DNA of 40,057 nucleotides from Deltaproteobacteria bacterium (GTDB lineage: Bacteria > Myxococcota_A > Polyangia > JAAYKL01). The translations under genes were made by a program, and so were the position numbers. The DNA is taken from NCBI GenBank assembly GCA_016935665.1, contig JAFGQN010000122.1, forward strand, positions 1 through 40,057, read 5' to 3'. Shown in pieces: positions 1 to 40,057 of the stretch (the stretch's first letter is position 1; every line of letters begins with the position of its first letter). The notes beneath the pieces are model-generated. The model ran no database searches. It was not told where the DNA came from and was given only the letters and a program-made list of their open reading frames with translations.

Positions 1-283
1 GCGCAAAATTCTTCTGCCGAATCAGAAGCGACCTGATCACCTGCAAAAAAACACGGCATCTCTCCAACAACTGCGCTCGACCTGCTTTTCCAGGGTAAAC
101 TCCCGGCTTTCGACGCGTATCTGACTGCTACCGCTGGAATCGGCGGAGGACATCCAGAGCAAAATTGTGTATTGTCTTATCAATCCCAACAGGGGACGGA
201 TGAATTCGAAAGCAGGCTCCAGGTAACAACAGCAACGCAGACAAATCATGCCGGCGCGCACGCGAGGGAGATAAAAGGATTCG
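1..283. other. Left edge, no supported gene
   Basis: This stretch lies downstream of the large surface lipoprotein gene. A minus-strand frame of about 90 codons crosses it and overlaps the lipoprotein 3' end, but its product has no recognisable domain or signal and no good ribosome site. A plus-strand frame open from base 2 to a TGA ending at 124 could be the tail of a gene that begins outside the window, but nothing in it is recognisable. No convincing terminator hairpin with a T run was seen. Confidence 0.4.
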
Positions 284-3200
284 CTACGGCTCGTGAACAG
301 TAACGTGTTCAATGGCGGTCGAGCCGCTGCCGTTCCGATGACAGCGCCATCTGATTTGAATCACATTACCCGCGTATGGCGAAAGGTCAATCACCTGTCT
401 TTCCCAGGGGCCGATGATGTCTGTGGCCAACGGTCCCGAAAACGTATCGAGCAAGGTGGCGACGCCATCAATGAGAACCTCCACTTCCATATCACCCACC
501 TCTGCCCCGGAGCGATGCACCCAAAAATCCAGGACCGGCGCCGTTGCGCCGGCAAGGTCAATCCCCGGAGAGGTCAGAACGGCCTTATCTGCAATTTGGC
601 TACCATAGGTGGTTGTCTCCACAAACCGCTCGAATGGCGCCACAGAATGGAGAGATGCTTCCTGCTTTTCAGTGTAACTCAGACTCCCAGTCATCCACCG
701 AATGTCAGCATAGCTGACCGTTGGGTCGCTGGTCCAGCCAAAGTTGCCGTCGGGAACACCGGCGAATTCGTCAAACGTCTCGAGAAAATACGTTTGTGAT
801 ACGTGGACGTAGTCCGAGATGGTTTTGACATCATTTCCGGCAGCGCTTGTAACCGTCAGGGTAATCGAATACTCTCCAGGAGTATCCAGCGCAAACATTG
901 GGGCTTGGGAACTGCCATCGGTATCATCAAGCCACGAAACGGTGCCGGGACCAGAAATCTGCCAGTCCCAGGATTGAATCAGTTCTGTGGAAAAATCTTC
1001 CATTAAAATTCGCTCGCCAACTGCCACGTCTTCGAAGAAAACTGAAAAATCCGCAAAGGGCGCATCCATTTCTCGCAATGAGATCTCATCCACGCCAAAT
1101 GGACACTGTCTGTTATCTGTTGACGAATCAGGTTCCAACTCAAATCTGAGAAACACTACTTGCCCGGCAAAAGGCGACAAATCCACAGACCGGCGATGCC
1201 AGGCGCCTTCTGGCCCGGATTCGGTATAGTCGTACAAGTACGCAACGTACTCAGTCTCCACACCCGTCACTGCATCAATAACATTCAGCCATAGTCGGCT
1301 GCCAGAAGCTCCAAAATAGAAATACGAGAACTCAACCACTGGCGCTGCAAGTTGCGACAGGTCAAGGGGCGGCCCTGTCATTGATGCCGTTCTTCCGTCG
1401 ATACTGCTATAATACCGTTGGTAACCACAGGCATACCGGGTGCCACCTGTGCTGTCATCCTCGGTCATTGCCCCGTTGGGCAGTTCACCCGCTTCATCGA
1501 CAAGCAGCCATCGAGTAAACGAAGCATCGTTCTGTTCAACGTTCCACCCAAACTGCAGCAAATCACCTTCCGCAAATTCTTCGAAGCCTTCGCGATACAA
1601 CACATCAGAGACAGTGATGTAACCTGATTTGGTGTGAGTATCTGTCCCGGCGTCGTTGGTAACAGTGAGCGTTACATCATATTCACCTGCGGCTGTAAAC
1701 ACCGCCAATGGATTCCGGGATGTACTGTCAGTGCCTCCCACAAACCGGGCTGTCCCTGGCCCGCTAACGGACCACTGCCACGTCTGTGCAACTTCAGTCG
1801 TTTCGTCATAAAACGGCACCACCTGGGCCAGGTCAACTGATGTGTCCGGCGTGCTAAAGTCGGCAGTCATGGTGTCTGGTTCTCGAATAATCACATCATC
1901 AACGGCAAAACCAGTTCGGGCTCCCCCGTCGAAGCCAATACGAATGGTCTGTCCCACGAACGCGGACAAATCCGCATACACTTGTATCCACTCATCTGTC
2001 GCCGTTTCAGTGTAATCTGCTGTAATAGTGAAGACCTCTGCCAGCCACGTGCTCTCCTGCATTACCCTTACCCGCAAAGTTATCCCTGAGTTGCCCCGAA
2101 TGTAGTACCAGAAACTAAGCAGCGGCGAGACGGCATCCGCCAAATTGACCTCTGGACTCTCCGCCATAGGCGTGCCGTAGTAGGAGTCAGGCGCTGGGGC
2201 CAGGTAATTGCCGTTCCCGGAATGATCTGAAGGAGGAACAGAAGAAGGCACCGTTTCCCGCGCAGTCCACCAGCTGATTTCTTCGCCGGCTGGCTTGTCC
2301 TCGTAATCGAACCGGTACATGGTCCATGCTTCCTGTCCGGCAATATCGGTGTTGGTAAAATTATCAAAATCCTGGTGAAGATACGCATTCTTCACAGCAA
2401 GCCAAGCAGTTCTGGCAACCGAACTCTCCCCTTCCGCGTTGGTCACCGTTAATGTTACATCGTAACTGCCAGGCACTGGAAATCTCACCACCGGATGCTG
2501 GCTTGTCTCATCCGTGCCTTCCTCAAAAACCGGTGCGCCTGGACCATCAAATTCCCATAACCAGCTGTCCGGTGCATCACTCGATATGTCCGTAAAATGA
2601 ACCGGTTGTGCGGAGCCAGGAGCCCTGGTATCTGCAATAAAATCCACCACTGAACGTATCGGTTCCCGCACCCATACGTCATCAATCGCCATACCGGCGT
2701 AGCTGTCCGGTTCAGACGCACGGAAAACAATTCGAACCCGTTCTCCTGCGTGGCTGCTCAAATCCAGCAGCACGTTCCGCCAGGGATCCGAACCGGCGGT
2801 CTGCTGCTCACCTTCCATGTACCACAGGGAGTACTCATCTGTGCCGTTGTCGACGAGCACCCGCAATGCCCCCATATCAGCGTATTCATAATGCCCATAC
2901 ATAAAATACCAGAATGATAACTGGGGAGAAATGGCATCTGTTAAGTCAATTTCAACCGTCTGCACCCCCCCAAGTGTCGACCCGCTCGCACTATTGAGCG
3001 CAATGGCATAGTTTCCCGCGCCGCTGGTATGGTCCACTTCCGGTCCGGTACGCTGATGAACCCAGGGGACGGATTCACGCACAAGCCAGCCGGCAGTTCC
3101 CGCATCGCCAGCTGGTGCCCATCCATGCTGACCGGCAAGGCTGCTGGCTGTATCGTAGTCATCAAAATCCACATGAAAATATTCACCCCATATGGCAATG

Positions 3201-4279
3201 GGAACTTCAATTTTGGATGCGACAGTATTGCCACAAATATCTGACACTGTATCAAACACTTCCAGGGAATAGCGATCGCTGTCAGCGACACCACTGAACT
3301 GGACGTCGTAGGTTTTTGCGTCGATTTGTGTCACACTGTCCATAACCCCAGTGCCGGTATCGGAAACCAGGTCAAGACTGTACATGTCAATACCTTGCAC
3401 GGCCTCGTTAAACACAAGTCGATACGTGCCGCTCACTGTCCCGCGGGGATACACGCCCTGAGGGGAAACAACTTTGGGTCTGCCCGGCAGCGGGTCAATG
3501 CAATCGCTCAACAGGAAATGCACTGACACCGCCCTGTCCAGAGTTGTACCGCAGGTATCGGATACAGAACTGTCGATCACCAGCGTGTAGGAATCATTTT
3601 TGGCAACGCCGGTCACGTCAATGCGATACTCAAACGGATTTATTTCAGTAACCCCATCTATGGTGCCAATACCCGAACCTTGCACCCAGGTGATGTTGCC
3701 AATGTCAAATCCTTCCACCGGATTGTTGAACAGCACATGGTACGAAAAACTACTCTCCACCAGCTGAACATCCACCTCTCTGGAAGAAACCACATCCAAA
3801 GCGACTGCTCCGTTGCAGTTCAACGCCGTTTCGGTGACCGTGTCTTCGGGGACACTGGAAGCGGAATCAGACCACGTGTCTGTTTGCGTATCGACGGAAG
3901 AATCGTTCTCACCAGGTGAATCCGTCCCGCTGGTGCTATTATTCGCCGTCGCCGAATCCGTTCCCGTTGGAGAGGTTGCAACTGATGCGGTATCCGCCGA
4001 TGTATTCGTATCAGCCGCGTTCATACTGGTATCGCCAATAGAATCAGTACTCACTACATCAACTGGCCTGGTCGCGGTATCTGCAGCCGTGCTGTCCGAA
4101 CCGGTACTGTTGGTATCGAAGGAAAGCGTGTCACTGTCTGAAACACTATCCTTAAACGCATCGGCTGTATCAGGCATGGAAGATGTATCTTGCCCCCTGG
4201 ATTTAGATTTTTGGGTACAGCCGACAAGCATCCCCAAGGGGACAATTGTAAAAAAACAACACAACATGAATTTAGCCAC
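284..4279 (-). CDS. Large surface lipoprotein with Ig-like, choice-of-anchor J and PKD domains
   Basis: Predicted 1331-residue surface lipoprotein, probably an adhesin or structural/binding protein; no catalytic motif is seen. The start is GTG, with GAGG about 10 bases upstream; a nearby ATG lies in another frame. Residues 1-21 form a lipoprotein signal ending LVGC (Cys21). Residues 22-155 are a Ser/Thr/Asp-rich linker. Two bacterial Ig-like modules with calcium-adhesin-like patterning follow (about 155-260 and 270-365). Then come four jelly-roll modules of the choice-of-anchor J/MAM-like type, each opening with a hydrophobic, Phe-Asp-rich strand and containing Asp-Asp-Val near the end. They alternate with three PKD domains (about 545-630, 805-890, 1075-1160) bearing the W-x-W and Y-x-V/I-T-L-T-V-T signatures. 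The protein ends in the fourth jelly roll. Family assignment rests on motifs seen by eye; the ligand is unknown. Confidence 0.85.
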   Translation of the reverse strand: MAKFMLCCFFTIVPLGMLVGCTQKSKSRGQDTSSMPDTADAFKDSVSDSDTLSFDTNSTGSDSTAADTATRPVDVVSTDSIGDTSMNAADTNTSADTASVATSPTGTDSATANNSTSGTDSPGENDSSVDTQTDTWSDSASSVPEDTVTETALNCNGAVALDVVSSREVDVQLVESSFSYHVLFNNPVEGFDIGNITWVQGSGIGTIDGVTEINPFEYRIDVTGVAKNDSYTLVIDSSVSDTCGTTLDRAVSVHFLLSDCIDPLPGRPKVVSPQGVYPRGTVSGTYRLVFNEAVQGIDMYSLDLVSDTGTGVMDSVTQIDAKTYDVQFSGVADSDRYSLEVFDTVSDICGNTVASKIEVPIAIWGEYFHVDFDDYDTASSLAGQHGWAPAGDAGTAGWLVRESVPWVHQRTGPEVDHTSGAGNYAIALNSASGSTLGGVQTVEIDLTDAISPQLSFWYFMYGHYEYADMGALRVLVDNGTDEYSLWYMEGEQQTAGSDPWRNVLLDLSSHAGERVRIVFRASEPDSYAGMAIDDVWVREPIRSVVDFIADTRAPGSAQPVHFTDISSDAPDSWLWEFDGPGAPVFEEGTDETSQHPVVRFPVPGSYDVTLTVTNAEGESSVARTAWLAVKNAYLHQDFDNFTNTDIAGQEAWTMYRFDYEDKPAGEEISWWTARETVPSSVPPSDHSGNGNYLAPAPDSYYGTPMAESPEVNLADAVSPLLSFWYYIRGNSGITLRVRVMQESTWLAEVFTITADYTETATDEWIQVYADLSAFVGQTIRIGFDGGARTGFAVDDVIIREPDTMTADFSTPDTSVDLAQVVPFYDETTEVAQTWQWSVSGPGTARFVGGTDSTSRNPLAVFTAAGEYDVTLTVTNDAGTDTHTKSGYITVSDVLYREGFEEFAEGDLLQFGWNVEQNDASFTRWLLVDEAGELPNGAMTEDDSTGGTRYACGYQRYYSSIDGRTASMTGPPLDLSQLAAPVVEFSYFYFGASGSRLWLNVIDAVTGVETEYVAYLYDYTESGPEGAWHRRSVDLSPFAGQVVFLRFELEPDSSTDNRQCPFGVDEISLREMDAPFADFSVFFEDVAVGERILMEDFSTELIQSWDWQISGPGTVSWLDDTDGSSQAPMFALDTPGEYSITLTVTSAAGNDVKTISDYVHVSQTYFLETFDEFAGVPDGNFGWTSDPTVSYADIRWMTGSLSYTEKQEASLHSVAPFERFVETTTYGSQIADKAVLTSPGIDLAGATAPVLDFWVHRSGAEVGDMEVEVLIDGVATLLDTFSGPLATDIIGPWERQVIDLSPYAGNVIQIRWRCHRNGSGSTAIEHVTVHEP

Positions 4280-4770
4280 TTCATAACCTCATTTCGAATT
4301 GACATCCACTGCGACATCTAAAAATTAACCCGCTCTGAACAATATCATATTCCGCTGAAACTTCATATACATTACGATACATAAACAATACCTTTCAAGG
4401 TGCAACATATCTTCGACTCGGCAGATTATTTAATTGGCCACTTCACCAGAATCTGTGGGTGAATTTCGGCTCAGGTAGCTTACCGAGGGTATGATACAAG
4501 GGCTTTAGGACGAATAAAAGCCATGTTGCCTTAATCTTCCATTCGGCACACCGATTTTTCTTTCATGTTTGATTTCATGAACACGAAAATTGCATTTCTC
4601 TGTACATGAGAAAATGCGACGCGTGTTTGGTTTAGTGAAAAATTTTACTTCTTCCCCACCTGAACGCGCAGCAATGCACCAATTTGAGATTTGGAAGCCT
4701 CAAAAAAAACCTGAATCAACTCAGGCACCTTCATCGCTGTCGAACGCACCTCCCAGGCAGGAATGAAATC
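4280..4770. other. Intergenic region between two surface lipoprotein genes
   Basis: About 490 bases between the start of the PKD lipoprotein gene and the end of the FGE-fold lipoprotein gene, both on the minus strand. It is AT-rich near the PKD gene. It holds an intrinsic terminator for the upstream gene (4702-4725), so the PKD gene probably has its own promoter here, but I could not find a convincing -35/-10 pair. The plus-strand frame that begins near 4684 is antisense to the FGE-fold gene and is not credible. Confidence 0.5.
4702..4725 (-). terminator. Rho-independent terminator after the FGE-fold lipoprotein gene
   Basis: Read on the minus strand, CCTGA and TCAGG form a 5-bp stem around a six-base loop, followed at once by eight T residues. 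It lies about 46 bases past the stop codon at 4771. The T run is strong and the stem is short, so it is a probable intrinsic terminator separating the FGE-fold gene from the PKD lipoprotein gene. Confidence 0.65.
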
Positions 4771-6057
4771 TTACTCCAGCACTGCCGAAGCATCGTCATC
4801 AACGGTAATCGCCAGACGGAAACCGCGATGAGAAGAACGATCCCTGGCCCAGCCGATACCGCGATGCCCGGACCTCGCATGAAACGCGGGATGATCCATG
4901 GCGCCGCCTCGCAGCACGCGATATGTGCCGGTTTGGGGTCCCTCCGGATTGACCAGCGGTTCATTAATGCCGGAGCGTGGATATGTCGAGGAATGCCAGT
5001 CCCAGACCCATTCATAGGTATTGCCGCTCATATCATAAATGCCAAAGGCATTGGGCGCCAATGTGGCAACCGGGTGAGGGGTTTTCACACCGTCCATTGC
5101 AGAATTGAACTCGTACCAGCCGATTGCATCCAGACTTTCGTTTTGACCAATGGGCTGGGTGATCTCACCATCGCTGTTTGCACTGGGATGGAACGCGGTG
5201 TAACTGTTGGCCCGTGCGGCATACTCCCACTCCGCCTCGGTTGGCAGACGCACGCCCTCGCATTCATAGATGCTGTCAATGTTGTTTAAAGACGCGGTCA
5301 TTTCAAAAACCCCTCCCGCAGAGCGATTCATACAATCACTCGGTTTGGTTACATGAGTCCCGCTTTGGCATTCCATATCGGCCAGGTGATAACATGCAGG
5401 CAGGCCGAGACGTTCAGAATAGGCATTTGCGAACACCACGGCATCGTTCCAGCGTATATCATTCACCGGACATTCGTGACCGCAGTCACTGAAATAGCTG
5501 GGATTCCATCCGACAACGTCAACGAAAAGCGCCTGCGTTACCTCGGTTGCCATTATCAGATAACTGTTGGTCAATTCCACAAAGTGCAGATTCTCATCGG
5601 CGTCTCTGCCCGGCTCGGCAACACAATTCGAACCGCCGGGGTACTCCTCCGGGCACGCCCCGTCCGGTGTTCCCATCCAGAATGTGCCGGCAGGCACGCG
5701 AACCCAGTCCTGAAACGCCTCCGCCATTACATCGCTGTCCATCTCGTTGCTGTTGCCATCCCCACCCGAATCACTGTCACTGTCCCCTCCCGAATCACTG
5801 TCACTGTCCTCATCCGAATCACTGTCACTGTCCCCTCCCGAATCACTGTCACTGTCCCCTCCCGAATCACTGTCACTGTCCCCATCGCTATTTTCCGCCC
5901 CTGTGTCACTCTCTGTTTGGCCGGTGTCACCGGGAGTATCCCTGTGAAGCGGATGGTGCTGGTAACACCCGCACAATAACAATACTGCCGACAACATCAT
6001 CGTTGTGCAAATACCTATTACATTGCGAAATCCGTCCTGGAAATTTCTGATGGTCAT
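4771..6057 (-). CDS. FGE-sulfatase (SUMF1-fold) lipoprotein with Ser-Asp repeat linker
   Basis: Predicted 428-residue envelope lipoprotein. ATG start with AGGGG about 7 bases upstream. The signal peptide ends LLLCGC (Cys31). Residues about 45-110 are acidic and contain five copies of an eight-residue Gly/Asp/Ser repeat. The rest is an FGE-sulfatase domain: VPAGTFWMG opening, ATEVTQALF, LPTEAEWEYAAR, GIYDMSGNTYEWVWDW and the closing RVLRGG ... HRGFRL. True formylglycine-generating enzymes carry two copper-binding cysteines shortly after RGG(S). Here that stretch has His and Arg but no Cys, so oxidase activity is unlikely; many such proteins are binding or structural. A second protein of this type is at 18979. 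A terminator follows at 4702-4725. Confidence 0.88.
   Translation of the reverse strand: MTIRNFQDGFRNVIGICTTMMLSAVLLLCGCYQHHPLHRDTPGDTGQTESDTGAENSDGDSDSDSGGDSDSDSGGDSDSDSDEDSDSDSGGDSDSDSGGDGNSNEMDSDVMAEAFQDWVRVPAGTFWMGTPDGACPEEYPGGSNCVAEPGRDADENLHFVELTNSYLIMATEVTQALFVDVVGWNPSYFSDCGHECPVNDIRWNDAVVFANAYSERLGLPACYHLADMECQSGTHVTKPSDCMNRSAGGVFEMTASLNNIDSIYECEGVRLPTEAEWEYAARANSYTAFHPSANSDGEITQPIGQNESLDAIGWYEFNSAMDGVKTPHPVATLAPNAFGIYDMSGNTYEWVWDWHSSTYPRSGINEPLVNPEGPQTGTYRVLRGGAMDHPAFHARSGHRGIGWARDRSSHRGFRLAITVDDDASAVLE
5766..5885 (-). repeat. 24-bp tandem repeat, five copies, coding Ser-Asp linker
   Basis: Five head-to-tail 24-bp units, nearly identical (the second unit has a CTCAT variant, the last runs into CCCCAT). 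They lie inside the FGE-fold lipoprotein gene and encode the repeated octapeptide with Asp-Ser-Asp-Ser and Gly-Gly. Because the unit is a multiple of three, copy-number change would alter linker length without breaking the frame. Confidence 0.92.
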
Positions 6058-6372
6058 AATATACCCCTGATGCCTGCCTTGCAGTTTAAAACACGAATGC
6101 AGTTTCTGGAAGCATAATGGGGGCCATATGCGTCCGGACAGGAAGACATCTCTTTCGTCGCGGAATGATTGAACATTGGTGAATTATCCAAAGGTGTGCC
6201 ACATATGTGCCAAATACAGGGTTTGCGCTGCGCAGCCCACTGGCTAAAACAGCCGGCAGTTTTTCTTTCTCGATATTCAGCGCGAAGGCATTGAACTTTA
6301 TAATTCCCTGACTACTTCCGCTGAATAGTTACGGTTCGTTGGCTTAAATTCGCCCCGAAGATATTGAGCGGG
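6058..6372. other. Intergenic region upstream of the FGE-fold gene
   Basis: About 315 bases between the stop of the VIT/VWA gene and the start of the FGE-fold gene. Any promoter for the latter should be here, but no clear -35/-10 or -24/-12 pair was found. It contains a direct repeat of GTGCCA around an ACATAT core near 6196-6213. A hairpin with a T run at 6240-6264 is oriented for plus-strand transcription, for which there is no gene. Confidence 0.45.
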
Positions 6373-9300
6373 TTACACATTCGTCACTTTTTCCGATGCG
6401 ATGGACACGTTGAATCTGGCGCCGTCAAAGTTGAGTTGGATGCGTTTTACGTCGACGTCGCGTTTGAGTTTGTCGGTGGGGGTGGCGGGGGTGAGCTGGA
6501 TTTGCCAATCGGGGTGAGCCATGTCGCCAAAGTCGAACAGGCGCAGGCCAGCCAGGGGGGCCATGATATCGTTGGAAGCGGTGACGGGGGTGTCACCCGC
6601 AACGAGGGCTGCGCCGGGGGCGAATTCAAAATCTTCCCACATGATGAGCTGTATCTGTTTTTGGCCCTGGAACATGCCGGTGCGTTTGAGCTGGCGTTCC
6701 ACGGCCGCCACCATGGTTTTGTTGTTGTCGGATTTGGCCTGGTGCAGCATTTTGGCCAACAGGCCCACGGATAACGCCTCGGCCCAGGGGCGGGGATCGG
6801 CGGCGCCCAGCTCGCCTTCGCTGGTGGCCACTTTGCGGGCAATGCGCAAGGCCTCATCGGTTTTGCCCATGCCGGCAGCGGCCAATGCCAGACGCAGTTG
6901 CGCCACGGCATCATCGGGGGTGGCTTCCACCAGGGTGGCATACTGCCGATACGCATCGCCATACCACTGATGACGCAAAAAGATGTCGCCCAGTTTCTGG
7001 CGCACTACCGGGTTTTGCGCGTTGAATTCCACCAGCTCCGAGCACACGCGCCGTGCGGACTGGTCTTTGCCTTTCTGAGCCAGAATGTCGCACAGCACAA
7101 TGAGGGTTTCCGGAGAGGCCTCGCCTTTACGATGCAATCGTTCGGCTTCACGCCGGGCGTCATCCACCAGTCCGTTTTCCATCAGCACAGTGATGAGCAG
7201 TTCCCGCCCTTCGGCTTCCGGGTGGAGTTTCACCATGCGGCGCACTTCTTCAAGCCTTGCGTCAGGAGTTTTCAGCGCGGCCAATCCCGTCTTTACTGCG
7301 GGCCAGTTGACGCTGGCGCCAAAGTACAGCCCCATGGTGGCGTCCACATCGAGGAATGAACGGCGAATCCAGCGGGCCAGATATTTTTTGGCGGCCGGAT
7401 ATTCCGAAAAGGCGGAAAGCAGCGCCACCACATTCTGAGAGGTGCTGACCCGCTGTGCAATCAAATCGAGCAATACTTTGCGCTGGCGGGCAGTCATCAG
7501 TTCGCAGCGCTTGCCGGCTTCTTTAAAAATACGCAACGTGTCCATGGCATTCTGTGAGCGATTCAGTCGCAGTTGCCACAGCAACCGCCGTTCTCTAAGC
7601 GGTCGTCTGGCGGCGTCGGAACACACTTCCAAATCGAATACGCGACTTTGGGCCTGGGTGGTGGTGGCCACCTGCAATTGGGATTCGTCGGCATCGTCCC
7701 TTTGACCACGTATGCCATAACTCCCAGTGCCGATACGGCCTTCGCTTTGCCCCATCTCCCCTTTTTCTTTCTGCGCGGCCAAACCACTGGCCGATGCAGA
7801 CGATCGTTTGGGGCTGGCGCTCATCTTGCGGCTGCGTAAACGCTCTCCACCGTCGGGATTCAATCCACCGGCGCCACGCCCGCTCATGTCATCCGACAAA
7901 TTATCGAGAGCCTGAACGGACTTATCGATTGCGGGCGCAGGCGGTGGAGCGGGCACCTCTTCCGCTTCCATGGGCGCCTGTTCCGCTGCTGCCTGCGTGG
8001 TCTGCGGCATGGGGGAGCGTGACATATCGGCCGACTTGCGCATCTCCATATCCATGGCTTCCGCCGGCGCTTCTTTGGAATCCGAGGAACAGCCAAATCC
8101 AAACAGCGGAATGGACAGCGCCTCTTCAACGCCCGGCCGATATTTTTGCCGCGTCATGTTCATGGACCAGGTGCGCCAGGGTTGCATGTAGGCGGGACCG
8201 TCCATGGGCTGTGGTTCTTCCAGCACCAAAAACGACGTAAACGGCGTCATCAACCCATACTGCAGGCCCAGCGAAATAATACGCCCGCGGTTTTCATCCA
8301 TGCCGCTGCCCATGAGCGACGACAAATACATGCGCGCCCACAGAGATGGAATGAACGAGTAAAAGTTTCCGGATTCCACATCCACCGAATACGTTTCTTT
8401 AAAGGATTCCCCGGCGAGGGTGCCGCGCACTTCAATTTTGTCGGGGAACTGATGATGGGTCCGCGCCAGCAAAATGGCCTCCTCCCCTTCGGACAGCTTT
8501 CCGCTCTGGGTGGTAAACACCTGGTCCAGTCCGGCGCCGGTATCAATGACCAGCTCGGTGATAGTGGGGGTTTTCAGCATGCCGGCGAAGCGCAGTGATT
8601 CCTGCACCACCTGTTCCGCCATGTCGATGCGGAACATCTTACCGCCGCCCACATCGGCCAGACGCTTGAGTAAACTGCGGTCGGCGCCCGCTCCCACTGC
8701 GATGGCAAACAACCGCGCCCTTGAATTCCCCATGGCGCGCCGCAACCGTTCGGCCAAATCATCGGCCGCGGTTTCCCCGGAAGTGGCCTGACCATCACCC
8801 ACATACACAATGGCCGGTTGTATCGAATCGTGCACCAGCGACAGCGCCTTTGAAAACATCTCGCCCAAATCGGTGGCCCCGGCCGGGGCAAGCTGGGCCA
8901 TTTTTTCAGCCGCCTCACTAATGTTTGCCTCCGTTGCCGCCGCCAGCCCTTTTTGGGGAAACAGCACTTTGGGCACAAGGTCGGTGGACATCACTGCGAA
9001 CCGGTCTTTGCTGCCCAGAGCGCGTAAAATGGCTTCGGCGGTTTGCTGGCGAATCTGGTGTTCCGCCGTATCTCCGCCAGCGGAAGTATCGAGCACCACC
9101 ACCACATCGCCGGGCACCTCTTGAACCTCTTTCCATTTTACGGCCGGTGTATAGCGCAACATGACATAGTCGGCTTCGTTGGCGCCAGTGCCGTAGCGCA
9201 TGACCCGCACGTTGTCGATGGTTTCCATTGGTTTCAACTCCAGCAGAAAGTCCGACCTGGGCACATAGCCCGAACGCCGCATCGAAACCGTTTTGTGGTC

Positions 9301-10467
9301 TTCGGATACGCGGGCGTCCTGCAGCGTGGAAATCTCGAAATCTTCACCATCATCCCCCAAATCCACCTGCAGTGAGAACTCCTGAATCTGTACCGACTCG
9401 TCGCCCACCATGGGATAGATGTAGCGATACGCGCCGTCGCTCAGCGGCAACAGCTCGGTGTACGCCAGAATGATGCGTTTGGCGCCCGCAGCGGGGACCG
9501 GGAAGATTCGGGCACGGCAGGTGCGCGCGTCGATCCATTCCAGTAGCGCGGGGTCCATGGCGCGCTGCACCGCTTCTTCGTACGCCGCTTTGGCCTGTTT
9601 GCGCTCAATCACCTTCCCGTCCACCATGCGACCGTTCACCTCCCAGGCAAAACGCACGATGGATGCGCCTTCGGGAACCGTGAACCAGTACCAACCCTCT
9701 ACCTGTGTGGAGGCACTGTTAAAGAACGTCTGGTCCACTGTGGTATAGGCCACGCCTTCCCGAATGATACTTTTAATCTGCTGAGAGATAATCTGCAATT
9801 CAGAGGGCGGACTGCCCGGTCGGTTGCGGTCAATGCCGTAAATGCGTCCCGCCGCACTGCCCCCCATCCCCGCCTCCAGCGGGCGGTCGGCCATACCACC
9901 GGTCCAGTCGTCGAAAAAAGCCACGGGCGACAAACCAGGCACGCCGCCTTTGACTTCGGCCTGTTCACCGGCCGCCACTTCCACCCGTCCTTTGGCCGAT
10001 TCCACCACCGCCAATCCTCGAGCGACGTAGACCCGCACTATTTTGTCGTCCCGGTAAATATCCATGCCCGCACCGGTGGCGCTCACCTTCACATCTCCCA
10101 AATCGAAATGGGCCAACTGGGATTCCATATCCGGTACATCGGCCCACAGCTCGCCGCGTTGCAACGTCACCCCATCGCCGGCCAATTCCATCACTGTATC
10201 GCCGCGCATGAAAATGCCCGCGCCATTATTCAGGCGCACCAGGGCGCGCGATCCTTTTTCCGCCTTCAGTGTGGCGCCCTCTTCGAGCATGGCCCCGGAC
10301 ATGAGCCTTGTGGATGTGCTCTTTTCTTCCAGCCAGACCTCCCCCGCCGCCAGCGCTACTCGCGCCCCCAGATGGGCCGTCTTCATTGGTGGCGGCGGTG
10401 CATCATCGGGACAACCGGACACCCCTGCCATCGCCAACAGAATAATGACCACATGCAAATACTTCAT
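6373..10467 (-). CDS. FecR-VIT-VWA-TPR giant lipoprotein
   Basis: Predicted 1364-residue lipoprotein. The frame is open 55 codons further upstream, but the ATG at 10467 has GAGAGGGAA in front and begins a clear lipoprotein signal ending GVSGC (Cys19), so this start is chosen. Residues 35-175 resemble a FecR/iron-regulated sugar-like beta domain. About 222-345 is a VIT (vault/inter-alpha-trypsin) domain. About 453-640 is a von Willebrand A domain with D460-T-S462, T532 and D558 at MIDAS-like positions; the usual second serine is Gly464. Residues about 800-960 are low-complexity (Pro, Ala, Glu, Met). From about 1130 there are TPR-like helices, followed by a short beta-rich end. VIT-VWA proteins usually bind proteins or metal at the surface; the partner here is unknown. 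The gene is divergent from the histidine kinase gene. Confidence 0.88.
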   Translation of the reverse strand: MKYLHVVIILLAMAGVSGCPDDAPPPPMKTAHLGARVALAAGEVWLEEKSTSTRLMSGAMLEEGATLKAEKGSRALVRLNNGAGIFMRGDTVMELAGDGVTLQRGELWADVPDMESQLAHFDLGDVKVSATGAGMDIYRDDKIVRVYVARGLAVVESAKGRVEVAAGEQAEVKGGVPGLSPVAFFDDWTGGMADRPLEAGMGGSAAGRIYGIDRNRPGSPPSELQIISQQIKSIIREGVAYTTVDQTFFNSASTQVEGWYWFTVPEGASIVRFAWEVNGRMVDGKVIERKQAKAAYEEAVQRAMDPALLEWIDARTCRARIFPVPAAGAKRIILAYTELLPLSDGAYRYIYPMVGDESVQIQEFSLQVDLGDDGEDFEISTLQDARVSEDHKTVSMRRSGYVPRSDFLLELKPMETIDNVRVMRYGTGANEADYVMLRYTPAVKWKEVQEVPGDVVVVLDTSAGGDTAEHQIRQQTAEAILRALGSKDRFAVMSTDLVPKVLFPQKGLAAATEANISEAAEKMAQLAPAGATDLGEMFSKALSLVHDSIQPAIVYVGDGQATSGETAADDLAERLRRAMGNSRARLFAIAVGAGADRSLLKRLADVGGGKMFRIDMAEQVVQESLRFAGMLKTPTITELVIDTGAGLDQVFTTQSGKLSEGEEAILLARTHHQFPDKIEVRGTLAGESFKETYSVDVESGNFYSFIPSLWARMYLSSLMGSGMDENRGRIISLGLQYGLMTPFTSFLVLEEPQPMDGPAYMQPWRTWSMNMTRQKYRPGVEEALSIPLFGFGCSSDSKEAPAEAMDMEMRKSADMSRSPMPQTTQAAAEQAPMEAEEVPAPPPAPAIDKSVQALDNLSDDMSGRGAGGLNPDGGERLRSRKMSASPKRSSASASGLAAQKEKGEMGQSEGRIGTGSYGIRGQRDDADESQLQVATTTQAQSRVFDLEVCSDAARRPLRERRLLWQLRLNRSQNAMDTLRIFKEAGKRCELMTARQRKVLLDLIAQRVSTSQNVVALLSAFSEYPAAKKYLARWIRRSFLDVDATMGLYFGASVNWPAVKTGLAALKTPDARLEEVRRMVKLHPEAEGRELLITVLMENGLVDDARREAERLHRKGEASPETLIVLCDILAQKGKDQSARRVCSELVEFNAQNPVVRQKLGDIFLRHQWYGDAYRQYATLVEATPDDAVAQLRLALAAAGMGKTDEALRIARKVATSEGELGAADPRPWAEALSVGLLAKMLHQAKSDNNKTMVAAVERQLKRTGMFQGQKQIQLIMWEDFEFAPGAALVAGDTPVTASNDIMAPLAGLRLFDFGDMAHPDWQIQLTPATPTDKLKRDVDVKRIQLNFDGARFNVSIASEKVTNV

Positions 10468-10727
10468 GGCATTCCCTCTCTTCTCATAAATTCGATACAT
10501 TAAACGATTTAGAATACCGAATTGTAGCACGCACGCCCTGGGACGCACGGGATGAATTCGTGTTTCACGCAATGACGCCTGCGCCGGGGAAAAGATCTGC
10601 TTCCCGTTTGGGTGTGGGACACGGGGTAACAAAAGATTGAAGCATCGCTTTTCGGCGCTAAATTAATCTGATTGGGATGCCGTTATATTGAAACGACACA
10701 TAACAGTGGAAAGACGGACAGCTATCC

Positions 10728-12017
10728 ATGACCGCACCAACATCGACAAACGCAAGGACAGCGGTTGACGCTCGAGACTTGTACAAAACCGCCCTGGATA
10801 TGCAAACGGATACGTTCTTCGTCCTGGACATCACCTGTGGCAGGGCGGTGCACTGGAATCGTGCCTTCAGGGAAATTTCCGGTTACAGCGATGAAGAAAT
10901 CGCCCAGTTGAAAGCTCCGGACAGCTACTATTCCCCTGAAGAACTGGAGAGGGCGAATGCTGCCATTTCCAGAATTATCGCCGGAGAATCAGCGACATTG
11001 GAGATTTCGCTGATTACCAAAGACGGCAGGCATATTCCCACCGAGTACCAGGCATCCCCTATTCCAGATGACACCGGTGTCATCAAATATCTGATTTCCG
11101 TGGGGCGGGACGTCACTGATCGCCGCCGCATAGAGACAAGCACCCGGGAAAGCGAACGGCTGTTTAGAGTGCTCATCGAGAATATTCCCAGCGTGGCGTG
11201 GATTACCGCACAAAATGGGCGCACCAGCTACATCAGCCCCAATGTTTCAAAAATCTATGGATACACCCCCGAAGAGATCCTCGCTGCGGGTGATGCACTG
11301 TGGATGGAACGCATACATCCCGATGACCGGGAAACGGTGCGCAATGCTTTTGCTGCGCTGTTTTCCCTGCGTTGCCCGTTCGACGTCGAATATCGGTTGT
11401 TGCATCGCGACGGGCGTTGGATATGGCTGCACGACCGCGCCACGATACTCGAAGAAGAAGATGGTGTCCCGTTTGCTATTGGCGTTTTTTCAGATATTAC
11501 CGAACGCAAACTGGCAGAGGAGGAAAAAGCTCGTCTGGAAGAGCATCTGCGGCAATCGGAGAAACTGGAAGCGGTGGGGCAGCTGGCCGGCGGGGTGGCC
11601 CACGATTTCAACAATCAGCTGGCCGGAGTACTGGGTTACGCCGAACTTCTGCGGGAGCTGGTCCGGGACAATCCCACCGCGCTGAACTTTGTAAACAGAA
11701 TCATTCACGCATCCGAAAGGTCCGCAGATTTGACGGCCAAATTGCTGACATTCGCCCGTAAAGGCACCGTTGAGGAAATGCAGGTGGATATTCACCAGAT
11801 TGTCCACGAAGTCATCTCCATACTGGAACACAGTGCCGACAAGAAAATTTCAATCCAACATCGGTTGCATGCAACAGGCCTACATACGCGAGGAGAGCTT
11901 TCGCAGCTGCAAAATGTTCTTTTAAATCTGGGTATTAATGCATGCCAGGCCATGCCCGGGGGGGGGGACTTTGCAGTTTCGCACCGATGTGGTGACACTG
12001 AAGGATATCGACTGTGA
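10728..12017 (+). CDS. Hybrid histidine kinase, N-terminal part (frameshifted): PAS-PAS-HisKA
   Basis: First part of a PAS-containing hybrid sensor kinase, 429 residues. PAS 1 spans about 17-132 and PAS 2 about 142-262. A short coiled linker leads to HisKA with the H-box AHDFNN (phospho-acceptor His292), then the start of the ATPase domain including the N-box LLNLGINACQAMP. The frame then meets a run of ten G (11958-11967) and stops 50 bases later after a nonsense tail. With nine G, the frame would continue into the fragment ending at 12690, giving one 653-residue PAS-PAS-HisKA-HATPase-REC protein. No membrane segment is seen, so it is cytoplasmic. No strong ribosome site precedes the ATG. 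As it stands, this product lacks the G boxes and could not autophosphorylate. Confidence 0.85.
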   Translation: MTAPTSTNARTAVDARDLYKTALDMQTDTFFVLDITCGRAVHWNRAFREISGYSDEEIAQLKAPDSYYSPEELERANAAISRIIAGESATLEISLITKDGRHIPTEYQASPIPDDTGVIKYLISVGRDVTDRRRIETSTRESERLFRVLIENIPSVAWITAQNGRTSYISPNVSKIYGYTPEEILAAGDALWMERIHPDDRETVRNAFAALFSLRCPFDVEYRLLHRDGRWIWLHDRATILEEEDGVPFAIGVFSDITERKLAEEEKARLEEHLRQSEKLEAVGQLAGGVAHDFNNQLAGVLGYAELLRELVRDNPTALNFVNRIIHASERSADLTAKLLTFARKGTVEEMQVDIHQIVHEVISILEHSADKKISIQHRLHATGLHTRGELSQLQNVLLNLGINACQAMPGGGDFAVSHRCGDTEGYRL

Positions 12018-12690
12018 GAAAATGCCCATGGAACTGGTCCCCGGAAATTATATCTCACTGGAGGTGTCAGACACTGGCATCGGCATGACACGCGAGGTTG
12101 CAGCCCGCATCTTTGAGCCCTTTTTTACCACCAAGGGCCAGGGCACCGGTCTTGGGCTCTCTGCGGTGTACGGTGTGCTGGCGGCACATAAAGGGGGAAT
12201 CTGCGTGGATTCAACTCCCCAAAAGGGCACCACATTCAGGATATATCTGCCACTAATGGAAGGAGCGAATACGCAACGCCGCTCCAGCTATATGCCTCCA
12301 ATAAATCAGGCGAACCTGCAGATTCTTCTGGTGGACGATGAGGAAGTCGTCCTTGAAGCCACCTCGCAAATGCTGCAGAGTCTTGGTTACCGGGTCATTA
12401 CCGCCGAAGACGGTCGCCAGGCCGTCGATGTGTACCGGGCGCGCCACCATGAAATCGACCTTGTCATCATGGACATGATGATGCCCCATAAAAATGGCCG
12501 TGAGGCGTTTGAAGAAATGCGGGAAATCAATGGCGCCATTCGAGTGCTCATCTCAACGGGGTATAGCGTCATGGATGAAACCCGCACCATCGCTCAAAAT
12601 AGCGTGGTGGAGTTTATTCACAAGCCATTTCGAAGACATGAACTGGCCAAAAAAATCGATATGGCACTGGCCCGGACGGATTCCGGATGA
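11938..12690 (+). CDS. Hybrid histidine kinase, C-terminal part (frameshifted): HATPase-REC
   Basis: Second part of the split sensor kinase. The meaningful sequence starts at the G run; the ATG at 11938 lies before it, and the first few residues are out-of-frame. The ATPase domain has the G1 box SDTGIGM, the F box EPFFTTK and the G2 box GTGLGLSAVYG. After a short linker comes a receiver domain with the acidic pair DDEE, phospho-acceptor Asp in IMDMMMP, Thr in STGYS and Lys in IHKPF, all in the expected places. So the whole pathway piece would be functional if the frame were restored. The stop is four bases from the stop of the convergent lipoprotein gene. Alternative readings are two separately translated parts, or a phase-OFF allele. 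Confidence 0.82.
   Translation: MHARPCPGGGTLQFRTDVVTLKDIDCEKMPMELVPGNYISLEVSDTGIGMTREVAARIFEPFFTTKGQGTGLGLSAVYGVLAAHKGGICVDSTPQKGTTFRIYLPLMEGANTQRRSSYMPPINQANLQILLVDDEEVVLEATSQMLQSLGYRVITAEDGRQAVDVYRARHHEIDLVIMDMMMPHKNGREAFEEMREINGAIRVLISTGYSVMDETRTIAQNSVVEFIHKPFRRHELAKKIDMALARTDSG
11958..11967 (+). repeat. Ten-G homopolymer at the kinase frameshift
   Basis: Ten consecutive G follow ATGCCC in the hybrid kinase gene. Nine would keep the ATPase domain in frame (Pro-Gly-Gly-Gly-Thr-Leu-Gln). Total length from start to final stop is 1963 bases, one more than a multiple of three, which agrees with a single extra base. Confidence 0.9.
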
Positions 12691-12694
12691 ATCA

Positions 12695-14098
12695 TCAAAT
12701 ATCGCTCACCCCTGCAGCTTCATCTTCGTCTGTGGTTTCATCTTCGTCTGTGGTTTCATTTTCGTCTGTGGTTTCATTTTCGTCTGTGGTTTCAGCTTCG
12801 TTAGCGGTTTCCTCTTCGTCTTCGGTTTCATCTTCGTCTCCGGCTTCGGTGTCAAACACAAAATCGTCCGTGTCCGATATCACATCCACAAACTCCCATT
12901 TTTTTCCGCCGTAAAAGCCCATGTGATCCAGCCATACATCAAAAGATTTGGTCGCTCCGCTTTTGAGGGGCACCACTTTTATCTGGATGTTAATAATCCG
13001 GTTGGGATCCAGTGGAGCGGCTTTTCCCCAGCCTTTTTGCACAAATTCACTCCAGTCCGCATGATATTCCCGCCATGCGCCATCCAGTTCAAAGCGTACC
13101 TGATGAAAATCGTAGCATTTCTCACCACCATCCTCATCGCAAAGACCGCCATCTGTCAGGGGAGCTGTTTCAACCAGGTTTAACGCCACCTCCACAGCTG
13201 CATCTCCCATGGCCCACATCACAAATCCTTCCTGTCCCATATCCGCCAGACAGCGGGGCTCCTTCAATTTGTCTTCGTGGATATAGTCCAGTTTAAAATT
13301 CTCTTCGCCATCCACATCTTCCCATATTTTCCCTGTGGTATAAACAGAACCGGTCACGCTGTACTTTCCCACCATATCGTTTTTGTGTTTCCCAACAAAT
13401 ACATCGCGATCATCTGACTTGAATTTGCTGTCGATAACGCCGGCAAACAGCGCGTCGTCTTTACAAATCGGATCTCCGTCCGAGTTGATTCGTCCCTTTG
13501 AGAATGTCGCAGGCAGATTTCCATTCTCGTCCAGATGCAACCGTTTTCCGCCGGAACCTATCTCCTTTATTGGCAGGTATATATAGTCGGAAAAATAAAT
13601 GCCAAAGCCAACGCCGTCGCCTCCGGCGATCCCAAGCATGTGAAACGAATTCTGGCTGTCAAAGTGTGGAAACGGATTGGACCTGTGGGTCTCCAGCCCC
13701 GACTGGGCATGACATTTTGTTGGATACGGTTCCAAATCCGCCGAGGTATCGCCTTTTTTCATGGCCTCCATCAGTCCTTTAGTATCAGTGTCTTTGAATG
13801 TTGCGTAAAACTCCTCAACGGTCTGCGTCTTACAGTATTCCGATTCCTCTGGATATGGTTCGATGTAGTCATCTCTGATACCCGGATCGTCAAAGGAATA
13901 AATATATCCAAGGGGCTGCCCCTCCCGGACAATCGCCTCGGCATTTCGGTTTGTCCCGGACTCGAATTCCGAAAGCAGATATGTTATTTCATACCTGGGG
14001 TCGGGTTCAGTGGAATACTCCTCTGGCACCTCGGCGCAACTGCACTGAAAAGCAATAGCCCAAAAGATTGTCATTACAAAAACACGATAAGAAAACAT
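12695..14098 (-). CDS. Secreted/lipoprotein of unknown function with acidic repeat tail
   Basis: 467 residues, family not recognised. ATG start preceded by GGAGG. The N-terminus is a signal sequence; Cys near residues 19-21 (FQCSC) may be a non-canonical lipobox, otherwise it is secreted. The middle is rich in Gly, Asp and aromatic residues. Around 330-410, patterns such as FELDGAW, RIINIQIKV and FDVWLDHMGFYG resemble galactose-binding-like (CBM11/CIA30-type) jelly rolls, so carbohydrate binding is a guess. The last 45 residues are an acidic repeat of six residues (Thr-Thr-Asp-Glu-Asn/Asp-Glu) encoded by an 18-bp tandem repeat. The gene is tail-to-tail with the histidine kinase, four bases apart, and follows the 684-residue lipoprotein gene by 155 bases, perhaps in the same transcript. 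Confidence 0.8.
   Translation of the reverse strand: MFSYRVFVMTIFWAIAFQCSCAEVPEEYSTEPDPRYEITYLLSEFESGTNRNAEAIVREGQPLGYIYSFDDPGIRDDYIEPYPEESEYCKTQTVEEFYATFKDTDTKGLMEAMKKGDTSADLEPYPTKCHAQSGLETHRSNPFPHFDSQNSFHMLGIAGGDGVGFGIYFSDYIYLPIKEIGSGGKRLHLDENGNLPATFSKGRINSDGDPICKDDALFAGVIDSKFKSDDRDVFVGKHKNDMVGKYSVTGSVYTTGKIWEDVDGEENFKLDYIHEDKLKEPRCLADMGQEGFVMWAMGDAAVEVALNLVETAPLTDGGLCDEDGGEKCYDFHQVRFELDGAWREYHADWSEFVQKGWGKAAPLDPNRIINIQIKVVPLKSGATKSFDVWLDHMGFYGGKKWEFVDVISDTDDFVFDTEAGDEDETEDEEETANEAETTDENETTDENETTDEDETTDEDEAAGVSDI
12725..12850 (-). repeat. 18-bp tandem repeat, seven units, coding acidic tail
   Basis: Seven head-to-tail 18-bp units starting TTCGTC on the plus strand. The first four are almost identical, the last three are degenerate. 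They lie at the 3' end of the convergent lipoprotein gene and encode the Glu/Thr/Asp hexapeptide tail. The in-frame unit length allows length change without frameshift. There are no spacers, so this is not a CRISPR array. Confidence 0.9.
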
Positions 14099-14253
14099 TG
14101 GAGCCTCCGTCTGTATAACGCACTCCAGCCCTGCCTCCAGGGAGGTGAACTGCGACTTTTTATGCGTAGGAACGACTTCTAGTGTGACATCAACGCAGTG
14201 GTTAGAAAAAAAAAGATTGGCTCATAATTTTTACAGACAAGAAAATGTGCGCC

Positions 14254-16308
14254 TTAACGCCCCTCAAGAGAAGATACAATTTCGGCCGCTGTGCTTCCCT
14301 CGTCACAGATGGCGCGGAATTCGTCCCGGGAGGGCGGATTGGCACTGAGAGGCATGCGAAATTCCGCGCTTTCCTCCATCAGCATGTAATAGAAGTGAGG
14401 AACAAAATCCGCGGGTGTGCAATACGAATCTTTACATTCTTCGTTATCTTCGGGACAGGGACGGACCTTTGGCAGATAACCTTTAACGAATTCCGCTTCC
14501 GCTTTAATGATTTTAATACCAATCACCGCCCAGTAAATGGCATTACCCCGCTCATAGTCCAATTGAACGGGAATAATCACCCTTGGGTCGCGTAAAACAT
14601 CGGTGTCCTCCTGCCAGGTGCTCAACCAGTTCAAAGCGGTCTCCCGACAGAACGTCTCGCTGTATTCCAGCAGTTCCTCTTCTAAAAGCGCCTTTGCCAT
14701 CCCCACATTGTCGGCGGTTATGAAATACAGCCCATACAAAAGCGCTGCCCAATGTCGCAGTTCCTCCTGCAGACTGCGTTGGCTCATCTTCCCATCTTCA
14801 GTCAATCGACCGCGGGCGCTTAAAAAAGATTCGCCGAGAATGGCAGTAAGCCAGGTATCCAAAAATCGATACGCCCGCGCATTGCGCAAATAAAACGTGG
14901 GAAACGGTTCGGCCTGAAACAGGGGATACACATCCACTTCGTAAGAAATGTCATCACTCGATTCAGATACTCCGTAGCTCAGCTGCTTCACATGGGTTTC
15001 CCGATTCTGAATCAGGATGGATTTAAATGTTTCCAACAATTTTCTGCGATACGCCTCTGATAACCGCAAATGGCTCGCCTCCGGCGCGCGGTCCGGCAAC
15101 AGCAGGGTCTCGAGAGCCCACGTCTGATAATCGTACCAGCCCGAATCCGGCCCGGGGGTCAAGTCGAGTACACCGTCGATAATCGCATCAATGAACGTCT
15201 GCATATAATCCACATTCGCAGGGGCGCCATCACCACAGAACAGTGACTCAAAGTACATGGTTTCCTTTGATTTGGAACCCGGGAACAGCGCCATATGGGG
15301 GCCGCAGTTCCAATCTTCCGACGCATCTTCCCGCTGACGCAAAAATTCGGATTTGACCGAATCGATGTGTTGCAAATCAAGCGCATCGTCTGTTGTTTCC
15401 CAAAGCGCATTCACCGCAACGTCCCAATTGGGGTTTGTGAGTCTCGCATACAGCGCCAGAATGCGTTCGTATTCGGCCAGCAACTCGTCGTCGTTTTGAA
15501 GAACCACACCCATGGCCACGAATTTCCCAAATTCAGTGTCACGCCACGGGTCGCCTTCACCCTGATAGTTTTGCAAAAAGCGATCCTGCGTAAACACCTG
15601 CTGCAGCGTTTGGGTCCAGGTATAAAACCCAATGGGACGGGAATAAATGCCGGTATTCTGAAACTGTCTCGCCACGTCGCGGGCCGCATCCTGCAGATGG
15701 GATGGCAGTTCCAATGGCGTCTTCGAAAGCAGCAATGCCGCACCGATGTGTACTATGGCGTTTTCCACATGTGCATTCGCGCTCTCATCGACGGTATTTT
15801 GCAACGATTTGAGCCCGTCCAGCAAACGCAGCAGAAACCGCTGTTTGGCAGGAAAAACAATTTCGCCATCCACTTCCGCTCCCAGCTGAACGCCCTCTTC
15901 AATGGATGCATACAGTCCATCGTTAAACGGCTTCAATGCGCCATTCACAACTTCCATCGACGGAATCAGACTGTGCGTGGTATTCAACCTGCTGCGCACA
16001 GCGGCGATGGCTTCTGTTCGACTGCCAAAGAGCCGATTGTTCAAGTCCTGGTCGCTGTTTTCAAGCGCCACGATATCCAGGCGGGTAATTGCGGCGCTCT
16101 TATTTACTTCCAGCGCGCATTCGTCATCAAAATGCTCAATCACCCAACGTTCAGGATTGTATTGGGGAATTTCAGGTGCCTCCGAATTGCTGTCGGCTCT
16201 TTTCTGTCGTTCCGACACCGCTTCATCCACTCCGAGCATATCCACCGGCCCAAGACACCCCGCCAGCACAAAAGTCAGCAGAAACAACGTGCAGCCAATC
16301 TGTTTCAT
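14254..16308 (-). CDS. Lipoprotein of unknown function, 684 residues
   Basis: Conserved-looking lipoprotein. The frame opens 15 codons earlier, but the ATG at 16308 has AAGGA about nine bases upstream and starts a textbook signal ending LAGC (Cys18). Beyond that the protein is mostly alpha-helical, with no repeats or membrane segments. A recognisable stretch reads SGWYDYQTWALETLLLP, followed by an ETHVKQL motif. I believe similar proteins occur in Myxococcota and Planctomycetes, but no function is known to me. It starts 16 bases after the stop of the beta-barrel-like gene at 16325, so the two form an operon. It is likely exported to the envelope. Confidence 0.82.
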   Translation of the reverse strand: MKQIGCTLFLLTFVLAGCLGPVDMLGVDEAVSERQKRADSNSEAPEIPQYNPERWVIEHFDDECALEVNKSAAITRLDIVALENSDQDLNNRLFGSRTEAIAAVRSRLNTTHSLIPSMEVVNGALKPFNDGLYASIEEGVQLGAEVDGEIVFPAKQRFLLRLLDGLKSLQNTVDESANAHVENAIVHIGAALLLSKTPLELPSHLQDAARDVARQFQNTGIYSRPIGFYTWTQTLQQVFTQDRFLQNYQGEGDPWRDTEFGKFVAMGVVLQNDDELLAEYERILALYARLTNPNWDVAVNALWETTDDALDLQHIDSVKSEFLRQREDASEDWNCGPHMALFPGSKSKETMYFESLFCGDGAPANVDYMQTFIDAIIDGVLDLTPGPDSGWYDYQTWALETLLLPDRAPEASHLRLSEAYRRKLLETFKSILIQNRETHVKQLSYGVSESSDDISYEVDVYPLFQAEPFPTFYLRNARAYRFLDTWLTAILGESFLSARGRLTEDGKMSQRSLQEELRHWAALLYGLYFITADNVGMAKALLEEELLEYSETFCRETALNWLSTWQEDTDVLRDPRVIIPVQLDYERGNAIYWAVIGIKIIKAEAEFVKGYLPKVRPCPEDNEECKDSYCTPADFVPHFYYMLMEESAEFRMPLSANPPSRDEFRAICDEGSTAAEIVSSLEGR

Positions 16309-16324
16309 CGATACGTCCTTCCCT

Positions 16325-17032
16325 TTAAAAAATGTGTTGCAATGCGATCCCAAAATGGTGATTCAGCACAAATTTAAAATTGTCCCCCAAATCGTTCACC
16401 ACCGGAATCAGAGCGGCGTATTCCAGCATCAGCGTTCGCCGCTCGCTGGTGTGAAATGCCAGTCCGCCCAAAAGGCGCACAACGCCATCTCCATATCCCT
16501 TTCTCTCCACCCATTCATAACCGGGTTCCAACTGAGCATTTGGCGATCGCTGCATTTTAAAGAACCACCAGAACTGATACCCCGCCCCAATGTGCGGAGT
16601 AAACCACTTGGCGATGTCGACACTGGCTAAAAGGTTGATTGGCGCCCGCAACACCCATGGCACCGTTTCGTCGAATTGAAATGGCAACACCGCCCCGCTG
16701 ATACCCATCTGCACCGCAATGGCCAGGGGACATTCCGGCGGCATGAGATTCACTTTGGCATGCCACTGCACGCCCGTTAAGAGAAACAGCCCCAGACTCA
16801 TATCCATCCGATCATGTATGCCAAAACGCATCTTAAACTCCGATGGAAAAGATGTGGGAATGGGCCCCCGTGCCCTGGTGTTCTCGTTGACCACTCCAGT
16901 GATGCCGGCAGTCAACGCTTTTTGCCCGCGTTTCAATGTTCGGGCCGTCTCAAATTGCCCGTGCCCACACCCTGTACCCGCCAGCATCAATGCAAGGGCG
17001 GCCCAAAAACAAAGATCCTTGTGTCTCTCCAC
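16325..17032 (-). CDS. Predicted outer-membrane beta-barrel lipoprotein
   Basis: 235 residues. GTG at 17032 is chosen because GGAGG lies five bases before it; an upstream ATG ten codons earlier has no such site. The signal peptide ends LAGTGC (lipobox-like). The rest alternates polar and hydrophobic residues with many Gly and aromatic residues (for example MDMSLGLFL, IGAGYQFWWFF) and ends with a terminal Phe, as outer-membrane barrels do. The last strand is FGIALQHIF. The function is unknown; it may be a porin-like or transport-associated barrel. It sits 16 bases upstream of the 684-residue lipoprotein gene and probably shares its transcript. Confidence 0.75.
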   Translation of the reverse strand: MERHKDLCFWAALALMLAGTGCGHGQFETARTLKRGQKALTAGITGVVNENTRARGPIPTSFPSEFKMRFGIHDRMDMSLGLFLLTGVQWHAKVNLMPPECPLAIAVQMGISGAVLPFQFDETVPWVLRAPINLLASVDIAKWFTPHIGAGYQFWWFFKMQRSPNAQLEPGYEWVERKGYGDGVVRLLGGLAFHTSERRTLMLEYAALIPVVNDLGDNFKFVLNHHFGIALQHIF

Positions 17033-17144
17033 AATACCCTCCAGGTTGCCGTCATACATCAACTACACTTGAGCGCGGGATTGTGGGTATTATGCACCAG
17101 AAAAAGATAAAAAATGTCGAATGCGGATACTCCCCAGGGTGGCT

Positions 17145-17576
17145 TCACGGTTTGTTCGCGTTGTCACGCGCCAGGGCGAGAGCTTCGATTTCATCCCTTG
17201 TGTACCGCTTTCCGTGGCCAATTCCCGGACATATCTGTTTGAGAGCACCGTTCCAGGTGGACGAATTGAGATTCTCCGACAAAAAAGGCCAGCTCCGACA
17301 CTGCATGGGGCGCACGGGATACACAGCGCATCTGTTTCCTTCCAGAAAATTGCACTGCCCGTTCACCATTGTTGCATGTACATTTCCATGGGAATCCGTC
17401 ACACAATGAACACGCATAAATTCGTCGGACGTCATGCCCAGATAGGCGCCAATTTCATCGACGTTTTTAGGCATCAAATACAAATACGCATACTCCCCAT
17501 TCTCTTTGCAGCAATTGCCGCAACCGATACACTCAAACTGCAATCCATCGGCTAAAAAAATATCATTTTCCCTCAT
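17145..17576 (-). CDS. YkgJ-family cysteine cluster protein
   Basis: 143-residue small metal-binding protein. The frame extends 23 codons upstream, but the ATG at 17576 has AAAGGA five bases before it. It has the family's cysteine pattern: C-x2-C-x2-CC near residues 16-23, then CNFLEGNRC, YPVRPMQCRSWPF and a later Cys in QICPG. YkgJ-type proteins are thought to bind zinc or an iron-sulfur cluster through these cysteines; the reaction or partner is not established. It is cytoplasmic, without signal peptide. It follows the 206-residue gene by 116 bases on the same strand; no functional link is apparent. Confidence 0.85.
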   Translation of the reverse strand: MRENDIFLADGLQFECIGCGNCCKENGEYAYLYLMPKNVDEIGAYLGMTSDEFMRVHCVTDSHGNVHATMVNGQCNFLEGNRCAVYPVRPMQCRSWPFLSENLNSSTWNGALKQICPGIGHGKRYTRDEIEALALARDNANKP

Positions 17577-17692
17577 CCGGTCCTTTCCCTGAGCGAACGA
17601 CAAGACAAACACAGTGCGTATACAGATACACCGTATCCGCATCAATGCATATTTCTTCCAACGGGTCTGTATCCATCGTTTGTTCGCCCTTT

Positions 17693-18313
17693 TTAAAGCG
17701 CCATCGCCATCATTAAAAAACCGGAGAAAGCGGCATTGCTGGAGGTGAACGATGTATCCACCTCCTTTTTCATTTTGTTGATGGCTGCGCGATACCGTTT
17801 ATAAAACACAAAGTCCGGCCGGGGCGTGTACTGCAAGCCTTCCAGCTCCAGAACACGGATAATATTTTTAACGGTAGTGGGTTTGATAAACACACCTTTT
17901 TGGGGCGTGTAATACGCCTGCCATACAGAAAGCAGTGTCCATTTGGCCAGCTTACCGTAGTCGAGCACATCGAGAATCATATTAAATCCCACTTCTTCTT
18001 TCCCATGCAACAGTTGCAAAAGCCCACTGGTCAGCACCTCCCTGTGATCGTCCGACAACGAACGTACATAGTCGCGAAATTTTGGTTTTTCAAAAACAGA
18101 TACCATAGAGGATCGGGACACCAGTTGAATCATGCTGTCCAGAATCTTAGCATCTTTTGAAAAATTTTCTTTGGCAAACCGCTGTTTGGCAAACTCAATC
18201 ATCTGCGGCATTTTGTGTTTTTTTCCAATTTGCACCAGTTCCGGATTGCTAAAGCCACCGGGGTATACAGCCATGAATTTGGCTTCAAGGACCTTTAATG
18301 TTTGAACATTCAT
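17693..18313 (-). CDS. Conserved protein of unknown function, 206 residues
   Basis: Cytoplasmic, soluble, mostly helical. The ATG at 18313 is preferred over one four codons upstream because GGAG lies six bases before it. Strongly patterned stretches (VYPGGF, VSRSSMVSVFEKPKFRDYV, KPTTVKNIIR, SNAAFSGFLMMAM) remind me of a widely distributed uncharacterised family in many bacterial phyla, but I cannot assign a role. No metal motif or membrane segment is seen. It starts 29 bases after the stop of the membrane protein gene at 18343, so the two are likely co-transcribed. Confidence 0.78.
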   Translation of the reverse strand: MNVQTLKVLEAKFMAVYPGGFSNPELVQIGKKHKMPQMIEFAKQRFAKENFSKDAKILDSMIQLVSRSSMVSVFEKPKFRDYVRSLSDDHREVLTSGLLQLLHGKEEVGFNMILDVLDYGKLAKWTLLSVWQAYYTPQKGVFIKPTTVKNIIRVLELEGLQYTPRPDFVFYKRYRAAINKMKKEVDTSFTSSNAAFSGFLMMAMAL

Positions 18314-18342
18314 ACAACACTCCACTTCAGAGGATTTTTCTG

Positions 18343-18753
18343 TCAGGATTTTTCAAGCGCCATGCGCAAAGAACTCACGCTCAGCAGGGCGGCTACCAAA
18401 GACATGGATTTTTCAATCACCGTAGGGGCAGCGAGATTCCCTACAGTATTGAACAGAAAGTAGACAAACATGACCCACATGGCGAAGTGAGACACCCGTC
18501 GCAGTGGGGAGATGGGGAGATATCCCGCTTTTATGAGCGTGAAAAAAAGGCAGGCGGCGGTGATTACCAGCGCAATGGCCTCAAAGAGCACCAGCTGAAT
18601 CTGGGACGCCAGCCGTCCTCCCCATACAATTTTGGTGGGAATGACATCAAGCAGCCCGGCACCAACAATCAGTGCAAAGTGGAACATCAGCATTGCGATG
18701 TAAATAACAATGCATATGTGGGCGGCCCGTGTGAAGCTGAAAAAATTCGCCAT
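18343..18753 (-). CDS. Small integral membrane protein, four predicted TM helices
   Basis: 136 residues. The ATG at 18753 follows AGGAGA at good spacing; a start seven codons upstream is less likely. Four hydrophobic helices lie at about 11-34, 51-75, 86-103 and 108-128. A conserved-looking motif, PLRRVSHFAMWVMF plus FNTVGN, lies in the third/fourth helix region. Similar small proteins occur in diverse bacteria as uncharacterised membrane proteins. It is located in the inner membrane. It is followed at 29 bases by the 206-residue cytoplasmic protein, which may be its partner; this is inference from adjacency only. Confidence 0.75.
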   Translation of the reverse strand: MANFFSFTRAAHICIVIYIAMLMFHFALIVGAGLLDVIPTKIVWGGRLASQIQLVLFEAIALVITAACLFFTLIKAGYLPISPLRRVSHFAMWVMFVYFLFNTVGNLAAPTVIEKSMSLVAALLSVSSLRMALEKS

Positions 18754-18978
18754 AAGATACTCTCCTGCCAGCACTTACGAAAATGTACAATTTTTCGTGC
18801 CCCCAATACAACCATTAAGCCACAGACGGTACCCTGGATGCGAATTTAAAGGGAAAGAAATCTGTCATGGACATAATTATTTGACTGCACATAAATTGCA
18901 TGTTGGGTATGCGAGGCATAACAGGAGTATCAAGGGGAATTCAGGGTGAGGATGTGACGCGCAGAGGCGCGTTTATTG

Positions 18979-20097
18979 TCAGCGATTTCTCACACAACGG
19001 AATCCGACTAGATTACTGCCCACCCGCGGCCCTGCGCGATCGCGTGCTGTTATTCGCAGGGAACCGGCAGGCGAACTCCACGAACCACCTTTAATCACGT
19101 AATTGGTTCCACTCGCACTTCCTTTGGGATTCACAAACTGATAGGCGGTATTACAGTTGGGATATACAAACCCCGAACTGGCCTCGGTGGGGTTGCAGTA
19201 AAAATCCTCACGATACAAATCAAGCGTCCATTCCGCCACGTTGCCGGCCATGTCCTGTATGCCAAACGGCGAGTCTCCCACTACTGTCCCCACTTCCAGT
19301 ATGCGACTGTAGCATTGGTAATAGTTGGCCTTTGTGCAGGAGATATTGCCATCAAACGGATACAGTCGATAGGTCTCGTTTAGAGAGGTATAGTTGCCAC
19401 GCGCGGCTTTTTCAAATTGCGCTTCCGTGGGCAACGACACGTTTGTGCCCAACCAGTTACAGTAGGCCTTCGCCGCATCGAAGCACACTTCGGTCAACGG
19501 TTTGTTCTCATCCGCCGCCAGTGGAACGCCCTCGAACCATTTTGACAGATAAGGCGTGTTGCACGCACCGACGGCCAGTGTTCCTTCGGGCTCCCAAAGA
19601 GGATTGGCCTGTACAAACTCCCAAAAATGCAGATGCGTGACTTCGGTTTTCATCATATCGAACGCACTCAATGTCACCGGATGCAACGGAAGTTCGTCTG
19701 CCACACAACTGGCGCCGCCGGCATCGGGATTACACCCCAGCAGAGTGGTGCCGGCGGGAATAGCGCAAAAAGAAATGGCGCTTCCCGAAGGAGATGTCAC
19801 TGAAACTGCGCAGTTTTGCACCACCACATCAGTGCCCGTGTCCGAAATACTGTCCGAGTCGGCATTGGTATCGACAATGACCACATTGGAATCACTGCCC
19901 CATTCCGTCCCTGGCGCAAAGGTATCTGTGGTTCCGAAGGTACCGTCGCTGCCGTTGGCGACATCACTCACGCTGTCACTTTCCCTCCCGTCGGTTCCCG
20001 GCGTATCCGACACCTTAAAATCATCCACATAAACAGAACAGCCGAAAGCTCCCAAAAGCAAAATGACAAAAATCAGCAGTATCCCTGACGTCTGCAT
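18979..20097 (-). CDS. FGE-sulfatase (SUMF1-fold) lipoprotein, second copy type
   Basis: 372 residues. ATG at 20097, with GGGGGAG seven bases upstream; earlier TTG/GTG codons are possible. The lipobox is GAFGC (Cys near 20). A Ser/Asp/Thr/Gly-rich linker follows to about residue 95. The FGE-sulfatase domain shows IPAGTTLLG, MKTEVTHLHF, LPTEAQFEKAARG, GIQDMAGNVAEWTLD and VIKGGSWS ... VGFRCVR. The copper-site cysteines of true formylglycine-generating enzyme are absent after KGGSW, so it is likely a non-enzymatic or differently acting member. Its ATG overlaps the stop of the TPR gene (TGATG), which implies translational coupling. A GC hairpin (ACGCGC/GCGCGT) lies just after the stop, without a T run. 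Confidence 0.86.
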   Translation of the reverse strand: MQTSGILLIFVILLLGAFGCSVYVDDFKVSDTPGTDGRESDSVSDVANGSDGTFGTTDTFAPGTEWGSDSNVVIVDTNADSDSISDTGTDVVVQNCAVSVTSPSGSAISFCAIPAGTTLLGCNPDAGGASCVADELPLHPVTLSAFDMMKTEVTHLHFWEFVQANPLWEPEGTLAVGACNTPYLSKWFEGVPLAADENKPLTEVCFDAAKAYCNWLGTNVSLPTEAQFEKAARGNYTSLNETYRLYPFDGNISCTKANYYQCYSRILEVGTVVGDSPFGIQDMAGNVAEWTLDLYREDFYCNPTEASSGFVYPNCNTAYQFVNPKGSASGTNYVIKGGSWSSPAGSLRITARDRAGPRVGSNLVGFRCVRNR

Positions 20098-21146
20098 CAC
20101 CAATCTCCCCCGATTCGATGCGATGCGCCAGATAAAAAGTCGTCATCAGCGGGTCGCGTTCTATTTGGCTGCTGTTCGCTTGCCACACGCCGCTTTTTTC
20201 TCACAATGAAAAGCGAAATGGCGGTGGCGGTGAAAACAGACGTGGCAATAAACATGATATCGGCGCCGACCGCCAAACGGGGCAATTTGTCCACATCATC
20301 CTGTCGCTCGGACCCACATACGTTGTCGTCGCATGCGCCTTTCAATTCCGAGTTGAGGCTGCTGGTCTTCAGTGCCAATACACTGCCGGTTGACAGAGTG
20401 GCCACGGCCAGCCCACTCACAATCCAGGGCGCAACTTTCAGGAATCCCGATTCCGCAGCAGGCGCCGGCTGTTTCACGGACACCGCCAGGTCGTATTCCC
20501 GCATACTGGTGTCGCTCATCACATCCCAGACGGATTCGGGCTCCGGTCCTCCGCCCAGCTCATCCTGGGTGCGACACTGGTCAATGCGCTTTTTACCTGG
20601 CACAATCTTCACCATTTTGCGACATATCACCTCGCCATGAAAATGGAGCGTCAACGCATGCGGTCCAGCCTCCAGACGCACCGGCGCATTCATTGGCAAA
20701 AAGCTCACATGTTCATCGTCAATGCGGCATTCGGCCCCGGTCTTGCCCATCACAACGATTTCCCCAACCACGTTGCGCAACTTGCGTATTTCCAGCAACA
20801 CTTCGCTTCGTCGGGACGCATCAATCTCCCCCTGACCATCAGACAGATATTTTTCGAATGCCTCCAACGCCAGATGGGGTTTGCTAAGCTCTAGCTGTGT
20901 CTGCGCTATATTGAACTGAATTCGGTAGGAAGGGCGTAATCGGTACGCTTCTTCGAAAAACTGAAGGGCCCGGCCAAACTCCATATTCTGATAGGCTTCG
21001 GTTCCCGTGGCAAATGCCTGGCGAGCGTCGGTTACCCTGGCATCGTCATCCGCTCCCGCGACAGTCGGCGTACGCAAAAGCACCGTTGCAAACACCAGCC
21101 AGCTACCACAAAATGCACCTTGTTTAGATGGACCCTGCAAACACAT
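20097..21146 (-). CDS. TPR membrane protein with PEGA-like segment
   Basis: 349 residues. An N-terminal hydrophobic signal (about 10-31, ending near VAGA) sends it to the periplasm. Residues about 40-115 hold TPR-like helices (AYQNMEFGRALQFFEEAYRL, FNIAQTQLELSKPHLALEAF). About 125-195 is a beta-rich segment typical of PEGA-like carriers (GAECRIDDEH, RLEAGPHALTLHF). Two further hydrophobic segments, about 235-255 and 290-312, are followed by a basic stretch RKKRR and a hydrophilic tail, so it is membrane-anchored. Its 5' end overlaps the HD-GYP gene by 23 bases and its stop overlaps the FGE-fold gene start. Such TPR/PEGA proteins are common in Myxococcota; the role is unknown, perhaps envelope scaffolding. 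Confidence 0.75.
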   Translation of the reverse strand: MCLQGPSKQGAFCGSWLVFATVLLRTPTVAGADDDARVTDARQAFATGTEAYQNMEFGRALQFFEEAYRLRPSYRIQFNIAQTQLELSKPHLALEAFEKYLSDGQGEIDASRRSEVLLEIRKLRNVVGEIVVMGKTGAECRIDDEHVSFLPMNAPVRLEAGPHALTLHFHGEVICRKMVKIVPGKKRIDQCRTQDELGGGPEPESVWDVMSDTSMREYDLAVSVKQPAPAAESGFLKVAPWIVSGLAVATLSTGSVLALKTSSLNSELKGACDDNVCGSERQDDVDKLPRLAVGADIMFIATSVFTATAISLFIVRKKRRVASEQQPNRTRPADDDFLSGASHRIGGDW

Positions 21147-22266
21147 CTTCTTCAGCCCGTTTCCGCAGGATGAACAACTCTTCTTTGGGAATCCTGTCCC
21201 ACGCGCCTACCACATCCGGATCAAACTGCGTGCCTTGACACTTATGAATTTCCTCAATGGCAACCTCATGGGGAAGCCCCTTTCGATACGGTCTGTCCGA
21301 GGTCATGGCATCATATGTGTCAATAATGGCAAAAATCCGGGCGCCAAGAATAATTTCCTTGCCCTTGAGACGCTGAGGATACCCGTTGCCGTCAAACCGT
21401 TCATGATGCTGGTGAACCACATGGCGGGCATTGCCCAAAAACGGAATATTCTCCAGAATTTTGTACCCGAATTCCGCATGTTTGCGCATTTCGACCCATT
21501 CTTCTTCGGTCAACTTGCCCGGCTTGAGCAAAATCGTGTCCGAGACACCGATTTTCCCAATGTCATGAAGCAATGCCCCCCGTTGAATGTCGATAGCTTC
21601 CGTGTGGGTGACCTCGAGCTCCTCCGCCAGTCGGCGAGCGTACAACGCCACGCGGCGGGAATGGCCCTGAGTCTCGGTATCCCGAAGATCCAGCGCCGCA
21701 TTCAAGCCCGTCAGCAGGCTTGCCGTGCGGCTTTGGACCGTGATTTCCAGCGTGTCCACAAGGGTGCGCAGGTCGTTGGCCTGATTGCTCAACAACTTCG
21801 AAAGATTGGCGTTTTCGTATTGCAATGAAAACAGGTCACACGCCCGGTGCACAATCTGACGCAGCTCGGAGGGTTCCCAGGGCAATACCACATAATTGAA
21901 CAACCCGACCCGGTTAATGGCTTCCATGGTGGCATCCATATCGGACTTGCCCGAAACAAGCACCCGCTTGGTATTGGGCGACATCTGCTTCACCAGTTCC
22001 AGAAACCCCACGCCATCCAGTTCGTCGATTTCATCAATGGCGATAACGATGGCGTACGTAAACGAGTTCATCTTCTGCAGCGCCTCAGACGACGATTCTG
22101 CGAACGCCACTTCGATTTCCAGGCTGGACATGGATCGCTTAAAAGACCGATTCAATATATTTTGTGGGCAGACAAACAACACCTTTGGTTCAATGGAAAG
22201 TCCCAGCAGCGCGAGCACGGAGCTGGCATTCGCCTTGATGTCGGAATGTATCTGATATTGCGTCAT
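21124..22266 (-). CDS. HD-GYP protein with degenerate receiver domain
   Basis: 380 residues. ATG with GAGGA five bases upstream. Residues about 27-145 have the receiver fold pattern, but the acidic pair is replaced by CPQN, the phospho-acceptor region reads AIDEIDELDG with unclear alignment, and the conserved Lys before Pro-Trp is Leu (VVLPW). So it is probably not phosphorylated in the usual way. A coiled segment (150-185) leads to the HD-GYP domain: H202, H234-D235 in LLHDIGKIG, HxxHxHH at 282-288 and GYP at 295-297. HD-GYP domains hydrolyse cyclic di-GMP to GMP with a metal centre. The GGDEF-EAL gene lies two genes upstream. It overlaps the TPR gene downstream by 23 bases. Confidence 0.88.
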   Translation of the reverse strand: MTQYQIHSDIKANASSVLALLGLSIEPKVLFVCPQNILNRSFKRSMSSLEIEVAFAESSSEALQKMNSFTYAIVIAIDEIDELDGVGFLELVKQMSPNTKRVLVSGKSDMDATMEAINRVGLFNYVVLPWEPSELRQIVHRACDLFSLQYENANLSKLLSNQANDLRTLVDTLEITVQSRTASLLTGLNAALDLRDTETQGHSRRVALYARRLAEELEVTHTEAIDIQRGALLHDIGKIGVSDTILLKPGKLTEEEWVEMRKHAEFGYKILENIPFLGNARHVVHQHHERFDGNGYPQRLKGKEIILGARIFAIIDTYDAMTSDRPYRKGLPHEVAIEEIHKCQGTQFDPDVVGAWDRIPKEELFILRKRAEEDVFAGSI

Positions 22267-22358
22267 TTTTCCTCAGAGACCGGCACTAAATCAGGCAACG
22301 GTTACCTGGTAGAACGGATTCAAATCGAAATGATTAAGAGGCCAAAACGCAATGAACG

Positions 22359-23486
22359 CTATTTCCCCAGGCGAAGCAGGCGGGCCAGTGCGCCGGTCTT
22401 AACGGTAATGGCGCTGTGGGGACACATTTCCTGGCAGCAGAAGCATGAAATGCATTTTTGCAGGTCAATCACTATTCTTCCTTCCGATACGTCCATGGCA
22501 TTCGCGGCGCAGTGATGCGTACACTCCATACAAAGAGTACATCGCTGATGATTCAGATGGGGCAGCGTTTTCATCAGATTTTCCAGCACGGGCGTCAGCC
22601 AGTTGGGCCCCACCAGTCGCGCGGGCGATGTTTCCTGAGCCAGTTTCCATGGCGGGGACGGCTGCAATGAGGCAATGGGAGGCCCAACCACTTCGATATC
22701 TTTTTCAGCCGGAAGAACTCCCATATCCATCGCTGCGCGAATCGTGTAAACCTTTTCAGGCTTCAGTTTCCAGATTTTACACAGAATGTAATCCAGGGCG
22801 TGGGCATTTTCGCTGGCCATCACAATTCCAAGGGGCCGTGGCGTGCCGGAACCAGGCCCATTTCCCTCCATACCAATGACCCCATCCAGAATATTCAAAC
22901 GGGGAGAAAGAGTTTCACAGATATGCACCAGCAGTCGGGCAAACTGCTGTGGATCTCTGCCAATACGATAATGCCACTGGGGTTTCTCCAGTCCCAAAAC
23001 ACCGCCGAACATGTTTTTGGCAGCTGCGGTGACAATCATCTGGCCGTGGGTTTTGGCTTTGGCGATATTAATTACCGGATGCTGCAACATCAATTTGGAA
23101 AGCCGTAATTTCCACTGTCCCGATTCTCTGGACGACACCCACTGTGCCTCATCGGGATTCACTATTTTGAGTGCGCCTTCCGATTTCAATCCCATTTTGG
23201 CCGTCACCTGGACGGCATTCCCAATACCGGAACTGTCAGTGACCAGCACCTGCGACGCGCCGGCCTGTTGCACCAGACGTCCTGCCGTCCGAATGATTTC
23301 CGGATGAGTGCAGGTGGCCCGACTCACGGGCCTTGGCGCCAGAAGATTCGGTTTAAGAACAACGGTATCATTTCCCTGTACAAATGGCGCCATGCCGCCC
23401 AGCGGCGCCATCAACGCATCCATGGCGTGGGCGACCCGTGCGGAGTCGTAATCGGACAACAATTGAATCGATACTTTTACAGACAT
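22359..23486 (-). CDS. DUF362 protein with two 4Fe-4S ferredoxin motifs
   Basis: 375 residues. The ATG at 23486 is chosen; the frame runs back to a TTG eight codons earlier, and neither has a clear ribosome site. Most of the protein (about 1-290) matches the DUF362 pattern: VVLKPNLL, VTDSSGIG, NIAKAKTHGQ and KNMFGGVLG. The C-terminal 60 residues carry two complete cluster-binding motifs, C-x2-C-x2-C-x3-C (RCTLCMECTHHC, CISCFCCQEMCP). It is cytoplasmic and likely transfers electrons or binds clusters for an unknown reaction. It lies between the GGDEF-EAL gene (84-base gap) and the HD-GYP gene (92-base gap), so it may be co-transcribed with them. Confidence 0.87.
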   Translation of the reverse strand: MSVKVSIQLLSDYDSARVAHAMDALMAPLGGMAPFVQGNDTVVLKPNLLAPRPVSRATCTHPEIIRTAGRLVQQAGASQVLVTDSSGIGNAVQVTAKMGLKSEGALKIVNPDEAQWVSSRESGQWKLRLSKLMLQHPVINIAKAKTHGQMIVTAAAKNMFGGVLGLEKPQWHYRIGRDPQQFARLLVHICETLSPRLNILDGVIGMEGNGPGSGTPRPLGIVMASENAHALDYILCKIWKLKPEKVYTIRAAMDMGVLPAEKDIEVVGPPIASLQPSPPWKLAQETSPARLVGPNWLTPVLENLMKTLPHLNHQRCTLCMECTHHCAANAMDVSEGRIVIDLQKCISCFCCQEMCPHSAITVKTGALARLLRLGK

Positions 23487-23570
23487 ACTTGCACACACAT
23501 TCGGGTTCAATCGGGTCAGCGGGTACTGAAGCGGGTTAACTCCAATATTAGCGGTGATGTTGTCAATAGT

Positions 23571-25721
23571 CTATTGAGGTATTTTGATGCGCTTAATGGG
23601 CGGCGACTCGCTTTTTACACGCGCTCCCGCTTTTAACAGAAGAGTTGCATTGTGAACCGGCATGGGTTTGCCATACAGAAAGCCCTGGACCTCGTCACAT
23701 TGCTGCAAACGTAAAAACATGGCCTGCCGTTCATCTTCCACACCTTCAGCCACCACTTTCATCCCCAGTGATTTGGCCATGTTAATGACCGTTGTTGCAA
23801 TTGCCGCATCGTCCTGACTTTCAGGCAAACCTTTAATAAATGATCGATCCAGTTTTAAGGTATCGATGGGAAACCGCTTGAGATAACTCATGGAGGAATA
23901 TCCGGTTCCGAAGTCATCCAGCGCGATGCGAATGCCGTGTTCCCGCAACCGGGACATCATTTCAAACGCGCGCTCCGGATGTTCGGCGGCCGTCCCTTCG
24001 GTAATCTCGATAAACAACCGGGAGGGGTCGGCGCCGGCATCCACGATGGCCCGCATAATGTCCGATACCAGATGATCAATTTGAAACTGATGGGCCGACA
24101 GGTTTACCGAAACCCATGCCAACGGGTAATTGGCGGCTTTCCATTCGGCGAGTTGTTTGCAGACAATTTTGATAATATGGGCCCCCAGTGCATATATAAG
24201 GCCGGTTTCCTCTGCCACCGGAATAAAATGTCCCGGTGGAAGCAGACCTTTTTCGGGGTGCTGCCAGCGCGCCAGTGCTTCGAAACCGCGAACACGCAAA
24301 TCGTTCAGTCCCAAAACCGGCTGGTAGTACACCACCACATCGCCTGAATCAATGGCCTGGCGCAACTCGTTGTGCACCTGGAGGCGCGCCAACGCGTTGA
24401 GATGCATCTCCTTATCAAATACTTCAGTGTGATTGGTCCCCTGTCGCTTGGCGCGATACACCGCGGCGCTGGCATTATGCAACAGGCCTTCCGGGGTCTG
24501 GTTCAGCGAATTTCCCATGGCGATACCAATGCTCACTGTGAGGGAAATCCGGTTTTCATTCACGCGAAATGGTTCAGAGATCAACTGATTGATACAGGTG
24601 GCCAGTTCCATCACTTTGGAAACACTGTTAATTTCCTCCAAAATAACAGCGAACTCATCGCCACCAAGGCGTGCCACCACCTTGTCGTGACCACGCCAGT
24701 TTCGAAGGCGCAGGCCAATCTCACGCAGCACATCATTGCCCGCCTGAAAACCGAGGCTTTCGATAACGGTTTTGAAACGGTCCAAATCAATCAGCAGGAG
24801 CGCAAACGAGTAGTCGTCCCGACGTTTTATCACCGACAATTCGCTTTTCAGGATACTAAGCAGGTTGGTCCGGTTGGGTAAATCGGTCAGCTCATCGTAC
24901 ATGGCATCATGGGCCAACTGGGTTTCGATGCGCTTTTGCTCCGAAATATCGACACCGAATAAAAATACACGATCCGACTCTTCCATATAGTGATAAGTCC
25001 AGCTAAACGCGCTGTTGCCCACCTCCCCCTTGACACTCTCGGGCGTGTGCAGGCGCATGGCGGAACGGACATACTCCAGATGATTTGATGGAAGTAATTC
25101 ATCCTGGTCAACACTGTGTTGCCAAAGTATTTTTTTTACGGCCGGATTGGCGTACACCACTTCCCCTTCCGGATCACACTCAATGATGGGATTGGGACTT
25201 TCGTGTACCAGCAGTGCCATCCCTTCTTTCTGGCGCAGATTTACCATTCTTGAAAAATTCTTCGCCAGAATATCGGAAATCCCCTGCAGCACCTTCAGCT
25301 GTCCGTCGTTGAGCATGCCATCGGCGCTCAGAGAAATCGCCATCAACGCCACAGTGATGTTCCCTTTTCGCAAAGGAACAATATGCAGTCCCGACTCGCC
25401 ATCACAGCCACAGTCGTTAGAACAGTTTTCCCTGTTCATCACGGTGGTTTCGCCGCTTCGAGCCGCCACAAAGAAAAGGCAATCTGGATTTTTCAGATTG
25501 CGATAATCGGCAATCTGGTCGGGACTGCACCCCACGCAGGCCAATGGCTGCAAATGACGCTTCTGAGAATGAACCAGAAAAAAACTGCAGATGGGTTTAT
25601 TGCAAAACTGTGGGATAGATACGATGTAAGCAGCTGCTTTTTCGGAGAACTTTTCAACCGAGTCGTCTTCCAGGGTCAGCAACAGCAACTCTCGGGATAT
25701 TTCGCTCAAGTCGAACGACAA
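23571..25721 (-). CDS. Cys-rich sensor-PAS-GGDEF-EAL cyclic-di-GMP enzyme
   Basis: 716 residues. The start is TTG with a near-perfect AAGGAGGAG eight bases upstream; no ATG fits as well. Residues 10-165 are GAF-like and hold at least eight cysteines (40, 45, 62, 65, 81, 100, 104, 106), unusual and suggestive of metal or redox sensing. A PAS domain (about 168-265) follows. The GGDEF motif at 353-357 is intact; the upstream RGHD is one residue too far for a canonical inhibitory site. The EAL domain (about 450-700) keeps EAL 481-483, NLSAHQF, EITE, DDFGTGYSS, KLDRSF, VAEGVE and QGFLYGKPM. So synthesis and hydrolysis of cyclic di-GMP are both possible. No membrane segment is seen. It is 84 bases upstream of the DUF362 ferredoxin-like gene. 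Confidence 0.9.
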   Translation of the reverse strand: MSFDLSEISRELLLLTLEDDSVEKFSEKAAAYIVSIPQFCNKPICSFFLVHSQKRHLQPLACVGCSPDQIADYRNLKNPDCLFFVAARSGETTVMNRENCSNDCGCDGESGLHIVPLRKGNITVALMAISLSADGMLNDGQLKVLQGISDILAKNFSRMVNLRQKEGMALLVHESPNPIIECDPEGEVVYANPAVKKILWQHSVDQDELLPSNHLEYVRSAMRLHTPESVKGEVGNSAFSWTYHYMEESDRVFLFGVDISEQKRIETQLAHDAMYDELTDLPNRTNLLSILKSELSVIKRRDDYSFALLLIDLDRFKTVIESLGFQAGNDVLREIGLRLRNWRGHDKVVARLGGDEFAVILEEINSVSKVMELATCINQLISEPFRVNENRISLTVSIGIAMGNSLNQTPEGLLHNASAAVYRAKRQGTNHTEVFDKEMHLNALARLQVHNELRQAIDSGDVVVYYQPVLGLNDLRVRGFEALARWQHPEKGLLPPGHFIPVAEETGLIYALGAHIIKIVCKQLAEWKAANYPLAWVSVNLSAHQFQIDHLVSDIMRAIVDAGADPSRLFIEITEGTAAEHPERAFEMMSRLREHGIRIALDDFGTGYSSMSYLKRFPIDTLKLDRSFIKGLPESQDDAAIATTVINMAKSLGMKVVAEGVEDERQAMFLRLQQCDEVQGFLYGKPMPVHNATLLLKAGARVKSESPPIKRIKIPQ

Positions 25722-25781
25722 ATTTTCTCCTCCTTACATAATCCGGTTCCGCAGATAAACGCGTTCTCACCCGCATTGGAA

Positions 25782-25810
25782 TTCATACCAGATAAATCGT
25801 TACTAGTAAA
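25782..25810 (-). promoter_or_regulatory. Possible promoter for the GGDEF-EAL gene
   Basis: On the minus strand TTTACT is followed after 17 bases by TATGAA, with TG one base before it (extended -10). Each hexamer matches the sigma-70 consensus at four of six positions. It lies in the 126-base gap before the GGDEF-EAL gene, about 60 bases from the start. Weak, by-eye call. Confidence 0.3.
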
Positions 25811-25847
25811 GGAGGGGGCTGGAATTCCACTTCAGGCACGAAACTGT

Positions 25848-26363
25848 TTACTCTGTTTGGAAGGTCAGAACAAACAACGAAATCTGTTGCGCCAACGCGT
25901 CTGTCAAAAGCTGTTTCGCCCGATCGTTGAGAACGGCCGTGTCGGCGCTGGCGGCAGAAACCTCGGCAACTTCGGAAACGGAAAACACTTCCGGCGCTGC
26001 AAAATCCGTATCATTAACGCCTCTTCCACGTACTGTGGCATGCATGCGCCAATTTTGACCGGCAGGCGACTCTCGATTACTTTCCAAAAAAATGGCATTG
26101 GTTTCAACGGAGATGGAAAAAACCCGAATATCCAGCACTAATGAGGCATCGCTGGTATCCCTTGCCAGCCGTATCCCTTTTTGCGCCAGATGCGCCCGCA
26201 ATGCAATCAACAGTGACGAGCCCACATTGCGATACGCTGTCTGGTTATCCATTCGGCTGATGTAAACGGCCTCAATAGTGCTCGACTGGGGTTTCAGGAG
26301 CGGACGATAACCACATCCCGAAATCAACAGCACAAAGGCCATGCAAAGAACGATTCGAGTCAT
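25848..26363 (-). CDS. LptE-like (LPS-assembly) lipoprotein
   Basis: 171 residues. The signal peptide ends LISGCGYRP (Cys17), typical of LptE, whose mature end often begins Cys-Gly-Tyr. The mature protein has the family layout: IEAVYISRMDNQTAYRNVGSSLLIALRAHLAQKG, then ASLVLDIRVFSI, ending in helices with DRAKQLLTDALAQQ. LptE sits in the outer membrane and plugs LptD, the lipopolysaccharide export barrel. lptD is not in this window. It could instead be a related DUF4136-like lipoprotein. The ATG overlaps the ankyrin gene's stop by four bases (ATGA), so the two are translationally coupled, which is an odd setting for lptE. Confidence 0.65.
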   Translation of the reverse strand: MTRIVLCMAFVLLISGCGYRPLLKPQSSTIEAVYISRMDNQTAYRNVGSSLLIALRAHLAQKGIRLARDTSDASLVLDIRVFSISVETNAIFLESNRESPAGQNWRMHATVRGRGVNDTDFAAPEVFSVSEVAEVSAASADTAVLNDRAKQLLTDALAQQISLFVLTFQTE

Positions 26364-27151
26364 TTCACGAAGCCTTCCAACAGGGGCAAAATGTTGTCGT
26401 GCCCAGCGGCCACAGCCAAATCCCGCGCTGTTACACCAGTGGTTGTCCGGGCCAGAATATTCGCTCCACGTTCACAAAGCGTTCTCACCACATCTTGATA
26501 TCCCCGCTGCGCCGCGAGCATCAATGCCGTTTTACCTGATTGTGCGGCGATATCCGCCCGGGCGCCCGCATCCATCAACATTTCAGTCATTTCCGCATTC
26601 CCCTCCATGGCGGCGACCATCAATGAGGTCACTCCAACTCGGTTGATGGCGTCCACCTCTGCACCATCCTCCAACAGCACCAGGGCGGCGCTTTCATTTC
26701 CCTCCATTACCGCCATCATTAAAGGAGTGTACCCATCGGTGCTGCTTTGATTCACGTCTGCTCCCGCATGCAGAAGCGTCAGGCATATGTCGTCACTGCC
26801 GCGACCGGCCGCCATAAACAATGCGGTTGCCCCATCCACCTGTGTCCGATTGACATCTGCATCGCGGCGAATCAGTTCCTCCACAACTTCGATGTGCCCA
26901 TGCGCCGACGCAGTCATCAGCGGCGTCCTTTGGGATGTATCCGCCATATCCACTTCCATTCCCTGTTTGAGCATTGCCACCAGCGCATCCAGGCGCCCTT
27001 CCGCTGCGGCCCGATGCAAGGCCTGCGTTAAAACGGCCTGACCCGACGCGGACGCCATCGAGACTGGCGCCCCTGGCAGTTGTTGTGCAGTTGCACAACA
27101 TTGCAGAAACACACTGACCACAAATGCGAAAAGCCACGGAACGCCGCGCAT
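26360..27151 (-). CDS. Secreted ankyrin-repeat protein
   Basis: 263 residues with start at 27151, one base past the kinase stop. An in-frame ATG at 27166 overlaps the kinase gene by 14 bases and is possible too; still earlier ATGs run deep into it. A signal peptide is seen (about 1-22, ending CCATAQ; signal peptidase I cleavage, or a weak lipobox). From about residue 45 there are six to seven ankyrin repeats with TPLMTAS, TALFMAAGRG, TPLMMAVMEGN, TSLMVAAMEGN and TALMLAAQRGY signatures at 33-residue spacing. Ankyrin repeats bind proteins; here the site is probably periplasm or outer-membrane space. It is wedged between the PEGA kinase gene and the LptE-like gene in a coupled three-gene unit. 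Confidence 0.85.
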   Translation of the reverse strand: MRGVPWLFAFVVSVFLQCCATAQQLPGAPVSMASASGQAVLTQALHRAAAEGRLDALVAMLKQGMEVDMADTSQRTPLMTASAHGHIEVVEELIRRDADVNRTQVDGATALFMAAGRGSDDICLTLLHAGADVNQSSTDGYTPLMMAVMEGNESAALVLLEDGAEVDAINRVGVTSLMVAAMEGNAEMTEMLMDAGARADIAAQSGKTALMLAAQRGYQDVVRTLCERGANILARTTTGVTARDLAVAAGHDNILPLLEGFVK

Positions 27152-27152
27152 C

Positions 27153-28169
27153 CTAATGCTTTCCATTCGCTTTTTGTCCAATATCCACCTGCTCGTGGAT
27201 GTTGACCGTTGTGCCACGCCGGATGACAATGATTCTTTCCTTATCAAACCCCAAATCCCTGTTTACTATTCGCAACGAATGTTCTCCCACGGGCAGCGCA
27301 TGATTGCGCAGCGGTGTCGTCCCCATCAGTACGCCATCCACATGCACGTATGCCCACGGCCGCGCAAAAACCCTAAGTCTGCCCATGTTTTTTTGGGCCA
27401 GAGCCTGCATAATCTGCCGATTCTGAGTAGCGTCTTCATCCAACGTTTCCATCTCCGCCCGGGCTTCCATATCTAAATCGTCCGCAGATATTGTCAATTC
27501 CGGTGGTGTGCCCTGAAGTTGCATCACCACTTCATCCTCAGCAATTCCCTTATCGCGTTGCGCCTTCTCTTTGAGCATCGGCGTTCCAGAAGATGCCCCT
27601 TGTCTGGAAGAAGAAAGTTCGTTCCCCACAATAATGGCACTGGATTCGGTAACCCCGGCGGTTCTCTGCATCCACCGTATCACTCCCACCGTCGCAGTGA
27701 CAACGACCAGCAAGGCAATGCCTCCAATCCATACACGCCGATACAGCCGTCGACGCTCTCTGGAGGCCACGGATGCCAATCCCGTCTGGGAGGGAGCGGA
27801 TGACTCACTCTGTTCCATCCCGGCCGCCGGCTCGGCAGTTGCGATGGCACCGGTGCTGCCCTTCACGTCTGAAGTGATCAATCCAAACAAAAACCTGGTG
27901 GTATCGAGCGCGCTGTGCTCGGGCAGTGGTAATCCGTCCAGCACCGCCATCGCCGCTGAAGCGGAACCAAACCGTTCCTGCGGGTTCGCGGTGATGATAT
28001 GCGACAAATAATCGTTAATCTCTGCGCAAAGCCATGGAATTTCAGGCAGTTGCGGGTTCATCGCCGATGCGAGAATCTCCGTTTCGCTCGTTCCCTGTAT
28101 AAATCGACGTCCGGTAAGCATTTCGAACAGCACCAATCCCAGACTATACAAGTCGGAGGCCGGACTCAC
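27153..28169 (-). CDS. Ser/Thr kinase, C-terminal part (frameshifted): C-lobe, TM, PEGA
   Basis: Second part of the split kinase. The frame is read from GTG at 28169, which overlaps the TGA of the first part; upstream of that the frame is out of phase. It begins with the kinase C-lobe (SPASDLYSLGLVLFEMLTGR, then PQERFGSA). A linker of about 90 residues follows, then one membrane helix (GGIALLVVVTATVGVI) and a C-terminal PEGA domain (GRLRVFARPWAYVHVDGVLMGTTPL, HSLRIVNRD). PEGA domains lie on the periplasmic side. With one extra base in the five-G run at 28176-28180, it joins the first part to give 535 residues. Alternatively, stop-restart at GTGA could make a split kinase. Confidence 0.82.
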   Translation of the reverse strand: MSPASDLYSLGLVLFEMLTGRRFIQGTSETEILASAMNPQLPEIPWLCAEINDYLSHIITANPQERFGSASAAMAVLDGLPLPEHSALDTTRFLFGLITSDVKGSTGAIATAEPAAGMEQSESSAPSQTGLASVASRERRRLYRRVWIGGIALLVVVTATVGVIRWMQRTAGVTESSAIIVGNELSSSRQGASSGTPMLKEKAQRDKGIAEDEVVMQLQGTPPELTISADDLDMEARAEMETLDEDATQNRQIMQALAQKNMGRLRVFARPWAYVHVDGVLMGTTPLRNHALPVGEHSLRIVNRDLGFDKERIIVIRRGTTVNIHEQVDIGQKANGKH

Positions 28170-28759
28170 TCCCTGCCCCCGGCCTGCTCCGGCGAAAGAT
28201 ATGTTAATTTGCCTTTCACCATACCCGTCCGCGTCACCCGCGAACTGCCTCGGGCCCGTGCAATGCCGAAATCCGTCAGTTTGGCGACACCGTCTTTGGA
28301 CACCAGTATATTGTGCGGCGAAATATCCCGGTGGATGACGGTCTGTACTCTGCCATCCATTTTCACTGCCGAGGCGGCTTCCAATGCGCAAAGAATCTCT
28401 CGAAATATATTAAACGCCACACCAATCGGAATTGGCATGCCAATCGCAGAGGCTGCGGAGATAATTTTCTTCAAATCCCATCCGTCAATACATTCCATGA
28501 CGATAAAACAATTTTCCGCAGAGGTATCGAAATCAAACACCTTCACCACATTGGGATGGTTCAGTGCCATGGCGAACCTGGCTTCCTGCCTGAACATTCG
28601 CAGAAAATCCGCATCGTCACTGAATTCGGGACGAATTCGTTTAATACAGATGCGTTGTTGCGCCAGAGATTCATCATCGGGACAGTTTGCCGAAAAAATC
28701 TCAGCCATTCCGCCCTGTGCCATTTTATACAGTAATCGATATTTTCCCAGTTTCAGCAT
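28166..28759 (-). CDS. Ser/Thr protein kinase, N-terminal part (frameshifted)
   Basis: First 197 residues of a eukaryote-like (Hanks-type) kinase. The Gly-rich loop is at 12-20 (KMAQGGMAE), catalytic Lys40 (CIKRI), H143-R144-D145 in IHRDISPHN with Asn150, and DFG 163-165. It ends at TYLSPEQAGGRE just after the APE-equivalent. The frame is lost there: bases 28759 to 27153 total 1607, two over a multiple of three, so one base is missing near the G5 run. The ATG has GGGGAG only three bases away. A start 63 bases beyond the thiL stop makes co-transcription with thiL likely. The N-terminus lies in the cytoplasm. Confidence 0.86.
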   Translation of the reverse strand: MLKLGKYRLLYKMAQGGMAEIFSANCPDDESLAQQRICIKRIRPEFSDDADFLRMFRQEARFAMALNHPNVVKVFDFDTSAENCFIVMECIDGWDLKKIISAASAIGMPIPIGVAFNIFREILCALEAASAVKMDGRVQTVIHRDISPHNILVSKDGVAKLTDFGIARARGSSRVTRTGMVKGKLTYLSPEQAGGRE

Positions 28760-28822
28760 TTACTCCCCCCGGACAGGATATTTAAATCGTTTCTGCATCC
28801 AAGGTGGTCACATAAGGAGCCG

Positions 28823-29824
28823 TCAATCCAAATGGTCGAATCCCATTTTTTCCAGATTCCAGTACCGGCCGGACGCAGTGATCACACGTTTTTGGGCATC
28901 ATCTGCCGCTACCACTCTGCCAACAACAGTGACAGCAGTGCCGGTTGCATTCCATACATCCTGCATCAACTGCCTCACATCCGATTCCGAAGTCGTAAAC
29001 ATCAACTCATAATCCTCGCCCCCCGTTAGCGCCATTACCACTCCATCCAGTCCCAAAGCGTGGGCAAACTGTTGCAGCTCCACGGATACGGGTACGAGGG
29101 TTTCATCTATCACAATTTGGACATCGGACGCCACGGCAATATGTGAGGCATCCTGCAGCAGACCATCGCTGATATCCATACAGGCGGTAACGACGCCACT
29201 GGCAGCAAGCGCCTGCCCCTCCGCGACGCGCGGTGTGGGTCTGAAATGCCGTTCAACAAGTTTCGGGTGCGCCGATATGCCATCCTTTGCATTCATGAGA
29301 ATATGCAGTCCGGCCGCACTGGCGCCCAGAGTTCCTGTCACACATACAACATCTCCAACGCGGGCGCCGCTGCGAAACAGAACGCCGTCTTTTTTTGCCT
29401 CTCCCGCCACAAACAAATCCGCAATCACCCCGGCGCCGCTTCGTGCGGTATTGCCACCAATCAGCTGAACCCGAAATCGATTGAGCTCATCATAGAGTCC
29501 CTCGTAAACCGCCTCGTAAAACGCAGTCGCCACTTTTTTATCCAGGAGCAATGAACACAGTGCCCAAAGGGGTTGCCCGCCCATGGCGGCGATGTCGCTC
29601 AGATTCACAGCCGCAATCCGCTGGCCCAGGGTAAACGGAGGAATTCGTTCCATCAGAAAATGAACACCGGCCACCTGGGCATCACATGTAAACAGCAGGC
29701 ACCTGTCTGTTTCTTCAATCACCGCAGCATCATCGCCCACACTTTTGAGCACATCGTCCCGCTCAATGCCGCGTCCCTTTGTCAGGCGCCGTATGAGCTC
29801 AAACTCTCCGAACGATTTATTCAT
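28823..29824 (-). CDS. thiL: Thiamine-monophosphate kinase
   Basis: ATP-dependent phosphorylation of thiamine monophosphate to thiamine diphosphate, the last step of cofactor synthesis; cytoplasmic. 333 residues, close to the family's usual 310-340. The frame is open seven codons further, but the ATG at 29824 (MNKSFGEFELI) aligns with family starts and has GGA upstream. Motifs seen: GDDAAV, TCDAQVAGVHF, AVNLSDIAAMGG, GGNTAR, DISDGLL and GGEDYELMF. All the conserved acidic ligand residues appear present. It is the first gene of the minus-strand block that runs on into the Ser/Thr kinase. No thiamine riboswitch was recognised upstream. Confidence 0.93.
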   Translation of the reverse strand: MNKSFGEFELIRRLTKGRGIERDDVLKSVGDDAAVIEETDRCLLFTCDAQVAGVHFLMERIPPFTLGQRIAAVNLSDIAAMGGQPLWALCSLLLDKKVATAFYEAVYEGLYDELNRFRVQLIGGNTARSGAGVIADLFVAGEAKKDGVLFRSGARVGDVVCVTGTLGASAAGLHILMNAKDGISAHPKLVERHFRPTPRVAEGQALAASGVVTACMDISDGLLQDASHIAVASDVQIVIDETLVPVSVELQQFAHALGLDGVVMALTGGEDYELMFTTSESDVRQLMQDVWNATGTAVTVVGRVVAADDAQKRVITASGRYWNLEKMGFDHLD

Positions 29825-30245
29825 AATTCCAGCTTTCCGATGCATGGAAGATCAGCATCTGAGATTCCTCTGAGATTACACATAATTTACGCTGACGTTT
29901 TTATCAAATACCAATCAATGTGTTCATTAAATCCAAATCCGTAAAAAAATCACCATTGTTCGAGGTGTCACTTTTTTTCTGTTCTAAAACAGTAGCGCAA
30001 AAATCGGATACAAAAGCAAAATCAGCATTTCTCATGGCTGGCAACAACCACTGTAACATCTTGTATTCACAAGACAAAATACAATTACCTCCATAATGAC
30101 AACCCCAAAAAACCATTGTGCGAAAGGAGATACTCAGTTACACACCTGATGTGCGAATTCATCTATCCACTTGACAGCCGCAGGGATGCTGGTAGTCTCC
30201 GCCAAACTTTTGCATACAGGCAAGAGTTTTTTGAGTGATATAAAT
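29825..30245. other. Divergent intergenic region between thiL and yceD
   Basis: About 420 AT-rich bases with outward-facing genes on both sides. It holds a TTGACA-based promoter candidate for yceD (30171-30198), a weak TTGATA/TATGTG pair for thiL at 29879-29907, and an inverted repeat (TTGTATT ... AATACAA, 30061-30084). A direct repeat of CTGAGATT sits at about 29859-29877. A 70-codon minus-strand frame at 29904-30116 lacks features of a gene. Confidence 0.45.
30171..30198 (+). promoter_or_regulatory. Candidate housekeeping promoter for the yceD-rpmF-fab operon
   Basis: A perfect TTGACA (-35) is followed after 16 bases by TAGTCT, a -10 variant that matches three of six consensus positions; similar -10 elements occur in deltaproteobacterial promoters. 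The yceD start codon is about 48 bases further. The position just upstream of the operon is the main support. Confidence 0.42.
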
Positions 30246-30824
30246 ATGTTCTCTATTAAACAGATTAACCAAAAGGAAAGTCCTGATAAGTCGTCCACCA
30301 GTCTGCTTCATGTGGAACTGGCCCAGGTGCATCGTCAGACTAAATTCACCTGGACGATTCCCGTTTCCTGGCTAAATAACATTCTCGCTCAATGCGAATA
30401 CCCGGTTTGGGGAATATCAGGTCAATGTGATGTGACTTTCACCAGCGAAACACAAGGCCTGCATTTGCAGGGAATGGTACATTTCGTTGGGGAAACTGAG
30501 TGCGCAACGTGTTTAAGTAAACTAAAACTTGATTTGTGTGCTCACATCGATACATTCATGCAACCCGCGGATAGTGCGGAAGATACTCAGGACGAGTTGA
30601 CGCCGGAAGACCTGAACGTTGAATACTATCAAGGCACCACTCTGATACTTGATGACATGGTGACAGACAGCATTTTGCTGGAACTTCCCATGCATCCCAG
30701 ATGTGAGCGCGCCTGTAAAAAAATCAACGGACTGGTGACGGTGGAAGAACTCGAACAACGCGAATCAACTGTTGACCCGCGGCTTCAAGCCCTGGCCAAC
30801 ATTAAACTGTCTAAGGAGAGTTAA
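30246..30824 (+). CDS. yceD: YceD family protein (DUF177)
   Basis: 192 residues with ATG at 30246; the frame opens further upstream in the promoter region. GAGTGA about eight bases before is a weak ribosome site. It is a DUF177/YceD protein, linked in E. coli and plants to accumulation of 23S rRNA; the biochemical role is not fixed. Family signs are the Cys pairs ECATC and HPRCERACKK near positions conserved in the family, with an acidic region in between (DTQDELTPEDLN). It sits directly before rpmF (2-base gap), the standard partner. It is the first gene of the plus-strand operon. Confidence 0.88.
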   Translation: MFSIKQINQKESPDKSSTSLLHVELAQVHRQTKFTWTIPVSWLNNILAQCEYPVWGISGQCDVTFTSETQGLHLQGMVHFVGETECATCLSKLKLDLCAHIDTFMQPADSAEDTQDELTPEDLNVEYYQGTTLILDDMVTDSILLELPMHPRCERACKKINGLVTVEELEQRESTVDPRLQALANIKLSKES

Positions 30825-30826
30825 CA

Positions 30827-31030
30827 GTGGCAGTTCCAAAGAAAAAAACGTCCAAGGCACGTCGCGACAGAAGACGCGCAAATCATGACAGAGTCTCACA
30901 GCCAGCCATTTCAGATTGCAAAGAGTGTGGCGCACCAACCGTTCCTCATCAGGCTTGCCCGGAATGCGGTGTTTACAGAGGACGCCAGGTCATTGAACTG
31001 GTCGAAGACGGAGCACAGGAAGAAGCATAG
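30827..31030 (+). CDS. rpmF: 50S ribosomal protein L32
   Basis: 67-residue L32 of the large ribosomal subunit. GTG start with AAGGAG at proper spacing, two bases after yceD. The basic N-terminus AVPKKKTSKARRDRRRA is characteristic, and two zinc-binding pairs (CKEC, CPEC) show the zinc-type (C+) form. The slightly long acidic C-terminus is typical of this branch. In many bacteria plsX follows; here fabH does, after a 69-base gap that contains a sigma-54-like promoter. Confidence 0.95.
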   Translation: MAVPKKKTSKARRDRRRANHDRVSQPAISDCKECGAPTVPHQACPECGVYRGRQVIELVEDGAQEEA

Positions 31031-31039
31031 TCTGAACTC

Positions 31040-31054
31040 TGGCACGTATATTGC
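31040..31054 (+). promoter_or_regulatory. Sigma-54 (-24/-12) promoter upstream of fabH
   Basis: TGGCACG, four bases, then TTGC: GG at -24 and GC at -12 are ten bases apart, exactly as in the sigma-54 consensus. It lies in the 69-base rpmF-fabH gap, and fabH starts 46 bases downstream. No enhancer-binding site was recognised. The agreement with consensus is near perfect, but function is inferred. Confidence 0.6.
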
Positions 31055-31099
31055 CTGCGCACCAGGCGCGTGTACTGAACAACCGAAAACGAGCAATGC

Positions 31100-32092
31100 A
31101 TGAGCGCTGATATTAGTACTAGAATCATCGGAACCGGCAAATACAAAGCGGACGGTGTACTTACCAATTTCGATCTCGAAAAAATGGTGGACACCAGCGA
31201 TCAATGGATTACTGAGCGCACTGGCATTAGCGAACGCAGAGTTGCATCAAAAGGGATTGCCACATCGGATATGGCAGCCGAGGCGGTTCGTTCCGCTTTG
31301 AATATGGCGGGAAAAACTGCAAATGACCTGGATATGATCATTTGTGGCACTGTCACTGGAGATATGCCTCTTCCCGCTACGGCGGCGTTGATTCAGCAAA
31401 AAATTGGCGCGTCCAATATGTGCGCGTCATTCGATGTTTCAGCAGCGTGTGCGGGGTTTATTTACGGGTTGTCTGTAGCGGATGCATTTATCAAAACCGG
31501 GAAAGCAAAAAACATCGCCGTCATTGGTGCGGAAATGCTGACCCGGTTTATGGACTTTGAAGACCGCAACACATGCGTGCTGTTTGGAGATGGCGCCGGC
31601 GCGGTGATTGTCACTGCAGATAATTCGAGCAGAGGAATCCTGTCGACGCACCTGTTCACCGACAGTTCCCTCACTGGAGCCCTGCAAATCCCGGGTGGCG
31701 GTTCACTCTATCCCGCAAGTGAAAAGACCATCTCGTCAAAACGTCATTACATAAAAATGGAAGGACGCGAGGTGTTCAAGGTCGCAGTGAAATATCTGGC
31801 TGACGCCGCGGAAGTGGCCATTCGGTCAAACGGCGTCACCGTGGATGATATTGATGTCGTGGCTGCCCATCAGGCAAATATGCGCATTCTGAGTGCCGTT
31901 TCAAAAAGAGTGAATATACCCATTGAAAAATTTGCTTTGAACCTCAGGTATTATGGAAACACTTCCAGCGCCTCCATTCCGATTTCACTTGATGAAGCGG
32001 TGCGGGGCGGCAAGGTATCTGACAACAATCTGGTTTTAATGATTGCTCTGGGTGGCGGTATTTCCTGGGGATCCGCTCTGATAAAATGGTGA
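31100..32092 (+). CDS. fabH: 3-oxoacyl-ACP synthase III (KAS III)
   Basis: Starts fatty acid synthesis by condensing acyl-CoA with malonyl-ACP; cytoplasmic. 330 residues, the usual size. Catalytic triad Cys117 (SAACAGF), His257 (AHQANMR) and Asn287 (YGNTSSAS) is complete, and the C-terminal GGGISWGS glycine loop is present. The ribosome site before ATG is weak. It follows rpmF by 69 bases, with a sigma-54-type promoter between, and is seven bases before fabD. plsX, often between rpmF and fabH, is absent. Confidence 0.95.
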   Translation: MSADISTRIIGTGKYKADGVLTNFDLEKMVDTSDQWITERTGISERRVASKGIATSDMAAEAVRSALNMAGKTANDLDMIICGTVTGDMPLPATAALIQQKIGASNMCASFDVSAACAGFIYGLSVADAFIKTGKAKNIAVIGAEMLTRFMDFEDRNTCVLFGDGAGAVIVTADNSSRGILSTHLFTDSSLTGALQIPGGGSLYPASEKTISSKRHYIKMEGREVFKVAVKYLADAAEVAIRSNGVTVDDIDVVAAHQANMRILSAVSKRVNIPIEKFALNLRYYGNTSSASIPISLDEAVRGGKVSDNNLVLMIALGGGISWGSALIKW

Positions 32093-32099
32093 TTTTTTA

Positions 32100-33041
32100 A
32101 TGAAAACAGCGTTCATATTTCCCGGACAGGGTGCTCAAAAGGTAGGCATGGGCAAAGAGCTATGCGACAGGTTTGATATCGCTCGCACCGTCTTTGCCGA
32201 AGCGAACGACGCGTTGAATGAAGATTTTCAAAAATTAATTTTTGAGGGTCCAATCGAAGTTCTGACGCTGACAGCAAATACGCAACCGGCAATCGTGGCC
32301 GTTTCTATTGCAGCGTTGCGGGCATTTCAGGAAGTCTGCAATGTTCGGCCGGATTTTGTAGCCGGACATTCTCTTGGAGAGTTTTCTGCGCTGGTGGCCA
32401 GTGGTTCATTGGAATTCAGCGATGCAATTCGAACCACCCGTGCCAGGGGCACCTTCATGCAACAGGCCGTTCCGGAAGGCGAAGGCGCCATGGCAGCGGT
32501 CATGAAACTGGATGACGATGTCATTGCGAAGGTGTGTCGCGAAGTATCTGAGGGAGATGTCGTTTCCCCTGCCAACTTCAATTGCCCCGGTCAGGTTGTT
32601 ATTTCCGGTAAAGCGAACGCCGTTGGTCGTGCGTCGACTCTTCTAAAAGAAAAAGGTGGCAGAGTCATACCACTGAAAGTAAGCGCTCCATTTCACTGTG
32701 CTCTGATGGCGTCGGCAGCAACGCAGTTGGACGCACAGCTGGCCGATGTTGAGTTCGGCCTCCCTGTTCCACCGGTGGTTACGAACGTGGAAGCCACCCC
32801 AAATATGGATGCGATCCGAATTCGATCACTTTTGGTCCAGCAGGTCACTGCACCTGTTCGATGGACAGAATCCGTTCGATATATGATTGATGAAGGTGTA
32901 TCCACTTTCATCGAATTTGGACCTGGCAACGTACTTGCAGGTCTGATTTCCAAAATTGACAAATCGGTAGAGGTAATTTCGGTTGGCTCTCCTGATGGTA
33001 TTGAAATAGCAAAAGAAACACTTGAAAAAAAGCAGTCATAA
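32100..33041 (+). CDS. fabD: Malonyl-CoA:ACP transacylase
   Basis: Moves malonyl from CoA to acyl carrier protein, supplying the elongation substrate. 313 residues, normal length. GQGAQ at 9-13, the nucleophile Ser91 in GHSLGE, Arg in RARG and His199 in APFHC are all present; the C-terminal region carries the PGNVLAGL motif. It begins seven bases after fabH. fabG, usually next, is not present; an 81-base gap leads to acpP. Confidence 0.95.
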   Translation: MKTAFIFPGQGAQKVGMGKELCDRFDIARTVFAEANDALNEDFQKLIFEGPIEVLTLTANTQPAIVAVSIAALRAFQEVCNVRPDFVAGHSLGEFSALVASGSLEFSDAIRTTRARGTFMQQAVPEGEGAMAAVMKLDDDVIAKVCREVSEGDVVSPANFNCPGQVVISGKANAVGRASTLLKEKGGRVIPLKVSAPFHCALMASAATQLDAQLADVEFGLPVPPVVTNVEATPNMDAIRIRSLLVQQVTAPVRWTESVRYMIDEGVSTFIEFGPGNVLAGLISKIDKSVEVISVGSPDGIEIAKETLEKKQS

Positions 33042-33122
33042 ATTCTAAGAAAGTACGGAGAGAAACACCGCACTTGTAATGCATTTGAAGCAAGTTTCAA
33101 TTGCACAATTTGGAGGATACAA

Positions 33123-33356
33123 ATGGAAAATGAAAACAAAGTCCGCGAAATCGTATGCCAGCAATTAGACGTAGAACCCGAAGAAGTAAAAATGGAAACA
33201 TCTTTTATTGACGACCTCGGCGCAGACTCCCTCACAGTTGTAGAGCTCGTGCTGGCACTCGAAGAGGAATTCGAAATTGACATTCCCGATGAAGACACTG
33301 AGAAGCTGAGAACTTTCAAGGACGCAGTAGAGTATATCAACTCCAAGCTCGGCTAA
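33123..33356 (+). CDS. acpP: Acyl carrier protein
   Basis: 77-residue acidic carrier. The phosphopantetheine attachment Ser36 lies in the [14 protein letters not shown] motif, and helix III, ending in [13 protein letters not shown], is typical. A strong GGAGG about seven bases before ATG fits a highly expressed gene. It carries growing acyl chains to fabF and other enzymes. It lies between fabD (81-base gap with no gene) and fabF (35-base gap). Confidence 0.96.
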
Positions 33357-33391
33357 ACAGTCGGCTGAAATGAACTCCAAAGGAGCTTGCT

Positions 33392-34642
33392 TTGACGGAC
33401 AAGCGCAGAGTAGTTATTACCGGTCTCGGAGCCGTTAGCCCACTGGGACTGGATGTCGATTCACTGTGGAAAGGTTTAATCAGTGGCCAGAGTGGCATCG
33501 ACTATATCACGCATTTTGATACAGAAAACTTCGCTACGAAAATCGCCGGAGAAGTAAAGGGATTCGATCCACTCGACCATGTCTCGAAACGCGAAGTTCG
33601 CCAGATGGACCGCTTCATTCAGTTGGCCATCGCCGCTGCGGATGAAGCAATGAAAGACAGTGGGCTGACAATCACAGAGGAGCTGGCGCCCAGAGTCGCC
33701 TCCATTCTCGGTGTTGGCGTCGGGGGACTGGAATCAATGGAAATAACGTATGAAAAAATGCGCTCACTGGGAAGCCCCAAGCGTATCACACCATACTTTA
33801 TCCCAATGATGATTTCGAATCTGGCCCCAGGGCACATTTCCATGCGGCATAACCTGAAGGGTCCCTCTTACACGGTGACTTCAGCGTGTGCTTCCGCCAC
33901 CCATGCAGCCGGCGATTCCTTTCGCATGATTCAGGATGGGACAGTCGACGTTGCGGTTACCGGTGGTGCGGAAGCAGCAATTACCGCCCTGGGAATTGGT
34001 GGTTTCAATGCGATAAAAGCGCTTTCAATTAGAAATGATGAACCCCAAAAAGCAAGTCGACCATTTGATAAAGGTCGGGATGGTTTTGTTATGGGGGAAG
34101 GCGCTGGCGTTGTCGTACTGGAAGAACTGGAGCATGCAAAGGCGCGTGGCGCCAAAATATACGCTGAAATGACCGGATACGGAGCAACAGCGGATGCCAA
34201 TCATATTACGCAGCCGGCACCGGGTGGAGAAGGTGCGATTCGCTGTATGAACATCTGTCTGAATGACGCCGGGTTGAAACCTTCAGATATTGACTATATC
34301 AACGCGCATGGGACATCCACGCCAATTAACGATCCTCTGGAAACGATTGCAATGCTAAATGTTTTCGGCGAACACGTTGCGAAACTTGCGGTAAGCAGTA
34401 CAAAGTCCATGACGGGTCATTTACTGGGCGCTGCAGGTGCCATTGAAGCTATCGCTCTTGCACTGACTATCAAAAACCAGATTGCACCACCAACTATCAA
34501 TCTGGATGATCCTGATGAGAAGTGCACGATGGACTATATTCCTTTTGAAGCAAGGCAAATGCAAATCAATCATGCGATGAGCAACTCTCTGGGGTTTGGT
34601 GGAACAAACGCCACGATTTTGTTTTCGAAGTATGAGGGATAA
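33392..34642 (+). CDS. fabF: 3-oxoacyl-ACP synthase II (KAS II)
   Basis: Elongates acyl-ACP by condensation with malonyl-ACP. 416 residues. The start is TTG, with AAAGGAGC about eight bases upstream; the next ATG is too far in. Cys166 (SACASATH), His306 (NAHGTST) and His343 (MTGHLLGAAG) make the complete C-H-H catalytic site. It ends in the standard GFGGTNAT loop. It is followed by rpiB after six bases, so they are co-transcribed. Confidence 0.96.
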   Translation: MTDKRRVVITGLGAVSPLGLDVDSLWKGLISGQSGIDYITHFDTENFATKIAGEVKGFDPLDHVSKREVRQMDRFIQLAIAAADEAMKDSGLTITEELAPRVASILGVGVGGLESMEITYEKMRSLGSPKRITPYFIPMMISNLAPGHISMRHNLKGPSYTVTSACASATHAAGDSFRMIQDGTVDVAVTGGAEAAITALGIGGFNAIKALSIRNDEPQKASRPFDKGRDGFVMGEGAGVVVLEELEHAKARGAKIYAEMTGYGATADANHITQPAPGGEGAIRCMNICLNDAGLKPSDIDYINAHGTSTPINDPLETIAMLNVFGEHVAKLAVSSTKSMTGHLLGAAGAIEAIALALTIKNQIAPPTINLDDPDEKCTMDYIPFEARQMQINHAMSNSLGFGGTNATILFSKYEG

Positions 34643-34648
34643 TCAGAA

Positions 34649-35092
34649 ATGACCTATCGTATAGCCATAGCCTGTGACCACGGTGGCGTGGAGCTGAAAT
34701 CAGTCGTTAAAGCGTTTCTGGCAGATCGTCATATAGAAGTAATTGATCTGGGAACCAACGACACAGTATCTGTGGATTACACAGATTATGCTCACGCCCT
34801 GGCAGAATTCGTCCTGGCCAATGCAAATACGCTGGGCATTCTGATTTGCGGAACGGGAATCGGCATGAGCCTTGCGGCCAATCGGCACTCCGGAATCAGA
34901 GCAGCGTTATGCACCGACACGTACATGGCTCAAAAGGCCAGAGAGCACAATGACGCCAATGTACTGTGTCTGGGCGGACGTGTTACAGGTCCTGGTCTTG
35001 CGGAGCATATCGTTGATACTTTCGTCAAAACAGAGTTTTTGGGCGGTCGACACCTTCGTCGCATCAATCAACTCGATGCTGCGAAACAATGA
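34649..35092 (+). CDS. rpiB: Ribose-5-phosphate isomerase B
   Basis: Interconverts ribose 5-phosphate and ribulose 5-phosphate in the pentose phosphate pathway. 147 residues, standard for RpiB. CDHGG near residue 9, the catalytic Cys region ICGTGIGMSLAANR and the NVLCLGGR motif are present. It starts six bases after fabF and overlaps nrdR by four bases (ATGA), which suggests translational coupling. The fabF-rpiB-nrdR-ribD order is shared with other Myxococcota as far as I recall. Confidence 0.95.
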   Translation: MTYRIAIACDHGGVELKSVVKAFLADRHIEVIDLGTNDTVSVDYTDYAHALAEFVLANANTLGILICGTGIGMSLAANRHSGIRAALCTDTYMAQKAREHNDANVLCLGGRVTGPGLAEHIVDTFVKTEFLGGRHLRRINQLDAAKQ

Positions 35093-35550
35093 AGTGTCCC
35101 GTCTGTGCAGAACAGGACACGCGCGTCATTGACTCTCGAACCATAAAAGACGGTTTCGAAATCCGACGACGCCGGTCCTGTGATGCATGCAGCCATCGTT
35201 TTACAACATATGAACGTTCTGAAGGCGCTTTTCCCATGGTTGTGAAAAAAGATGGCCGTCGCGAACAGTGGGATACGGACAAACTGTTGTTAGGCGTATC
35301 CAAGGCATGCGATAAACGTCCAATTTCGGTCAAACAAATCAAACAATTGGTTGATGATGTGGGTAAAGACATTGGAAGTTTAACCCTCGAAGAAATCCCT
35401 GCTGAAGAAATCGGCGAATATGTGATGAAAAGACTGCGGGAACTGGATGAAGTGGCGTATGTCCGCTTCGCCAGTGTTTACCGCTCGTTCAAGGATATCG
35501 ACGAATTCATGGAGGAGCTCTCCTCTCTGGTAAAAAAAAGAGGCAGCTAA
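35089..35550 (+). CDS. nrdR: Transcriptional repressor NrdR
   Basis: ATP/dATP-sensing repressor of ribonucleotide reductase genes. 153 residues, full length. The N-terminal zinc ribbon has CPVC and CDAC pairs, with the basic RRRRSCDAC-HRFTTYER stretch for DNA binding. The ATP-cone spans about 48-140 (VVKKDGRREQWD, EIGEYVMKRLRELDEVAYVRFASVYR). No nrd gene or NrdR box was found in the window. Starts inside the last four bases of rpiB; ribD follows after 27 bases. Confidence 0.96.
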   Translation: MKCPVCAEQDTRVIDSRTIKDGFEIRRRRSCDACSHRFTTYERSEGAFPMVVKKDGRREQWDTDKLLLGVSKACDKRPISVKQIKQLVDDVGKDIGSLTLEEIPAEEIGEYVMKRLRELDEVAYVRFASVYRSFKDIDEFMEELSSLVKKRGS

Positions 35551-35577
35551 ACCGGTTTTAAAAAAGGGGGCGTTGCG

Positions 35578-36699
35578 ATGAAACCAGCGAAAGACGATGC
35601 CGCGTATATGCGTCTGGCACTGAATCTCGCCAGGAAAAGTCGTCCCAATCCAAATCCTCGCGTCGGCTCAGTGATTGTCAAAAACAACCGGGTGATCGGA
35701 CAGGGGTATCATCATTCCCCCGGCATGCCCCACGCAGAAATAGAAGCGCTGAATGATGCCAGACAATCGGGCGAAGATGTTGAAGGTGCAACAATCTATG
35801 TCACACTGGAACCATGCTGCCATTATGGTCGCACCGGACCCTGCTGTGTGGCGGTGCACGAATCTGGCATCAGACGCGTCGTAGTGGGCATGCAGGACCC
35901 GGATACGTTGGTCGCAGGTAAAGGGATAGAATCACTTCGTCAAAATGGTCATGATGTGGAAGTGGGGGTACTGGAGACGGAGTGCCGACAACTGCTGGAC
36001 ACGTACATTCAACATCGTCATTTGGGACGCCCGCTTTTCCACCTTAAAGCCGCCATTAGCATGGACGGCTACGTTGCCACCAAAAGTGGTGATTCAAAAT
36101 GGATTACCGGGCCTTTGTCCAGAACAAAAGCGCATGAATTGCGGGCATCTCATGATGCTATCCTTGTGGGAATAGGAACGGTGCTGGCCGATAATCCAAC
36201 ACTGAACGTTCGCCATCTTCAAGGTGATAATCCCACTCGTGTGGTTCTGGATTCATGGCTGAGGATTCCGGATACTTGCAATCTTCTGCAAACGCCAAAC
36301 GAATCCAATGTAGTTCTTATACACGGGCCCAAAGCACCGGAACACCGAATCAGTACTCTCAGCCAACGCAAAAACATCCAACTCATCGAATGCCCAACAG
36401 TGAATGCTGTCCTTGATTTAAAAGGTGTCTCAACAATTATGAATAGTCTTGGATTTCTGAGCGTACTGGTGGAAGGTGGCAGTCTGGTCCACGGGAGTTT
36501 TATCCATCACCGTTATGCAGACAGATTGTCTCTTTTTATCGCCCCCAAAATAATCGGGGAAGGGATTCCCTGGGCGACGCTTCCCGGCGTGGATACTGTA
36601 AGTAATTCGGTCACTCTTTCGTACAAAAGTATTCGGACAACATCTCTCGAATGCGACACACTTATCGAAGGGACTTTCGAGTATCCAAACACTAAATAG
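35578..36699 (+). CDS. ribD: Riboflavin biosynthesis deaminase/reductase
   Basis: Bifunctional: deaminates then reduces the early pyrimidine intermediate of riboflavin synthesis. 373 residues, ordinary for the fused enzyme. Deaminase zinc site: HAEIEAL and LEPCCHYGRTGPC. Reductase domain from about 150: KAAISMDGYVATKSGDSKWITG, GIGTVLADNPTLNVR, VEGGSLVHGSFI. The ribosome site is a G-rich GGGGG-like run before the ATG. No FMN riboswitch was seen, which fits an internal operon position. Other rib genes are not in the window; this ends the plus-strand operon. Confidence 0.95.
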   Translation: MKPAKDDAAYMRLALNLARKSRPNPNPRVGSVIVKNNRVIGQGYHHSPGMPHAEIEALNDARQSGEDVEGATIYVTLEPCCHYGRTGPCCVAVHESGIRRVVVGMQDPDTLVAGKGIESLRQNGHDVEVGVLETECRQLLDTYIQHRHLGRPLFHLKAAISMDGYVATKSGDSKWITGPLSRTKAHELRASHDAILVGIGTVLADNPTLNVRHLQGDNPTRVVLDSWLRIPDTCNLLQTPNESNVVLIHGPKAPEHRISTLSQRKNIQLIECPTVNAVLDLKGVSTIMNSLGFLSVLVEGGSLVHGSFIHHRYADRLSLFIAPKIIGEGIPWATLPGVDTVSNSVTLSYKSIRTTSLECDTLIEGTFEYPNTK

Positions 36700-36762
36700 C
36701 TGAATTTATTGATGCGGACATATCTGAAACCGGGAGAATTTCAATCATTCACGCGAATAAAG

Positions 36763-36797
36763 AGGTCACCATTACATGACGTTATTTGAGACCTTTT
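36763..36797. terminator. Possible bidirectional terminator between ribD and the sigma-4-like gene
   Basis: AGGTC and GACCT pair across a 22-base loop, followed on the plus strand by TTTT and on the minus strand by CTTTATT. The convergent genes on either side would need such a site, but the loop is long and the stem short, so the call is weak. Confidence 0.25.
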
Positions 36798-36846
36798 GAG
36801 GGACAAACCACTTTGGCGAACCGAAGAAGCAGTTGTCCCCAGATCA

Positions 36847-37323
36847 CTATTTCTCGTCTACATAAAATCCATACAGATCTGTTCCGTGTTCTTCGTCCAC
36901 ATGTGCCAATCGACTCAACCCGGACATCTCCAACTGACGAACTCTCTCACGCGTCAGATTCATAATTACCCCCACTTCCTCCAGCGTAACTCCGCCTCTC
37001 CTGGATACATCCAGCGCACAGGTTTCCTCCATTTCCCACACTTCCACATCAGGGAAATTCAATTTGATGGAACCGGTTTCGGGATTTACATCCAAATACA
37101 GATGATATTTACAGCTCACAAACGGACAGGGACGCTCAGTGCTGGCACAATCCGCACGACAGGAAGGCTTCTCGTAATCCATCTCGGGATATAGCATTCG
37201 ACCAACACGAATCTGTTCCTTTGTGATTTTCTTTATTGGAATCGTTCTCGCTCGAATAGAACGCTTACGCCTGGTACTTCTTTTTTCCTGTTTATCTTCC
37301 TGTTTTCTTACTAAATCTGCCAT
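36847..37323 (-). CDS. Sigma-region-4-like DNA-binding protein
   Basis: 158 residues. The basic N-terminus (1-35, rich in Lys/Arg) is followed by a Cys-rich segment (C55, C59, C66, C71; motif [16 protein letters not shown]) and a helix-turn-helix at about 110-132 ([21 protein letters not shown]) like region 4 of sigma-70 factors, which reads the -35 element. Region 2 is absent, so it cannot act as a sigma alone. A family of this kind is, as far as I recall, common in Myxococcota. Downstream of the MerR-like gene by 65 bases on the same strand; perhaps co-transcribed. Function not established. Confidence 0.85.
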
Positions 37324-37388
37324 TTTTTCCTCCCGGTTGAATTTGCCGTTTTACATGCCGCCACGCACGTATGTCATACGAGCCATCA

Positions 37389-37937
37389 CTACACTGCATC
37401 TCTTGCAATGTGCGCCCTTTCTCTTATCTGTCGCACAGTCGTTTCCAATTGACTTATCAACGATTTGGCAGTTTCTTTCGCCTCGTCCAACTGCCGGGTA
37501 ATCGTTGACGAAATCAATCCCTCCTGTGCCGCCGCCTGAGAGCTTTGTTCCAGCTTGTTCAGTATTGTATCCAACAGCTGTTTCAGCTCTTCCATTTCGC
37601 CATCTACAAATGCAAACTGATTCTGAATTTCCTCAATGGTATAATCCATCGACATCAGTCTTTTAATTTCGTTTATCTGACGTACCGTACTAACGGGATA
37701 AATCCCCCTCGATCCTTTATGCTTCCCTTTCTGGCCAACGCGTTGGCTGCGAGGAAGCAATCCCTGTTGCACATACTTTCTCAATGTCGCCTCAGAAAAT
37801 TTGATACCGCGTGTGCTGAATACATTCACTATCTCGGCAGATGTCATTCCGCCCGGATATTTGGACTCGAAGTCATCGACTTCTCTTGACGTCAACAAAT
37901 TACTTCTACGCAGTTCTGTTTCCTGAGCATATACCAT
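37389..37937 (-). CDS. MerR-like winged-helix transcriptional regulator
   Basis: 182 residues. DNA-binding segment about 25-115: SEATLRKYVQQGLLPRSQRVGQKGKHKGSRGIYPVSTVRQINEIKRLM, with the helix-turn-helix and wing pattern of MerR. A coiled coil follows (about 120-170: GEMEELKQLLDTILNKLEQ, LISQLETTVRQI) for dimerisation, but no ligand- or metal-binding Cys. The ATG at 37937 is preceded by GGAAATCATTTA, a weak ribosome site. The promoter and an inverted repeat lie upstream (37960-38011), suggesting self-regulation. It pairs with the sigma-4-like gene. Confidence 0.82.
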   Translation of the reverse strand: MVYAQETELRRSNLLTSREVDDFESKYPGGMTSAEIVNVFSTRGIKFSEATLRKYVQQGLLPRSQRVGQKGKHKGSRGIYPVSTVRQINEIKRLMSMDYTIEEIQNQFAFVDGEMEELKQLLDTILNKLEQSSQAAAQEGLISSTITRQLDEAKETAKSLISQLETTVRQIRERAHIARDAV

Positions 37938-37959
37938 TAAATGATTTCCATTTAAAAGT

Positions 37960-37978
37960 TAGCATTTCTTGAGTGCTA
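37960..37978 (-). promoter_or_regulatory. Inverted repeat, possible operator in the MerR-like gene leader
   Basis: TAGCA and TGCTA separated by nine bases, at the expected transcription start just downstream of the -10 box. It lies where a self-repressing regulator would bind. It resembles half a CIRCE element, but the spacing is wrong. Confidence 0.35.
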
Positions 37979-37981
37979 CAT

Positions 37982-38011
37982 AATATATTCTACTGAATAT
38001 AATCTTGTCAA
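37982..38011 (-). promoter_or_regulatory. Sigma-70-type promoter of the MerR-like gene
   Basis: On the minus strand TTGACA (38006-38011) and TATATT (37982-37987) are 18 bases apart; -35 matches fully and -10 at five of six positions. The start codon is about 45 bases downstream. The match is good for a by-eye call. Confidence 0.6.
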
Positions 38012-38278
38012 GCGAAAAAAATCAATCCAACGGATTGGTTGTCATCCTCTATCAATCACCTATCATCCGACTTAACATATTGAAATAACGTTGTTATCTG
38101 GAAATTCAAACGCGATAATCCAAGACGATTCGCAGAAAAAAAGACCTCCATTTTATCCAACAAAACGGTAAAAAGACCATGTAAATACAATTTATTTATC
38201 GCATTTCGTTCACAAAGATTATGGGATATCTCAATATCCGGGGGTTTGAGGAAAACAAAATTTGGCAGGAAAGGAGGC

Positions 38279-39136
38279 TTACTGGTCTAAAATATCTGCC
38301 AACAATTGCTCTGCTATGGGGCGCCATCGAATGCTTTCGTCGCCCCATAGCCCTTCAATAGGGGCCTCCATCACCATATTGAGTTCCCCTTTGGCCTGCT
38401 CAGGCATATCGTCTGCAATGAATACCTCTGCCAAGGTCAGATGATTCATAGGGTAATCCGAAATCTCGAGTGCACGTCTGGCATACTCGAAAGCTAAATC
38501 AATGTCTCCCACACTGGTTGGCCAGGATGGCGCCTTTGCATACAACATCGCCAAAAGCCTGAGTGGTGCAGCGTTCTCAAACGCCGGATCAATCGCTGCT
38601 GCTTTCTGGCCCAAATCGCGCACCTCTTTGACCAACTTTAATGCGGCGAGCCCGCGCCCCCCCTTTTCCGCCCGTCGTCCTTTCAGAACAGCTGCGAAGT
38701 AATACCCTTCCACACAGGAATCACAGTCAGTCATGGCGGCGTTGGCCATGGATTCTCCAGCTGTTATCCAACGCATCTGAACGTCGACATCGGGATGATT
38801 TTCTGACAAAAAGAACATGGTTTTCGCCGCACGCCAATGTATTTCGAACAGCGACATGGCTGAGGCACCATCCGACACGCGACGCTCTAGAACAAGATAG
38901 TCATTCAGAGCCTCCTCCAACATGCTTACCGATTCATGGGCACGACAATGAGCATTCGCGTTTTCGAACAGTTGATCGTCTGACAGATATGTTGATTCTA
39001 TCGCTGAAAGTACCGGTGTTTCAATCGAAACGGCAATCGGCGGTTTACTGGCGCAACCGACCTGAAGCGCAACACAAAACAATGAAAGGTGAAATACAGT
39101 AGGATCCCTAAAAGATTTTAATGAGGAGAAAATCAA
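38279..39136 (-). CDS. TatT/TPR-like lipoprotein
   Basis: 285 residues. The frame starts at TTG (39136) with no clear ribosome site; it may be translated by coupling with rplS, which ends five bases upstream. A signal sequence ends LQVGC (Cys28), a fair lipobox. The remainder is helical with TPR-like features and resembles the TatT (TRAP-transporter T-component) group: CVEGYYFAAVLKGR, GLAALKLVKEV, APLRLLAMLYAKAPSWPTSVGD, AFEYARRALEIS, LTLAEVFIADD. TatT proteins are trimeric periplasmic lipoproteins; no TRAP genes are nearby. A product in the ribosomal-protein operon is unexpected. Confidence 0.75.
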   Translation of the reverse strand: MIFSSLKSFRDPTVFHLSLFCVALQVGCASKPPIAVSIETPVLSAIESTYLSDDQLFENANAHCRAHESVSMLEEALNDYLVLERRVSDGASAMSLFEIHWRAAKTMFFLSENHPDVDVQMRWITAGESMANAAMTDCDSCVEGYYFAAVLKGRRAEKGGRGLAALKLVKEVRDLGQKAAAIDPAFENAAPLRLLAMLYAKAPSWPTSVGDIDLAFEYARRALEISDYPMNHLTLAEVFIADDMPEQAKGELNMVMEAPIEGLWGDESIRWRPIAEQLLADILDQ

Positions 39137-39141
39137 TAGGC

Positions 39142-39504
39142 TTATGCTTTGCCACGCTCACGAATACGGGCTGATTTGCCGCTACGCTCACGCAGGTATT
39201 GCAGACGCGCCTGACGAACCTTACCTCTTGCTTTGATTTCCAGCTTGTCAATCCGAGGGGAGTGAAGCGGAAAAACACGCTCAACACCAATACCGTTCGA
39301 CACCTTGCGAACTGTAAACGTGCTGCGCAGGCCGCCATTGTGACGTTGAATGCATACACCTTCGAAAAGCTGAATACGCTCTTTTTCGCCCTCACGAATT
39401 TTGTAGTGTACTCCCACGGTATCACCAGTCTGAAAATCCGGCAGAGGGTTAATGCGGAGTTGTTCTTGTTCAATTTCGTACAGTTTTTTTACGGTTCCAC
39501 TCAT
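39142..39504 (-). CDS. rplS: 50S ribosomal protein L19
   Basis: 120 residues, standard length. AAAGGA about 11 bases before ATG. Family motifs: [72 protein letters not shown]19 lies at the 30S-50S interface. In many bacteria rplS ends the rpsP-rimM-trmD operon; here those genes are not adjacent, and it has its own promoter (39553-39580). The TatT-like lipoprotein gene follows after five bases. Confidence 0.96.
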
Positions 39505-39552
39505 GACCGATATCCTTTATTTTAAAATTACAGTTCCTCAAAAGGCTGTGGC

Positions 39553-39580
39553 ATTATGCGCAATCTGTTGCTCATGTCAA
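39553..39580 (-). promoter_or_regulatory. Promoter of rplS
   Basis: On the minus strand TTGACA (39575-39580), 16-base spacer, then CATAAT (39553-39558), a five-of-six -10. The rplS ATG is about 49 bases further. Position and consensus support it. Confidence 0.7.
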
Positions 39581-39594
39581 CCGCACTTTGCATA

Positions 39595-39814
39595 TTATTT
39601 TGCAATAATCAATCTTTTTATGTGCGCCGAACCGAATACGGCAATACCGGCAGCCTGTTTTAGGGTGCCAACTGTCTTCCCACGCGCAATTGCCCCATGA
39701 ATGACACTCAGACGGGCATTATTGATTGCGATTTGTTCGTAATGGATTGTCTCACGTAAATTTCCTGGTCCAGCGAAATCGTACTTTGTTTTTTTTATAT
39801 ATTCGATAAATCAC
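39595..39814 (-). pseudogene. Possible small gene broken at an A8 run
   Basis: A GTG (39814) follows AGGAG closely and opens MIYRIYKK, then a run of eight A (39789-39796) shifts the frame to an early stop. With seven A the frame stays open to TAA at 39595-39597, giving 72 residues ending GSAHIKRLIIAK. The length is one over a multiple of three, which fits a single extra base. The stop abuts the rplS promoter. I do not recognise the product, and chance is not excluded, as there is no homology evidence. Confidence 0.3.
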
Positions 39815-39823
39815 ACTCCTTAT

Positions 39824-39847
39824 ATTAATCCCATTATTAATCCCATT
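39824..39847. repeat. Perfect 12-bp tandem duplication
   Basis: ATTAATCCCATT occurs twice head to tail between tRNA-Pro and the possible small gene, just upstream of the latter's AGGAG site. Its role, if any, is unknown; it may be a replication-slippage duplication. Confidence 0.75.
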
Positions 39848-39909
39848 AAACATTTTGGAATTACTGGAAATACGTGGTTCATTCTCGCCACAGGTTAAGA
39901 CATGAATGT

Positions 39910-39965
39910 AAAAAAAACAAAAAAAAAAAAAGACTCTTGCATCCAGAACAAAATGAACGTAAATT
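39910..39965 (+). promoter_or_regulatory. tRNA-Pro promoter with A-tract UP element
   Basis: TTGCAT (39937-39942), 17 bases, then TAAATT (39960-39965); the tRNA begins 12 bases later, after a GC-rich discriminator (GCGCC). Directly upstream lies A8-C-A13 (39910-39931), the place and composition of a strong UP element. The arrangement suits a stable RNA gene. Confidence 0.5.
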
Positions 39966-39977
39966 GCGCCTGCTTTT

Positions 39978-40054
39978 CGGGGTGTAGCGCAGTCTGGTAG
40001 CGCGCCAGCTTTGGGAGCTGGATGTCGAAGGTTCGAATCCTTTCGCCCCGACCA
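39978..40054 (+). tRNA. tRNA-Pro (UGG anticodon)
   Basis: 77 bases folding as a complete cloverleaf: acceptor stem CGGGGTG with CGCCCCG (one G-T pair), anticodon stem CCAGC/GCTGG, loop TTTGGGA giving anticodon TGG (40012-40014), T stem GAAGG/CCTTT with loop TTCGAAT, and an encoded CCA end. It reads CCA and by wobble CCG and other proline codons. It appears intact. Confidence 0.95.
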
Positions 40055-40057
40055 GTA

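Follow-up and report, generated by a model that had tools for sequence, protein, structure and literature searches.

A ten-G tract breaks the frame of a hybrid histidine kinase gene: slippage in cells or in assembly as likelier origins than an evolved switch

The kinase locus and its G tract

The window analysed here, 40,057 nucleotides in length, is one whole contig (C181) of the 8.16-Mb draft genome of a Deltaproteobacteria bacterium, which comprises 249 contigs. Its forward strand carries a run of ten G at positions 11958-11967, the only G run of at least 8 in the window; at the genome rate, 0.07 G/C runs of at least 10 would be expected per 40 kb. The run lies 63% of the way into a kinase gene, and two entries of the open reading frame list overlap at it. 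The first, the N-terminal frame (10728-12017, plus strand; 429 aa), comprises by Pfam matches two PAS domains, a HisKA domain and the opening portion of the ATPase domain with its N-box, and closes with 16 out-of-frame residues. The second, the C-terminal frame (11938-12690, plus strand), encodes the post-N-box portion of the ATPase domain (profile positions 34-109) and a receiver; it includes start codons such as the ATG at 11938, and its homology to other proteins begins at the tract. In a dicodon model trained on the genome itself, coding signal follows the first frame as far as the tract and passes to the next frame beyond it. The first-pass annotation of this DNA had described a hybrid kinase gene reading PAS-PAS-HisKA and losing its frame at this run, and both the position of the break (by the sequence, the reading frames and the dicodon signal) and the preceding domains (by Pfam) are borne out.

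Skipping one base joins 413 residues to 240 in a continuous protein of 653 aa, the length that had been predicted for a nine-G tract, with the domain order PAS-PAS-HisKA-HATPase_c-REC of a hybrid histidine kinase. The read-through retains the H, N, G1, F and G2 boxes together with the receiver Asp and Lys, all of which are, as assembled, spread over the two frames. A motif scan places the H-box with the phospho-acceptor His (AHDFNN, read-through residue 292) at 11598-11615 on the plus strand, and the G1 (DTGIGM), F (FEPFFTT) and G2 (GTGLGL) boxes of the ATPase in the second frame, within the approximate bounds 12069-12155 of the same strand. The N-box stays on the N-terminal fragment, and as the tract lies directly behind it, the break splits the catalytic domain itself, leaving the second frame alone with a match to positions 34-109 of the 111-position HATPase_c profile, as against 4-109 for the read-through. 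The earlier description of the second frame as a complete ATPase domain followed by a receiver is thus correct for the receiver but not for the ATPase, which lacks its N-box. Neither half contains a further stop or frame break and every catalytic residue is kept, which suggests that the break is recent. Beyond the kinase, the adjoining 467-aa gene has at its 3' end a tandem repeat of approximately 18 bases (12715-12850) that encodes a tail rich in Asp, Glu and Thr.

The tract overlies the conserved motif AMPxGGxLxF, which takes the form AMPGGGTLQF in the read-through, where nine G, as three GGG codons, encode its Gly-Gly-Gly. Motifs of relatives, namely AMPGGGTLRF, AMPGGGTLEF and AMPGGGELKF, align to it without an indel, indicating that nine G is the expected length. 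The junction is crossed in one open frame by 135 of 137 homologous alignments and none of the 137 ends there; the ancestral gene would, on such sequence comparisons, have encoded one intact protein. Among about 115 homologous N-box motifs, none of them from a true ortholog, the glycine codons are mixed and the longest G run is 7. In this genome GGG accounts for 19% of the glycine codons, and hence three of them in succession are unremarkable among its many Gly-Gly-Gly sites.

Protein searches across 289 class-level genomes recovered no ortholog with the tract, the best homologs being 34-47% identical, and the best kinase matches are scattered across many phyla. When synteny was traced through the neighbouring VIT/VWA protein, a gene present in relatives at 45-62% identity, the kinase and the other tested neighbours were never found beside it in a conserved order. 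A search of a plasmid collection likewise gave no match.

Long G/C runs and other broken signalling genes in the genome

Each of the 40 G/C runs of at least 9 in the 8.16-Mb genome was inspected together with its flanking sequence. Their number agrees with a geometric expectation of 39-53 derived from shorter runs, and for runs of at least 10 the 15 observed stand beside an expectation of 10-14; genomes of the same genus show similar counts. Approximately 22 of the 40 are intragenic with coding signal on both sides, and about 21 of these 22, comprising four other 10-mers and around 17 nine-mers, are in frame and nearly all encode GGG or PPP, the kinase G10 being the sole exception. Tracts that switch freely would be in frame only about one third of the time (P about 1e-9 for the observed proportion). 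The genes carrying such runs include those for the glycine cleavage P-protein (gcvP), topoisomerase I (topA), dihydroorotate dehydrogenase, glycosidases, a permease and several signalling proteins. Given that the counts match expectation and that gcvP, topA and dihydroorotate dehydrogenase are among the carriers, the G/C tracts of this genome look incidental. A genome-wide contingency system was accordingly rejected on the run counts and frame statistics, and wholesale homopolymer error is excluded because nearly all other long G/C runs were assembled in frame.

Three of the 15 runs of at least 10 are located at contig ends (C10, C190 and C210), where 0.02 would be expected within 20 bp, suggesting that reads or assembly fail at such runs and that an error at the kinase G10 is plausible. 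The contig-edge runs (at the end of L121, the start of L148 and the end of L154) are 10-13 bases in length, possibly reflecting length heterogeneity or read failure. Two other hybrid histidine kinases carry an in-frame G9 (L130, 9956-9964; L123, 9936-9944), in one case on the G1 box (DTGGGI) and in the other near the N-terminus. A G11 (L131, 1312-1322) is situated at the 5' end of a gene combining CLC chloride-channel, TrkA_C and CBS domains, with coding signal only after the run, and by its position it is a better candidate for an expression switch than the kinase G10 tract. In a genome of the same class (G026), G runs of 36-39 on contigs 84 and 110, one of them at a contig start, look like a sequencing artefact.

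With no fewer than 150 HATPase_c domains and some 63 protein kinase domains, the signalling repertoire of the genome is very large, and it includes other genes with broken frames. On the minus strand of the window (28166-28200), a Ser/Thr protein kinase with a PEGA domain is split at about 28180, its profile match running from 9 to 168 and then from 171 to 255 in the next frame; the halves meet at GCCGGGGGCAGGGAGTGAGTCC, a GTGA stop/start overlap within a G-rich stretch, and no other of the approximately 63 protein kinase domains is clearly frame-split. A second hybrid histidine kinase, on contig 22 (L204, about 2560-2570), is frame-broken at the G1 box of its ATPase in the absence of a homopolymer, apparently through a short deletion, and its two halves match successive parts of an intact paralog (L178). 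On the whole, two or three ATPase domains among 150 are cut. A dicodon scan covering some 570 gene calls (0.68 Mb) yielded only a handful of candidate frame breaks, four of them strong. Two of these four resemble normal boundaries between genes, with a start codon and a sequence similar to a ribosome-binding site, and hence the background rate that the scan provides is approximate only; the kinase split at about 28180 also escaped it. A truly broken gene is therefore plausible at roughly the 1-2% frequency observed elsewhere, and in the present case the tract would be the likeliest site of the break.

Origin of the tenth G

The tenth G most likely arose through a slip, either in cells or in assembly, an evolved on/off switch being less likely. 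As there is a single assembled allele and the nearest homologs are so distant, a slip in cells is not separable from assembly error. The explanation that we tentatively prefer is an incidental one-base slippage in cells at a site that was not selected as a switch. An ordinary PAS-PAS-HisKA-HATPase_c-REC kinase, in which the N-box tail AMP-GGG-TLQF happens to be encoded as GGG GGG GGG, would thereby possess a nine-G run that, judging from such runs in other bacteria, is hypermutable. Strand slippage may then have added one base to give ten G in the sampled cells, so that the frame changes midway through the ATP-binding domain. The predicted product is the 429-aa PAS-PAS-HisKA fragment. In histidine kinases the G1, F and G2 boxes are needed for productive ATP binding and phosphorylation of the His, and the fragment, from which all three are missing, would be capable of neither ATP binding nor autophosphorylation. 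Cells with the ten-G allele would thus have the pathway switched off, and their product would also have lost the receiver unless this is independently initiated. A second slip could restore the frame, as would in principle be expected from a poly-G gene of C. jejuni, for which one assay gave a switching rate of about 2e-2 (PMC8437040); there is no sign of selection on the tract as a switch. When compared with other kinases of the PAS-PAS-HisKA-HATPase_c-REC architecture, the read-through has the same order and every catalytic box, but its frame is broken at the tail of the N-box.

It is quite possible, although we consider it somewhat improbable, that the cells have nine G and an intact kinase, and that the additional G was contributed by the assembler or by the reads. 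The termination of contigs at long runs, far above chance, is consistent with such an artefact, as is the failure of Illumina sequencing on G tracts that has been described under the name "G's end" (PMC9187656), and the occurrence of a second frame break, that at about 28180, at a G-rich stretch of the same 40-kb contig could mean a local sequence error. The correctly framed intragenic 10-mers and nine-mers, including those in gcvP and topA, argue against it, as does the mere handful of candidate breaks recovered by the dicodon scan. The homopolymer-free break in the contig 22 kinase, a broken signalling gene elsewhere in this genome, fits the preferred explanation of a slip in cells.

A selected, phase-variable contingency locus, in which slippage between nine and ten G toggles the kinase for bet-hedging in the manner of BvgS, appears unlikely. 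It would account for an intragenic G run, of a kind with unstable length in other bacteria, that sets the frame by its length (one base less than G10 restores it) and breaks a signalling kinase of which both halves are intact; precedents are known in bvgS (PMC1891110), flgS/flgR (PMC5021803) and the pilin genes of Bifidobacterium (PMC9187656). The tract is, however, absent from all homologs and is placed well inside the gene, long runs are no more frequent in this genome than expected and occur in housekeeping genes, and the in-frame proportion of the intragenic runs is far from that of freely switching tracts. On these grounds the phase-variation switch suggested in the first-pass annotation, although mechanistically possible, is not supported. 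The caution in the same annotation that such runs are error-prone in assemblies remains pertinent.

Recoding, in which some full-length kinase would arise through RNA polymerase slipping, or ribosomes shifting by +1, at the G run, is very unlikely. The downstream frame does keep its coding signal and all catalytic residues, and bacterial transcriptional slippage at A or T runs is documented (PMC1088944); nevertheless, the two-frame arrangement is kept in no homolog, the alignments crossing the junction almost invariably in a single frame, and no evidence was found for G runs of this length as a programmed signal. The idea of two separate functional proteins, a PAS-PAS-HisKA protein and an ATPase-receiver protein, is scarcely credible despite the start codons in the second frame, and was rejected: the break interrupts the ATPase domain, the second piece has no N-box, and the homologs are single proteins.

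Comparison with known switches and implications

Among the closest known parallels is BvgS of Bordetella pertussis, a hybrid histidine kinase switched by a C6/C7 coding tract (PMC1891110). In both cases a G/C homopolymer lies within the gene of a hybrid sensor kinase and one added base truncates the kinase, but for BvgS the alleles, the mixture in culture and the phenotype have been demonstrated, whereas here there is one assembled allele; moreover, the sensory part of the present kinase consists of two PAS domains, and its tract lies on the N-box of the ATPase. The Bifidobacterium breve pilin genes bbr_0113 and bbr_1889, which are interrupted by G tracts of mixed length (G11/G12) in their populations and show no active initiation in the second frame (PMC9187656), resemble the kinase gene in that a long G run parts two frames of one gene in a reference sequence. 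They differ in that their tracts show genus-wide conservation and variable length in culture, while the kinase tract is absent in homologs. The FlgS/FlgR two-component system of Campylobacter jejuni, which is phase-variable through homopolymeric A tracts (PMC5021803), likewise unites homopolymer slippage with a two-component system, but the tracts there consist of A and the organism has many contingency loci, whereas the present tract consists of G and lies in a genome that is not enriched in such tracts. A phase-variable hybrid kinase in this large-genome environmental bacterium, with G9/G10 at the ATPase N-box toggling a whole pathway, is in our estimate improbable. To our knowledge, the lineage is not known for contingency loci.

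Taken together, these observations call for caution in that a homopolymer breaking a frame need not be a phase-variation switch, given that the runs of this genome occur at chance frequency and are otherwise in frame. Were nine and ten G in fact mixed in the cells, the switching of a master sensor kinase of the BvgS type would extend beyond animal-associated bacteria. As matters stand, the locus illustrates that a conserved Gly-Gly-Gly motif combined with the choice of codons can yield a fragile G run.
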